DNA of 64,000 bases from [Phialemoniopsis] sp. UDSM-2020 (taxonomy: Eukaryota; Ascomycota; Sordariomycetes; Thyridiales; Thyridiaceae), in NCBI GenBank assembly GCA_018873225.1, contig JAEILZ010000002.1, positions 1,054,001 through 1,118,000 on the forward strand, written 5' to 3'. A program made the position numbers and the translations under genes. This document shows, one piece after another, positions 1-64,000 of this stretch (its first letter is position 1; the number at the start of each line of letters is the position of its first letter). A model generated the notes under the pieces. It saw nothing but the letters and a program-made list of their open reading frames with translations. It did no database searches and was not told the DNA's origin.

Positions 1-474
1 AAAGTGGACTGGACACAGATTAGAGCCGGAACAAGATGACCGAAACAGTACGCTTGGTCTTGAGGAGTGTTTGTAACAAGATGTAACCATGTCGTGGTCG
101 TGGTCCATAACTGCACGCTCATTGAACCCATTGCTGCGGGGACCATGAAGGTCCGGACATAGACCTCCGTGCTACTTGACCGGAGACTAATCTCCGGTTA
201 CGCTTAGCTTGCAAGAACTATGGTGGGGCGGCGATGTCGGTGTGGCCTCCTGCGCTCCCCAGAATTGTGGTTCTCGTGGTGGAGCTAATTCTTGCCGTGA
301 CTAAGCTCTCTCCACGGGGTTCGCAATTTGGGGATCTCTGACGATCCTGGACTGTGCGTTGCCTCATGAGGGGCAGTACCACTGGGCCGACACATTGCGC
401 GTGAAGCTCAATTGAAATCACCCTGGCATCCATCTCTCAGGTACGGCAAACCGAACTGTTGCATTCTCCGGTCG
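1..474. other. upstream region of the Zn2Cys6 gene, no gene seen
   Basis: I see no coding sequence here. The stretch is the promoter and leader of the regulator gene that starts at 475. Its one notable element is the perfect inverted repeat at 179-198, listed separately. Confidence 0.6.
179..198. promoter_or_regulatory. CGG-N10-CCG operator inside a perfect inverted repeat (site A)
   Basis: ACCGGAGA at 179-186 and TCTCCGGT at 191-198 are exact reverse complements around a CTAA spacer. CGG sits at 181-183 and CCG at 194-196, separated by 10 bases. Zn2Cys6 proteins typically bind paired CGG triplets with fixed spacing. The element lies about 280 bp upstream of the cluster's own Zn2Cys6 gene, so autoregulation is the natural reading. 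This is inferred from sequence only. Confidence 0.6.
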
Positions 475-2991
475 ATGGAAGACGGTAGTGGCCGCCTCGA
501 AGAAGCTGCAGGTTCTCAACAGCAGTGGGCAATGCCAGCCACCGCGGAGAGGGCACGCCGCCGGCGGCAGCAGGGCTCTTCTGCTACCTGCAAGTCATGT
601 ACTCTTTGCCGGCAGAAGAAGGTCAAGTGTGATGGAGCAAAACCCCGCTGTGAGACCTGCACAACTAACGGGCAGGCTTGTTCCTATCCGCAAGATGCTC
701 GTCGCGAGTTGAGACCATCAAAAGCCAGAATTCAAGCTCTCGAGGCCAACTTGGCCAACCTCTGGGAACACATGAGAGGTTCCGGCGTGCTGCCTCCTCC
801 ATCCCCGGTGTCGACGTCAGCAGTGCCGGGTTTGTCAACTGCAGAGGATGTTGATATGAGCATAATAACTGGCTCGGAACCAGCGCCGCCTTCGCAGTTG
901 GACACGAATGAAGACCTGGAACTTCACGCATGGACTCCGACTTCCAATTTTCAAGCCCACTCGGCCACCATTGGGACACAAGAGAGGCCTCATGTGGGTC
1001 TCAATGCATCATCAAATCATTATGTGTCTGCACAACGAGAGCCTGTACACTTGTCCGGGCAGGAAGCTATGCTGGATCGAACATTACCAGCGTCACAAGA
1101 TCAGAGCGATGAAGAGGACACTCCAAGCCTGTCCCCTTATGAAGTACAAGCGGTCGGTGTGTCGCGGCACGAGGGAACCGTTCAAGTCCTCGGCCCTAGT
1201 AGCATCCTGAACGCACCGTCAACTATCCCCACCCGCCCGAGCCAACATAACGCCGATAGACACGCAGCCATTGCTGCCTCTCGTGCTCGCCTCATCAGCA
1301 ATGCTGCGATACACCATCAGCAAGAGAACCGACTCTTCCAGCAACCCAACACAACCATGGATCTGGATGGAGCAAGTCCAGAGATGGCCAAACACCTGCT
1401 CGATCTGCACTGGAACCGTCATCACTATGCCTACCTTCTCACCTACCGGCCGGCGATCATGGATAGCATCGCCACAAGAGGTCCTTGGGTCAATAAACTC
1501 CTGTTGAATGCAATCTACTTTGCGAGTAGTCTGTACAGTGACAGGGCCTGCCTTCGATCTGACCCTAGCGATCCTCAAACGGTGGGCCAGCGGTTCTATG
1601 AGCGATTCAGGTCTCTTCTCGGCGAGGAAATTGTCAGACCCAGTATCCCGACCGCCGTGGCACTGCTACTCTGTGGAGGAACTCAGTTATCACAGGGCCG
1701 AGCTAGTGCCGGATGGACACTTTGCGGTACAGCGTACCGGATGATCACCGACCTGGGCTGTCATTTGATCCACAGTCCAAATGAAAAGGCGCATAAGTCG
1801 GTATCACATCAGACTCGAGTCGACGTCGAACTCGAAATGCGGAAGCGCCTCTTCTGGGGCGCGTTCATGACGGATGCGACCCAGTCGCTCTATCTTGGCC
1901 GCCCCTCCGGATTGTCGCTGGCCAAGTCCCGTGTGCCTCAGCTGCTCCTTGACACCTACGAGGAGCACTTGGACTGGTCGCCGTACATCGACCCAGAGAC
2001 GAAGTCATCTGCAGATCCTCTGATGCTAAGTTACTCCCCGAGACCGGCGTACGGAGTGTCGACATTCAAGGCGATGACCTCGTTATTTGCCATATCGGCT
2101 CAAATGAACCGTGACCTTTATGGCATCAATTCGGTGAAACAACACTCCGATCATCTCAAAGAGACAAAAGACGGTATTGTCAAGAACCTCCAACGGTGGA
2201 TCGATTCGATGGAAGCACACCTGTGTTTCAATCCAGCCACCGACCCGGTGCCGCCACCCCATCAGATCACGCCGCAGTAAGTGGGCCTCAACATGCATGA
2301 GAATAGCACCAAGCAATGAGATATCCTGACCATAGTTCCATATAGCACCTCTTACCATACCATCAGCATCCTTGTCCAAAGGCCGTTTATGAAAGATGGT
2401 CATCTGGCAACCCATACAAATGACATGGAGAAGGCACAGGGCGAGGAGATATGCATCCACCACTCCTTGAGAATATGGAAGTATGTAGAGGCCTACCGCC
2501 GAGCCTTCTCCTTGCGGAGGGCACCCTACCTGTTGTCGTACGCGGTCTATTCAGCCGTCGTCGTGCTCTTGCGACAGCGAAGGCAGGACAAGTCCAACTT
2601 CAGCGAGGCCATCAACTTCTTCTGGACCGCACTGTCCGAGCTCCAGAGAGGAGTCAACCTGGGGTTGAGTAAGCCAATGGCCGTTTTGAGGGATCTCATG
2701 CATGAAGTCGGGGCGGCGGGCCCGCTGGGCCAGGTGATCACTTCTGCGAGCGCCAATAAGCCGGCGCAGACACGTACGGGGCAGGCATTTTTTGACGAGA
2801 CCGATGCAGCCATTCTGACTGATTCGTTACATGACACATTTGGTCAGGGCTCACCGTCGTACGGCGACTATGATTCGATGCTGTTCAGTAATCCGGACGC
2901 AGGGTCGCTGTCATTCCTGGACGACCAAGAAAGATCAATTTCATACGACACCCTTTATGGGCTGTTTGCACCAGATCAGATGTTCAGCTAA
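475..2991 (+). CDS. Zn2Cys6 transcription factor with fungal-specific TF domain
   Basis: Two exons (475..2276, 2346..2991) give 815 aa. The 69-bp intron joins in phase as ..ITP-H-TSYHTISILVQRPF, the usual end of the fungal-specific TF middle-homology region. The first ATG of the open frame is at 475; the frame further upstream has no ATG. The binuclear cluster is C42-x2-C45-x6-C52-x6-C59-x2-C62-x6-C69, followed by a basic linker and a short helical RIQALEANLANLW segment that could dimerise. The family is nuclear and binds CGG pairs. It is the first gene of a run of divergently arranged enzyme genes whose promoters share CGG-N10-CCG, so it is the obvious pathway-specific regulator. The target and inducer are unknown. 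Confidence 0.9.
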
Positions 2992-3013
2992 TATAGAGGT
3001 CTGCATGGTCTGC

Positions 3014-3700
3014 TCATACGGCCGACACCTGTTGGACACTTTGGAGTCTCCAGACTCTCCTGATGTTTGGCTTCGCCGCTTGGCTCCGAATCCTCTGGGT
3101 CCAGGCGGTGCTGGTACTGGTCTGCCATTCCGGACCTCCGAGGCCGTTCTCCTCGTCGTACAGGTTCATTCCATAAAACCTTGCTTGCTCGCCGGCATCA
3201 CCGTACGTCTTTTCGGCCTTGAATCGTCGGGCGGCCTGCCAGCCGGGAACGTTGCCGAGCATGGGGCCGTGTTCATCATTGTACCAGTCGTGGTAGTCGT
3301 ACTCCTTGTCTTCACGCGGGGTTGACCCGTTGAGGACTATGATTGTCCCTTCGGGAGGGTCGAAGGGCACGGTGTAAGGGCGCGTCTCCGGTGCTGGGGT
3401 TACTGGACCTTTCGTTCGACCGTTGATAAACGAGACTACAACCCAAGCAATGACTGCGAGGTCGGAGCTGTGCGCGGCAACATCTTGTTTGTAATAGGAG
3501 TCCTGCTGAATGACAGGGGTAATATCGGAGAGAAAATAAATGGTGTTGAGAGAAGGTGTTTTCTCGTCTTTTCTAATCGTCTTGTAAATGACGTCAATGT
3601 TGGGGCACAGGTCTGCTGGAGCGAGGCTTGACTCGGATGGTTGTGAGCCCGGATGGATGTCGACTAGTCGCATCAACAGACCTGGACTTGCCGCCGCCAT
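3014..3700 (-). CDS. EthD-like dimeric alpha/beta-barrel protein
   Basis: A single-exon reading of 228 aa starts at the ATG at 3700. The C-terminal half carries the EthD-type signature EYDYHDWYNDEHGPMLGNVP (about residues 132-151), followed by GWQAARRFKAE. The N-terminal half begins SPGLLMRLVDIHPGSQPS, which resembles the start of the first barrel of two-barrel EthD proteins, but it lacks a clear second DWYN-H motif. An undetected intron or divergence of the first barrel is possible. EthD-fold proteins act in small-molecule conversions such as polyketide tailoring and catabolic auxiliary roles; the reaction here is unknown. The gene is divergent from the cyclase-family gene and shares a 394-bp promoter holding site B. 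It converges tail-to-tail with the regulator, with only 22 bp between stop codons. Confidence 0.7.
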   Translation of the reverse strand: MAAASPGLLMRLVDIHPGSQPSESSLAPADLCPNIDVIYKTIRKDEKTPSLNTIYFLSDITPVIQQDSYYKQDVAAHSSDLAVIAWVVVSFINGRTKGPVTPAPETRPYTVPFDPPEGTIIVLNGSTPREDKEYDYHDWYNDEHGPMLGNVPGWQAARRFKAEKTYGDAGEQARFYGMNLYDEENGLGGPEWQTSTSTAWTQRIRSQAAKPNIRRVWRLQSVQQVSAV

Positions 3701-4094
3701 GGTGGTGATGCAAGTGAATAGAGAAGCGTTGCTATGAACACGAACCCGTAATTGGGCGGTTCACTAGCAATATGAGGCGCTATAAATGTAGTGCCAGCGG
3801 CTCTAGGACGGTGTCACTCCACGGAGATTCTGAACCATGTCCCGCTACGGATATCAGCCTCCGAGCTTCAAGAGTGTGCGGTGGATATCGAAAGCACATC
3901 TCCGAGCCCCACATCGATGTGCAAGAGACGGCATATCGCCTTCTAATCTGCTCAGAATCTAGATACAGCCATCGTGCATTTTCGACTGTCGTTTACTAAC
4001 GTCTCTTTTTGTAAAGGAGACATAGCATACAGTGGGAGTAAGAATCAACAGACCGGTCTTTCTCTTCCATTTAGTCCATTTTAGTCAACAAACC
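3701..4094. promoter_or_regulatory. divergent promoter of EthD-like and cyclase-family genes
   Basis: This 394-bp intergenic region lies between two start codons. It contains CGG-N10-CCG at 3848-3863. It also has a nearby CGG-N10-CCA (starting ACGGAGATT, around 3820) that looks like a weaker half-match. No separate gene is visible. Confidence 0.55.
3848..3863. promoter_or_regulatory. CGG-N10-CCG operator (site B)
   Basis: CGG at 3848-3850, ATATCAGCCT, then CCG at 3861-3863. The spacer differs by one base from site D (ATATCAACCT), more than 5 kb away in another divergent promoter of the same cluster. Such spacer similarity is not expected by chance. Confidence 0.6.
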
Positions 4095-5370
4095 ATGGCG
4101 TTTCCGACGATCCCCTCGTTTGAGGACTTGCCCCTCCACCCAGAAGATCCTCCGCACTCCGCATGGGGCCTCTGGGGCAACAAAAGCCACCTTGGAGCTC
4201 TGAATTGGCTCACAGACGAGAAGGTCTCTGACGCGATTCACAACGAGGTCAAGACCGGAGAGCGAGTCGGTTTGAAGTGAGTGTACGGTTATCCATTGCA
4301 AGATGAAGTATCACTAAGATTCAGCCTACCCTTGGACATGTTTGATCCTCCTCTTCTCGGCCGTGCAGGGTTCTCCCAGAACATTGTCAACAAGGATCCG
4401 CTGATTGTAAATGATGATGTGGTCAGTAGTCACCGCGCACCGCGGTCCACCCTGCTAGCATGACATTGGCGATTGCTGACCGGAGAGTGTCGCGTCTAGA
4501 TCACTTTCAACACACAAGGAAGCTCACAATGGGATTCACTGAGGCATTTTGCATACCAAAAGGAGAAGCAGTTCTATGGCGGGTAAGCAGGAAACTTGGT
4601 CTTAACTTCTGCTTCTCTATTCCGAAAGCCCTAACATGCCAATAAGTATCACCCAGGATGACATCCATAAGGAGACCAGGACCGGGGATAATGGTTTGCA
4701 GTGTAAGTGGAAACTGTCTTGACGAAGTACAGTACTACTCACTCATCCTGATTGTGCTGTAGCATGGTCTGAAAGTTGTATCGCCGGTCGGGGGGTGCTC
4801 ATTGATTTTGCGTCATGGGCCGAGAGGAACGGGAAGCCAAACAAAGTCTTCGAGCAGTTTGGCATAACATTAAGCGACGTAAGAGACATCGCTCAAGAGT
4901 CGAATATCAAGTTCCAGAGAGGCGATATCTTGTTCTTGCGGACTGGGTACGTCAAGGCCTACTCCACGCTTTCGCAGAGCGAGCGAGTTGAGGTGGCATC
5001 TGTCAGAGCTTGGACCGGGCTAGCACAGAGTCGTGATACTACCGAGTGGCTTTGGAATAATCAGTTCGCCGCAGTAGCGTCAGACTCCCCGGGGTTTGAA
5101 TGCAGACGTACGCATCCACTTTCACCACTCTCTCGTTTTACGTGCTTAATGAGAATCTAATAAGCATTTCTAGCACCGACTGATCCATCGTATCACTTAC
5201 ACCCTATCCTACTGGCCGGCTGGGGAACACCTATAGGCGAGCTGTTCAATTTAGAGGGTTTATCTGAGCTGTGCAAGAAGCACAATAGGTGGTCTTTCTT
5301 CATCACTTCAGCGCCGCTCAACTACAAGGGAGCGGTAGCCTCCCCGCCCAACGCCATGGCAATTATGTAG
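4095..5370 (+). CDS. cyclase-family (kynurenine-formamidase-like) metal-dependent hydrolase
   Basis: Six exons (4095..4276, 4325..4421, 4500..4582, 4647..4702, 4763..5107, 5174..5370) join in phase to 319 aa. The family (PF04199 type) opens cyclic amides or formyl-amides, or cyclises acyl products, using a bound metal. Visible marks are NTQGSSQWDSLRHFAYQ (the fungal version of the metal site; the bacterial HxGTHxDxPxH is reduced to W-D-S-L-x-H), a GRGVLIDF strand, a RGDILFLRTGY strand and the C-terminal SAPLNYKGAVASPPNAMAIM typical of fungal members. No signal peptide is seen, so it is probably cytosolic. It is divergent from the EthD-like gene over site B. The substrate is unknown. Its company suggests hydrolysis of a ring intermediate. 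Confidence 0.9.
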
Positions 5371-5594
5371 TAGTCAAGTTAAATGTGATCACCAATGTTC
5401 TCGTGATCCAAAGCTCGCTATGTGCAACATACCAGGATTGCCTGGTTGCTGTGAAGGTGTGGATTGCTTAGATGAGATTAGACAATATATTGTTTGGACT
5501 TGGGTTGATCTAAATTACCCAACATATTTGCCAGACTACAGACTCGCACAATTATTCCAAGCTGATTTATTTGGCCGGTTGATGTCTTCCCCAT

Positions 5595-6478
5595 TCATAG
5601 AGCTGGGTCCCTGCCTATGAAACCAATTCCTGATTCAACCCATCGTGTAGTGCGTCTCCAATCGGTGATACTATCGACCAAATCCCTATAGCCAAAGGGG
5701 TCAGTGATCGGGTACAGCATGATAAAAGGAGTGAAGAGTGCAACTGCATACCTTGCCTTTGTACAGTCCTGCGATGCTTCAAACTGCTGGTAGTCGGACT
5801 TTGACCGGAAACGAGCAAATACCAAGAGTGTATCGTCCTGATATTCGTCAAGGTATTCCAAGACCCAGAAGCTTCTCGCCGTAGGACCAAAGTCCTCCGC
5901 GCACTTTGCCATTGTCCCTAAGAGCTCCAACGTCCACGGCTTTTGCCCCTGCCGTGGACGTAATTCGTCCACCACGACATAGCAACCTTCTTCTTCGGCA
6001 CGCATCTTCTTTGCTTCCCGTGTCATGAACCCATGCTTGGTAGGTTTGCAGAAACGCAAGTCACTTGGCCGCTGCAGCAATTTCTCGCTGCTGACCGCCT
6101 GGCGGAAGGACTTGTACTCATCGCTGGCGCGATGTGCCTCTTGGTTCGCTGCAATTGTCTTGTAACTGGACACCTGTGTGAGCGGTCGCGATTTGGACAG
6201 TCGGAGGACCGCTTCAGCATACTCACATCTCAAAACCTCTGACAAAATGCCTAGGAACGTCATAGTTGTCGTCAGCACTGCGGAACCAGGCATAACCTAG
6301 CGTGTCTGGCTCGTTACTGTGGGTCACTCTCGCGATATCGCGAATGTAGTCTAAGAACTGCGTGAATTCAATGACGAGGTCAGCATTGCTGTGTGATGAG
6401 ATGATACCGTAGTGCCTTTCGTACCCTGTCACGGGCCTCGGGCGAGGCACAGTTACTCAAAGGTGCAACAATATACAT
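5595..6478 (-). CDS. ABM-type (antibiotic biosynthesis monooxygenase-like) two-barrel protein
   Basis: On the minus strand, exons 6478..6425, 6357..6227, 6165..5752 and 5685..5595 give 229 aa. The start is the ATG at 6478; the longer contiguous frame around 6450 begins with GTG. It is joined by a 67-bp intron with a GCTGAC branch site, restoring VAPLSNCASPEARDR-FLDYI. The last intron is 66 bp and frame-neutral (CTGAC branch, CTATAG end), so a read-through form 22 residues longer is possible. Repeated motifs are HSNEPDTLGYAWFRSADD with PRHFVRGFE in barrel 1, and EGCYVVVDELRPRQGQ with TARSFWVLEYLDEYQDDTL in barrel 2. These fit stress-responsive or ABM barrels, which can be cofactor-free oxygenases. 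The activity is not provable here. It is divergent from the CMD-like gene over site C. Confidence 0.75.
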
Positions 6479-6819
6479 AGTTTCGTTCGCTGCTTTCTAT
6501 CGCTCGAGGTCTTAGAGGCAGTATCGAGACAATGACTATGATGTTGCTGATGTTGCACTAGCTCGAGCGCGGTCGGTTCGCGGCGTTGGCTTTTCCCTGG
6601 TTCCATACAAGTCTGCCACTTCTCACATACCCCACCTTGATCTCATCTCGCTCGCGTCGGTACTACATCTCCGGCAACACCAAATGGTGGGGCCAGCTAA
6701 ACAATGCGGCGGAGAAGTTATGTATCAAAACCGCTCGAGCAAGGGTTCGCAGGATCCTTCTTTCAGGTCGATGCGACTTCTGCTAGCTCCGAGGAACGTT
6801 TTACAGTATAGTGCAACAC
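6479..6819. promoter_or_regulatory. divergent promoter of ABM-like and CMD-like genes
   Basis: This 341-bp region between two start codons has no gene of its own. It carries CGG-N10-CCG at 6658-6673. Confidence 0.5.
6658..6673. promoter_or_regulatory. CGG-N10-CCG operator (site C)
   Basis: CGG at 6658-6660, TACTACATCT, CCG at 6671-6673, followed by G. The right half ATCTCCGG matches site A. It lies about 150 bp upstream of the CMD-like start and 180 bp upstream of the ABM-like start. Confidence 0.6.
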
Positions 6820-7670
6820 ATGATGGCTAGTAGCGCTGACACACCGAGTCTTGGCGACGACTTCTTCAACGCTGTGGAAACCCTGGGCACAGTTGAGGAG
6901 AAGACGAAATGGTACATGTGCACGATTGTCAACCTCTCTTCTCTAAACTTTCCAGAGCTTGTACCCGTAGTATGGGATCATATCACAAACCATCTCTTTT
7001 TAGGCTTGGACCATGATCAAAGGTTCCATATCACGCGAAAAATCAGGGAGGCCTTGATCAAATCGTGTGGCATCGTCGGGGCTGCCAAGGTGAGTCACAA
7101 AGCGTTGATGCGATTCAGGCATAAACATTTCAAGCGTAGCTGATCAATGCGTACAGACCGGCAATGCCATGCGCACACTATCAAAGTTCATCCCCAAAGA
7201 GCTCAAAGACCCTGTCTCTTTAAGGGCCCAGGAGGATCCAGCAATGGCGGCCGAACGCGGACATGCCTTTTGGAAGAGGATCTACGCAAGGAACCCCGAG
7301 TTTGATCCGAATGCCACGGTGGAAGCAAGCACTGACTACGCCTACGTCGTGCGAGGTATGTCTTGGGAGGGAGAGATTCTACATTCTAGCCGCCTGTTTG
7401 TTGATGCTGATGTTGTATGTAGACATCCTCTACGCGCGTTTATTCTCTTTCGACGCCATCCTGAATGATCTAGAGACTGGATACGTGATCGTGTCGGCAC
7501 TGATCGGCATCGATTGCCAGAACCAACTGCGGCACCACATGAAGGGCATGCTATACAACGGCGCGACTCGGGAGGATCTCGAAACCCTCAGGGACCAGTG
7601 CCTAGACAATGCGAAGAGACTAGGAGTTGTTTTCCGGAGTTCTCCGCGACCCGTACCCTCAATTGATTAG
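6820..7670 (+). CDS. carboxymuconolactone-decarboxylase (AhpD-fold) family protein
   Basis: Three exons (6820..7089, 7157..7355, 7423..7670) give 238 aa; a second ATG follows immediately at 6823. The AhpD-like all-helical fold is suggested by two related halves: TKWYMCTIVNLSSLNFPELV..ITRKIREALIKSCGIVGAAK, and FSFDAILNDLETGYVIVSALIGIDCQNQLRHHMKGMLYNGATREDLETLRDQ. The peroxidase CxxC of AhpD is absent; C-x5-HH in CQNQLRHHMKG could be the active or ligand site. Known relatives decarboxylate gamma-carboxymuconolactone or act as tailoring enzymes in fungal clusters. No targeting signal is seen. It is divergent from the ABM-like gene, and its stop lies only 69 bp from the convergent hydrolase stop. 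Confidence 0.85.
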
Positions 7671-7739
7671 GCATGCAGCAGCTATCTTGTAATTAACGAG
7701 CAAGACTTCATTCTATGTTTGCCACTGAGCCCGCCCAAA

Positions 7740-8858
7740 TCATTCCTCCAGAATAACGAATTGCTGAGTAGGCCATGGCTGCCCTAATAGCCACTGTAGA
7801 CACTGCGCCATCACTAGATCAAACCTCTCCGTGGACTTGAGCTCGACGAATCTTCGGAATCCGTGAGGGAGGCCTGGAAACATGTGACATCGAACCGGTG
7901 ATCTGTATTAATTCATGAGATATTTCTGCTATCATGGGTCGCACATCTTATCTACTCACCTTAAATCGTGAAGTCGTTGCGCGAATAGCAACGCCTCGTC
8001 ACGGAACGGGTCTCGGCCACAAACAACAAAAGCTGTAGGTGGAAATCCCTGAAGATCTTTAGACTCGGCCAGTGGAACGTTCAACAACGGATGGGTAGGG
8101 TCGCTGGCAGCTAAGCCTTTCATGAACAGGTCAACCCATGGCTTCGGGACGATAGGTGCCTCTGCGCACTGCTGGGACGATGCCTTCTCTCGGCTTTCGA
8201 ACTGGTCGAATGGGAAGTTGTCAGGGTGGATGATGAATGGAATGGACAACAATTGGCCCTTGACGCGAAGTGGTCGGTTGTTCTTCTTGGCGAGTGCCAG
8301 ATCACGATACACTACGCTGGCCGACAAGCTACTCCCGGCCGAGATCCCACCTACGATGACCTGTTCGGGGTCAATGTTGAGTTCCGAGGTGTTGGCCATG
8401 ATCCACTCAAAGGCATCCCAGGCGTCGTTGTGCTGTGTGGGGAATGGGAACTCTGGCGTGTGTCGGTAGCAGACATGAAGGACTGTTACTTGTGAATGTG
8501 CCGCCGTGAATGAGCACAGGAAGTTTTCTGTCTCAAGTGACCCAAACAGATATCCGCCGCCGTGGAAGTATACGTAGGCCGGACGTGGACTGCTTGTCGG
8601 AGTCGTTGCTGTGTAGCCTCGGATTGTGATGAATGCACCATCTCTAGTAGGCACTCGATAGTCCTTTTGGGTAACGGAGCCACGGAGCCCGGTTTCGTCC
8701 AGGCGTCGATGGGCAGCTTGTTCTCGGGCCGCATTTGTGGTTGCCTTGAGCTGAGAGAGGTTGACATTGGATGGCAGCACCGCATGCTCAGTGCCAGGAT
8801 TCGTCTGCAGGAAGGCCTCCCACTCCTTACTGGGTAAGCCATAGCGTGAAAAGTCCAT
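7740..8858 (-). CDS. HSL-family alpha/beta hydrolase (esterase/lactonase)
   Basis: Two exons (8858..7960, 7902..7740; 57-bp intron) give 353 aa. I chose MDFSRYGLPSKEW at 8858; an in-frame ATG at 8993 would add 45 residues that look like leader. The oxyanion motif is HGGGYLFGS, the nucleophile elbow is GGISAGSS, the acid lies in VVCGRDPFRDE, and the histidine in FPGLPHGFRR is encoded by exon 2. All catalytic elements of the hormone-sensitive-lipase (AXE/arylesterase-like) family are therefore present. It probably hydrolyses a small ester or lactone in the cytosol. It is divergent from the SDR over site D and belongs to the same co-regulated group. The last residues (..QQFVILEE) are ordinary. 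Confidence 0.9.
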
Positions 8859-9252
8859 CGATATTAAGGTTTGACTGCGCTGTGCGTCAGTATTGGTCAG
8901 ATTAAGGTGCAGAAAAGCCACGGCCAGGGTTAGAGCGTGAAGTTGACGTTCCGTAATCGAGTGGCGGCTTTCCTCCGTCTTGCGTAGGTACATATCCCGC
9001 TGACCAATCGGACCCTGCGGATATCAACCTCCGGCAAAAGGTAACTCTACGTTGAACACCTTGGTCTACGAGTTGTATACCACAGGAAGCTACCCCGAAC
9101 GGTTCCTCCACTTTGCATTACCGGACACACAGGACCGAGCGTGGGTTCCATCGCGTCGTAGCGCAGGATGTGATGTACACTTGACTTCGGCGCCCACTTT
9201 GGGGGCATCTGTTCGAGCCAAAAATGCCACACAACCACTAATTAGCTATATC
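8859..9252. promoter_or_regulatory. divergent promoter of the HSL hydrolase and the SDR
   Basis: This 394-bp spacer lies between start codons, the same length as the EthD/cyclase divergent promoter. It holds CGG-N10-CCG at 9018-9033. No gene is supported within it. Confidence 0.5.
9018..9033. promoter_or_regulatory. CGG-N10-CCG operator (site D)
   Basis: CGG at 9018-9020, ATATCAACCT, CCG at 9031-9033, followed by G. The 16-base element matches site B at 15 of 16 positions. Confidence 0.6.
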
Positions 9253-10193
9253 ATGGCTTCAGAAAATCATTTCCCAGGGAGGCCGTCGCGAGATCTATCC
9301 GGAAAAGTTGCTGTTGTGACCGGTGCAGGCTGTCAAGGAGATGGTATTGGAAATGGCAGAGCAATCGCCATCCTTTTGGCCGAAGACGGCGCGTCTGTGG
9401 TCTGTGCCGATCGAGTCTTGGCATGGGCCGAAGAGACTGTGAGAGTGATCAATAGCGAAGGAAAGGGGCGAGCTGTCAGTGCTGAGGGAGATGTGACAAC
9501 AGAGAAAGATTGTCAGCATATCACGCAGGTTGCTATGAGCACTTTCGGGCGGCTCGATATTCTCATCAACAACGTGGGCGTGATAGGAGCACCGGGTACC
9601 GCTTGCAATACAGACCTCCTCAAGTGGAAGGAGGCGCTCGACATCAACATAACCAGCATGATGTTGATGACGAAGTTTGCGGTTCCGGAGATGCTGAAGA
9701 ACCATCCTGATGGTTCTATGGGGACGCTGCGTGGCAGCATCGTCAACCTCGGGTCAGTCGCTGGCCTCCTTGGAGGAACCCCCAGCCTAGCTTATCCGAC
9801 TAGCAAAGGGGCTGTAGTCAATATGACTAGAGCCATGGCCACTCATCATGCCGCACAAGGAATACGCGTCAACTGTGTTTGCCCAGGTGAGTTGTGTACT
9901 TTCCTACCTCGAGACAAACCCCGTTCCTGGTGCGATAAAGTTCGAGAAGCCATGGCGCTAACCATGAGAGACCTGTAGGCATGTTATATACACCAATGAT
10001 GTACGCAGACGGGATGAGCGAGGAAGCAAGGGCAGTACGAAGAGAGAGAAGTCTGCTACGTACAGAGGGGACAGGTTGGGACTGTGCCGCCGCAGTCCGC
10101 TTCCTTGCGGGAGATGAGGCTAGATGGATTACAGGGACGATATTGACTGTTGATGCCGGTACAACGGCGACGTCTACAACACGCGTAGGATAA
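9253..10193 (+). CDS. short-chain dehydrogenase/reductase (classical SDR)
   Basis: Two exons (9253..9886, 9979..10193) give 282 aa. The Rossmann motif is VTGAGCQGDGIGNGRA, with a small insertion between the glycines as in some fungal SDRs. INNVGV stands in for NNAG, the catalytic serine is in IVNLGSVAG, and YPTSKGA gives YxxxK. The C-terminal WITGTILTVDAGTT is the usual SDR ending. CADR after strand 2 (an Asp) suggests NAD(H) preference. It is cytosolic. It stands head-to-head with the HSL hydrolase and upstream of the MFS gene in the same orientation. It probably oxidises or reduces an alcohol or ketone in the cluster's pathway. Confidence 0.92.
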
Positions 10194-10749
10194 TAATAAG
10201 CCATTGGTCTCTTCTTCCTGCGTATTGAAGAGTCCAGTCAAGGCACTGCCCCTGAAATCAGACTTTGATTTGATGTCGAACTAGAAGCGTCTCTAGCTTG
10301 ACCTTCGCAGACTGCTTCTAAATTGTCTACGTATTTTTTCCGCATTGGACAAAAGCGAGGGCCGAATTGGCGAGATTGCCTTGTGTCTTGTGCACACAGA
10401 TCCTATGTCCGGCATCACGCATGAATGTTCGAAGGCGCGCCCCGCACAGATACAACCGGTGAGGGGATGCGGAGAGGACATCTGGACTCCCCAGGATTCT
10501 TTTGCGACTCTCCACACTAACCCCGCTCAATTGGGGTCAACTGGACATTGACCTCCGGCCGCCCTAACCGTTGTCAAACTTGGCAAATTTGCAGCGAGGC
10601 TTAAAAAGACGGTTTCCGGACAGCTCTTGATGTTTGCTCAGCACGAACAGATCTCTTGACACTCAGTGTGTCGACAATCTTCTGTTGAGAACCGCATTTT
10701 CGTCTCGTTGATGGCCATCGAGCATTAGTTTCCCTTTCCATCTGTCGCC
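10194..10749. promoter_or_regulatory. MFS promoter region with a near-match operator
   Basis: This 556-bp region upstream of the MFS gene has no gene. It contains TGG-N10-CCG at 10542-10557, a one-mismatch form of the cluster operator, and a CGG-N10-CGG direct pair near 10457. Confidence 0.45.
10542..10557. promoter_or_regulatory. imperfect operator TGG-N10-CCG (site E)
   Basis: TGG, ACATTGACCT, CCG, then G. The right half ACCTCCGG equals that of site D, and the spacing is 10. The left triplet has one mismatch. It lies about 190 bp before the MFS start. It is weaker evidence than sites A-D. Confidence 0.35.
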
Positions 10750-12649
10750 ATGTCCACCATTCCCGCAGAAAGCAAGGCGATGAAGGAACATGTTGAAGAC
10801 AGCGAGTCCAATGCTGTCAACTCCAATCCGAGAAGTCATTTATACCCACAGCCTTCAAACGATCCTCTCGACCCTTTGAATTGGTCCTTGAAATTGAAGG
10901 CATGTCCTTGCACCGGCGAACCACATCCGCGCCCATGATCAAGCTTCTAACCTTCGGCCATTCGATAAACAGGTTGCCATTCTCTTACAGGTCTGCTGGC
11001 TTGCTGCTGTGAGCCATTCACTACCCCCGTCATGCAATACTGCCTAGACACTAATAATTGGAATAGTTGGGCACATGGAACACGGCCGTGATCAACCCGG
11101 CCTATGTCCCCATGGCCAAAGATCTTCACATCCCCACGGCGCAGGCATCTTACCAGACGTAAGAGTTAACACCACCTTCACACGATGCATGGGATCTAGG
11201 CTAACCTTTACGCTTTGTAGAACCATTGCAATCGCCCTCAACGGTGTCGGTCCGTTCATATGGATTCCGTTCGCAAATGTCTACGGACGTCGCTTCGTCT
11301 ACCTTTTGACAACCTTCATTGGCTTTGCCACCGCTCTAGGGTGTGGCTTTGTCACCAGTTACGGGCAGCTGATTGGCATCAGGGCCATCAATGGAATTTT
11401 CCCCGTTGCCATGGCGCTGGGCCCGGCCACGGTCACTGACGTCTTCTTTTACCATCAGCGCGGACGTGCTCTCGGGTGTTTCACCGTGTTTTTAACCTCT
11501 GGTCAGTAATGCTGAAGAGGGCTACAGTGCCCTTGATGATCTCTCTTGAATGTCCAGTACACTGACAGGGCAAATGCAATGCAGGCGCGCATTTCTCTGG
11601 CCTTTTCGGCGGCCCGGTGGGCCAGTTCTTGGGTTGGCGTTACATCTTCTGGATCACCGCTGCTATGAACTTTGTCACCCTCGCCGTCATCGTCTTCTTC
11701 CTCCCCGAGACAGTCTACTACACGCCAAGGGGCGAGGCGAACGTAGCCGAAACCGCCCCGGTCCTGTCTTCGGCGCAATACAGAAAGTTGCTAGCACCCA
11801 TCAAGAGGCATGCGGGTGTTGCACTCAAGCTGAAGCACTTCGTCCTACCCAGCTTCCGGATGGCTAAGTACCCAAGCGTGCTGTTCCCTGCGCTGTACTA
11901 CGCCTCCAACTATGTCTTTGCTGCCATCTTCCCCGCCGTGACGTATAGCGTCATCTTCGAAGAGAGGTTTGGCTGGAACACGTTCCAGTGCGGCATGGCC
12001 TACGGCGGGACCATGACCATCGGATCTATCGTCGGCGAGGTAAGGCAAAACTCCCAAGTTATGCTCCATCCCAGAAGCTGTTGCTCACAACCCGGTATAG
12101 TACTTTGCTGGCAGGATCATCGACAACGTCTTAGTCAAGGAGTCGAGGCGTTTGGGCACAGACAACCCGCCTCCAGAAGTCCGCTTCAGGGGCCTCTGGG
12201 GTGGGGCGATCCTGACGCCGGTCGGCCTCCTGCTCTTCGGGTTTTCGATGCATTACCCTGCTCACTGGGCAGCCGCGCTGCTAGGCATGTTCATTGGCAT
12301 ATTGGGCCTGCAGATCGTGGCGACTGTGTGCTACACGTATGCGATCGACTGCTACCGCGTCGAAGGGACCGAGGTGTCGCAGCTCTTTAACTTCATCCGC
12401 CAGGAGACTAGCTTCACTATTGCCTTTTACGGGATCAAGCTCTGTAAGGCCATCGGATATCACTTCGCTTTCCTCATGTTCGCGTTGGTGGGTGGTGGTC
12501 TTGCCCTGGCGCCCGTGGTAGTGCTTTACTGGAAAGGACAGAAGCTCAGGGAGAGCTTGGGCAAGCCGACAAATGTCAGTGTCATGGAGGAGATTCTCCA
12601 GGATCATCACGAGGTGTATGCTGTGCAAAGCAATGCCACAGGAGCATAG
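10750..12649 (+). CDS. MFS transporter (DHA1-like drug/metabolite carrier)
   Basis: Six exons (10750..10899, 10973..11008, 11067..11158, 11221..11501, 11585..12039, 12101..12649) give 520 aa. The N-terminal SNDPLDPLNWSLKLK is the classic fungal DHA1 entry motif. GRRFVYLL marks loop 2-3, and HQRGRALG and GPVGQFLGWRYIFWI follow, with about 12 hydrophobic segments overall. The first intron appears to use a GC donor (AAG|GCATGT at 10900), and exon 2 is only 36 nt. It is a plasma-membrane or vesicle carrier that could import the cluster substrate or export a product. Site E upstream ties it loosely to the CGG-N10-CCG regulon. Confidence 0.88.
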
Positions 12650-13072
12650 CACGCTGGAGGATACGAAAGTTTGACCGCCGCCCAACTCCAGGGCTCTTTC
12701 AAGAAACTTAACCGACAACACTGCAAGTTTTCATCTCTCATAGATTGATGTAGCAAGTTGAAAAGTGATTTCCTCTATATAGCGCAGCCAGTCCTAATCT
12801 CCACGTGTGATGCATCAATCTAGCGACGTGCGTGATGCAACAGTACTATCGTTCCTCGGAGAGATATCATGTGAAAGACTGGAGCATCTTGGAGCTAGTG
12901 TGAATCCCTGCTGGCTAGGTTTAAGATTCTCAAATCCGCATTCGGTTAGCCATCATTGTCCTGTTGGTCGGTCAAGGGGTGAGATTTTGGCTTTCTTCCC
13001 ACTTTACACCTCAGCTCGCCAAACATTTCCAAACAGACTCTCTCACACCTCAGGACAAGCTTTGCAAGTGAA
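12650..13072. other. intergenic, no gene seen
   Basis: This is the 3' flank of the MFS gene and the promoter of the dehydrogenase. I found no CGG-N10-CCG, only a CTCGGAGAGATATCATG fragment (around 12855) that resembles part of sites B and D. Confidence 0.4.
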
Positions 13073-14508
13073 ATGGCGTCAGCTCTGGGTCTCGTCCGCC
13101 GCGTCTACCGGAGCGCATATCCACCGGCAGCGCCCAAGAACGATGATGCCCTCAAGTTTGGCATTCTCGGGGCAGCGAACATCGGGTGAGCTCCACGTGT
13201 CTCTCATTCTTACTAGGTCGCTAACGTGGGACTCGTCCACCAGGCCCCTGGCACTCATCACCCCGGCCAAGGATCACCCGGAGGTCATCATTCATGCTGT
13301 AGCCGCCCGAGACAAAGCAAAAGCTTCAGCATATGCCAAGATACACGGCATCCCTCATGTGATGGATAGCTACGAAGGTAACGTGCACTTTCGCACCTTC
13401 GGCTATTGACCTGAGGTCTAACACGCTGTAGCAATCCTGGATGATCCTATTATTGATGTCGTGTACATCCCACTGCCCAATGGGCTACACCTCGAATGGG
13501 CGCTCAAGGCCTTGGCCAAGGGTAAGCACGTGCTCCTTGAGAAGCCATCTGTCTCCAACGCGGAGGAGGCGGCCGTGCTCTTTGGATCGCCGCTACTCAA
13601 AGGACCTGATGCGCCGGTCTTGCTCGAGGCCTTCCATTACCGTTTCATGCCCTCCTGGCAATACTTCTTATCATTGGTCGATGCACCGAACGTGGAATAC
13701 GCTCGTGGTGCATTTGTACTGCCTTCTATTTATCTGAACAAGGATGATATCCGCTTTCAGTATGACATCGCTGGAGGCTGCGCCAGTGAGTCTTTTATCT
13801 CAAAGTACCAAGATAGACATTCCCTCGCAGGTGCTAATGAGCAATGGTGCAGTGGACCTGGGCACATACCCAATCTCCGCGCTACGTCTAGTGTTCAACG
13901 CTGAGCCCGATGTCTGTCTAGAGTGCACAGTAGAGAAGACGGACGATGGACTATGTGACATCAAGTTCGATGCTAAATACCAGTTTCCCAATGGCGGCAT
14001 TGGCGAAGTGGCTTGCGATCTCAGCTGTGCACTATACACCTTCACCCTGCCGCCGCTAGAAGTCAGGCACCGGCCGGTAGTCATCCCCGACGACGAGCTG
14101 CCTGCGGGCCAAGAGAAGACCCGCGTGCGGTACTTGAAGTTCAACGACTTCATCTTTGCTAACCTCTGGCACCGTATCGACATCGAGGATACGTACACCG
14201 TGCGGGAGTCTGCCGGCGGAGCAATCGTCAAGACGTGGCTGGTCAAAGAGTCGAAGAAGGTGTACCTGTTCAGAGAAGTGGGCATCGATCAGCCCGGAGA
14301 GGATTACTGGGTCTCGTATCGGCACCAGCTGGAGCAATTCGTCAATCGCGTCCGGGGGCGGAAGGGATCAGGTGCCTGGGTTGAGCATGAGGACAGCATT
14401 GCGCAGATGCGGATGATTGACATGACCTATGAGAAAGCTGGCTTGCCTCTTCGAAAGAGTAAACTTTCGGACCCTAAGCTTGCTCTCGGCCAGGTTGGCT
14501 CAGCATAG
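13073..14508 (+). CDS. Gfo/Idh/MocA oxidoreductase (D-xylose 1-dehydrogenase / dihydrodiol dehydrogenase-like)
   Basis: Four exons (13073..13185, 13244..13377, 13432..13785, 13853..14508) give 418 aa. The nucleotide-binding start is LKFGILGAANIG. Next come VVYIPLPNGLHLEWALKALA and HVLLEKPSV with the family EKP lysine. EAFHYRFMPSW and GGCAMDLGTYPISALR follow, the latter supplying the catalytic region of the dimeric dihydrodiol/NADP-xylose dehydrogenase group. There is no targeting signal. It probably oxidises a sugar or a diol with NADP. Its promoter lacks the cluster element, so membership in the upstream cluster is uncertain. Confidence 0.9.
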
Positions 14509-14986
14509 GTTGTGTTTTGAAGAGACGGTTAAGTTTCAGTCTGGAGTTGTCCACTCCAGGCATTCAATTAGAAGCTTTCCTAACAACGAAATATCATTGG
14601 GCTGAGCTTTTCAATCTTACATATGTTTCCGAGCGTTCATCGAAGCAAAATCCGGGAATGGGGTGTTTCGAGAACTGCTCCGCTAGTGATAGGTTTGTTG
14701 GTTTTTCTGTAAACTCCGCAACCACCAACTCCACCGTTGAGTTCATAACTCACTCATACATCATGAAAGGTCCGCCAAATGCACGAACTCAGCGGAGAGA
14801 ACCGGCAGAATGATCTGGCCGGAGGAACTCCGCGATGGCATGATCAGACCCTGTCAAGGAGTTCATCTGTGATAAGCCTCGAGGTATAAATAGGCTAGAG
14901 AACTGCTCTACGAAAAAAAAAGTAACAGTCAATTAGTTCTGCTCCTCCAGATGCATGCTCACAGGTTTTCGTTTAAAGTAATTAAA
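14509..14986. promoter_or_regulatory. promoter region of the aldo-keto reductase
   Basis: This 478-bp stretch has no gene. It contains TATAAATA at 14885-14892, followed by an A-rich tract. A GC inverted pair CGG-N7-CCG (CGGAGGAACTCCG, near 14820) differs in spacing from the upstream cluster operator. Confidence 0.45.
14885..14892 (+). promoter_or_regulatory. TATA box of the aldo-keto reductase
   Basis: TATAAATA lies 95 bp before the preferred ATG at 14987, with a poly-A/pyrimidine leader between. The spacing is reasonable for a fungal TATA promoter. Confidence 0.5.
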
Positions 14987-16144
14987 ATGGCCTCCAAAGC
15001 ACCCTCCAAGCCCCATCTGGAAATGATGCCAGCCCCCGAGCCCAAGACGGAGCTCGGACGCTACCGCATCCTGGCCAAAAATGCCAGCATCCCAGTCTCG
15101 CCGCTCTGCCTCGGCTGCATGAGCCTCGGGACCGCCCACAGCGAGTTCATGGGCCCCGTCACCCAGGAGCAGGCGTACAAGATCCTAGACGCCTACGCAG
15201 AGGCCGGTGGGAACTTCATCGACACCGCCAGCAACTACCAGGACGAAGAATCGGAAAAGGTCATCGGCAGCTGGATGGAAGAGCGCGGCAACCGCGACCT
15301 CGTTGTCCTCGCCACGAAATTCAGCACCAACTACCGCTCGTGGGAGCTCGGCAAGGGCCGGACCGTGACCTATGCTGGCAACCACCGCAAATCCATGCAC
15401 GTCTCGGTCGAGGCCTCGCTCAAGAAGCTCAGGACGACCTACATCGACCTCCTCTACGTCCACTGGTGGGACTGGCTCACCTCGGTCGAGGAGCTCATGG
15501 ACTCGCTGCACATCCTCGTCGAGCAGGGCAAGGTCCTGTACCTCGGCGCCTCGGACATGCCGGCCTGGTTCGTCTCGGCGGCCAACACGTACGCCCGCGA
15601 CCACGGCAAGACGCCCTTCTCGGTCTACCAGGGCAAGTGGAACGTCATGCACCGCGACTTTGAGCGCGAGATCATCAACATGGCCAACCACTTCGGCATG
15701 TCCCTCGTGCCGTTTGATGTCCTCGGCGGCGGCCGCCTGCAGTCGCGCGCGCAGCTCGAGGCCAAGGAGCGCGCGGGCGAGGGGCTACGGTCGTTCTGGG
15801 GCGGGACCCAGACTGAGACGGAGCGCAAGGCCAGCGAGGTGCTGGAGAAGGTCGCGGCCGAGGTCGGAGCCGAGAGCATCCAGCAGGTGGCGCTGGCGTA
15901 CGTGCGGCACAAAGCCCGGCACGTTATCCCGCTCGTTGGGGGCCGCAAGGTGGAGCACCTGGAGCAGAACATTGCGGCGCTGAAGCTCAAGTTGAGCGAG
16001 GAGCAGATCAAGACGATTGAGGACTTTCAGCCCTTTGACGTCGGGTTCCCGACCAACCTCATGGGCGAGGATCCGCTCGAGACGGGCAAGACGCCGTGGG
16101 GGTTGTCTTTGAACGCTCACTACGATTTCGCGATCAGGAGATGA
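14987..16144 (+). CDS. aldo-keto reductase, norsolorinic-acid-reductase/aryl-alcohol dehydrogenase-like
   Basis: An intronless 385-aa protein starts at ATG 14987 (AAAATGG context); an upstream in-frame ATG at 14951 would add 12 residues. AKR motifs in order are GCMSLG, NFIDTASNYQDEESE (catalytic Asp and Tyr), VVLATKF (Lys), DLLYVHWWDW (His), GVSD-like YLGASDMPAW, and VIPLVGGRKVEHLEQN for NADPH binding. This set is typical of the AKR9/NorB-StcV-AAD group, which reduces aryl ketones or aldehydes. The coding sequence is markedly GC-rich at third positions compared with the flanking cluster genes, which suggests strong expression or a different history. The substrate is unknown. Confidence 0.92.
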   Translation: MASKAPSKPHLEMMPAPEPKTELGRYRILAKNASIPVSPLCLGCMSLGTAHSEFMGPVTQEQAYKILDAYAEAGGNFIDTASNYQDEESEKVIGSWMEERGNRDLVVLATKFSTNYRSWELGKGRTVTYAGNHRKSMHVSVEASLKKLRTTYIDLLYVHWWDWLTSVEELMDSLHILVEQGKVLYLGASDMPAWFVSAANTYARDHGKTPFSVYQGKWNVMHRDFEREIINMANHFGMSLVPFDVLGGGRLQSRAQLEAKERAGEGLRSFWGGTQTETERKASEVLEKVAAEVGAESIQQVALAYVRHKARHVIPLVGGRKVEHLEQNIAALKLKLSEEQIKTIEDFQPFDVGFPTNLMGEDPLETGKTPWGLSLNAHYDFAIRR

Positions 16145-16264
16145 TGGACTATGGCTGGTGTACCACGCGTTGAGTCGAAATGATCGGAAGTGGCCATGTC
16201 CTTGAGATCTTATTCTTGTAACCTTTAACTTAATTGTGTAGCTAAATTTAACGTGCTGGCTATC

Positions 16265-18631
16265 TCATTGACCCCCGCTAGGTACTCTCGAATACTCGGT
16301 CCTCCGTCTCTCATGTGCCGAACTATCCCAGTCCGTGTCAGATGCATAGCAACGGTACCTCTTCTTACTACGGAGAGGCTCCTCTCCGCCGAGTCCCAGA
16401 TCGCTGACACCATGGGCCCGTTGTTCACCACCCACACCCCCGATCCAGCCAGGTAACTCATCGAGAGCCCGCACGTCGTCCGCATCGCGCGCCAACCGTA
16501 ACGGGAACACGCCCGGTACTGCCGCGCTGACGCGCATCATGGCAAACGCATCAAGCTGCCGGGTCCACCGCGGCGTCCACGCGCCGTACAACGCCAGTCC
16601 TAGTAGACACGACAGGTAGAGCCCTAGCAGAATGGAGACGACGACGATCCCGGCGCGAGACACGTCGGGTATCTGCTGGTCGACACCCAGGTCCCAGTTC
16701 AGGCGGACCCAGGACTGCGACGCGGGCTGCTGCGCCCACACGTCGACGGCGGTAAACGCAGCGGCCGTGAAGGCGTCTTGTATGCGTTTATTGGTCGGGT
16801 GGAACAGGGAATGCTCGACTTCGAACGGGGCGAAGAGCCAGATGTACGTGGCGGCGATCTTTGGCTGGTCCAACTTGGCGTCGGCTCCGTCCACGCAAGG
16901 GTCGAGCATCTGCGACACGGAGCGACCGCCTTGCTCTGTCGGGTCAGAGCTGCGAAGGAGCTTGATGAAGGGTAACACGTCGATGCAGCCGCCCCACGCG
17001 CTTAAGGAGCCCATGTGGTAGCCTTCGGTGACGGTGTGGTGGATGTCGAGGTAAGACCCGGCGCCGAAGAGCGCGAGAGCTGTGCTAAGAAGAGGGCCTT
17101 TGTTCATGTTACTCATCGCTGCCCTGGTCATGTTGGCGATGGCCGCTTCTGGGCTGTTAGGATCTGCCTTGGGACGGGTGATCAGGTTGTCGTAGTGGGG
17201 AAAGTCTTGTCCTACGCCCTGGGGACTGGTGGCAAAGTCCGGAGCGCCAGTGAGTAGGGGCCCTGGAAGTTGCCCATTCTCGTAGTTGGGGAGCTCGAAA
17301 TAGCCCGCCGTGGTATTCAGCGTGACTTTGAATGCATAGGTACCGGGAACCAGCGACTCCAAGTCTGCCTTGGGAATCCAGTCTACTGTCATCTTCACAT
17401 ATAATTCCTCGCTGAAGTCCTGCCGGGTGCGAGTGGCCTTCCACGGAGACTCGGTCACATTGGCCGGCATGCACACATCCACGATGTAGCCTCCTAGCTC
17501 GGTCATGTTCTCGTAGTGGAGGTAGAGAGCGTCCGGGATCTTGTCGCAGTCACTCGGGAAGTCATCACTCGTAAGGTTCTCATACTTGGTCGTGAAATTA
17601 ACCCGCGGTGCCACCTGCCGCCAGAGTCCCGTGTTGAAGCCGGACGCAGGCTGGGCCCAGAACGGATCGGTGAGGTTTGGCATGCTTTCGAATGTGTACT
17701 GGCCGGACTTGGTGCAAGCCTGAGAGGTTTGGTTAGCGCGGGTTTGGTCACCGCACCCGGGCTCGCTAGACCACAGCCGGAACTGCGGGTCCGAGTTGTC
17801 GACTGCCATCAACCTAGATCTCAGCAGCATAATTTTGTTGGCATCGTTCGAGCTGGTCATGCCATTGTAATCGTGGATCGTGTCCTGCAAATCCATCAAA
17901 CCCTGCATATGCTGTGGATATGAGGGAACCTTGATCGATTTGTACGACACAAAGAGACCCTGGAGAGGTGATATCGAGGCACCTGTCCGTTATTAGTGAT
18001 CAACAAACCTGATGAAGAGAACCAGAGAAAAGATAAGCTGTGGTGGCTCACCGATCAAGTTCAAGGCCATGGCACCAACGAGAAACGTCGAGCCGTATCG
18101 TTTCCAACCACCCATAACGAGCTTCGCGATAATCACAGGGTCGGCCCAGCCTTTGTCCGCCAGAGCCATGCTTTGTCGCAGCGTGGTGCCTCGCCAGTGT
18201 CGCATTCTCCCTCGTTGAAGGTAAGTCACAGCGGCATAGGAGCAGACCATCGAGGTCAGCGGGATCGTGAGCACGGAGGCTATGGACTGGAAAATCCGAG
18301 AGGCTCTCAAGAAACGGTCACTCCGCTGCATCAAGTCTGTGTTGTTGGGGCTTCTCAGATAGTTGTAGTCTTGCCAGTGAATGTCGTAGCTCCGTCCGCC
18401 GATTGGCCTGTAGCTGAGAATACACAAGACGACCCAGGCGAAGAGCGCGATCGCTGCGTAGCCTAGCGTCAGGATCACGACGTACGGCGTGCGACGGAGC
18501 GTGTCTGAGGGTATCTTCGGCTGGACATTCTCGTTGGCATCTCCTGGAGCCTCTGGGCTCCTCCCCCTGTCGTACATCGTCAGGAAATGGGTCGAGGAGG
18601 ATTTATTCTCCTGGTTGGTGTCTGTTGTCAT
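16265..18631 (-). CDS. fungal-specific multi-pass membrane protein, function unknown
   Basis: Two exons (18631..18052, 17982..16265) give 765 aa. The 69-bp intron splits ..ALNLIG-ASISPLQG, with CACTAATAAC before the acceptor. Predicted membrane segments are about residues 50-73 (VVILTLGYAAIALFAWVVL), 113-138 (IASVLTIPLTSMVCSYAAV), around 180-205 across the intron, and a C-terminal AGIVVVSILLGLYLSCLLGL. Between the third and fourth is a long, N-glycosylatable, cysteine-containing ectodomain, followed by a cytosolic tail rich in Arg and Ser. The layout matches a large family of Pezizomycotina membrane proteins with no assigned role. No neighbour gives a clear context. Confidence 0.8.
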
Positions 18632-19410
18632 GGTCGGAGATCGATCTCTACAGGCTCGGGTCCGGACTCTTTCATGGCTGGAGTCTGGGGAAGTTGTTCA
18701 TGCCAAGAAGCGTTATTTGTGTCGGGCTTCGAGATTGAGATTGAAGAGAGCCAGCCCCCAAAGATGCGCCTGGTACCGCGGCACAGCAGCAGTGATCCAG
18801 GCAAGGATCACCGGGCGCACGCGCGCTTCACCACTCTGGAGCCCAAATAGGAATGACACGCGAAGCAGGGGTGAGGATCCTCCTAAAATTAGATGTTAGT
18901 GCACAGCCACTAGAGTACAGCTCAACAGCTGATGTTTACCGCCAGTCAATAAGTACCCATGTTAGTGTGAGATGCCACCATATCCCTGCATATTTGACGC
19001 ATGGTGGTTTGTGGGGTGGGAGCGAGGCGTTCACGCCGGCTATGCGGCCCAAGCCAAGGCTCACCAGCAATGCTTGATTTGACTGAACAGCTACGTAATG
19101 AGAGGTCGAAAGCAGGCAGTGGAGGCCATGAACCTTCTCTCCAGTCCCAGATTCAATGATTATCGATGAATTCCGAAACCCCCTTCCGGCCATTAATTCC
19201 AAAGAGATATGAAGTAAATTAACAATTAGATCCACGTTACCAGTGTTCAAAAATCACTCCATGTGTTCGTTTGATTTTGTCTTTAGGGATTGATTACCTG
19301 GCTAATACGTATCAAATCATCATACAAGAAGCCGGACCAACAGTGGCTATGTGATAAGATGGCATCATACCACACGAGCGGAAAATAGGTCTAGCTTGAT
19401 TATCAAGACT
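18632..19410. other. intergenic, no gene seen
   Basis: This 0.78-kb stretch has no coding signature on either strand. The right half is AT-richer than the flanking genes. Confidence 0.4.
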
Positions 19411-19644
19411 ATGCGAATATGTTGTCTAGTCATGGCTCTTTGTCCGGCCAGTATGGTGGTAATTAGCTACAAGTATGCTTTTACTCTGTACATAATCCCA
19501 TTCTTTCTATCTTGTCCTTGAGCTACCGACAGGTCGAATCGATCCAGAGCGTTAACATCTGCGCGACTTTGCTTTGCAGGTTTGCCATGGTTGGTCCTTC
19601 AGTTTCGTCCGACTTGTTTCTGGCGCAGACCTAGGCTGTGCTGA

Positions 19645-20254
19645 CCACGACGTTTTCTCCTCGTGGCTCTGGCCGCAGCTACCAATGCAACTCCAGTTGT
19701 TGCCGCTCCCGGTGCCTCAATCACAAACTGGACATCTCTTCCCATTACCGACAATACAATCAACTGGAATGGTACCAAGAAGGACGCCTTCCACAATGCA
19801 GCCAACTGGAACAACACGATCGGCGTTACTTCCCAAAATGTTGGCAAGAACGGTCTCACTACTTGGGCCGGGCAGTGCGAGCAGGGGAACTGTCCCGACT
19901 ATCACGCCGGGTTCGACTTGGTATACACCTTCACCGCTGTTACCACCGGGGACCCTCCCCTCACTATCTACAGCTCGAATTCAGACATTCGCTTCAATGA
20001 CTGCAACATTTGCGCTCGGCAAAAGGTGGGCAGTAATCTGGGGAATCTGATTCCTGGTGGCTGCTTCGGCTTTACCAGCTGTGTGAGATCAAGCCATTTG
20101 TGTGGATCCGGGCAATTACCGAGCCCATCAGATTTGGAAGGACAATGGCCATAAAACATGTTATCATATGGCCGTGGGACGTTTAGGTGGCTATGGTTTC
20201 ATCAAAGACCGCACTGTCCTCCATCCTGACAGAGAGGTCGCCTGTACTTGGTGA
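19645..20254 (+). CDS. secreted cysteine-containing protein, 5' end unresolved
   Basis: An open frame runs from 19645 with a signal-peptide-like FLLVALAAATNATPVVA, but no ATG precedes it in frame. A stop lies at 19642. The body has WNNTIGVTSQNVGKNGLTTW, GQCEQGNCPDYHAGFDLVYT, FNDCNICARQ and GGCFGFTSC. The C-terminal part (..IWKDNGHKTCYHMAVG..EVACTW) lies in another frame. A 49-nt GTGAGA..ATCAG intron at 20083-20131 would join the parts in phase; otherwise a one-base frameshift is needed. An upstream signal exon from ATG 19411 with an intron 19451-19678 also fits in phase but replaces the better-looking leader. It could therefore be an active gene or a decaying one. I do not recognise the family. 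Confidence 0.45.
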
Positions 20255-21430
20255 ATTGAAGGGTGTTTGCAATTCGATTGACATATTATCACGATTTTTA
20301 TTTTATTGACGAGGAAAGCTATGTTTGTTTGGACGGGTGAGGAGGGCCAACCCGTTGCCATTGCTGACGATACTCTACGTAACTAAAGCGGCGGCTCAAG
20401 TTGCCCAAGTAAACCGGTACTGATGTGCACCTTGATGAAACAAGAGATTTATGTCAGCTTGCCGCCGCAATGCATCCGCAACCTGTCGATAAAACACAAA
20501 AATTGATGCTTTGTATGCCTGTGCATGGGTGGACCCGACTCAGAATGGAGATATGCTCCCGAAACCCACCTTGAAGTTCGAGAGATATGTACAGCGAGAC
20601 AGGGCTGCCAGACAGTCTCACAAAAATGAGAGTCTGAGACTTGAAAAAGCACATGCTCTCAGGTACGGAGTAGCCTGTGGGAGGGTGCCTACAAAAAACA
20701 TAAAAACAAAAATGAAAGTGCAAGCAAAAACGTACAACACCGAGAATTCCCCAGTCGTCACCGACCTGAGTACTAGTTCAGCGATTGGCAGCTTATCTAT
20801 GGGAGAGCGGACGGGATCCCGAGTTTTCTACCATCTATGGTCGTACGTGGAGGGAAAGGTCTTCAAAATCATCTATATATGGAATCTTGAACGTCCATAG
20901 TGCCCGTTGAACGAAGAGTAACCTTGTACCAGAGCCTACTTCATTTTCAGCTAGAACAATTTCAAAATCTTCACTAAAAACAAAAATATCATTATTGCAG
21001 TGGTCACTTACCTCGTCTATTAGTAACCATATGGCAACTATAGTGACAAAAAAGCGAACACTTATGACTGTCGGTCCATCCCTATGTACGACAATCATTC
21101 AGCCGTCAACACGCGTGTTGAGATCCCAATTCGACCGTCTCAACTATTTATTGTTCGGCGACCACAGCCACAAAAGAAAAAACTACCGATGGCGGTGCTT
21201 CCAATCATGCCATACATAAACACTTCGCCCTGCAGGTCATGTGCTTCGCACACCCAGCCAATGAGACAAGATGTGGTGCTGGCTGCCTCAAGGCGTCTTT
21301 GAGGCTGTGCTCAGCCTTTCCAATTTGAAATTTTATTTTCTTCCCCATGCTCTCCCCCAAGAACCAGGTCTCTCCATTCCAAATTTCTCATGTATGCTTC
21401 ATCACACGCACCTTGCTCTGGAACGCTGCA
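20255..21430. other. gene-poor stretch
   Basis: About 1.2 kb, AT-richer than average, with short runs of A and no protein signature on either strand. It forms the upstream region of the HET gene. A degenerate repeat origin is possible but not demonstrable by eye. Confidence 0.4.
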
Positions 21431-23524
21431 ATGGAGCTGTACGAATACAGCAAACTGGATCGGTCGACGGACACTTTCCGCCTGATTCGTCTATTCAAAG
21501 GCCCTCGCGAAACTGCACTGAAGTGTGCGATCTTTCAGAGTTCCCTGCACGATGAAGCTAAATTGGAATATGAAGCCTTATCTTACACCTGGGGCGATAA
21601 GGTCTTCCTCTGGTACATCTATGTCGATGATGGCACTCGCCTGCCGATATCACACAACTTGTACATAGCCCTGCTCAACCTGAGGCATACCAGCGAGGAT
21701 CGCATACTATGGATTGATGCAATTTGTATCAATCAGACCGATGACAAGGAGCGAGGGCATCAAGTCGGCATGATGAGGCACATATACCAGAAAGCTCGAT
21801 GTGTCTTGATTTGGTTGGGTGGCAATACCGAGCCAACAGACGCCTTCCTTGATGCGGCAGAACTACTTGCCAGACGGGCGAGAGATTTCGAAAAGCGATC
21901 CTTTTCAACTCTTTCTGAGCATTGGCAGGTCATTTTAGACCAGTCAACGCCCGAGCAGCAGCAGAAATGGCGGGAAGGTGCGAGACAGCTTCTACGAAGG
22001 CCTTATTTCCGCCGTGTCTGGATCGTACAGGAGGTTTCAAGTGCCGGAAGCGCCACGGTCGTGTGCGGCCCGAAGTCTGTATCAACAAGGATCTTTGCGC
22101 TGCTCTTACGCACGGTGGACGCCAAGACAACAGGCACTGCAATTCATGTTTTGAATGCGATGCCCAATGCACTGCGGGACGAAAGTTCGCTTGACCTGTG
22201 GACACTTTTGATGAGGTTTGGCAATGCAGAAGCGTCTGATGATCGCGACCGGGTTTATGCCTTACTAGGACTCGCATCGGATTGTGGCGATGGTAGCGTT
22301 CTGCAGCCCGACTATGAACTCGAGCTGTCGCAGGTCATTCAAAACACGGCGTGCTTTCTTTTGTTCAAGAAAGAGATGAGCCTTCCACTCGGATTATTTT
22401 CCTCTTGGACTATCGACAAATTGCTTCGACACATGCGAGACGGTCGCCTGGCCCAAGAGGCACTCATATGGGCAGCTACAGCAGGGGCGAATGAAATGCT
22501 GGAAGTACTTATCAGTCCAGGACAAAATGGAGTCGACATGAACACTGAACTGGTAGGGCATGTGAACATCAATAGAAGCATTCCAGGACTTGGCTCATTA
22601 TTGTGCACACTGGTCAAGCGGCAGAACATCCGGCTGCTTCAGGCTATACTCCAATGCCCCGACCTTGAAGTCAATCAACCAGACTGTCAGCAGGTCGACA
22701 ACCGTTCTACCTATCTTACTCCACACCCAGATAGCCTAGATGATGAGGACGAACAAAGACCTGAGGGCGACAATCTAGCCCTTCATGTCAATACCGCCGA
22801 CCACTCGACTGTGTCCGACGATGACTCGGACATTCCTTTACTAGATGACAGAAGAGACATGGGCTGCGATCGATGGCCTAAAGAGGGAAACGATTCAGCG
22901 CTTGGCATCGCTATTCGAACGGGACAACAGCAAATGATCAAAATACTGCTAGAACATCCAGACATCAACGTCTTGCATCGAGGTCAAGCTGACCAGACAC
23001 TATTGTCGATAGCAGCGGAAGAGGGCGATGTGGGCACTGTTAAGCTTATACTACAGAAGATGGGCTCTTCAGAGCATCCATATTCCCAACTTGCTCTTTA
23101 TCAAGCTCTTAATGTTGCTGCAGCCTCTCGTAACATGCACCTCTTCGAGCTATTCCTAGCCAGAGGTGCTTGCCTAGAGACGGCTTTCCGATACGCATCC
23201 ACCATAGCTTCTGAGCGACCTGGGGTTGCCACAAATGAGGATATCCTCTCATTTTTGAGCGGCAAGATATCCGACGCAGACCTACGCGAGAGACTGTTGT
23301 TGTGGGCTCGGGAGTCAAATTATGAAGCGTCAGTTGCCGTACTGCTCACCGTCGTCCCGGAGAGCAAAGCATCACTTTACGATAAGACCACGGCACTGCT
23401 GCGACTGAATCGCGTTCCGTCAACTGCGATCAATACACTACTATGGTCGGCTGAATGGGCTTACATGAAGATCAAGATAGCTTCTCGCCGGCTCAGGTGT
23501 CTCGTTGGACGACTAGTCCGCTGA
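21431..23524 (+). CDS. HET-domain protein with C-terminal ankyrin repeats
   Basis: An intronless 697-aa protein. I chose MELYEYSKLD at 21431 over an ATG 84 nt upstream because HET proteins begin close to such YxY-L motifs. HET landmarks are YEALSYTWGD, RILWIDAICINQTD, HIYQKARCVLIWLGG and RVWIVQEVSSA, with DRDRVYALLGLAS after the core. The C-terminal half carries ankyrin-like units: ALIWAATAGANEMLEVLI, LLCTLVKRQNIRLLQAILQ, ALGIAIRTGQQQMIKILLEH and LLSIAAEEGDVGTVKLIL, interrupted by an acidic linker around residues 430-480. HET proteins act in nonself recognition and regulated cell death in filamentous ascomycetes. The partner is unknown. There is no obvious neighbour such as a NLR or patatin gene. 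Confidence 0.92.
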   Translation: MELYEYSKLDRSTDTFRLIRLFKGPRETALKCAIFQSSLHDEAKLEYEALSYTWGDKVFLWYIYVDDGTRLPISHNLYIALLNLRHTSEDRILWIDAICINQTDDKERGHQVGMMRHIYQKARCVLIWLGGNTEPTDAFLDAAELLARRARDFEKRSFSTLSEHWQVILDQSTPEQQQKWREGARQLLRRPYFRRVWIVQEVSSAGSATVVCGPKSVSTRIFALLLRTVDAKTTGTAIHVLNAMPNALRDESSLDLWTLLMRFGNAEASDDRDRVYALLGLASDCGDGSVLQPDYELELSQVIQNTACFLLFKKEMSLPLGLFSSWTIDKLLRHMRDGRLAQEALIWAATAGANEMLEVLISPGQNGVDMNTELVGHVNINRSIPGLGSLLCTLVKRQNIRLLQAILQCPDLEVNQPDCQQVDNRSTYLTPHPDSLDDEDEQRPEGDNLALHVNTADHSTVSDDDSDIPLLDDRRDMGCDRWPKEGNDSALGIAIRTGQQQMIKILLEHPDINVLHRGQADQTLLSIAAEEGDVGTVKLILQKMGSSEHPYSQLALYQALNVAAASRNMHLFELFLARGACLETAFRYASTIASERPGVATNEDILSFLSGKISDADLRERLLLWARESNYEASVAVLLTVVPESKASLYDKTTALLRLNRVPSTAINTLLWSAEWAYMKIKIASRRLRCLVGRLVR

Positions 23525-23616
23525 AGACAACAGTTCTTATGGCAACATGCGGCTGATCAGAGGTTGCCAAATCCTTAGTCGACTCAAGTGCTGGCACAAG
23601 GACTTACCTGACCAAT

Positions 23617-23879
23617 GATAACTATTTACTGGAGCAAGAAAATACTTCTCTGTGTTTCCGAAAACGGTGCCACCTTGAGATCGTGCGTGTTCTGTTCTGC
23701 ATTGGCTCTGGGGCAGAAGCACGGCTGTCACGGCGACGCACCTCAACCGGTCGAGATCTGTGGTAGAACTTACCTAGGCAGGCACTGATGTTCGTGCTGC
23801 CGATTCTCAGAAGCTCACTATCCTTCCAAACGCGACGCGTTATCAGAAGGAGGATGTGGTATCTTTGCTGTCGGGCTGA
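23617..23879 (+). pseudogene. ankyrin-like relic downstream of the HET gene
   Basis: Two short translated pieces in different frames resemble ankyrin and HET-tail sequence. CHLEIVRVLFCIGSGAEARL at about 23665-23730 looks like an ankyrin helix pair. RYQKEDVVSLLSG at 23839-23876 parallels the HET protein's GVATNEDILSFLSG. No start codon, intact frame or convincing splice site joins them. The likely origin is a decayed copy or an old extension of the neighbouring gene's C-terminus. Confidence 0.35.
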
Positions 23880-24317
23880 AGGGAAACTTTCCACAATCCT
23901 AGGAAGCTATCTGATGTATTGTAGCTGAGACGCATTTTGAGATGCGATAGTGTCACTGTTGTCACTATGTCCCTAGCCCAACTGGACCCCTTGGAATGAC
24001 GTGAAAGCACCCTGGCGAATTCCCTATCTTATTTCCAAGATGGGCGACTGTTACGTTACTCGCAGCAATCAGACGGTCAATAGGACTTCGCAGAGAATGC
24101 TACAGAGCGTCATCTTGCCTTGTTCTTTTTCACTAGTAGGTCATCAACACATTGTGTGTAAGAGGCGCAACTGCTTAAAGGGTAGTATGTATTGGATCTC
24201 GTTCCTTGCTCTTGATAATGCAACGTAGGCATGTGACTTCGTTCCAATTGTGTGACGCTCATGGCCACGTGGTCTCAGACAGGCTTCCTACACGACCTCA
24301 CCAAACATTTTCCACAC
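23880..24317. other. intergenic, no gene seen
   Basis: 438 bp between the relic and the 3' end of the Arg/Ser-rich gene. No supported coding sequence. Confidence 0.4.
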
Positions 24318-25465
24318 CTAGAGTCTATCACTGCCGATGGGTGGACGAGGCAGTTGAATGGGAGGACTCTGATCGTTCAAGAGAACCCTGCCGGAGCGCC
24401 CACCCCGGGGGCGAGTGTGCTCAGCGGTCTCCCAGTCCCACGCCAGCCATTTATCCCGTCCGCTCACCATCTTTACTGGTATGCCCTCGGCTGCCTCGGC
24501 GCTCTCAGGTATTGAGGCTCCCCTGCCATGGCGAACTCTTGTCGACCTGGACCTGTCTCCGGCCATGTCGGTCTCCCTTTGCTCGTCTTGCCGTGTCGGC
24601 AAGTCTTGTCCGTGGCTGTTGTAGGCTGACCTTCGACGACGTTGTGAACCTCGCTCGGCATCGCAGTCAACCTGAGCAATGCGTGCTAGTCCATGGTCAT
24701 GATATCGTTGATCCTGGTCCTCCTGTCGTGAAGTCGAGCCACGGCTCGTTCGTGAGGCTTGGTCATGTCGTCGACGGTCGGAGTATCTTGGTTCAGGAGC
24801 ATGGCGTCTTGTGGGAGGCTCAGGGTCACCTGTGATCGGCTCGTCATAGATTGTTGTCAATCTGCTCCATCGCCTGAGCGTGAGTTTGATTAACAGTTGT
24901 CCCGGTCTTCCACGATGGTCAACTCATTCTCTCTGTATTGTGCCTTCAACTTACCTATATCCTGCCGGAGGTGGAGCACTCGGCGGGTGTCTTGGTGGTG
25001 ATGGAGATCGAGACCACGGGGAAGAAGATCGTCGGCGAGAGGACTTGGCTCTATAGTCTGGGCAATCATCATGGTCCTGAGTATGGCGGTGTCTAGAGTG
25101 TATCTTAGTCTCTGAACTTCCTTTTCGCTTGCTGTCGCGGTCGTCGCCCCTGGAGTCTCGGCTTCTTGAAGACCTCGACCGATGGTGATGTCTGTGGCGA
25201 CGGCCATCACTGGCCTCGTGTCTCGAGCGATCATCGGAGCTGTAAGTATCTCTATCCCTACCCGAGGGAGCTGGCGCCGACGCCGAGATATGTGTTGCAT
25301 CGCAGGCGTCTTTTCCGTCAATATGGCTGGAGCAATGATCAGACCAAGCCTATGCTTCAAATGCGAGTCTCCATCTTTGAGAACTTACCGTCCGTTAGGA
25401 TAACACTCGTATCCACATCCTCCACAGGAGTATCGATACTCCCAAATCCTTCTTGAATCAGCCAT
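24318..25465 (-). CDS. Arg/Ser-rich protein with N-terminal Cys/Gly motif
   Basis: Three exons (25465..25389, 25239..24955, 24861..24318) join in phase to 301 aa. The N-terminus MADSRRIWEYRYSC continues with GGCGYECYPNG, a compact Cys motif with too few ligands for a classical zinc finger. Exon 2 is strongly RS/RH-biased (HRHHHRSRSSRSRDSRGDDR, then SSRRRSSSPWSRSPSPPRHP), resembling SR-protein tails that are phosphorylated in nuclear speckles. Exon 3 continues with basic and acidic low complexity and no known domain. There is no RRM, so a splicing-factor call is not justified. A nuclear, disordered role is the only inference offered. Confidence 0.55.
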
Positions 25466-26407
25466 TCTGAGTTCTGTCAATTAGGGAATTTGAATATGAC
25501 TTGGAAAAACTATAAAAAGGAGAAGCAGGAACACAAGTATTTATAGACAGAGAAAGAAAGGTAACAGAAGTGATCATTGTGCAACGTATAAGTGTCGGTT
25601 TGGCTATGAGCTCACAAGTAATCGGTGCAGCCTTCATCAGGGAGTGAGCATCACTGGAGTTAGCCTGGCAAGTCGTTGCATATACGGCACATGTAAACTG
25701 TGGTACGAAGTCACTGGCAAGATACGTACCACACATCATGTGGTCCCAAACCTGTCATGGCCGTCGAAATAGCCCGTGACGTGTTCAACAGGCCTAATTC
25801 GGACATCAAGACAACATGTACACCATGTGTGTGGGAGGTTTCACGAAAGGCTGCATGAGTCCGGCAGTCACACTTGTACATGTAATCCGGCGAGAAGCGG
25901 AGTGTTTTCTTTGGCGATACACGTGCAATGACATAATGATACAAACCTCTTGCTTTGCTTTACTGACAGGGGAGTTCCTAAATCAAGTGGTTGCTCATCC
26001 ATCTCATGCTAGCCAGCGTTGGTCGAGTCCGCCCACAAGGCACTGGATGTTGCGAAGGTGTCATAGATGGCAATGAACCTGAATGACCTCGACTTGCGAA
26101 TATGACTCAAAGTGTTCCTACTTGGCTGTCACAGAAGAACGAGACCAGGCATTTGCATCAGAAGAGATGTCAGCCATGGAAACACCGGGGGACCCATAAC
26201 GGCCGTGCCAAGCCGGGGTCAAGCGCAGCAAACCGTTGCCGAAATCGGCACCGAGGGGTTCGCGTCGCCGGTCCCGTGACATGCCACCATCGACCTCACC
26301 GGCTACCTGATCGGGATTGTGCAATCGTATATATAAAAGCCAACGCGATTCTTGACACAGCATTCAACGGATGAGGCCTTGATTTGAGCAATCAAAAGAT
26401 TGGCAAG
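25466..26407. other. intergenic, promoter region of the methyltransferase
   Basis: 942 bp without a supported gene. The right end has a TATATATAAAAG box at about 26328-26338, some 70 bp before the methyltransferase start. Confidence 0.45.
26328..26338 (+). promoter_or_regulatory. TATA box of the methyltransferase
   Basis: A run of TATATATAAAA lies 70-80 bp upstream of ATG 26408, which is a good position for a fungal TATA element. Confidence 0.5.
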
Positions 26408-27297
26408 ATGGCGGACACAGCCGACTACAAAGCGTGGCGGTACCAGCAGGAGCTGCCTGGCGACAAGGACAACCTCGAGCGCGCCTTCCATCTTCTCGAG
26501 ACCTACAGCGGCATCCCTCGCGACCAGGTCGAGGAACACGTTCGAGGTGTCGTAAGTACTAGTCATTCTACGGATATTTGAAATTGCCTGATGCTGACGT
26601 TCTCGATCCTTAGCGAGACAAAGCGTGGACTGTGTACCACTATCCCTGCATCGGCCGCTGGCGCTTCCTAGACCTCTACTTGTCGGCGACTTCCTACTAC
26701 CCGGACATCCTGCACACTGTTACCAGTGATGCCGCTGACTCAGGCGTATTCATCGACGTCGGGTGCTGTTTCGGACAGGTGCTGCGGCAGCTCGTCGCCG
26801 ACGGCGTTTCGCCTTCGAAGCTCGTTGGCGTCGACCTCCGCCCCGAGTTCGTCCAGCTCGGGTACGAGCTCTTCCGCGACCAGGACCGTGCGCCCGCAAA
26901 GTTTCTCACGGCGGATCTGCTCAGCGGCGAGGGCGGCGAGGAGCTCAACGGCACGGCGAGCATCGTGCACGCGGCGAGTGTGTTTCATCTATTCGGCTGG
27001 GAAGACCAGGTCAAGCTCGGAGTGCGCGTGACGAAGCTCTTCAGGCCACAGGGCGAGGCGGTGGTGTATGGAAGGCAGGTCGGGAATCGCGAGCCGAAGG
27101 ATCATGCAGAGCACGCGGCGTTGGGTATGGGGAGGTACCATCATAACCAGGAGACGTGGCAGAAGCTGTGGGACGAAGTCGGGGGCTTGACAGGGACGAA
27201 GTGGAAGGTTGAAGCGGAGTTGATTAATCTTATTCCTGACTCGGAGGAGATCAAGAGAACGGGCATTCGTTTTGCTGTGAGAAGACTGGACGCGTAG
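26408..27297 (+). CDS. SAM-dependent methyltransferase, AusD-like family
   Basis: Two exons (26408..26551, 26614..27297) give 275 aa. The N-terminus has HLLETYSGIPRDQVEEHV, then RDKAWTVYHYPCIGRWRFLD. These are hallmarks of the fungal family that includes the meroterpenoid methyltransferases AusD and relatives. Motif I is VFIDVGCCFGQVLRQL, and the acidic loop is LVGVDLRPEFVQLGYELFRD. A later strand reads SIVHAASVFHLFGWEDQ. No polyketide synthase, prenyltransferase or cyclase gene lies beside it in this window, so it is an orphan relative to known meroterpenoid clusters. It probably O-methylates a carboxyl or hydroxyl group of a small molecule in the cytosol. Confidence 0.88.
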
Positions 27298-30200
27298 GTA
27301 GACGGTAGGCTGTCCTGAAAGATGGTGCTTACCTTGAGTGCCACACCATGATTGAAGCTTCGCGACCTGTAAAATGCTACAGTGAGGTCCTTAGCCCTCA
27401 AAATTACACTTGATGGATTTCAATCGCAAGTAATGGCAAACAAGGTCCAGTTGGCCAGGAGGCCGGATGGGATATCGAGCCACCTGGCCTTTCGGTCCAG
27501 CAGCTCATCGCACGGTCAGGGCACGACATGTCGTATCGATAGTTCAGAGGGATTCTGTTGGCAGGAAATGAGTACCTGGATGTTGAACGAGAAACAACCC
27601 GTGGAAAGGACTGCGTGCATGCCTTTTGCTTGGCGGTGGTGAAGTGATTCGCACTTGCCATCAATGTAACTTCCTCGGGGGGTAAGCAGGGCCAGGCAGC
27701 ATCGTCACACACAAAATTGCAGTGCAATTTCCTCAACCTTACAGAACACCAGGATTTCTCTGAAAATGTTTTGCGAATCAGTTCAAACAGCTTGCAAACT
27801 GCGATGCCAGCTTGCATTGCCCATCTCCAAGTTCGCTGCTCAATCCCGGGGTGTCTAGATCCGACGTGCATCGGAGAAAATGCACGAATCAAGGTGTTGC
27901 TTGGCCAGACTGGCCCTGGTCCCGAGTGCGACACTCGAGCACGCTGCCAAACACCGGATCCCACCGCCGGACGCCAGTCCCTGAACCCAGCTTGCGCATC
28001 GCATTACTACGGACCTGCAGCCCTATCAAACATGGATCTCTATCGCGACTCCCTGACGGCAATTCTCGTCCGCAATGCCGCACCGCTCTCGGCCAGCACG
28101 CACTCGTACGCAAGCGCGGCCACTTTCGTCCACTTTCGCAGGTTGGAAATGCCACGTGAAATTTACGAAACTGTCGTGGCAGAAGGACCGAGGCAAATAT
28201 CAGCATCCCAAGAGACCCAGAACAAGCGATGCGCAGGTCGGGGCGGCTGCCCCAGGCTGTTTGAGCGGCATCCTGCGGAAAGCAGATCCCCACACAAGTC
28301 GATGGGCGATATTCGGTCCTTAAGACAATGCAATTTTCTACGCGAAAGCAATATCATTACGGTCGGTGTAAACCCGGGACAATCCTTTGCGGATATGCGA
28401 AAGAGCGATCGGCCTACAATGAGCCTCCTGGCGCTGTCGCAGGAGGTAGCATCCCATCATGCGCAGGGAACCACGACCGCCGCCGCCGCCCGCACAAAAG
28501 GATTTGGAAGCGGCTGAAGTGTCGTCGTTGTCGTCGTCGGCCAAGGGGCCCGAAAAAAAATGCAGGGTTCTGGACGTGAGATCTGGTCTGGGGGACCCAT
28601 CGATCAATGTCAGATTTGGAGTTCCAGTTGGGGTTGCGTGGGTGCACGGGGGCGTCTTGTCCTGGCTCCGACACAAGGTAATGCTACCGTGGCTGTGATA
28701 AGACGACGCCAATGCGGGGGATTGAGAAGGGCGAGAGACAGTGCAGAGGCTGAAGCAGATCTGCTGGCGGAACAATAGTTCTCACGAGCTTACATCGACC
28801 TCTCCCCCGAATCAATTTGCAGTCACTTCCCAGATGCAGATGCCGAGCCATGGACAACCCCGACAGACACCCCAATATGCGACTCCGAGGACGTTGGAGG
28901 TTGGTTGGGGAAGTCAGCAGCGCACACCACCCACGACGATACGACTGCCAGCGCCGCCTCCATCTAGTTCTTGACAGCGGGCAGCGTTCCACTCTTTTCT
29001 TCGACACTCGAAACACCCTTGCCAGCGAAACCACTATATTCTGCGCGTGCGACCAGCTGCACAGTCTGGTTCTCGTCTTCCGACTGGCGGCGCTAGAGGC
29101 AGTGGGTGGATGGCCCGGTATGAGTTCGATGGAGAGGGGCGTGACCAGCACTTTAAGCCCAAATGGCGGCTAAAAAGGGGGCGTGTGCAGCTTGTATGGG
29201 TGCGAAAGCCACGTTGTTTTGGCGGCTGTCGCTGCCGTCGTTCCATCCTGCCAAGGCCAAGAGACGCTTGCTGCTTGGGGCCAGTCCGCATCCCCGGACA
29301 CTCGATCTCGCGCTATTTCGCCTTGAAGGAAAAGAGGCCCGTTGCGCCGCCACTCCCGTGGAGCCCTCGACCCAGCAGGCGGACCATATTTCCTGGCTCG
29401 ATTCGTTTTTCGACACTAACCGATTACTCTACGCTTGTCTACCAGGGGCCCCAATAAACGACATCTGCCACTCTACTGATTGGGCCACTGGCCCCAAACG
29501 GCGGCGGAGGCGGCGGGCAATTCCTCCCATTTGTCGGCTCTGTATTTCGCATACGCATAGCCTGAGCAGCTTTCCCCATCTCGCGTGTCGGAACGTCTGC
29601 CATGCACAAAGGGTTCGACGGTACCACAAACCTCCAAACCATCGCTTGCTCTGGCTTGGCTTGGCTTGGCCGGCTACCTACCGTACTTACCGGACTGCTG
29701 ATGCGGGTTCGTCAAGACGAGACGGGACGATCATCGAGATAAAAAAGAAAGTACAGGGCCAATTCCCAACCGCGTCAATCTGCGACCCGGCCGGCCGATA
29801 GATACAAACACCTGTCCCGACTCGACTCCAGCGTGGCCCTCTTTTTTCTGCTGCTCTACGGCCCGTCAATTGATTCGCCCTCTGGCTCGCTGGAACCGCA
29901 CGCATGCCTCCAAGCTGTCACTTTTATTTTCCCTTTCTACGCTGCAGCTCATACATAGATGCCACCCCCTCGAGATAATATTTAAAACCACCAACGCGCC
30001 CTCCGTCGATCACTTGCCAACTAACACCAGAAGCGGATCAACGAGCGATCAATCAGGACCTTCTATCGACCACATTGAGCGCCGTGATCTAGATCTTAGG
30101 CGGAAAGTACGGATACACAGGGTCCGCAACGGACGAAGAAGCCAATGACGTTTGGGCTCTTTTAGGCTACCCTACCCGCTCCATTCGCTCCAGCAGAGAA

Positions 30201-30893
30201 GAACACTGTACGGAGAGAGCAAAAGAGACGCCGGTCCGCTTGGTTATCAATTTCAAAGGGACCCAGATCAGACCAACCAAAGAATCCACTCTGCCTCGTC
30301 CGGACTGCACCCGACGGAAGATTTTCAAACAAACAAAACCAACAACCTCTGTCGCCGGTTCACTTGACGGTCTTGAAACCAGTTTCCTCAATAATACCCG
30401 CGCCGTTGTTGGTGTCGCCTCATCTACACAATCTCTCACACAACACACATACACACACAGTGTACTGCACGGCACCGCGGCCTCTCGCCTGAACCCTTGC
30501 CTCTTTGTCATATTGACATTCTAGGCCAGTGATTTACCCACTTTGGCCGTCCGAGAAGCCGCATCCCCAATCCGCAATCCCCGTTCCAATTCCCCAAAAC
30601 AGATTCTCCCGACAGGGTGGCCTGGTCTAGTGTGTGTAGCCCACATAACCTTGAACCTTCGTTCCCACGGGGCAGCTTTGCATTTACACGCCACACATCC
30701 ATACAACCACAACCCATTTTCCCCACGCTCGCTTTTCTGCCTTTTCCTTTTCTTTCCGTTTCCTTTCCAGCTCGCGACGCGTGGAGAGCGAGATAAAGAG
30801 ACAAAAGAAGAGCAAATCGAACAGCTGTCATCGCAGATTCAAGGGACAAATAAGAAGACCTGCCTCCAGGTCTTTTTTCGCAAGTCGGTATCG
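27298..30893. other. 3.6-kb gene-poor region
   Basis: The longest stretch without a supported gene. Open frames exist (the longest about 27717-28517) but start without a good ATG. They have no motif and a composition like their other frames. The right part (about 30400-30890) is pyrimidine-rich with ACACAC tracts, resembling a long fungal promoter and 5' leader of the downstream SDR. TCGTCG and GGCGGC short repeats occur near 28520 and 29500. A non-coding RNA cannot be excluded. Confidence 0.4.
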
Positions 30894-32036
30894 ATGCCCT
30901 CATCCCTGGTCTGCTGCTTGCCCTTTCTTCGAAAGGAGGAAAAGAGCCTAGCCACCAAGACGTCGTCGACCGCCACCACCAGCAAAGAGCAATCAGAGAA
31001 GCAGCAGCAGTCGCCCGTCACGCCCACCGCCACCATCACGCCGTCGTCGTCCAAGCTGACAAAGACGACCACCACCACTACCACCACCGAGATGTCTGCC
31101 CCGCCGGCCCACTCCCGCAACGTCGTCCTGTCCGGCGGCGCCCGGGGCGTCGGCCGCGTCGTCGCGCGCAACCTGCTGCGGTCCGGCCACCGCGTCTTCC
31201 TGCTCGACTTTGACGTTCCGGAGCTCGAGTACTGCGTCGGCACGCACATGCCCGCGCACGTCGAGGGCCTCAAGGACGCCTCGCCGCCCCGCCTCGGCAG
31301 CGCCGTCTGCGACCTGCGCGACGTCGAGTCGGTGCGCGCCGCCGTGCGCGCCGCTGTCGACTTTTTTGCCGACGGCCACATCGACGTGCTCATCAACAAC
31401 GCCGGCATCGCGCGCGCCGGCTGGACGGGCGGGCGCACCATGGAGGACCCTACGGTCATGGACGAGTGGCGCGCCTACCTCGACACCAACCTCACGGGAC
31501 CCTTCGTCCTGACCCAGTCTTGCCTGCCGTACATGAAGGCCGAGGGGTCGCACCCGCCCCAGGGCCCGCCCGAGGAGTCGTTCCTGAGCCCCGAGGTCCG
31601 GAACCGCATCAAGCAGCAGGGCGAGCGGGACGCGGCGCTGGGACCCCGCCAGCGTGGCGGCTGCATCATCAACGTGTCGTCGTTCCGCGCCACGCAGTCG
31701 CAGGCCGACTGCGAGGGTTACGCGTCGACCAAGGCCGGTCTGCTAGGTCTCAACCACGCCATGGCCGTCAGCGGCGCGCGGTGGGGCATTCGCAGCAATG
31801 CGATCCTGCCTGGCTACATCGAGGTGCAGCACGAGTGCCGCAAGGGCGACGAGGGCGAGGCGCGGTGGGCCGACACGGTCGAGGAGGAGAGGCACAAGCA
31901 GCACCTGACGGGCCGGATCGGGTTCGGGCGCGACATTGCCGATGCCGTCGAGTGGCTCATGGGGGCCAACTTTGTCAGCGGGCAGGAGATTGTCATGGAC
32001 GGCGGCGTGAGCAAGATTAAGCATGTTGCTGCGTAA
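30894..32036 (+). CDS. SDR-family oxidoreductase with low-complexity N-terminus
   Basis: The intronless frame from ATG 30894 gives 380 aa. A more likely start is ATG 31092 (MSAPPAHSRN), giving 314 aa that begins just before the Rossmann strand VVLSGGARGVGRVVARNLL. Other motifs are DVLINNAGIARAGW, IINVSSFRATQ (Ser), YASTKAGL (YxxxK) and a C-terminal ASP/DGG-type QEIVMDGGVSK. LLDFD after strand 2 suggests NAD(H) preference. The extra N-terminal 66 residues hold a Thr/Ser/Gln/Lys low-complexity tract and MPSSLVCCLPFL, which has the look of a leader but could be 5' UTR. It is probably a 3-oxoacyl-ACP-reductase-like or polyol dehydrogenase enzyme. It stands alone between long spacers. Confidence 0.9.
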   Translation: MPSSLVCCLPFLRKEEKSLATKTSSTATTSKEQSEKQQQSPVTPTATITPSSSKLTKTTTTTTTTEMSAPPAHSRNVVLSGGARGVGRVVARNLLRSGHRVFLLDFDVPELEYCVGTHMPAHVEGLKDASPPRLGSAVCDLRDVESVRAAVRAAVDFFADGHIDVLINNAGIARAGWTGGRTMEDPTVMDEWRAYLDTNLTGPFVLTQSCLPYMKAEGSHPPQGPPEESFLSPEVRNRIKQQGERDAALGPRQRGGCIINVSSFRATQSQADCEGYASTKAGLLGLNHAMAVSGARWGIRSNAILPGYIEVQHECRKGDEGEARWADTVEEERHKQHLTGRIGFGRDIADAVEWLMGANFVSGQEIVMDGGVSKIKHVAA

Positions 32037-32686
32037 GGGAAGGCAAGGCGGAAAGGAAATAAAAAATGGGAAGAGGCCGGGTAGGATATAAGAGGAGGGT
32101 TTTGAATCATCATCATCATCGTCATCATGACAGGCTGATAGCCTATACGGTTCTGGTGCATTGTGATAGATGGACGGGAGTGTGGGGAAATCATGGTGTC
32201 GAAGAGACTCGGGACAGGAGAAGCCTATGAAGGGTCTTAGTATCTAGTATCTAGTCTGAGGCAGCCCCTCCCTTTTGTGTGTGTGTGTGTGCTTTCCTTT
32301 TGGCGTTTAGAGCGCATTATTGCTTTTGTTTAGTTGTTTCTGTCCTCTTCGATATCTTGCTTTTGTCATCTTGGACAGATCTGAACAAGATCGGTTCCTA
32401 GGGTATCTCGGTATATATATATATCCATATTCTTCAAATACACATATATAAAGAAAGCCTGTCTTAGACATTTGATGTGATTATGTTTTTAATTTGCTCG
32501 TCTTATGTCAGTCATGAGTCAGCATCGACAACTTCCCAACAGCTGTAAAGCAATGTCACACGTCCCCAGCAAATCCAACTAATTCTCCAACGACACAAAC
32601 TTGCCCCTTGCACCACTTATCTATTCGCCAGCCTACCACACCTATTGAGCATGCCCGATCACCCTTTCTAGAGCTCCCAGGAGACA
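32037..32686. other. intergenic, 3' flanks of two convergent genes
   Basis: 650 bp with several simple repeats: CATCAT near 32108, GT at 32277-32291 and TATATA near 32412. No gene. Confidence 0.5.
32277..32291. repeat. GT dinucleotide microsatellite
   Basis: Seven and a half GT units in the 3' flank of the SDR gene. Noted as a simple length-variable marker only. Confidence 0.8.
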
Positions 32687-33335
32687 TTAAAGTCCGACAA
32701 GTTCACCCTCCTTGCAAGCGCCGCCGTACAACACAACGTGCTCCAACGCGTTGCCGTCCGCCACAGGGAGGGCCAGGGCCACCGTGTCGGCGGCCGAGGG
32801 GTACTCGGTCCTGTGGCCTAGCGCCGACACACCGGCCGTGTCCTCGGCGTATATGAGCCCGTACTTGCCGCCCTGGACCCACGCCTCGTCCGTGCCGTTG
32901 GGCAGCGTGACGTGCGCCAGGCCGGAGGTGAAGTAGACGAACCTGGGCCACAATATCCTCATTAGTTCAATCCTGAAAACACAGCTCTGATAACACCCAG
33001 ACAGAGACGGACCGTGGAGAATGAAGTGGAAGGGGAGAGAGAACGTACTGTCTCGCCGGCGCATTGTGCAGCCCGCCGTCTAACCGCGGCGGTATGACGG
33101 TGAATGTGGCGTTGGCCACGTCGCCGAGGAAGTGTGTCAGGGCGCCCGATATGCCGCCCGTGTCCGAGGTGGTGAAGTTGCCGGAGAGCTGCCAGCACTC
33201 GAGGACCGAGCAGCCGGCGGCGGTTGTGATGGCGGTGATGTTGAGCGTGGGCGTCGTGGACGGGGTGAGGACTTGGGCTATGGCGCCTGGGGCGGTGGCC
33301 ATCACAGCGGCGAGTAAAGTGTGGAAGAGGCGCAT
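32687..33335 (-). CDS. small secreted protein, possible cupin-like fold
   Basis: Two exons (33335..33049, 32942..32687) give 180 aa, joined as ..NAPARQ-FVYFTSGLAHVTL. The signal peptide is MRLFHTLLAAVMATAPGAIA, probably cut before Q21. The mature chain has cysteines in GCSVLECWQL and a late GGAC. It has two N-glycosylation sequons (NFT, NAT). A beta-rich pattern reads FVYFTSGLAHVTLPNGTDEA, then WVQGGKYGLIYAEDTAGVSA, which resembles a cupin-like barrel of fungal hypothetical extracellular proteins. No GPI signal is seen. The function is unknown; a host-facing or cell-wall role is conjecture. Confidence 0.75.
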
Positions 33336-33891
33336 CACGGAAGGATTATCGGATTGTGAACTGAATGACTGAGGCTTTTCTGGTGATAATTGGGCTGTTG
33401 GAGTGGAATAGCACTCAGGGCTGGAACCGGCATGAAGATGAAGGACGGTGCCGCAAAGTTTATATTCCACGAGGTCGTGTCATTGTGCGAGTCAGGACCA
33501 ACCGGCCATTACCAGGGACAAACCATCCCAACACAATCATGCATCAACCGGGCAGCTGAGATAGCCTAACACATCCTCGCCGGCGCCGATCGGAACTGGG
33601 GGTCGATAGCCTACCGTGTAACCGGATCCTGCTCCATTTCCCCAACAACAACCCCGATCGCGCAATGCCCACCACACCGTTCACGACATATGCACGAAAG
33701 ACGTCATGAGGCGCAAACGCCACGAGTCGACCGGTCAGTCGGTACGAACCGTATTTTCACTTTATATGGTTGACTAAATGTCGTTCGGTAAGTACAACCA
33801 CACCTCAACCACACCCCCGCGAACAACATCCTTCGTCAACGTCTGCGTGCATCTCCCTAGACAATCGAGAGACGCAGCCTCCCCTAGACCC
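33336..33891. other. intergenic, no gene seen
   Basis: 556 bp between the secreted protein's start and the 3' end of the MFS gene. It serves as promoter of the former. Confidence 0.4.
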
Positions 33892-35531
33892 CTACACAAT
33901 CTTCTCACCAGGCAGATTGTGGCCCTTCTCGTCCTCCCCAGCCGCGAGCCTCTCGGCCTCGAGCTCGACGCGCCTCTTCTCCTCCTTGTGGCCCTTCCAC
34001 GAGAGCCACGCCGTCCAGAGCGCCAGCGCGATCGAGCACGCGATCATTGCCCACATACCCCTCTATGATATCACAATTAGCTACTGTATTCACTTAATAA
34101 TTGGAGGGGGGGAAGAGAACTCACGTTGAACCAAGGCGCCATGCTCGCCCCGTAAAACACAATGCTCCACCACGCGTTGACGGCATTGTTGCCCAGATTC
34201 ATGCCCGCCAGCACCACGCCGCGGAACACGGGCTCCTCGTAGCGCATCGCGTCGTTGCACCACGCGAAGAAGGTGGCCTGGCACGCGTACACGGCGCCGG
34301 CCCAGTAGTACGCGCCGAAGACCACGGCCGTCGAGTGCGGGTTCGTCGGGTCGCGCTCGGCGGCGAGGATCATCGCCGCCGTGACGACGCCCGTGATGCC
34401 GATAAAGTACCCGACCAGCCAGCGGCGCCCGCCCAGGAAATCGGTCAGGGTGGCCCAGAAGAGCGTCGAGACGATGCCGACGGCGGGGACGCCGGTAGGG
34501 TAGTTGTTGAGCTGCTCGACCGTGTACTTTTGCGTCGGATGCGACTTCATGTAGAGCGCGAGCAGGGCGTTGGAGCTGAAGGACTCGGTCTCGCCGGCGA
34601 TGCACCAGAGAATGACGAAGCCCCACCAGTACCACGAGGTCAGGACGCGGCGCAAGAAGTGCAGCGAGAAGGTGCCCTTCTCGGGCTGCTGGGGCGGCGG
34701 GACGCGCGACCGGGCGAGCTCGCGCTCCGTCTCGGAGAGATAGGGCGCGACAGTGGTGGCCGGGGTGTCGGGGAAGAGGAGCAGGCCGTAGATGGCGACG
34801 GGGATGGTGATGAGGCCGTCGATGATGAAGAGCCAACGCCAGCCGGTGAGGCCGCTCTTGCCGTTGAGGCTCTTGTAGATGCCGGCCTGGATGAAGCCGC
34901 CGATCATGGTGCCCGCGAGGCCGGAGGCGGTGAAGATGCCCGAGCGCTTGCCGAGCTCGCGCTCCGTGTACCACGAGCCGAGGATGTAGTGAGTGCCGAC
35001 AAAGGTCGAGGCCTCGACCATGCCCTGAAAGAAGCGGATGGCCATGATGGACTGCGGGTTGTGGACCGAGGCGGTGACCATGGTCAGGCCGGCCCAGACG
35101 AGCATCATGCCCGGGAAGAAGTACCGGGGTTTGAAGTAGTAGAGGGACAGGTTAGAGGGGATCTGGCCCAAGACATAGCTGCGTCGCGCGTGTCAGCGGC
35201 GTGGAATCCAAAGCTGGAGATCAGGGTGGTGCACATACCCGACGGTGAAGCAAGTGTTGATCACATTAAGCTGATTGCCCACGAACCCGAGATCCTCCTT
35301 CATGCCAGAGACGTAGGCATTGTTGAGATTGGAGCGGTCGAGCTGCACGGTAAGTCACGTCAGCAAACCCCGTACAAACACCGGCATCATATCCGGACTG
35401 CGACATACATAGTTGGTGAAGTAGCTTAGACAGCAAAACGTGAGGATGAAGAAGTCGAGCTTTTGGATGAGTTTGCGCTCGCCGGGCTGGTACTCTACGT
35501 GAAAGTACTCGCGCAGCTTGGTGAGCGGCAT
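33892..35531 (-). CDS. MFS transporter, Dal5/pantothenate-type anion:cation symporter
   Basis: Four exons (35531..35409, 35342..35239, 35178..34125, 34062..33892) give 483 aa. The opening [22 protein letters not shown] continues into [19 protein letters not shown], the signature of the Dal5/Tna1/Liz1 family. [20 protein letters not shown], then [20 protein letters not shown] and [14 protein letters not shown], are equally typical. There are about 12 membrane segments and a charged cytosolic tail ([17 protein letters not shown]). Family members carry allantoate, vitamins (pantothenate, nicotinate) or dipeptides. The amidase gene lies 1.3 kb away, divergently, so uptake of an amide substrate for it is a plausible but unproven link. 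Confidence 0.9.
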
Positions 35532-36829
35532 GGTTATGACGAGAGAGTTGCCACCCGCCTAAGAAGCCGTGTATCAGGGACGCGATCTGTGCTCGTAACC
35601 GCAACACCGACAAAGGGATGTCAATGAATCCCAGCCGAAAAGTATGTATGGAGGACGAGAGATGAGCCAAATAGGCTTTCGGCCAAAGAAGAAGGGTCCA
35701 GAGGTGGTTCAAGTAGTAGATCATCCCCTGGGAGAGTCGGAGGTTTGCTGGTCTGGGGGATTTTTAGCCCAGGGATTTGATTGGAGGCCGAGATAACAAC
35801 GAGCTAGCATGGGTTTAGTGTCGAGGAGAAACATGCCAGGTGTGGAGGTCTTTCCCCAGGTCGAGCTAGTCCCCTGGCCTCCTCCTCTATCCCCGATTGG
35901 TAGCGATGAGAGCAAGCACAGCAGGGCCGAGATACTGTGTGTCATGCTCTTGCAGTCTGGAGGGCGTAATCTTGATGACAAACAGGGGCGAAATGGCTGG
36001 GCGCGATGCGTACCGATATCGCCAAGGTAGACCTAGGTGTCGAAGGAGTGCCCGGAGACGAGCGCCGGAGCGTGCCACATGATAGCGCTGGTAAGATAGG
36101 AGTGTCGCTTAATCTGGGGGTTGACGTCAAAGGCGATGCCACCCGAGAACCGGGTCAATAATTCCGGTTCAAGGGCAGGCCGACATGGAGCGGTGGGCGC
36201 TCCGACAATCTAGCAGTCAGCCCTCACCTTCTGGGCAGGTGTATGCGGTAGTGCGTACGCCGAGCGCGATCGGCGGAGAAGCCAGTGATGAAAAGGGCGA
36301 TAACATTACGAGTTCTCCGCACTTCTTCAGGTAGTCTTATCAAGCTGCCTCGGGTCCTAAACACGGTAACTCGCAGCGCCCGTTTCCACCGTTGGGCATG
36401 CCGTGCCAAGGTACGTAAAGCCCGTGTAATGGTGGCTTGGCTTAAAGCTTAGGGCTCCAGCTAGCCTAGTGAAGCAGCTCCTTTGGCAGCCAGCGTCTGG
36501 TTCGTGTGCTGGGTGGCACATCGGCAAAAGCTCTAGCGCGGTCGAGGTGGTCCCCCATCTTCCCCGCACCCAGGATCGATTCGCCTTGGGCTAGGGTCAC
36601 AAGTTGGCCGATGGAGTGCGGTGGTGGAATGGTTCGATGTTTTGTGTCGGACCCCTAGCTTTGCCTGGATGGTTATCATCCCCAATGGCCGAGCATCGGA
36701 CGTCGACTCCGCAGCGTGCATCCTGCCAAAGCGTTTGACACCTCTCTAGCAAATCGTTCAAAAACCCGCTAGCTCTTGCCCATTGAGCGATAAACGCGAC
36801 TCTCGACCAGTAATGATAATACAGTAAAG
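35532..36829. other. 1.3-kb divergent intergenic region
   Basis: It lies between the start codons of the MFS and amidase genes. No gene is supported, and no conspicuous repeat was found. Confidence 0.45.
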
Positions 36830-38674
36830 ATGGCTATCAACGACGGACAGCGAAACGACGCCATTGCGCAGGGCAATGCAGGCGCCAACCCCGGCAACGG
36901 CACCAAGCCGAGCTGGGAGGAGATCGCTGCGAGGAAACGGGAGGCTCTGCTCAACTCGATCCCTGCCGAGTGGCGCATTCCCGCCAATCTCATCACTCCC
37001 GACACGCAGGAGGACGTGACGGGGTGGCCAGAGACCTCCGGCTGGTTCACGCCGGAAGAGCTGACCATCACCAACTCGACGGCGCTAGAACTACTACCTC
37101 AATTGGCTTCCGGGCAGTTAAAGTCGGTAGACGTGACAAGAGCATTTTGCAAACGAGCATGCGCTGCACACCGACTGGTAAGTTGTTCACTTGAACAAGC
37201 CATAAGCGACGGCAGCTCACACAGTCATAGACCAACTGCCTCTCCGACACCTGCTTTGAGCGCGCACTGTCCACGGCGCAAGCACTAGACGATCACCTGG
37301 CCAAGACCGGCAAGCCTATCGGCCCGCTGCACGGACTGCCCATCTCCTTGAAGGACAACTTCAATTTGAAGGGGCTTGATGCGACGGTCGGGTTCGTCTC
37401 GCACGTCGGTGATCCGGCGCCGTACGATTCGGTGTTGGCCGAGGTTCTCCAGGCCGCCGGGGCTGTTTTCTATGTCAAGACGAACGTTCCAACAGCCATG
37501 ATGATCGCAGAGAGCGTGAACAATACCTTCGGCAGGACGACGCACCCCAAGAACCGCAACCTCACCAGTGGTGGTAGCTCTGGTGGCGAGTCGGCTTTGT
37601 TGCTGTTCAAGGGTAGCCCGCTCGGCGTCGGCACCGACATAGGTGGCTCTCTCCGCATCCCCGCCGCCTGCACCGGCATCTTCACCCTCCGACCTTCCTT
37701 CGGCCGCTTCCCGACCCTGCGATGCCGCTCCGGCATGCCCGGCCAGGAGGCCATCCAGTCGGTCAACGGCCCCATGGCGCGCACCTTGGCCGACATCGAG
37801 TACTACTCCGCAGCGGTCGTCAACTCGGAGCCCTGGCTGCAGGACCCCAAGTGCGTGCCTATCCCGTGGCGCGGTCCCGTCGCCCTGCCCAAACGCCTGC
37901 GCATCGGCGTCATGCGGCACGACGGCATCGTTGTCCCGACGCCGCCCGTGGCCCGAGCCATCGAGCACGTGGTGCAGCACCTACAAAAGGCGGGCCACGA
38001 GGTCGTCGAGTGGGACCCCCACGAGCTGCAGGTCCAGGGTGTCAGCCTGCTCGAGCGCATGTTCGTCGCCGACGGCGGGCGGGCGATCCGGCACGAGGTC
38101 GAGCGCAGCGGGGAGCCGTGGCGGCCCGAGATGAAGGCGTACGAGGTGGCCCAGGAGCTCGGCACGTGGGACATGTGGAAGCTGCAACTCGAGCGGACCG
38201 AGTTCCAGAAGAAGTACCTCGACCGGTGGAACGCCGCGGGCATCGACGCGGTCCTGTGCCCGACGATGCCGTTTAGTGCGGTGGAGAGCGGCAAGTTTAA
38301 GCATGGTGAGTGTAGATCTATGATGCTGAGAGGAGAGAGGAGATTGTTAACGTGGCGCAGTTGGGTACACCGGTGTGTTCAACGTCCTGGACTACTCGTG
38401 CATCTCCTTTCCGACTGGGTTGTATGTCGACAGCGCCATGGACAAGGCCCTCGGCGACAGCCACCGGCCACTGAGTGAAGTTTGCGCGGCCATTCATGGC
38501 GAATGTAAGTCATTCTTCCCTTCGACTTCTGTTGTGCATCGAACTGACGGAAGGTGCACAGATAACCCTGCGGCAGTGCATGGCATGCCGATCAGCTTGC
38601 AGCTCGTGGCTAGGAGGCTCGAGGAGGAGAAGGTGCTAGCAATGACCAAGACTGTATTAGATCTGATGCATTGA
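36830..38674 (+). CDS. amidase-signature hydrolase (acetamidase-like)
   Basis: Four exons (36830..37177, 37231..38305, 38361..38504, 38562..38674) give 559 aa, the usual size of fungal acetamidases. The Ser-cisSer-Lys triad is visible: Lys in LPISLKDNFN, cis-Ser in LTSGGSSGGESALL, and the nucleophile in GVGTDIGGSLRIPA. The N-terminal WEEIAARKREALLNSIPAEW is the family opener, and the C-terminal NPAAVHGMPISLQLVARR supports the gene end. It has no signal peptide, so it is cytosolic. It hydrolyses aliphatic or aromatic amides to acids plus ammonia. It is divergent from the Dal5-like carrier. Confidence 0.95.
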
Positions 38675-40004
38675 AGAGACGAGACTCGGTGGCATGATAC
38701 ATCATTTAAATCAAGAGAGATAATTGATAAGCTCTTTCCTGAGAACTTGATCTAGCGGTGACGTGTAAACACATCCTGATATTCCAACGCGAGATGCGAG
38801 AAAGTGACGACTTGGGTCAACAGGCAGCCGGCGAACCGCCCGAAATTACCCACAACTTCCTTGCAAACTCTCCCAAGTCACTAAGGCAAGTATTCTTTTT
38901 TAATCCTTCGAGAGAAGAACTCCTTGCGAAAGGTGTTCGGTGCCAGGCGCCTGACATGCATTTCACTTTGGAATCACTTGAACCTGGACAGGTCTCCACA
39001 GAATTCCTTTCCAGCAAGAGAAAAGAGAGCGCCTTCGAAAGACTGACCCAATGAATGGGCCGAGTGTTGCATTGGAAGGGAGTTCGAGCTCGGATTCCAT
39101 TTACTGCCAAGCGTCACTTCCAAATCTATTAGGTCTGGGTGACAGAGATACTTGAGCCGTAACAATGCGCTGTCTGGTCCGTTTGTCATGTCAGCGTAGG
39201 AGAGCGAGCCCCCCACGCACTCTAGAACAATGTCCGGCGCATTAATTCTTTGGTAACGGTAATCTAATCCACGCCAGCTACTTGGCCTGTCGGAAACTAA
39301 CCCGGCATGTTTGGGTCAGCCCGTGCCACAAGGGGATATTAAGCGGTGTGCCTTGCGTAAAGAATGCACACTTGAAACGCGTGCAGGGCTATCGCTTATT
39401 GGTCCATACAGGAGGTCGCATTCCCAGACTTGCGGTTCCGAGCAAGCTCGCAAGGCTGAGCAAGACGTTTGACAGCAAGGAACCAACCGGTGAGTCAAAA
39501 AGGACCCTCAATGGAGGAGCGGGTATGTGCGTATATGCATATCAAGTGAGAATTTAGCTTTGTTGCCTGCAACCCCTTCGACGTGATTGAACGTGTCTGT
39601 CAGACCAACCCTTATTGTGATGTGCCCCGAGGACGTTTGGCTACTAGGCCCTTACATGACAAAGGTCTATCTGGAACCATAAGTGCACAGACTTACGAGA
39701 TGATTATTCATGTTCAGTCTTGCCAAAATGGCTTGTCCAAGCCACTCCATTGTCCATAACAGGACCATTAAGCAACGACAGAAGGGTGGCACCTTCCCCA
39801 TAGAGGCAATGGTCTCAAAAGCTCCATCAATCGAGGATGTAAAGGGCTGTGGCAGCGTAATAGCGCCGAGTAGATGTCCTCCTCTGCTGTCTTGTGTGGT
39901 GACGGAAAAGGTATATAAACATCAATATCTTCATCCTTTCCGAGACTTGTCCCAGCCTGCAACAGCATCAGTTCAGAGCACAGAAGACATATCCTACTAT
40001 CATC
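38675..40004. other. 1.3-kb intergenic region, no gene seen
   Basis: Short frames here lack motifs and splice support. The right end is the promoter of the small cysteine-rich protein, with a TATATAAA box at 39912-39919. Confidence 0.45.
39912..39919 (+). promoter_or_regulatory. TATA box of the small cysteine-rich secreted protein
   Basis: TATATAAA lies 86-93 bp before ATG 40005. The spacing suits an inducible fungal gene. Confidence 0.5.
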
Positions 40005-40356
40005 ATGATCAAGTTTACCAGCCCCGTCATCTTTGCACTGGCCCTGGCTTTTGGCGCCCGTGCAGCAGAGATGTGCGTTCCGTTCAACGGTTTCGCTTGC
40101 GGCCATGACCTAATTGCTCAAGGCAATGAAACTTGTGAGTGGCTCAATTTCGGGGTATAATTGACATACCTAGTACTTTCTGATGCTTTCGTCTCTAGGC
40201 ACCGATGCTGGGAGGTTGACGCTCATCACACTCACCGCGTGGAAGGTGGAGGACACGATCTATCCGGTCGTAAACGGCAACCCCGAGGCCCCCGGCACCG
40301 ACCCGTCTCGCACCTGCCAGCCTGGCAAGTGCCAAAATGCCATGTGCGTGGGCTGA
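40005..40356 (+). CDS. small secreted cysteine-rich protein (effector-sized)
   Basis: Two exons (40005..40134, 40199..40356) give 95 aa, too short per exon to stand out as long frames. The signal peptide MIKFTSPVIFALALAFGARA leads to a mature chain starting AEMCVPFNGFACGHD. Six cysteines sit in the contexts EMC, FAC, ETC, RTC, GKC and AMC, an even number suited to three disulfides. The core strand-rich segment is RLTLITLTAWKVEDTIYPVV, and the tail QPGKCQNAMCVG is compact. No GPI signal. A TATA box lies upstream. Size, signal and cysteine content are those of fungal apoplastic proteins. I do not recognise a family and offer no function. Confidence 0.75.
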
Positions 40357-41291
40357 TGAGATACTTACACAATATGGTACTCGTGGTTTCGTTCGATAGG
40401 GTCCGTTCAAGGGGGCAGGTGAAGCTTTTGTCGAATCTTTTCATGTGGTTCTCTGAGTCTTTTGCTCTTTCGCCGTCTAGCGCTGGTCGGTCAGTCATTC
40501 ACTAGAGCGACAATATATGCTTTTGTTTGCTATCTTGTCTGGCCCGTGTAACCATGAAATTGTAGTACCCAGTAGTGTTGACTGTCGCGTGGGACGGTCC
40601 TGCTGCGGGAGATCATAGTGTGAAAACCCTGGTATTGACGACATCAAACTACCTAGGTAGTCCCGTGGGAGTGCAAGATATATCCATGAGCTACTCATCC
40701 AGCTTCTACAATATGAGATCGGAAATATCAATCAACCCCTCTGCTGATCGTCCACCTATTGTTCCGACAAACAAGACAAGGGAATAAGGAAGAAACGGAC
40801 GCGAGCCGGAAGCCACCACATGGTTCTAATGCGGCATCCCCATTAGCGGTCCAATTAGCGTCCACGGGTGCCCCAGAATGCTGCACAATCCACTGTAAAC
40901 TCTCCACTTCAGGGCTGCACCCATCACTGCCGGCCCCGCAACTTCAGTGCGGGGGAGCGTCGCACCCGTGACGTCTTTGCTTGCCGTGCTTTTAGCTTGG
41001 GCTGCAAACCCGCACGCACTTCCAACATCCATGTTCTCATATCCTGCCCGTCATTCTGCTAGGCTACAACTTTAATCGAGATAATTATCCCTTAGTATCG
41101 GAGACTACCTCTGCCGCAAAGAGAACCCCCTCTCCAACTTTATACCCGAAGATCAACCGCCTGCATATCGACCTTCTCGATCAGGCGGTAGCCCCAACCG
41201 TTCTCCTCACCTGACTTTGCCTGCACATGGTGCGCACTGCATTCAAGGGCGTTCATCTTGGTTTCTTGTTCGATCGATAGTCTCTTCCGAT
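40357..41291. other. intergenic, no gene seen
   Basis: 935 bp between the secreted protein and the GH3 gene. No supported coding sequence. Confidence 0.4.
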
Positions 41292-44200
41292 ATGCCGAGC
41301 CCCTCAGAGACTCCGCACCGGTTGGCCAACCATGGCTCTCCGGGAGACAATGCGGACGGGGCGATCCATGGACGGGCCGAATTCGATGAGAAGCAAATGC
41401 TACTAAAGACAAGCTCTTCCCCCAGAGATTCTGTACATCATTCAGCACGCCGTAGTCTACGTGAACAACTCCAGCGGGTGTCAATTTGTTTTCTTTTCAT
41501 CATGGTTGCCGGATATCTCGGACGTGTAGTCGTCCTCGGCGGCCTGTGGGCTTCCTCTCATCTCTTCGGCCGAGCTGCAGGACAAGATGTCATCCAGGAC
41601 GATACTCACTTCTACGGCCACTCACCGCCAGTCTATCCGTCTCGTAAGCTATCTTTTCGTTCTCGGTGTCGTTGAAAGGAGTACTAATATACAATCACAG
41701 CTGACGGCACCGGCAGCGGCGCATGGGCAGACGCTTATGCAAAGGCGCGCAAGTTCGTGGACCAGTTGAGTCTGGAGGAAAAGGTAAGATTATCACGCAC
41801 GATGGGTTGTTTAGTTTCTACCCATGTCGTTCTGAGGAAAAAGACACCCGACCCGCCCCGGCTAATACGCGTGTTATTCCCTGCCCTGTAGGTCAATCTC
41901 ACGGGCGGGATCGACGGGGACAACATATGCTCCGGCAACATTGCCGCCGTCACCCGCCTCAACTTTCCCGGTCTGTGCGTGAGCGATGCCGGCAACGGGG
42001 TCAGGTCCACCGACTTTGTGAGCAGTTGGCCCGCTGGGCTTTCTGTCGGCGCCAGGTAAGTCGTTCGTATCAGAGCATTATTATGCTGGGATTTCTGAGC
42101 TGATGCAATGGCGTGATTACAGCTGGAACCGCGAGCTGACGCACAGGCGTGCTCTGGGCATGGCTGGTGAGTTCCGGGCCAAGGGCGTCAACATGATGCT
42201 TGGTCCCGTGGTGGGCCCTGCTGGACGCATCGTGAACAGTGGCCGGAACTGGGAAGGATTCTCGGTCGACCCGTATCTCGCCGGCGCTCTCGTCTCCGAG
42301 ACGATTGTCGGCATGCAGTCCCGCGGTGTCATGACTAGCACCAAGGTATGTTTCCTGGAAATCATTCCGAAACGTTGCTGTAACTCAGAGTCTATAGCAC
42401 TACATCGCCAACGAACAAGAAACGAACCGCAACCCCGAGAAAGGCGGTGTTGCCGCCGTCTCGTCCAACATCGACGATAAGACTATGCATGAGCTCTACC
42501 TCTGGTATGAATTATGCTAGCCGGCTATTATGAAGGTTGACTAATTGGAGGATTACAGGCCATTTCAAGATGCCGTCAAGGCTGGCACCGTCAACATCAT
42601 GTGCTCGTACCAACGCGTGAACAATTCATATGGCTGTGCGAACAGCAAGACTCAGAATGGGCTTCTCAAGACTGAACTTGGCTTCCAGGTGCGTATCATC
42701 ATTATCATTCCACCTAAGTTGAATTGCTAATGCCAGGATAGGGCTTCATCATTACCGACTGGGGTGCACAGCACGCCGGCGTCGCGACCGCTCTGGCCGG
42801 TCTCGATATGGTCATGCCATCCGCACAACCTTTCTGGGGAGCGAATCTCACTCAGGCTGTTCGCAATGGCTCTGTTCCAGAGTCCAGAGTTACTGATATG
42901 GCAACCCGGTAAGAAGACAGGTTCCTCCCCTCGGACCCCAGTCTAACCCATGACAGAATCATCGCCACGTGGTATCACATGGGCCAGGACAAGGACTTCC
43001 CCAAGCCTGGCATTGGAATGCCCAAAGACATTACCAAGCCCCATGAGGCCATCTTCGCAAAGGACCCGGCCTACAAAAAGACCCTTCTCGACGGTGCTAT
43101 CGAGGGACATGTCCTCATCAAGAATGAAAAGAAGGCACTCCCGCTCAAGTCGCCCCGTCTGCTTTCCCTCTTTGGCTACTCTGCTACCGCACCGGAGATC
43201 TTCAACCCCAAAACCCAGCGATGGAATGACGGCGGCGAATCTGTCGGACCCCTAGACCAGATCAGATACGAGAATGGCACCACCTTCCACTCCCAGATCG
43301 CCTCCAACGGCACCGTCATCTCCGGCGGTGGCTCGGGCGCCAACCAGCCCGCATACATCAGCTCTCCGTTCGAGGCCCTCAGCCTGCGCGCCTACGAGGA
43401 CAACACCAACCTCTTCTGGGACTTCCAGTCCTACAATCCCGTCATCGACCCGGCCTCCGACGCCTGCATCGTCTTTGGCAACCTCTTCGCCGCCGAGGGC
43501 TGGGACAGGCCCGGCCTCTATGATGACTACACCGACGGCCTGATCAAGAACGTCGCCGCCAACTGCAGCAACACCGTCGTCGTCCTGCACAACCCGGGCA
43601 CGAGGCTGGTCAACAAGTTCCTCGGGCACGAGAACGTCACGGCCGTCATCCTCGCGCACGTCCCCGGCCAGGACTCCGGGCGCGCGCTGACCGCGCTGCT
43701 GTACGGCGACGCGAACCCGTCGGGCAAGCTGCCGTACACCATCGCGCGCAACGAGACCGACTACGGCGCGCTCGCCAACGAGACGCGGCCCGACGAAATA
43801 TACAAGCTGTTCCCGCAGTCCGACTTTTCCGAGGGCGTGTACGTCGACTACCGCGCCTTTGACGCTCAGGATATTGAGCCGCAGTTTGCGTTTGGGTTTG
43901 GTCTCAGCTATACCACCTTTGCCTTTGCGGATATCAAAGCGGCAGTGGTCGAGGGTTCTAACACGGATGAGTATCCTACGGGCGAGATCGCCGTGGGCGG
44001 GCAGACGGATCTGTGGGATGTGGTGGCGCGTGTGTCGGCGCGTGTCGAGAACAGCGGAGAGGTTGCGGGTGCTGAGGTCGCGCAGCTGTACGTCGGCATT
44101 CCCGGCGAGGGCAATCCGGCTAGACAGCTGCGCGGGTTCGAGAAGCCGTTCTTGCAGCCGGGGGAGTCGGCGACGGTGGAGTTCCCGCTGACGAGGCGCG

Positions 44201-44316
44201 ACCTCAGCGAGTGGGACGTCGTTGCGCAGAAGTGGAGGCTGCAGAAGGGAACTTACAAGGTGTTTGTGGGATCGAGCTCTAGGGATCTGCCTCTTGAGGG
44301 GACTATTGAAATTTGA
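41292..44316 (+). CDS. GH3 beta-glucosidase with putative N-terminal membrane anchor
   Basis: Eight exons (41292..41643, 41701..41783, 41892..42055, 42123..42345, 42398..42504, 42559..42688, 42742..42908, 42957..44316) give 861 aa with every junction in phase. The catalytic nucleophile Asp lies in [13 protein letters not shown]. The substrate subsite is in [18 protein letters not shown]. Also present are [20 protein letters not shown] and KHYIANEQE. The GH3 C-terminal domain and fibronectin-III-like module ([12 protein letters not shown].., [29 protein letters not shown]) are complete. There is no cleavable signal. Residues about 63-86 form a single hydrophobic segment after a basic, Ser-rich cytosolic-looking head, which suggests a type II membrane protein. 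It hydrolyses terminal beta-glucosyl residues. Confidence 0.93.
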
Positions 44317-44485
44317 GGCAAAGATTCAGATCTGAGGGGAAAGCGTTGAATTATGAGAATGAGCGATTGATAAGATTCGGAATAAATTCATCCTCCTTGA
44401 AATGCTTCTACAAGGCCATGACCCCATGCTGTAACCACAGTGCCGTCATCTGTCTCCAGTAAGATCAGGGGTTTTGTGCTTAACC
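44317..44485. terminator. convergent 3' ends, GH3 and BNR hydrolase
   Basis: Only 169 bp separates the two stop codons. AATAAATT near 44381 is a possible polyadenylation signal for the GH3 transcript. Confidence 0.35.
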
Positions 44486-45684
44486 TTAGTTGACAAGCTC
44501 GTAAAGCTGACTAACAACACCCAAGCCGTCGCGAGAATACAGAGCGAGGAAGTGCGTCGGGTCCCTATTGAACAGGCCGGGCCAGTGGCTGCCGGTCTCA
44601 CCCGTCACCACGCTGCCGCTCCAGGTCCGCCCGCCGTCGACACTCGTGATGACCTTCATCTGGGCGCCGTCGTAGGCCCCGACGGCCACGTCCTCGTTGG
44701 TCATGAAGCTCGCCACGAGCGTGCCCCAGACGTTGTACACCTGCGGCGCGCCGGCCGTCTTGCCGCTGCCGCGGGCCGTGTACAGGCGTCCGCGCTCACC
44801 CCAGCTGCGGCCGTCGTCGTGCGAGATGATGTAGTCGACCGAGAAGCCGCCGCCGTTTTCAGTGTTTTCAAAGACGCAGCTGGACCTAGAGTCAGTCCTC
44901 TTTCTTCACTTCACATTCGAAAAGGGACTCGAGTAGGTGCATGTGTAACACAGGGAAAAGGGGGGTAAACAAACATCAGATTTCCATTGTTGTCAATGGG
45001 CGCGACTCCCGTCATTCCATCGCGGGAGACGCGGTCGCCGCCCGACACGGCCACCCAGTGCGACCACGTCTGGCCCCCGTCACTCGAGTACTTCATAAAG
45101 TTGTCCTGGTCGTTGGCCGCGTTCTCGGCAGAGTAGAAGCACTGCAGCGTGCCGTCGCGCGCCAGGCGCAGGTACGGCTCCCACAACCCATTCACCCCGC
45201 TGCGGACCGCCTCCTCGACGGTCGACAGGTACTTGAACGTCTTGCCGCCGTCGTCCGAGTACGACACGGAGATGCGGAAGTACGTGTAGTGCCAGTCGGC
45301 GCCCGTGCGGTCGTGGTTGCGGTAGGCGTAGAGGACGCGGCCCGAGGGGAGCTGCAGGGGGAAGGCGTTGTTGATGTCGTGCGTCGCGACGTCGCCGCGG
45401 AAGACCTCGCCCAGGTACGACCAGGTGGCGGCGCCGTCGGTGGAGCGGACGACGCGCAGGACGTTCTGGGCGCCGTCGCGGGCCGTGTAGCCGCCGATCA
45501 GGCTGCCGTCGTTCATGAAGCTGACGCGTAGGTACTCGCCGGCCGGGTCGATGACGACGGGGCTGCCGGCTTGGACGACACGGCCGGGCAGCCTCTTCTC
45601 CAGGCTTGCTGAGTTGGCGAGCGGGTTTGCCTGGGCGAGGGTCGTCAGGCTCAGCAGCCATGTGATTTGAGATTTGAACAGCAT
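44486..45684 (-). CDS. secreted BNR-repeat (sialidase-like propeller) glycosidase
   Basis: Two exons (45684..44975, then 44879..44486) give 367 aa. An alternative acceptor 6 nt upstream replaces ..NLI-CVFEN by ..NLM-SSCVFEN; the first looks more natural. The signal peptide is MLFKSQITWLLSLTTLAQA, followed by a Kex2-like KR. Asp-box repeats are SDDGGKTF, SSDGGQTW, SHDDGRSW and SVDGGRTW, plus STDGAATW, giving five blades of the usual six-bladed propeller. VNGLWEPYLRLARDGTLQCF is a conserved active-site strand. This suits extracellular sialidase-like or exo-arabinanase-type hydrolases. The exact glycan is unknown. It converges with the GH3 gene. Confidence 0.85.
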
Positions 45685-46382
45685 GATGACAGGGAAAGCT
45701 TACTGCGAAGTGCTTACATCGAGGGTGTCGATAGAGAAGGATAATCCAGCCAGAACTGTTCATCTCTTATACAAAGGCCTTGGTGGCCTGAGTACTTATG
45801 AGTGATATACAAGAGTAACGTCACATTATTTCCATGTGGGCGCCAATGCACAAGGGCTGCAATGGACATGAAGTCTCTAGTCTGAGTTAACATTGCCACA
45901 TCATGAACCTTGTGCTTCTAGTTGTCCTTGCTTTGTTTTAGTCACCGGAATCAAAAGATCGATGACGGGGAGTCTAGACATCACGTTGAACTACTTCAAC
46001 TTAGGCCTTGAGGTCGAGTACTGAAGCGCAGTTGATCGTAAACTCTGCACCGGAGCATTTTCTGAGGTTCTTTGCAAATCGAGCGGACCTCTTCCCGACA
46101 CCCCGGTCTCTTGTAACCTCGGAACGAAGCTAGAGGACCTCGTGGTTCCGTTGCAGACGGCGCCTTTTCCTAATCAAGCCAGAAAGGCCGATGTGACATG
46201 CGGAGGCGCCAAGACATTGTTGACCGTCTCGGGCCCGAAGGCTGAACAAGTGACAGCCGTTGAGATTCTCTGACCGTTGAGCAAGTTGTTTCGTATCTTT
46301 TTAGTCACATTAATGCACACTGCCTCGAATAAACATGAACCTTGACATGAACAATTGAAGGTAAAATATTGTCTATGGTGGG
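45685..46382. other. intergenic, no gene seen
   Basis: 698 bp between the BNR hydrolase promoter and the 3' end of the T5orf172 gene. Confidence 0.4.
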
Positions 46383-47975
46383 TCATATGTCGTCTTCCTC
46401 ATCATCATTTACAAGTGTGTCTTCCTCTTCGTACTCGTCAGCATCCGCGGCACGACTCGGACTACTCTTCGCATCATCATCCTCCTCGTCATCGGAAATT
46501 TCAATCACTTCTGAATCCCTTTCGGCATCCGTATCGCTGTCTTCCGCGTCAGGATCAAACTTATAAGTTGAACTCTGTGGAGCTTGAGGGACTTTTGGGC
46601 TGTCCTGGCCTTCCAGCGCCGGCGAAGATGGAAATTCCCCAACCCGGGGAGAGCAGGCGGGTTTCGAACCGTCTGCAGGACGCAGACAATCGCAAAGTCG
46701 GGACAGTGATTCCGGCATCTTGTTGTTTTCGAGATAGTCAACCCCAATCATGACGAAGACAAACATGATGTACCAACCACCGACGCGTGTCCCAAATGTC
46801 TTCAGGAATACGTAGAATGCATGTGCAGCCATGACGATATACCACTTTTTCTGCCAGCATTGCTTTCGCAGGATTGGGGCCTCGAGCCGCAATACCTCCA
46901 TTCTAGTGCGCTCCTTTGAGAACTGCCTCCAGCGCCGGGCGCGGTTTTCGTGAGACTCTTCTGCTGCGTCTGCATCGCAGGACTCGAGCCGCCTCAACAG
47001 TCTGGCCCAGAACCATTTGAGCTTGCCTTCCTCGTCATACGGGTTCTGGCAGCAGAAGCTGATCCACCGATCCACAACTTCCTGGGCCACCGCGGCATCG
47101 ACGTCAAAGTACTCCTTGTGGCCATGCTTCAGCTTGCACTTGCAGCCCGGCCTCGGCACGAGATGATTGCGCAACTCGTTGTGCGCGAGCTGCTCTGCGA
47201 CGTCGTACAGTCGCAAGAACCTTCGCACGGGGTTGATCCTGGGCGGCTTCGGATCAAGCCCGCACTTCTTAGACCATTCGTCCCGGCGCGCCTCCGGGCC
47301 CCTGAACGTGTGGCCGATCTTGACGATATTCTTCTCCAGGGCCGGAGACCAGCAGACGTGGATGTAGACCTCGCCGTCATCGGTTTCAGAGCGTTTCCTC
47401 TGATCGGGTGTAAGCGAGCTTCGCATACGGGTCTCGATGTGGTAGTCGATCTGTGATGGAGAGAGCTTCTCTCTGACTGGTAAAGGGTCCGTCTTGCTCC
47501 GATCGCTGTTGGACTTGGTATTTTTGGTGGGTGTGTTGTTCTTACTGCTTCTCGCCGAAGTCTTGGTGTTTGGTGCGCTTTGCACTGGCTTCATCCGAGG
47601 TCTTTTCGGTGCCTTTGCTGGAGGTAGATCTTGGCCATCATCCTCATCTTTCTCTATTGATGGCAGGACTATATCGGAAATGTCCAAGTCTGTTTCGAGC
47701 TCAATGGGAGGGCGCCCGGTGGTCCGGAAGACTTCCGGGACAGGTCGGTCGTCTTGAAATAGTTTCCTGTTGACGGGCATGTCTCCGGTGGACTCTTCAA
47801 AGGTTGAGGCACGATCCCTCTGTGCCGGAGGAGTAGGTGCTAGCTCATGCGAGGTAGTCGGAACGAGCGGGGAGGACTCCACAACGGCCTCATCTTCGGA
47901 GTTGGCACTCAAGGGACGTTGTCTCCTTCTGCCTCGGGCCACTTTGCTTCCACGGGCGCGGGTTGAGTTGCTCAT
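46383..47975 (-). CDS. T5orf172-domain protein with hydrophobic segments
   Basis: An intronless 530-aa protein. Residues 1-190 are disordered, with Ser/Lys-rich and basic patches (KAPKRPRMKP could be nuclear). The T5orf172 (GIY-YIG-related, DUF1766/MUG113-like) domain spans about 205-300: GEVYIHVCWSPALEKNIVKI, GHTFRGPEARRDEW and HKEYFDVDAAVAQEVVDRWI. After it come two hydrophobic stretches, WYIVMAAHAFYVFLKTF and GGWYIMFVFVMIGVDYL (about 380-425), then an acidic tail (EISDDEEDDD, DDEEDDI). The domain is named after a phage DNA-binding protein and is common in fungi without an assigned role. The pairing with putative membrane segments is unusual. Confidence 0.85.
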   Translation of the reverse strand: MSNSTRARGSKVARGRRRQRPLSANSEDEAVVESSPLVPTTSHELAPTPPAQRDRASTFEESTGDMPVNRKLFQDDRPVPEVFRTTGRPPIELETDLDISDIVLPSIEKDEDDGQDLPPAKAPKRPRMKPVQSAPNTKTSARSSKNNTPTKNTKSNSDRSKTDPLPVREKLSPSQIDYHIETRMRSSLTPDQRKRSETDDGEVYIHVCWSPALEKNIVKIGHTFRGPEARRDEWSKKCGLDPKPPRINPVRRFLRLYDVAEQLAHNELRNHLVPRPGCKCKLKHGHKEYFDVDAAVAQEVVDRWISFCCQNPYDEEGKLKWFWARLLRRLESCDADAAEESHENRARRWRQFSKERTRMEVLRLEAPILRKQCWQKKWYIVMAAHAFYVFLKTFGTRVGGWYIMFVFVMIGVDYLENNKMPESLSRLCDCLRPADGSKPACSPRVGEFPSSPALEGQDSPKVPQAPQSSTYKFDPDAEDSDTDAERDSEVIEISDDEEDDDAKSSPSRAADADEYEEEDTLVNDDEEDDI

Positions 47976-48914
47976 CTTGAAGTAACGAATGTGGAAGAAA
48001 TGAGAAGGAATAAGTTCAGACGAATTGCCTCAATGCAACAAATAGCAATGATCTGATGGGATTATCGGCTCGATCATTGAGGAGCCAGCTGAACTCAGCA
48101 GCACTTATATGAGCTAGACATCTCGAACCAACAACCACGACGTGCATTAGTGTTGTGGCTGTCCCCGTTCGAGGCAGCCAATCACCCCTGTCTTGGGTCG
48201 CATCCGCGAAGGCCGCACTGGCGGGCATGAAACACCACGGGGCTGAGCCAGCTACACGAGGCAGTCTTCTACGCGCCCATGGAGAAAAAGGGACGAAAAA
48301 TCTCAATTAGGTCTACGAGAAGGACAATTATTTCCAAAACACTTTACGGTCGCTCACTTGGGCCATCACGGCGTGATCGCGTTCGTTGTCGAGTCCATAT
48401 TCAACCCTTCAAACACCAAGTGCGGCTGAACTGCGTTTCGAGCGGAGACCGTTGAGTCTCGTCAACGCTGATTGGGCCTAGACGCGCCCTGTCCTACAAG
48501 TGAGGTCCACATGAGGTTCATAATCAGCCCTTTTCTCAATTCGTCTTCGAGCCCGGGGGTGGCGCAGCCAGGTCGTTCTCCTTCTCGAAGAATTCAGCTG
48601 CGCGAGGCTTCGCAGGCTCACAGCAGCGCGCACGGGCAGCAGCGCCATCTCCAGGAACCAGGGTCTGCCACACGGGAGCAGCCGGTCTGCCCGCCTGCGC
48701 ACACTGTCCAGGGTACTGGAAATACGATCATACAGGGGTGTGTCGACGATGGTAAACATGTTTTCTTTGGCTGTTGAATCGCCCGTGTGCTACTTCTTTG
48801 CCTACAAGGAGAAAAGGGGCCTTCAGGTTAAGCAAATTTTCCTTCCTCCCTCCCACTCTGTGCATGCGCCACCTCCTCGGCCCGCAATCCACTCCAACCC
48901 CCCATGCGTTCCCT
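47976..48914. other. intergenic, no gene seen
   Basis: 939 bp between the T5orf172 start and the MFS 3' end. No supported coding sequence. Confidence 0.4.
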
Positions 48915-50725
48915 TTACGTCATGTACCGGAAGGTCGGGTGCCTGTACCCAAGCTTGCTCTGCTGCTCCTCGGTGAGGCCCTCGAGCCTGTGGTCGCGCT
49001 TGCCCGCGTCGCGCTGCTTGTTCTCCCACCAGCAGTAGATGATGCCAAAGATGGTCAGGCAGACGACGGCGATCTGGCCGCCGAGGTTGATCTCGTGGCC
49101 CGTGTTGTACCTGGGCGCGTCCCTGACCATGTAGGTCCAGCTATGTGTGCGGGTTAGCATTGGCATTTGCAAAGGCGCACTCGCGGGGGAGAAACTCACG
49201 TAGCAACGATACCACCAATGGTACCCAGACTGACGACATAACCACTGGTGACGGCGCGCACCGCTGGACCGGCGGAATCTATACGGCTCAGTCAGTAACC
49301 ATGTCAAATCAAGTCTCCGATCCGGTAGGATCTACTCACTGTTCATGGCCCAACTCAAGAACCCAGGACCGCCAGGGAACGCGCCAATCGTCACAAAGTA
49401 CACTGCCATGTAACGGATGTTGGGGTCGGTGTGCCACCGCAGGATGGCGAAGCCGATGACGGCGATGGACGAGAAGACGGCGAGGTACACGCCGCGCTGC
49501 TGCGTCTTGTCGCTCGCGTACGCGATGGCGATGGCCACGACGACGGCGCACACGTACGGCGGCACCGAGTACAGCTGCGCCTTGGTGCTCGTCCAGCCGA
49601 GGTCGGCCAGCAGCGTCGGCAGAAAGAGCGAGATGCTCTGCACCGTGATGTTGATGAGGAAGAAGCCCAGCGCGCACGTGTAGTTGTGCACGCACAGGAT
49701 CGCGCGCTTGAAGTGCGCCCACTCGACCTTGGTCTCCGGGTGTCCGTTGTGCTCCCTGACCAGGCGCTCGGCGGCGATGCGCCGCTCGCGCTCGTTGAGG
49801 AAGTAGGCCGTCTCCGGGTCCGTCGGCATCCAGATGGGCGCCAGCAGGCCGACGATGATGGTGACGAGGCCCTCGAAGAAGAAGATGTTGCGCCAGGCGT
49901 AGATCGGCGAGGAGGCGGCGCCCCAGCGCGGAATGCGCGACAGCACGGTGGCGAGGAGGCCGCCGAACGCGCCGGCGAGCGAGGCCGCCGAGACGTAGAT
50001 GCCGACGCGGAAGAGCAGCTCCTTGCGCTTGTAGAAGCAGCTCAGGAAGAAAGCCATGCCGGGCATGGCGCCGCCCTCAAAGACACCCAGGAGGGCGCGG
50101 ACTCCCAAAAGGCTCTCAAAGGTGTGCACGAAGGCGGTGCACATGGAGATGAGGCCGAAGCCGCAGACGAGCAAGGGCAGGTAGAAGCGCGGGCCGATGA
50201 GCTTGAGCAGGACGTTGCTGGGGACCTCGACGAGGAGGTAGACGATGTAGAAGATGGAGAGGGCCCAGTTGAAGCGCACGCCCGTGTTGAGGTTGAGCTC
50301 CGGGCCCATGCCCTGGATGCGGGCGTTGCCGATGTTGGCTCGGTCGAGAAACTGGTCATCGCGGTCACTACGGTCAGCTACATGTGTGCGGATGCCGTGC
50401 AATATGGCATCTAGGGCCGTGAGCGGCAGGTACTTACGCAGAGAAGGTACAGCAGAGTCACCAATGGCACGGTGTGCCAGTCGATCTTGCGCCTCACCGC
50501 CGTCTCCTCCTCCGGAGTCCAGTCGAAGTCGTCGCCATTCGAGCCGGAGGAACCCGTGACTTCATAGGCATCGAGGTCTCCAACTACTTCAAAGTTAGCA
50601 CCAATACCGACGAGGCGACATCAGTGAGGCGAGGCAATCGCTTGGGACCAATGCAACGGACCTTTCTCAGGATCCCTGTTGTGATCCTTGAGGTGCACTA
50701 GGTTGAGGGGGTCCATGGTCGCCAT
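48915..50725 (-). CDS. MFS transporter, Tna1-like (vitamin/organic anion) family
   Basis: Five exons (50725..50662, 50583..50438, 50351..49340, 49278..49200, 49140..48915) give 508 aa. The first donor is a weak GTCCGT. RRKIDWHTVPLVTLLYLLC joins to FLDRANIGNARIQGMG, the Dal5/Tna1 signature (DRxNIGNA). GVFEGGAMPGMAFFLSCFYK, then RKELLFRVGIYVSAASLAGA, and a conserved WAMNNSAGPAVRAVTSGYVV in the C-terminal half confirm the family. The C-terminal RLEGLTEEQQSKLGYRHPTF, then RYMT, is a standard fungal ending. It is a plasma-membrane symporter for a small organic acid such as nicotinate. No linked enzyme gene suggests the substrate. Confidence 0.92.
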
Positions 50726-52663
50726 CTTGAAGGTCGGTCTTCGTCGAGGCAGAGAAGAGAGGCGAAGATGGTAAATTTTCCTTGCTGGAGGGGGGTAAAA
50801 AGATCCACAGGCAAGATGAACAAAAGTGCGGAGTAGACGGGTGTTCTTAAGTATGCACGTTTTATCACGGACCCAGGGATTCAACGACTGGATCCCTCGG
50901 ATTGAAACCCCTGTTGGTTCTGGATGCAGACACGATATTGCTCACTCCAGAATCCCTGCACCATAACCCCGAAATATTGGAGGTGCTTGTCTGTTTCTTT
51001 GCGGAGGTGGCGCGGCGGAGTTGTTTCCAGAAACAAGGACAACCAACTGACCCCCTTCGGCAGATCAAATATCGCCGTCAGATGGGTGCTCTTAGGCTTA
51101 AATCAGTCATTGCCAAGGCTTGCGGGGTAAACGAGTCGAAAAGCATTGAGCACGGCAAAGCGAAAAAAAAAAACCTTGGTGGTCTGGTTGAGTGAGATTA
51201 AGTCGGTCGTCTTGGCAATGCGGGTCAGGTTGACGATCCTGTACAATTCGACTCGCTTAATATCGCCTCCCTCTGATTCGTGCCTCTGTGACTGGCTGCA
51301 GGTGTGCTCTTTGGCATTTTACCCTAATGACAAAGGGAGAAATGGCAGGCAGTGGGCAGGCAAAAGGGGACCGAGCTGGGACCAAAGGGGTTTAGATGGG
51401 ATGTTGTCTGATGGAACCATGGTGATGACTACAACTTTGAAGACTACAACGAAATAAAGACCCAGCAACAACACCTTGATCTATTGCCTAACCTCGTCTT
51501 CAGCTTTTCAGCTACTTATCCTCTCACTGTCTCCTCAAAGCCATAGCTTCGAATCAAAGCATCATCGGGTCCATTAGGTGCGAAGGTAGCTTCGATCTTT
51601 CCGAAACAATAACTGGGGACGGCGAGCTCTGTCGGCAAATTTTTGTGTATTCCGCCGGCGCGAGCGAATCAACACAGCGCGTCTCCAGGTCCAGAATGGG
51701 TCCAGACCCCAGACCGCCCCCCCTTACCATCCACTGACCAAGCATCCCTCCATGCCCCCAATCATCTACCCCGTAGGCCAGCCATCTCACCTGCCTGGGG
51801 CATGGTTCCTCTGCCCAGCCTATGTGTGGCTTCGTTGGGATGTTGTGACTCGTCTCAGTGGACGTTAAGATCCTGTCCGTCCACGTTGCGCATGCGTGCG
51901 TGCATGCCGAGTCAACGCCGCCCGCTCGCCGCACGCCGTCGTACAGTGTTGCCGCATCTGGGGACACCCTTGCCGGATACATGTGGTTAAAAAGACATCA
52001 GCCAGACCGACCTCGTGCTTATGCTTACCACCCAGAAAGGGTCTGGGACCCCCAATCTACCTGAGTGGTCTCCTCGCTCTGCACGTCAATCTAATAATCT
52101 AAACGATGCGACCGGGCCTTGTCCCACGGGTTTGGATTTGCCGCTTGGTCGAGAGGTGCCAGAACAAACAAGCTTAACGCCGAGCCCACGCCGCCCGTCC
52201 TTGTGGTGGGTGAGCCGCTGAACACCAAGAGACGGCTTTTTGCCCAGTCGTCTTGTCCATGCCACACCCGGCCTAGGTAGACGGGACCCCAACGTCTAGC
52301 TAAAGTAGGCCAATGTTGCCGCCACTAGCTGAGATGAATGCCGAGGATGAATTCTCCGTAGCGCCAAGCATCATCTACGGCAAGTATCTCGGACTTGCGC
52401 TTATTCATCGGGCTCTTTGAGTCTGTAAGATTGCATAGAAAAGACATTGGTATCTTGCGAGATAATATTAAGGGTAGTATATGCAAGTATGTACCGTTCC
52501 GAACGAGAGAGAAGTAATGCACTCAAGCCTCCAGCCAAATTCGTAAAAGGGGGGAAAAGGAGCCAATGTTACGTAGGCTCTTGGCAAAACACGCGTGGAT
52601 GCCCATTCGTTTCTCGTGGGCATGCAAAACATCAATCCCTTCACACTCATTCCGACGATTTAT
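50726..52663. other. 1.9-kb gene-poor region
   Basis: It lies between the MFS start and the adhesin stop. It contains an A11 run near 51163 and scattered short frames without motifs. No gene supported. Confidence 0.45.
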
Positions 52664-54838
52664 CTACCACCATTTCCACCTCACCAGACCTCCTCCCCTC
52701 CGCCGCCCAAGTGTGACAAAGGGATCCTGCCCGAGCCCGAATAGCCGGAAGTTGAGGCAGTCGACCATGGACGCGCCGCCGCTGGCCACGTTGCCCAGGC
52801 ACGCCGTGATGGCGGCGTTGACGTTGTAGATGCGCAGCGCCGCCGTGCACAGGTTGACCTGCGCCTGCAGGGCCGCGCCGCCGACAATGCCCGCTAGGCT
52901 GGCACAGACGCCCGGGAGGGTCGTGATGCACGCGCCCTCGCCGATCTCCTCGAGCGCCGTGTTGAGGCACGCCACAATTGATGAGCCACGCGTGGCGACG
53001 GTGATGCCTTGCGTGGTCAGGCACGACGCGATCTGCGGGATGGCACCGACGTCGCCGAGGGACAGGAGGCAGAGGGGCGTCTGGACGACGAGCGCGAGGC
53101 CGTTGAAGCTGACGAGCTGTGTGCACGCTCCCGGTAGGATGGCTGGCGTGATGGGGCACGCTTGCTCCGGAACGGGGGCGCCGGGGCAGCCTTCGGGGAT
53201 GGTGGGGTTGATGACCGGGAAGCCAAAGGCCGTCTGCAGGCAGGTTATGATGCCCGCACCGACAAAGTTGACCGTGGTGTCGAGGCAAGCCTGCGCCCTC
53301 GCGCCGCCCGAGTATGGACCGAGGGCGTTGCCGCACAGCCTGACGCCGGCGTTGAGTGCGGAGCCAGCAGCCACGTTAACGACGAGCTTGAGGCAAGGGG
53401 AGGGCAGGTTCGTGATGCAAGGCGTGCCGACGAGGTAAGTGTTCAGGCAGTCGACAATAGAAGGTCCGGCAAGCTGTATCGAGGAGAGACACTGCGCCAC
53501 GTCGCCGATAGCGCGGCCGCCCAGCGCGAGCGTGCAGCTCGCGAGGTCGAGGGCGTTGACGACGACGCCGAGCTGGCCGAGGCGCGCGCACGCCGGCGGC
53601 AGCGAGACGGTGCAGAAGGGCGCGCCGCCTGCGCCGGCGTCGGGCGTGCACTGGTCTGGCGGGTTGTTGGGGTCCGGGTTGTTCGGGTCGGTCGGGTTCG
53701 GCGGCGGCTCGGTCGACGTGGTGCTGGTCTGCTCGCTTGTCGTGCTGGTGGGCTCGTTGATGCCGTTCTGGTTGCCGCCGGTGTTGGTGATGGGCACCTG
53801 CACGATGACGGTGCCTTGGGTGCCGGTGGCGTCTGGCGGGACCGTGATGGTCTGCGTGACGGGGCCGTCGTAGCCGTAGGTGATCGTCGTGTAAGGTCCG
53901 GCGAAGGCAGTCGGGCCTGGGGTTTGGACGACGACTGTTCCGGTGGAACCGCCAGGTCCGGGAGGAAGCGTGAAGGTCGTAGGCTCGGAGCCAGGAGGCC
54001 CGGCTACCGTGACCGTAGTGAATGGTCCATCAAACGGGATCGGCTGCTGAGTGACGACGATGACTGTGCCCTGGGTATTCGAGCCAGTGGCTTGGATGGT
54101 GACAGTTGCACCCGCAGCCCCGGCCTCGGTGATGGTGGTGAAACCGGCGGGGATGTTGCCACCGTTGATGCCACCGTTGGTCTGTTGAGGACTGTTGCTG
54201 GTACCCGGAGTGACAACAATGATGGTGCCGGACTTGGTACCAGATGGAAAGACCGTGATCGTAGTTCGGGTCGCTCCAATGCCACCCGCGACCGTTGTAG
54301 TGACAAAGCCAGGCAGGATACCTGACTGCCGACCATTTTGAATAGAACTGGTCGGGTTAGTCAATCCACCTGTCACTGTCGGTTGACCATTGTTCGGTCC
54401 GCGGAATCCACCGGCCGATGATGTTTGACCATTGTTCGGTCCGCGGAATCCACCGGCCGCCGATGCTGCACTACTAGTAGGCAGGTTGGGTCCGCGGAGG
54501 CCGCCACCATTCACGATTCTAGGGGAAATGTTAGAAAATCTTGATCTTCTTGGCTCTACATGACCATCGACTTACGAAGTCGCCGTCCTGGTCGAGAACT
54601 CGGTCGAGGTCACCTGGGTACTAATGTCGATGGGCGCATTTGTGATCTGAACCGGCAGGCCACCACCGACGGTGATGACAGTGTTGGCTGGGATATATCC
54701 AGTAATGAGGTATGGGTGCTGGATGACATAGGAGATGGTCTGTACATCAACCTCGACAGTGCCGCTCGGGCAGACTTGGGCCAAGCATTGCCGCAAGCCG
54801 AGAGCCAAGGCAACACTGAAGAGTCCCGCTGATCGCAT
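52664..54838 (-). CDS. adhesin-like secreted protein with two repeat classes
   Basis: Two exons (54838..54576, 54518..52664) give 705 aa. The signal peptide is MRSAGLFSVALALGLRQCLA, then a short conserved domain (QVCPSGTVEVDVQTISYVIQ..). Next comes a Gly/Asn region with two GGFRGPNNGQ copies. About four flocculin-like units of roughly 40 residues follow (for example FTTVTVAGPPGSEPTTFTLP, then PGPGGSTGTVVVQTPG). After a TSTT/PPNPTDPNNPDPN linker, four Cys-rich repeats of about 70 residues follow, each patterned C..LP..C..LC..CL..CL (PFCTVSLPPAC, TPCITNLPSPC, CPITPAILPGAC, ACITTLPGVC). There is no hydrophobic GPI tail; it ends RRRGGGLVRWKWW. It is probably wall-associated. The Cys-repeat family is not one I recognise. 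Confidence 0.82.
54383..54459. repeat. tandem DNA repeat in the adhesin gene
   Basis: Two identical 35-bp copies (54383-54417 and 54425-54459), period 42 bp, encode the GGFRGPNNGQ units. Identity at the DNA level implies recent duplication or conversion. Confidence 0.85.
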
Positions 54839-56223
54839 CTTGGGAAGGCGGGTCAACTGCAACTAAGAACTGTAGAAAAGAGTGAACGGGAAGCAAAACT
54901 TCCCAGGGCAGAACACAATGCCAGGATACCATCATTGTATCGGAGGCTACGCGAAGCGGACCTGGGATGACTTCGAGCTATATAAATCTAGATGGCCTAT
55001 TCAAGCAGAGCTGAGCGGCCCTTTGCTGATTACGACTGTATGACGAGAAGAACGGTGGTCTCACGGGGAGGCACGGGGAAGCTCTACGCGTTGTGTACAT
55101 GGTTTGCTTGTGCAAGGCGCGCCAGGTGCAACTCGATCTGGAAGACACTTCACTACAGGCATGCCGAATATCCCGTCGTTGCGAGATAAACTTTGGATCC
55201 AGCACCAGAGGCGGTCCCAGAAGTTCCACAGAGACACGCGCATGAGGCTCGAGACGTTGGGGATTTCAAAACCTGGGCCTGGGTGCCTCGACTTCAATGT
55301 TGCCTGCCGAGCGGCACAAGCCAAGGTGGGACAGCTTCCGGTACAATCTGACTGCTAGCAAAAGGGATTGCATGAAAGCGTATATGAACCGATCAAATAA
55401 GAGTGAATTTGTTAGTGATCATAATGTCCAGCCTCCCGGCATTTGCCTGCCCGCTCGCCAACATGAAAAGCCACGATGCCCCAGTTTGAGGGGAGAATGT
55501 TGACCTCAAATTCCATCTGGAGATTAGTGTCTCTTATATTGCTTGCTTTACAACGTTGAAACGAGTCTGGCTAGGCGGGACGGGATCTCCGTGCGAGGTA
55601 ATGCAAGAAGAGAGCATTGCAAAGTTGGCAAAGACTTTTCATGGGGGAGCATGAGTGAGTGCCGGAGAATAACGGCCAGATAGATGCTTGGGAATGCAAT
55701 CGAAGGTACACTAATGTAGGTCCCGTGTTGATGCAAGGGATGGCCAAACTTTGCCGTGGAATGGTTGTGAGCGGCTCAAGAGCCTTGTGATACCCGCCAA
55801 TGGCATGCAGGAAGAAGAGTACGATCAAGTAAGGATCGCGTCTTTGTATGTTGGCGTAGTTTTCATCGTGACCTAAAATCCTTGCCTTTCATTCGCTCCA
55901 TCTTGCTACAGGAGCCCAATTTCTCGGGAAGAGAGTCGGGAATGCTCACAACACGGGGTAAAAAGGCGCGTCTGAAGAAACGGCTCTCCTGGATTCCAAG
56001 ACGGTCTTCGTGCTGCACACGACGCATCAGTAAATGGTCACACAAAAGATCTACCTCATTATATAGACCTCATGCCCAGCTTTTCTTGCATCATGATGAT
56101 CTGGAGCATCCAACACTCAGAGTCCATATCTCGCCCTCACACTCTTTTTTCAATTGCTTTTTTCCAGAGCCATAGCTCTCGTCACTCTTTACCAAACCCG
56201 CTCTTCGAGTCAATCCAATCAAT
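54839..56223. promoter_or_regulatory. 1.4-kb divergent promoter of adhesin and collagen-like genes
   Basis: It lies between two cell-surface protein start codons and has no supported gene. TATATAAAT lies near 54977 on the adhesin side and TATATAG near 56060 on the collagen side. Confidence 0.45.
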
Positions 56224-57483
56224 ATGACTCGCCTTTCGCTCGCTTTGTTGTCGCTGCCTGTGGGCATGATGGCCAAGAGCATCCCGCGCCAGGCCCAGGA
56301 GCCCTGTGAGGAGGTCAACGTTCTTGCTGCGCGCACCATCGTCACCACCGCGCCTATCCAGACTGTCGCTCTGCCTCAGTACGCGAACAACGGCCCCAAT
56401 CAGGGTGGCCCCGGTGGTCCTGGAGGACCAGGTGGCTTCCCCGGTGGTCCAGGTGGTCCCGGCGGCCCGGGTGGTTTCCCCGGTGGCCCGGGAGGACCTG
56501 GTGGCCCAGGCGCTGCTGGCCTTCCCGGCACTCCCGGTGCTCCTGGCGCCACTGGCATTCCAGGCGGTTCAGGAGGTCCCGGCGGACCCGGTGCCCCAGG
56601 TAACATCAACGGCCCTGGCGGTGCTGGAGGCCCCGGTGGACCGGGCGGCCCTCCAATCGACGGCGCTGCTCCTGGCATCGGCGGACCCGGTGGCCCGGGT
56701 GGCCCAGGCGGTCCTGGTGCGCCTTGGGGACCCCCTGGCCCCGATGGTGAGCACGGCCCATGCGGTCCCGAGGGCTGCGGCCCCGACCAGTATGGACCGG
56801 ACCACCACGACGGCAAGTGGCACCACGAGGGCCCTCCGTACGAGTGGGTGCACCCCATCACCGTCGACTTCTTCGGCGCCCACGGCCGCGAGTACCGCAC
56901 CTACCTCGTCACCGAGCTCTGCGACACCTGGCCCTGCAACGCCCCGGCCACGCCGACCGTCTGCCCACCGGGCTTCACCACCTCGATGGCCACCTGCACC
57001 AGCGGCTGCGGCCCCACGCCCATCACCCAGGTCCTCACCGTCCCCTGCGAGGGCACCCCGGCCGTCCAGATCCAGACCTACGAGCGCGTCTACGACTACT
57101 TCTGCTCCACGGGCCTGGGCCCCAGCACCTACGTCATCACGCAGACCTGCCCGCCCGCCGGCCCCTGCCCGACGCCGCCGGCGCCGACCATCGTCCCGCC
57201 CAACTTTGTCGTCACCCAGACCGCCTGCGAGGTGGACTGCGGCCCTGTTCCGATCACCACCGCCTTGACCGTGCCCATCGTCACCCCGGCTCCCCCGGCA
57301 CCCACCGGCGCCGTCGTCTGCCCTGGTCCGTACTGCGTCAACCAGTGCCCCGGCCCGTACTGCACCACACCTGGCCTTAAGATCGTCACCGCCGCGGCGC
57401 CCAAGGCGGCTTCCTACTCTGCCGCGGCCGTCGGCCTGTTGGTTGCAGGTATGCTGCTTCCTGTCGCGGCTTGGATGATCTAA
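56224..57483 (+). CDS. collagen-like Gly-X-Y repeat protein, GPI-type cell-surface anchor
   Basis: An intronless 419-aa protein. The signal peptide [17 protein letters not shown] opens it. Residues about 61-183 are collagen-like: runs of GGP, then [17 protein letters not shown], with one NIN interruption near 127-129. Residues about 200-385 form a conserved ectodomain with many Cys ([74 protein letters not shown]). The C-terminus [20 protein letters not shown] plus a short tail is a GPI signal. Fungal collagen-like surface proteins are known; one in an insect pathogen masks the wall from host defence. A role in surface coating or adhesion is inferred here, not shown. It is divergent from the adhesin gene. 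Confidence 0.85.
56401..56770 (+). repeat. collagen-like coding repeat tract
   Basis: GC-rich triplet-of-codons repeats encode Gly-Gly-Pro and Gly-Pro-Xaa. Synonymous variation (GGT/GGC/GGA, CCC/CCA/CCT) is high, so the tract looks old and selected rather than freshly expanded. Confidence 0.85.
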
Positions 57484-58539
57484 GTTTTTACTTTCACACA
57501 CGCTGTGGCTTTCCCCTTTTTGGGGGATCATAATGGGATGGAATGTCTTTTGGTCAGAATCTGGAGTTTCATTGGCTTGGGTAAAATTTAATCCGGTCTG
57601 GTGGTTGTTGTCTTGAAGGGAAACAGGGAGAGGAGAAGATGGGGATGTATCTTCCGGCTAGCTTGCTCACACGGTTGTGCGTAATGTACTGTCTTGTTGT
57701 ACCGTTCTTGTCAATATAAGGGCTTTTGATTTACCTGTGTTCACAGCTCTGCTACTGAACGTTGCGAACCTTTCGCAGCGTGTTGTTCTGACAATTAACT
57801 TGATGTTTGAGACTCGTCGCGTAGTCTCCCCTTGATTTTCAGGGCCGGCTCGCATGAGGCGACGAATGACGGCACACGTGTACTGGAACGTGAAGTCGCC
57901 AGGAACAGCATTTCTTTGGAGATTGGAGGGATGGGGGACGGCCTGGGCCGTGCCTAGAACAAGGACACTGCCTGCTCATCGGCCGAGCGGCAGATTGTCC
58001 CCTCATTTCGAACCTCTTCTCGTCCCTCTAATGAGTAAAGCTCACGATGCATATTTTACGGCCATCACAGTGTCTTTAAACCGCAGATAGTGGGCTTTAT
58101 GTGTTGTGTTGATACTGTTGAAATTAGGAATAAGTCTTTTCCTTCAATATGATAAATCTACGGATACTAGCACATCCCCTTGAGTAAGAATGAAGGAAAT
58201 GCACGTTAAAGATCAAAGACAGTGATATGACTTTCGGACCTTGAAGAGAGAAATACAGTGCAACGCCGCCTGTATGGCAAGCCTTGGTGTGTAATATTAT
58301 TATTAGTGCTGATGCACACTATATAAGAGCCAAAGGCTATTTGTCATGCATGCAAAGCCAGATGATGACATCCGAGACGTTTCCACATAGGGAAGGTGCG
58401 CCCTTGAATGCACATCTTGACAATCTAGTAGAACCCAAGGCGCATGTCAACCTACATTTATAGCGAGCCTCATCCTTAATCTCCAAGCTGTAAGGAGTGC
58501 AGATGCATCAGTAGACTTCCAGATAAAAACAGAGACAAA
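57484..58539. other. intergenic, no gene seen
   Basis: 1.06 kb. It holds the 3' flank of the collagen-like gene and the promoter of the S66 peptidase. Confidence 0.4.
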
Positions 58540-59622
58540 ATGCCTTCACCTATCATTCCTAAGCGACTGGAGCCTGGGGCTACGATAGCTTTCATCTCCC
58601 CCTCAGCACGGCTCAATCACGAACTTCCTGATGTCATGAAGAGAGCCACGGACGTGCTCGTCGGACGAGGCTTCAAAGTCCAGGAGCTCTTCACCCCAGA
58701 CACAGGTGTCCAATCATCAATCGCCAACCGTCTCTCCGAACTGCGCACCGCTTTCTCAGACCCGACCCTCTCGGCTATCATCTGCACCATAGGCGGGCCA
58801 TCCTTCAACGAACTCCTCCCGGCTCTGATAGCAGACACGGAGCTGCACGCCACCATCCGCGCCGACCCCAAGATCGTCGTCGGCTTCTCCGACATCACAG
58901 GGCTACACTGGTTCCTGCACGCGCTCACGGGGCTGCGCACATTCTACGGCCCCGGCGCCATCCCGGAGCTCGGCGAGCCAGGCTCGTCCGTCGACGACCC
59001 AGCCTCGCCCCTCGCCTTTTGCGTCGAGCACCTGTTCCGCGCAATTACACAATCCGATCCGCTGGGCGACATCGCGCGTTCGCAGACCTACGCGCCCAAG
59101 CTCGCGCCGCTCTTCTTCAACCCGTCGGCCACGGACCCGCCGGAGCTCGCACCCAACACGGGCTGGAAGTGGCTGCGGCCCGGCAGGGCGCAGGGCCGCC
59201 TGTTCGGCGGGTGCCTGACCGTCATGGCGCGCATGGGCGGCGTGCGCGCCATTGCGCCCGACTGGCGCGGGCGCATCGTCTTCTTCGAGACGGCCATGGG
59301 CGACGACGAGGTCTCGGGCAACCCGCTTCCCCGTGTGCGGGCCGGCGTGGCGGATCTCATCGCGCAGGGGGTGTTTGATGAGGCCGCGGGCTTAGTCGTG
59401 GGGCGGCCGTTCGGTTACGACTCTGAGGAGGCGAGGTCGGAGTACGCTGGTGTGATTACGGAGTTGCTGTGCGAGGGACGGATGGCTGAGAAGAAGTTTC
59501 CGATTCTATTCAATGTTGATATTGGACACACGACGCCGATGGTCACGTTGCCGATGGATGCGCTGGCCGAGTTGGACTCGGAGAGGGACCGGTTTGCTGT
59601 TTTGGAGGCCGCTGTCAACTAA
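58540..59622 (+). CDS. peptidase S66 family protein (LD-carboxypeptidase/MccF-like)
   Basis: An intronless 360-aa protein. S66 landmarks are LEPGATIAFISPSA at the N-terminus, and the serine nucleophile in IVVGFSDITGLHWFLHA. RLFGGCLTVMARMGG is followed by the glutamate in RIVFFETAMGDDEV. The catalytic histidine is in FNVDIGHTTPMVTLPMDA. The Ser-Glu-His triad is therefore intact. Bacterial relatives cleave the L,D-bond of murein tetrapeptides or inactivate microcin C-type acyl-adenylates; fungi have no murein. A detoxification or peptide-scavenging role is therefore more likely. No signal peptide is seen, so it is cytosolic. Bacterial ancestry is plausible but would need a tree. Confidence 0.93.
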   Translation: MPSPIIPKRLEPGATIAFISPSARLNHELPDVMKRATDVLVGRGFKVQELFTPDTGVQSSIANRLSELRTAFSDPTLSAIICTIGGPSFNELLPALIADTELHATIRADPKIVVGFSDITGLHWFLHALTGLRTFYGPGAIPELGEPGSSVDDPASPLAFCVEHLFRAITQSDPLGDIARSQTYAPKLAPLFFNPSATDPPELAPNTGWKWLRPGRAQGRLFGGCLTVMARMGGVRAIAPDWRGRIVFFETAMGDDEVSGNPLPRVRAGVADLIAQGVFDEAAGLVVGRPFGYDSEEARSEYAGVITELLCEGRMAEKKFPILFNVDIGHTTPMVTLPMDALAELDSERDRFAVLEAAVN

Positions 59623-60052
59623 GCTCAATATTTGATTAGAAGTTGCTTCGTCTTTTACTCTACCCATGATCCCTAGTGACTTTCGACTTTGGGATAATTT
59701 TCCTAGCTCATCACTGGCCGGTCGAGCCAATGAGGCAGCCAAGACAAATGTCACGACACTCGTTCAGCTGATCTCCACTGCATCTGTTTGATTGGGTGGG
59801 CGCGCGGAAACAAGGGCGTCGCTCAAATGGCTGCCTGTTTGCCTTACGTAGCCGTTACGAGCAATACGAAACGCGCCCCGTCTCAAAGGAAAACGGTTTG
59901 AGGGTTCATAAAGTCGGCTTCGTTGGCAATCTGGATATCTTGGTCGACTCATCGACAGCCGCCCGTTGTTTGGCCGTCTCATACAGCACGCGAATGGTCC
60001 GAGATCAGCTCTGCATCTGATCCGGCACGCATCAGTATCCATCGACACAGAC
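59623..60052. other. intergenic, no gene seen
   Basis: 430 bp between the S66 peptidase stop and the alpha/beta hydrolase start. Confidence 0.4.
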
Positions 60053-61142
60053 ATGTCTTCACCCGACGACTATGACGTGACAAAGGGGGAGGAAGAGCAC
60101 ATCCTCCCCCTGCCAGACAACAGGCGGATAGCATACGCTCACAACGGGCCCCCGACTTCGCGCACCGTCATCCTGTTCTTCACCGGCCTCATGAGCGTGG
60201 GCACCGCGCCCAGAGTGCCCGAACCGTGCCGCAGACTGAACGCGCATTGGATCTCGCCTACGCTGCCGGGGATGGGCAATTCTAGCAGTCGCGATGCAAA
60301 CGTTCCTTATCATGTGTCTCTTGCGAAAGACATCACCGCGCTACTGGCGCATCTCTATCCAGACGCCGCCTACGACAAGCTCTACATTGCCGGCGGCTCG
60401 TATGGCACCGTCCAAGCGCAGATGCTGTACGGCGCACCGTACGAGCTGTTCCCACCTGGCAGGAAGATTGTCGGGTGCGCTCTGTTGGCAGGCTTCTCGC
60501 CGTTCAAGTACGACACGGGCTATGCGCGGACTCTAACATGGCAGAACTGGTTCTCCGTCGGTCCGCCCACCCGGATCGTCCCATTCCGTCTTCTTCAACG
60601 TCTATTTGTCTACGTCATAGGGTCGAAGCTGAAGACGATGGATGGCGCAAAGTCGTTCCTGCGGCAAACACTCTTCGACAAGATGGACGCGGACGAAAAG
60701 GTCATGTTGGAGGTCTGGCTTGACAGGAAGGACTTGACTGAGGAGGAGTTTGTGGACGGGATGGCCAGGGGCGCGATCAAGTCCTGTCAGAACTGGGACG
60801 GGTTCATGGAGGTCTCGGACGTGATCCATTCCGATTGGGGATTCGATCCTCGCCTGCTTGACGACCATCACTCGTCGAAGCCCTTGCTTGTTGTGAACTC
60901 TAGGAGTGACCACCTGGGTGGGAGCACGAATCAGTGGATTGTGGACAACTATCGGTCTGCGCAACTCAAACTGATACCGGGCGGACACATCTCATCGCTG
61001 TTTTACATGGACGAGATTTGGGAAGACTTGATCAGCAGTAAGTACTCGCAATTTTTGCGACCTATCAAGCTCTGAACTTTTGATTGATGCTAACATCTAA
61101 ACAGTGGTGAACGCGCGCCCGTCTCGGAATGCTTCCATATAG
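60053..61142 (+). CDS. alpha/beta hydrolase-fold protein
   Basis: Two exons (60053..61037, 61105..61142) give 340 aa. The 67-bp intron near the end replaces an unspliced tail (..SSKYSQFLRPIKL) by ..LISMVNARPSRNASI; splicing is favoured by GTAAGT and the CTAACATCTAAACAG acceptor region. The nucleophile elbow is IAGGSYGTVQAQ, the acid region is LLVVNSRSDHLGGS, and the histidine is in IPGGHISSL. A turn PTLPGMGNSSS follows strand 4. It is a complete hydrolase of the epoxide-hydrolase/haloperoxidase-like superfamily with unknown substrate. It converges with the enoyl-CoA hydratase gene, with 80 bp between stops. Confidence 0.85.
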
Positions 61143-61222
61143 CTCATATCTCATGATGAGGGCTGTCACATCGACAGATCTCCTCTATGTATTTGTTTTG
61201 TAGTCCTTTCGATATCATCTCG

Positions 61223-62348
61223 TCATGAATGCTGGAACTTGGGTTGCCTCTTTTGCAGAAACGAGTTGATTCCCTCCTGAAAATCGTTGAGGCTGAACGT
61301 AGAATAGTACAGTGACTTCTCATGGGTCATGCCGGGATCGAGATGGCTGTTCTCGACTGCAAAGGTGGTTAGCTAGCATATACAGGCCACAAGCAACGGA
61401 ACACGATTACCTGTCAGCACCGCTTGCTTTGCAGTCTTGATGACTGGGCCAGAGAGGATCGCAATTCTCTCTGCTAGTTTCGTGGCTGCGGGGAGGACAT
61501 CTAGCCGGGGAAACGCTTTGGTCACAACACCCAGCCGCTCAAACTCTGCACCACTTGCAGAGTCGCCGGTCAGAACAAACTCCATGGCCTTGATATCTCT
61601 GAATTAGTCAAGTGTGATCTCATATAAGCTAGTCAGTGGGCCAGATGTACCTTGTGCTTACCCAGCGCACGAGCCAGTCGCTGTGTGCCGCCAGCGCCTG
61701 GGATCGTCCCGATCTTGACTTCTGGAAGACCAAACACGGCATCTTCAGCAGCATAGATGATATCACACTAAATGGTCTTGTCAGTTTGGTGGTCTCAAGC
61801 TTCACAACAAGGCAAGAGGTCATCTACTCACGGCAAGAGCAATCTCGAATCCACCTCCGAGCTAGATCGGCGTACGTGTCAGTAGCTTGTATCGAAGGCT
61901 TGCAGGGCCGCAGTAGATGATGCTTACAGCGAATCCGATAACGGCGGCGATGATCGGTTTTGAGAAGCGTGCGAGTGCATCTGTCAGGTCTTTGAGGAAG
62001 TCGATCTGATAGGCTTTGGCTGTTGATATCTGAAGTAGCTCGTTTAGGTCCATGCCGGCTGCATCAACAGCACGTCAGTCTCAAACGAAACGCAAATCCC
62101 GAATGGTGGAAAATTCCAATTTGCATCGCTTGGCCGGCCGGAAACGTACCGCAAAAGGGACCGTCTGGGCCACCTGTGATGACGACCGCACGGACGGCGT
62201 CAAGCTGGTCGAGATGAGCCAGCACCGCGACCAGCTCGTTGATGGTGCTCTGCGCAAAGGCATTCCTCTTCGCGGGCCGGTTGAATTGGATCAAGGCGGT
62301 GCCCTTGTCTGCCTCGACGGACAGCTTGAGGTCTTGCAGATTGTCCAT
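61223..62348 (-). CDS. enoyl-CoA hydratase/isomerase
   Basis: Six exons (62348..62150, 62058..61928, 61861..61832, 61767..61651, 61588..61411, 61356..61223) give 262 aa with all phases consistent; exon 3 is only 30 nt. Crotonase motifs are [38 protein letters not shown] (oxyanion hole), [20 protein letters not shown] (second oxyanion strand), [20 protein letters not shown] with the catalytic Glu, [20 protein letters not shown], and a C-terminal [15 protein letters not shown]. No PTS1 tripeptide is at the end (..FQHS), and no mitochondrial leader follows the chosen ATG. It acts in fatty-acid or branched-chain acyl-CoA breakdown. Confidence 0.93.
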
Positions 62349-63393
62349 TGAAACTTGCACGAGTCGAGATGGTTGGTGTTGTTGGGTTGCGTCGGGTATC
62401 TTGGCGGCCCTCGAGACGCGAGATGCGTTGCAAAGAGGAGAGGTGTCCTGAGGTCCTTTCTTATGGAAGCAAACCACTCCCTTTGGATACGAGATGGTGC
62501 ATCCTACAAATGGTACCGAGGCATCTTGTGATCCGATCAGGCCAGATCAGAAACAAGGCCTTGCAGGGGTGGTGGGCGGGTGCAGCTGAATGATGGAGGT
62601 TTAGATGAACTATTGCATGTTTGACGTTTGATGCACCGGCTGCTTCACGGCGCCGTTTCTAACGACTTTCCCCATCCGGCGGCGCGCCCCGTGGAATGGT
62701 CTACCAATAACCTGCGATGGTGGTGATGCTTTTGGTAAACGCCAAGTGGGGAAACATGACTTAATAAGTCATTAGACATAGCTGTTCAAGTGCAGATTTG
62801 ACTCCACTGTTCCAAGATTCCGATGCGATTGAAAACGCCCTTCTCCACTCCGAACGAAACGGTAGCAAGCTGGGCTAGCTATGCAAGCTATGTAAATCTG
62901 TGTTTCTTCATCACCTCCTGGTCGTTCTGGGTTAGATCATGGCTTCCTTCCCTCCCTCCGTTCCCCTTTCGGGCTGCCATGCCCTCCTGAGGAAGCGATC
63001 TTTTGACGAATCGGGACGACCACCGTGTAAGACCATGGCTTGCCCCCTCCGCCTTGGCCAAGTGGGTCTCGATATATCCAGTGCCCTGGTTAACCAGGGA
63101 GTCTTGCAAGAAAAAAACGCCCGTCACAAAACAACAAGTGGTACGACACGCTCGGCCAATATACAGAAACCTTGGAATGTGCTCAGCTTGGACCCTGGAG
63201 ACGGCAGGACGATGAGGAGAAAGGGATTCAAGCCACCAAACAACACCGCTGCGCTGTAACAATGTCCCTCGACACGCGTGAGAGCGCGGGACGGCTGGGC
63301 CTACTTAAGCCCTTGTCGAGTCCGGCTCCCGTTGCCCGTTGCTATGTCGAGTAATGATCAAGTGAACCACGGCACACAAGAGCGGCGCCCATC
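62349..63393. other. intergenic, no gene seen
   Basis: 1.05 kb between the hydratase start and the NRPS start. No supported gene. Confidence 0.4.
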
Positions 63394-64000
63394 ATGTCTT
63401 CCCCTGCAGGCTTCCATTCTCTCGAGTCACTCTCCCTGGCGGATCGAGTGCTCTTCAATGCCTTCAGCAGGGGCCCTGCCTGCCACATCCCTTACAATGT
63501 CGTCCACCACGCCTTCGAGGCTACTGCACAGGCACACCCCAACCTCACTGCCGTCCGCGACAGCGATGGCACTACTATCACCTACATAGAGCTCGACCGC
63601 CGGGCCAACATGCTGGCCAACGAGCTCAAGGACACCTACGGCCTTAAAGTCGGCGACCGCGTGGTGCTTGTTTACCAGCGGTGCATCGAGATGGTCGTCT
63701 TCATTCTCGCCGTTCTCAAGGCCGGCGGACAATACGTCCCGCTCGACGGCGGCGTCGTCACCGACGAGACGCTGGGCTTCGACATTGTCGACTCCAGCGC
63801 CCCGGTCGTCATCTGCCTCCCCAGGTTCCGGGAAAAGGTGCTGCGGAGCATCATCATCCCTGCCGACGATCACCGCCGCCAAGGGAGTGGTTCGCGGGCT
63901 GGAATCAACGTGCTGGACCTGGACGGCAACGCGCAGCTGTGGAAATGTGGCAATCCCAGCAACCCCTTGGTGCAGGTGGGTCCCGACGACGGGGCCTATG
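63394..64000 (+). CDS. nonribosomal peptide synthetase, N-terminal adenylation domain (partial)
   Basis: The frame is open from ATG 63394 to the window edge, 202 residues seen. The start MSSPAGFHSLESLSLADRVL, then FNAFSRGP..IPYNVVHHAFEATAQAHPNL, is the usual entry into a fungal A domain. Core A1-like motifs are TITYIELDRRANMLANEL and QRCIEMVVFILAVLKAGGQY, followed by VPLDGG, with the A2 lysine-alanine-glycine-x-YVP visible. The A3 to A10 motifs, the thiolation domain and any condensation domain lie beyond the end, so an NRPS-like reductase or a stand-alone synthetase is also possible. Two hydrolases and a hydratase precede it and could be cluster neighbours. Confidence 0.85.
   Translation, partial: MSSPAGFHSLESLSLADRVLFNAFSRGPACHIPYNVVHHAFEATAQAHPNLTAVRDSDGTTITYIELDRRANMLANELKDTYGLKVGDRVVLVYQRCIEMVVFILAVLKAGGQYVPLDGGVVTDETLGFDIVDSSAPVVICLPRFREKVLRSIIIPADDHRRQGSGSRAGINVLDLDGNAQLWKCGNPSNPLVQVGPDDGAY

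What the first reader, a model, noticed from the sequence alone, without database searches (positions are those of the whole stretch)
179..10557. CGG-N10-CCG operator shared by the regulator and three divergent promoters
Seen directly: CGG-N10-CCG at 181-196, 3848-3863, 6658-6673 and 9018-9033, one in each of the regulator promoter and the three divergent promoters EthD/cyclase, ABM/CMD and hydrolase/SDR. The last four bases before the right triplet are always R-Y-C-T, and sites B and D match at 15 of 16 positions. A one-mismatch form (TGG-N10-CCG) lies before the MFS gene at 10542. With six fixed bases the chance frequency is about 1 in 4096 positions. Four hits in roughly 1.6 kb of promoter, with extra shared bases, are therefore unlikely to be random. 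Zn2Cys6 proteins bind such pairs, and the first gene encodes one. This defines an eight-gene regulon.
Basis: partly seen in the sequence, partly recalled or inferred. Interest (0 to 1): 0.85.

Follow-up and report, generated by a model that had tools for sequence, protein, structure and literature searches.

The report
Zinc-cluster regulon in fungal metabolic cluster
A fungal gene cluster, probably for breaking down a ketone-like compound, carries the same short DNA tag in front of nearly all its genes and of the gene for its own regulator, which is the usual way such fungal clusters are switched on together.

Summary
All four CGG-N10-CCG sites and the TGG form at 10542 are at the stated coordinates. 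Five CGG-N6-RYCT-CCG sites fall in 2.34 kb of cluster promoters against 0.018 expected from the genome rate (RYCT was chosen after seeing the sites). The form CGGAYATNRRCCTCCG occurs exactly three times in 44.2 Mb, all here. No RYCT site lies in the 40 kb upstream of the window; the rest of the window has one, at 55576. This predicts nine genes: BVMO, Zn2Cys6 factor, EthD-like, cyclase, ABM, CMD-like, hydrolase, SDR, MFS. Site 6658 is the weakest. A paralogous cluster in the same genome has six of the nine clearly and a distant hydrolase, but lacks this operator. Regulator, cyclase and CMD-like genes look linked in several ascomycetes (inferred from equal contig lengths). Most likely an ordinary autoregulated zinc-cluster regulon with Put3-type N10 spacing, serving a catabolic cluster that my few literature searches did not find. 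Binding is not shown; another zinc-cluster protein of this genome, among similar N10 sites, is the main rival.

The parts
154..169 (+).
   Evidence: exact match to CGGAYATNRRCCTCCG, which occurs 3 times in the genome
181..196 (.). Operator site 1b, CGGAGACTAATCTCCG; perfect 6-bp arms, so it fits the RYCT form on both strands; 27 bp from site 1a
   Evidence: held out, 9 positions in 302,500 bp score as high, itself and four other cluster sites included
3848..3863 (+). Operator site 2, CGGATATCAGCCTCCG, EthD-like/cyclase divergent promoter
6658..6673 (+). Operator site 3, CGGTACTACATCTCCG, ABM/CMD divergent promoter; weakest member
   Evidence: held out, 329 positions score as high
9018..9033 (+). 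Operator site 4, CGGATATCAACCTCCG, hydrolase/SDR divergent promoter; best-scoring site
10542..10557 (+). Operator site 5, TGGACATTGACCTCCG (left triplet TGG), about 200 bp before the MFS start
   Evidence: held out, 11 positions in 302,500 bp score as high, itself and other cluster sites included
475..2991 (+). Zn2Cys6 regulator, 815 aa, exons 475-2276 and 2346-2991; divergent from a BVMO whose start lies at -177 (C4:1,053,823)
   Evidence: Zn_clus PF00172 2.6e-08 and Fungal_trans PF04082 1.1e-21; gene model
3014..3700 (-).
   Evidence: homologue beside the cyclase of the paralogous cluster, 46% identity
4095..5370 (+). Cyclase-family (PF04199) gene, about 6 exons; model uncertain in exons 2-4
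   Evidence: 1.9e-09; model
5595..6478 (-). ABM-domain (PF03992) gene; splice model uncertain
   Evidence: 8.8e-09; model
6823..7670 (+). CMD/AhpD-like gene, 3 exons; PF02627 only at E 0.011, below Pfam's cut-off
   Evidence: some homologues are named carboxymuconolactone decarboxylase by their sources
7740..8858 (-). Alpha/beta hydrolase (Abhydrolase_3, PF07859); an upstream ATG at 8993 is possible
   Evidence: 3.1e-49; model, alternative start
9253..10193 (+). Short-chain dehydrogenase/reductase (adh_short_C2)
   Evidence: 9.8e-53; model
10750..12649 (+). MFS transporter; 5' exons uncertain
   Evidence: 1.9e-35; model (second-best splice path taken)

Best explanation
The sites are operators of one pathway-specific Zn2Cys6 regulator, encoded at 475-2991. 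It most likely binds as a homodimer to inverted CGG half-sites 10 bp apart, with extra preference for CGGA-YAT on one side and RCCTCCG on the other. One operator in the middle of each divergent promoter (about 155-370 bp from both starts) serves both flanking genes, and a close pair (154/181) serves the regulator itself and a BVMO, which gives autoregulation. The nine-gene set probably breaks down an alcohol or ketone: SDR oxidises the alcohol, BVMO turns the ketone into an ester or lactone, the hydrolase opens it, the cyclase/CMD/ABM/EthD proteins process the product, and MFS moves substrate or product. Shown here: the sites, their placement, rarity and mutual similarity, the gene families, and the paralogous cluster. 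Inferred: dimer binding, activation rather than repression, autoregulation, the pathway and its inducer.
For: Site clustering beyond chance. Exact CGGAYATNRRCCTCCG three times in 44.2 Mb, all in this cluster, with the MFS site among the one-mismatch hits. Of the five strong sites, four sit inside divergent promoters, between the two starts, and the fifth lies before MFS. No RYCT site in 40 kb upstream. The regulator has a Zn2Cys6 domain resembling solved CYP1/HAP1, GAL4 and PUT3 domains. The BVMO, added by its shared promoter, is also in the C5 paralogous cluster of ABM/CMD, regulator, EthD/cyclase and BVMO. Regulator and cyclase homologues share a contig length for 26 of 120 listed regulator homologues. 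DNA-binding domain and linker are conserved among homologues. BVMO assignment: best PDB matches are steroid and phenylacetone monooxygenases; the FxGxxxHxxxW fingerprint (recalled) is present as FQGKLLHSARWD.
Against: The C5 paralogous cluster, with the closest paralogous regulator, has no RYCT site, so the operator is not conserved there. Site 6658 fails leave-one-out. With one mismatch allowed the tight motif is only mildly commoner in the genome than its reversed control (30 against 20; looser form 90 against 70). The direct dyad CGG-N11-CGG is as frequent in the same promoters (8, expected 0.93), largely because several sites are flanked as CCGG, so half-site orientation is not settled by sequence alone. 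Similar N10 sites surround another zinc-cluster gene on C7. No binding, expression or other-species promoter data.
Confidence: 0.72

Rival explanations
1. The operators are real but are bound mainly by another zinc-cluster protein of this genome, for example the one at C7 (ORF 1092463-1094370), with the local regulator acting indirectly or elsewhere.
For: C7 has CGGACATGGACGTCCG, CGGACTTGGACCTCCG, CGGACATGGAGGTCCG and CGGACATGGACGTCCA between its ORFs, and its gene has a zinc-cluster motif. Site 154 matches each of the first two at 14 of 16 bases.
Against: The window sites occur in this cluster's own regulator promoter; the C7 sites are more symmetric, and the exact window consensus is not found on C7.
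Confidence: 0.13
2. The protein reads CGG half-sites as a direct repeat (CGG-N11-CGG) or as a monomer on CCTCCG, and the N10 inverted form is incidental, as for TerR, which reads direct repeats.
For: Direct N11 dyads: 8 in the promoters, in 4 of 5, against 0.93 expected. The right half RYCTCCG is the more constant half. TerR reads CGG-N5-CGG and can bind as a monomer (PMC4360782, passages).
Against: The inverted N10 form is exact in sites 154, 181, 3848, 6658 and 9018; 3848 has no flanking CCGG and so no direct N11 dyad, and 154 has one only on its left side (flanks). Site 181 has perfect palindromic arms.
Confidence: 0.08
3. The similarity is chance, or a by-product of GC-rich promoter composition.
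For: The window's 39 CGG-N10-CCG exceed the 22.2 expected, and many lie outside this cluster. RYCT was chosen after seeing the sites. 116 of 2000 shuffles have some CGG dyad in 4 or more of the 5 promoters.
Against: 0 of 2000 dinucleotide shuffles of the same promoters give seven N10 dyads; 2 of 2000 give seven of any dyad; the seven promoter sites, not picked by RYCT, resemble each other more than all but 3 of 20,000 random draws. Held-out scores.
Confidence: 0.03
4. A variant of the best explanation, not exclusive of it: the operator is real for the BVMO, regulator, EthD, cyclase, hydrolase, SDR and MFS genes, but site 6658 is a chance hit and the ABM/CMD pair is controlled otherwise.
For: Site 6658 shares only 3-5 of 10 inner bases with the other sites and fails leave-one-out.
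Against: It keeps CGG-N6-RYCT-CCG, expected about 0.003 times in 344 bp at the genome rate, and it lies mid-way in the divergent promoter. The ABM/CMD pair is in the paralogous cluster too.
Confidence: 0.25

Closest known systems
Put3 operator, CGG(N10)CCG, yeast (PMC5729217, passages read)
   Same: Inverted CGG triplets with a 10-bp spacer; the passage says Put3 also binds the spacer, which fits conserved inner bases here.
   Different: Proline pathway; here the inner bases are asymmetric (YAT on one side, RCCT on the other).
TerR of the Aspergillus terreus terrein cluster (PMC4360782, passages read)
   Same: Cluster-encoded regulator with a shared CGG-based motif in most promoters of its cluster, including a bidirectional promoter.
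   Different: TerR reads direct repeats CGG-N5-CGG and did not recognise inverted half-sites; terrein is biosynthetic.
Paralogous cluster of the same genome, C5:486.9-500.5 kb
   Same: ABM, CMD, regulator, EthD, cyclase and BVMO homologues (segments 34-62% identical) and a distant hydrolase (24%); the ABM/CMD and EthD/cyclase pairs are divergent in both.
   Different: No CGG-N6-RYCT-CCG site; no SDR or MFS homologue found in the 40 kb read at E 1e-4.
C7 zinc-cluster locus of the same genome
   Same: Several CGGA-N8-TCCG-type N10 sites between ORFs around a zinc-cluster gene.
   Different: Different genes (PALP enzyme, MFS, D-glutamate cyclase, hydantoinase/oxoprolinase); regulator only 26% alike.

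Membership tests
Zn2Cys6 zinc-cluster transcription factors with Fungal_trans domain | Binuclear zinc cluster CX2CX6C...CX2CX5-8C (pattern recalled) | tested here: met
   PF00172 2.6e-08, residues 41-77; CTLCRQKKVKC...CETCTTNGQAC
Zn2Cys6 zinc-cluster transcription factors with Fungal_trans domain | Fungal_trans middle region PF04082 | tested here: met
   1.1e-21, profile positions 1-261 of 262
Pathway-specific cluster regulator with operator in its own cluster | Shared site in most cluster promoters, rare elsewhere | tested here: met
   4 of 5 promoters hold an exact RYCT site and the fifth (MFS) a one-mismatch form; genome counts; edges
Pathway-specific cluster regulator with operator in its own cluster | The encoded protein binds the site and controls the genes | not testable with these tools
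   No binding or expression data
Pathway-specific cluster regulator with operator in its own cluster | Site kept in orthologous clusters | tested here: inconclusive
   Paralogous C5 cluster lacks it; no other-species fungal DNA could be read (searches found no relative)
Put3-type N10 inverted CGG operator | CGG-N10-CCG, inverted, fixed spacing | tested here: met
   5 exact RYCT sites and 1 near site
Put3-type N10 inverted CGG operator | Bound by a Put3 orthologue | tested here: inconclusive
   DNA-binding domain matches CYP1 (6.4e-07) and GAL4 (1.2e-06) slightly better than PUT3 (5.4e-05) by sequence; orthology not tested
Type I Baeyer-Villiger monooxygenase (the added ninth gene) | Homology to solved BVMOs and FxGxxxHxxxW fingerprint (recalled) | tested here: met
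   Steroid monooxygenase 4aos 6e-54, phenylacetone monooxygenase 1w4x 3e-52; FQGKLLHSARWD in the model

The most novel reading that the evidence does not exclude
The operator defines a widely conserved but undescribed ascomycete catabolic cluster (SDR, BVMO, hydrolase, cyclase, CMD, ABM, EthD) with its own regulator subfamily (CKTC-x2-CRQKK...YPQDARREPRPS linker). After duplication of the cluster within one genome, the two regulators (42-46% identical over the first 600 residues) have come to use different operators while the core gene content stayed the same, so the pair would show operator divergence that keeps two copies of a pathway apart.
Probability: 0.25. Interest if true: 0.5.

Novelty: new member of a known kind. 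Interest (0 to 1): 0.3.

Why it matters
It gives a precise, testable operator for a zinc-cluster subfamily found across ascomycetes, delimits a catabolic cluster that my searches did not find described by its regulatory sites, and offers a duplicated cluster in one genome for comparing how operators diverge. The kind of system is well known, so the surprise is modest.

Tried and rejected
Operator in the C5 paralogous cluster: no RYCT site; best promoter scores 12.7 (TGGACATCAAACGCCG before BVMO) and 8.2 (TGGACATGCAAGTCCG in ABM/CMD), against 16.2-23.5 for the window's sites, not convincing. CGG dyads and shared 9-mers among five C5 promoter stretches gave no clear alternative motif.

Operator near other paralogous regulators: C8 has CGGACATGCGTCTCCG between the regulator and a CoA-transferase gene, and CGGGAGTGCACCTCCG near an enoyl-CoA hydratase gene. 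Over the six paralogous loci other than C5 (120 kb) there are 3 RYCT sites (2 at C8, 1 at C6, the latter inside the regulator hit) against 0.94 expected at the genome rate, so this stays suggestive. Shared 11-mers with the sites in 290,500 bp were at the chance level: 6 hits, 5.0 expected. A 12-base match to site 6658 (ACTACATCTCCG) lies at the 5' part of the C5 ABM gene without the left CGG; taken as chance.

The four copies of CGGAYATNNRYCTCCG outside the cluster: C8:172777 and C1:6097428 lie between ORFs near regulator-like genes, C4:6260229 lies inside an ORF with a zinc-cluster-like stretch, C9:2305276 near a long ORF. Not enough to claim a wider regulon.

Other-species DNA: scans of genome contigs and viral contigs for the regulator family found no relative. 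Literature: searches (the exact N10 notation) found no paper; 35 (5 listed of 5) and 61 (10 listed of 85) listed none on such a cluster by title and abstract start; none of those was opened. Searches were for comparators (15 of 21, 12 of 46 and 8 of 97 listed). Passages were read in PMC5729217, PMC5215518 (AtrR; only says that CGG-Nx-CCG motifs, one of them N10, were found in a promoter) and PMC4360782. A home-made gene finder gave poor models at first, then usable ones.
Full report
Setting. The window is C4:1,054,001-1,118,000 of a 44.18-Mb genome in 11 contigs. Spliced genes, Zn2Cys6/Fungal_trans proteins and nearest homologues in ascomycetes point to a filamentous ascomycete; the species was not identified.

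The sites. A fifth RYCT site, CGGACATAGACCTCCG at 154-169, was missed. It lies 27 bp from the palindromic site 181 and shares 9 of 10 inner bases with the 10542 site. Together the sites read CGGAYAT-N-RR-YCTCCG, with 6658 (CGGTACTACATCTCCG) as the outlier. Two further CGG-N10-CCG in the cluster promoters, at 27 and 9122, are not of the RYCT form.

Chance. In the five cluster promoters (2339 bp by my gene models) there are 7 CGG-N10-CCG; 2000 dinucleotide shuffles average 0.46 and none reaches 7; some one of 63 CGG dyads reaches 7 in 2 of 2000, and some dyad is in 4 or more promoters in 116 of 2000. The genome has 12,345 such sites, or 0.65 expected in 2339 bp. CGGN6RYCTCCG has 347 strand hits in the genome, fewer than the reversed control (525), so 0.018 are expected in these promoters and five places are seen. 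RYCT was chosen after the fact. There, counting the held-out site and the other cluster sites, 2 to 11 positions of 302,500 bp score as high as 154, 181 (better strand), 3848, 9018 and 10542, but 329 as high as 6658. Those 302,500 bp were not a random sample: they were fetched around this cluster, regulator paralogues and near-motif hits. The tight form CGGAYATNRRCCTCCG occurs exactly three times in the genome, all here, with 10542 among the one-mismatch hits; with one mismatch the genome has 30 against 20 for the reversed control.

The genes. Upstream of the regulator, on the minus strand and outside the window, a BVMO starts at -177 (PDB matches). The regulator promoter is thus a fourth divergent promoter. 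Sites lie 156-366 bp from the starts they could serve. Families: Zn_clus and Fungal_trans, cyclase, ABM, Abhydrolase_3, SDR, MFS. Gene models come from my own splice search and are uncertain at several exons.

Edges. No RYCT site lies in the 40 kb before the window, and only 55576 in the window after 10557. The genes I call cupin (Pfam), permease, P450 and esterase (by eye) upstream are therefore not in the predicted set.

Paralogous cluster. On C5, 486.9-500.5 kb, lie homologues of ABM(-)/CMD(+), the regulator, EthD(-)/cyclase(+) and BVMO, plus a distant hydrolase (24%). The regulators are 46% identical over residues 19-608 and 39% beyond (42% and 35%). This supports BVMO as a true member, as the shared promoter had suggested. 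But C5 has no RYCT site and no convincing substitute. Either its regulator uses another site or the operator was gained or lost in one copy. This is the main result against a conserved operator.

Other species. Homologue tables give the longest contig of each protein. Equal contig lengths place regulator and cyclase together for 26 of the 120 listed regulator homologues (25 named, 1 unnamed; 120 of 398 and 120 of 1073 hits are listed). For the CMD-like protein, 14 of the 34 homologues with a species name, among 68, share a contig length with a listed regulator homologue. Eleven species have all three. In ten of the 15 pairs that show tags for both, regulator and cyclase tags differ by exactly 2, as in the window's regulator-EthD-cyclase order; two of these ten carry tags that may not be positional. 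Others differ by 1, 3, 7 and 13, and in Diaporthe batatas the CMD-like tag is 60 from the regulator's, so same contig is not always same cluster; in Aspergillus sydowii the listed cyclase is on another contig. These counts were made by reading the tables; equal lengths are an inference; and I did not separate orthologues of this cluster from those of the C5 copy. Promoters of other species could not be read.

Regulator. The zinc-cluster domain matches CYP1/HAP1, GAL4 and PUT3 in the PDB. Many homologues share CKTC-x2-CRQKK and the linker YPQDARREPRPS (consensus and invariant columns of 12). Conserved domain and linker suggest, but do not show, a conserved target; the C5 protein keeps part of both and lacks the operator.

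Mechanism. The best reading is a homodimer on inverted CGG triplets with Put3-type spacing (PMC5729217, passages), one operator per divergent promoter, and autoregulation through the 154/181 pair. TerR is a close working example of a cluster regulator whose motif recurs in most promoters of its cluster, although it reads direct repeats (PMC4360782, passages). Direct N11 dyads are also frequent here (8 against 0.93), largely because several sites are flanked as CCGG; site 3848 lacks them, which favours the inverted reading. The chemistry (alcohol to ketone to ester to acid) is inferred from BVMO, SDR and hydrolase families.

Main rival. On C7, four CGGA-N8-TCCG-type sites lie between ORFs around another zinc-cluster gene (zinc-cluster motif), and two of them share 14 of 16 bases with site 154. 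A different zinc-cluster protein could therefore read the window's sites.

Verdict. A real, rare, cluster-bound element, best explained as an ordinary autoregulated zinc-cluster regulon of nine genes. New member of a known kind; interest modest.

Noticed in passing
G000:C7:1091032-1098297 (loci L005, L006): A second putative N10 regulon: CGGACATGGACGTCCG, CGGACTTGGACCTCCG, CGGACATGGAGGTCCG and CGGACATGGACGTCCA between ORFs around a zinc-cluster gene, a PALP enzyme, an MFS gene, a D-glutamate cyclase and a hydantoinase/oxoprolinase gene.
   Followed up: partly
G000:C5:486903-500545 (loci L016, L017): Paralogous cluster with six of the nine genes clearly and a distant hydrolase in the same genome, without the operator.
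   Followed up: yes
G000:C8:172777-172792 and 177000-177015 (loci L019, L020): Two RYCT-type sites near a paralogous regulator, one between it and a CoA-transferase gene, one near an enoyl-CoA hydratase gene.
   Followed up: partly
G000:C1:6097428 and 6097585 (locus L031): Two RYCT-type N10 sites 157 bp apart between an MFS gene and a hydroxyisobutyrate-dehydrogenase-like gene, near a regulator-like gene.
   Followed up: partly
window 54402-54417 and 54444-54459: The same CGG-N10-CCG 16-mer, CGGAATCCACCGGCCG, occurs twice 42 bp apart, perhaps a tandem repeat.
   Followed up: no
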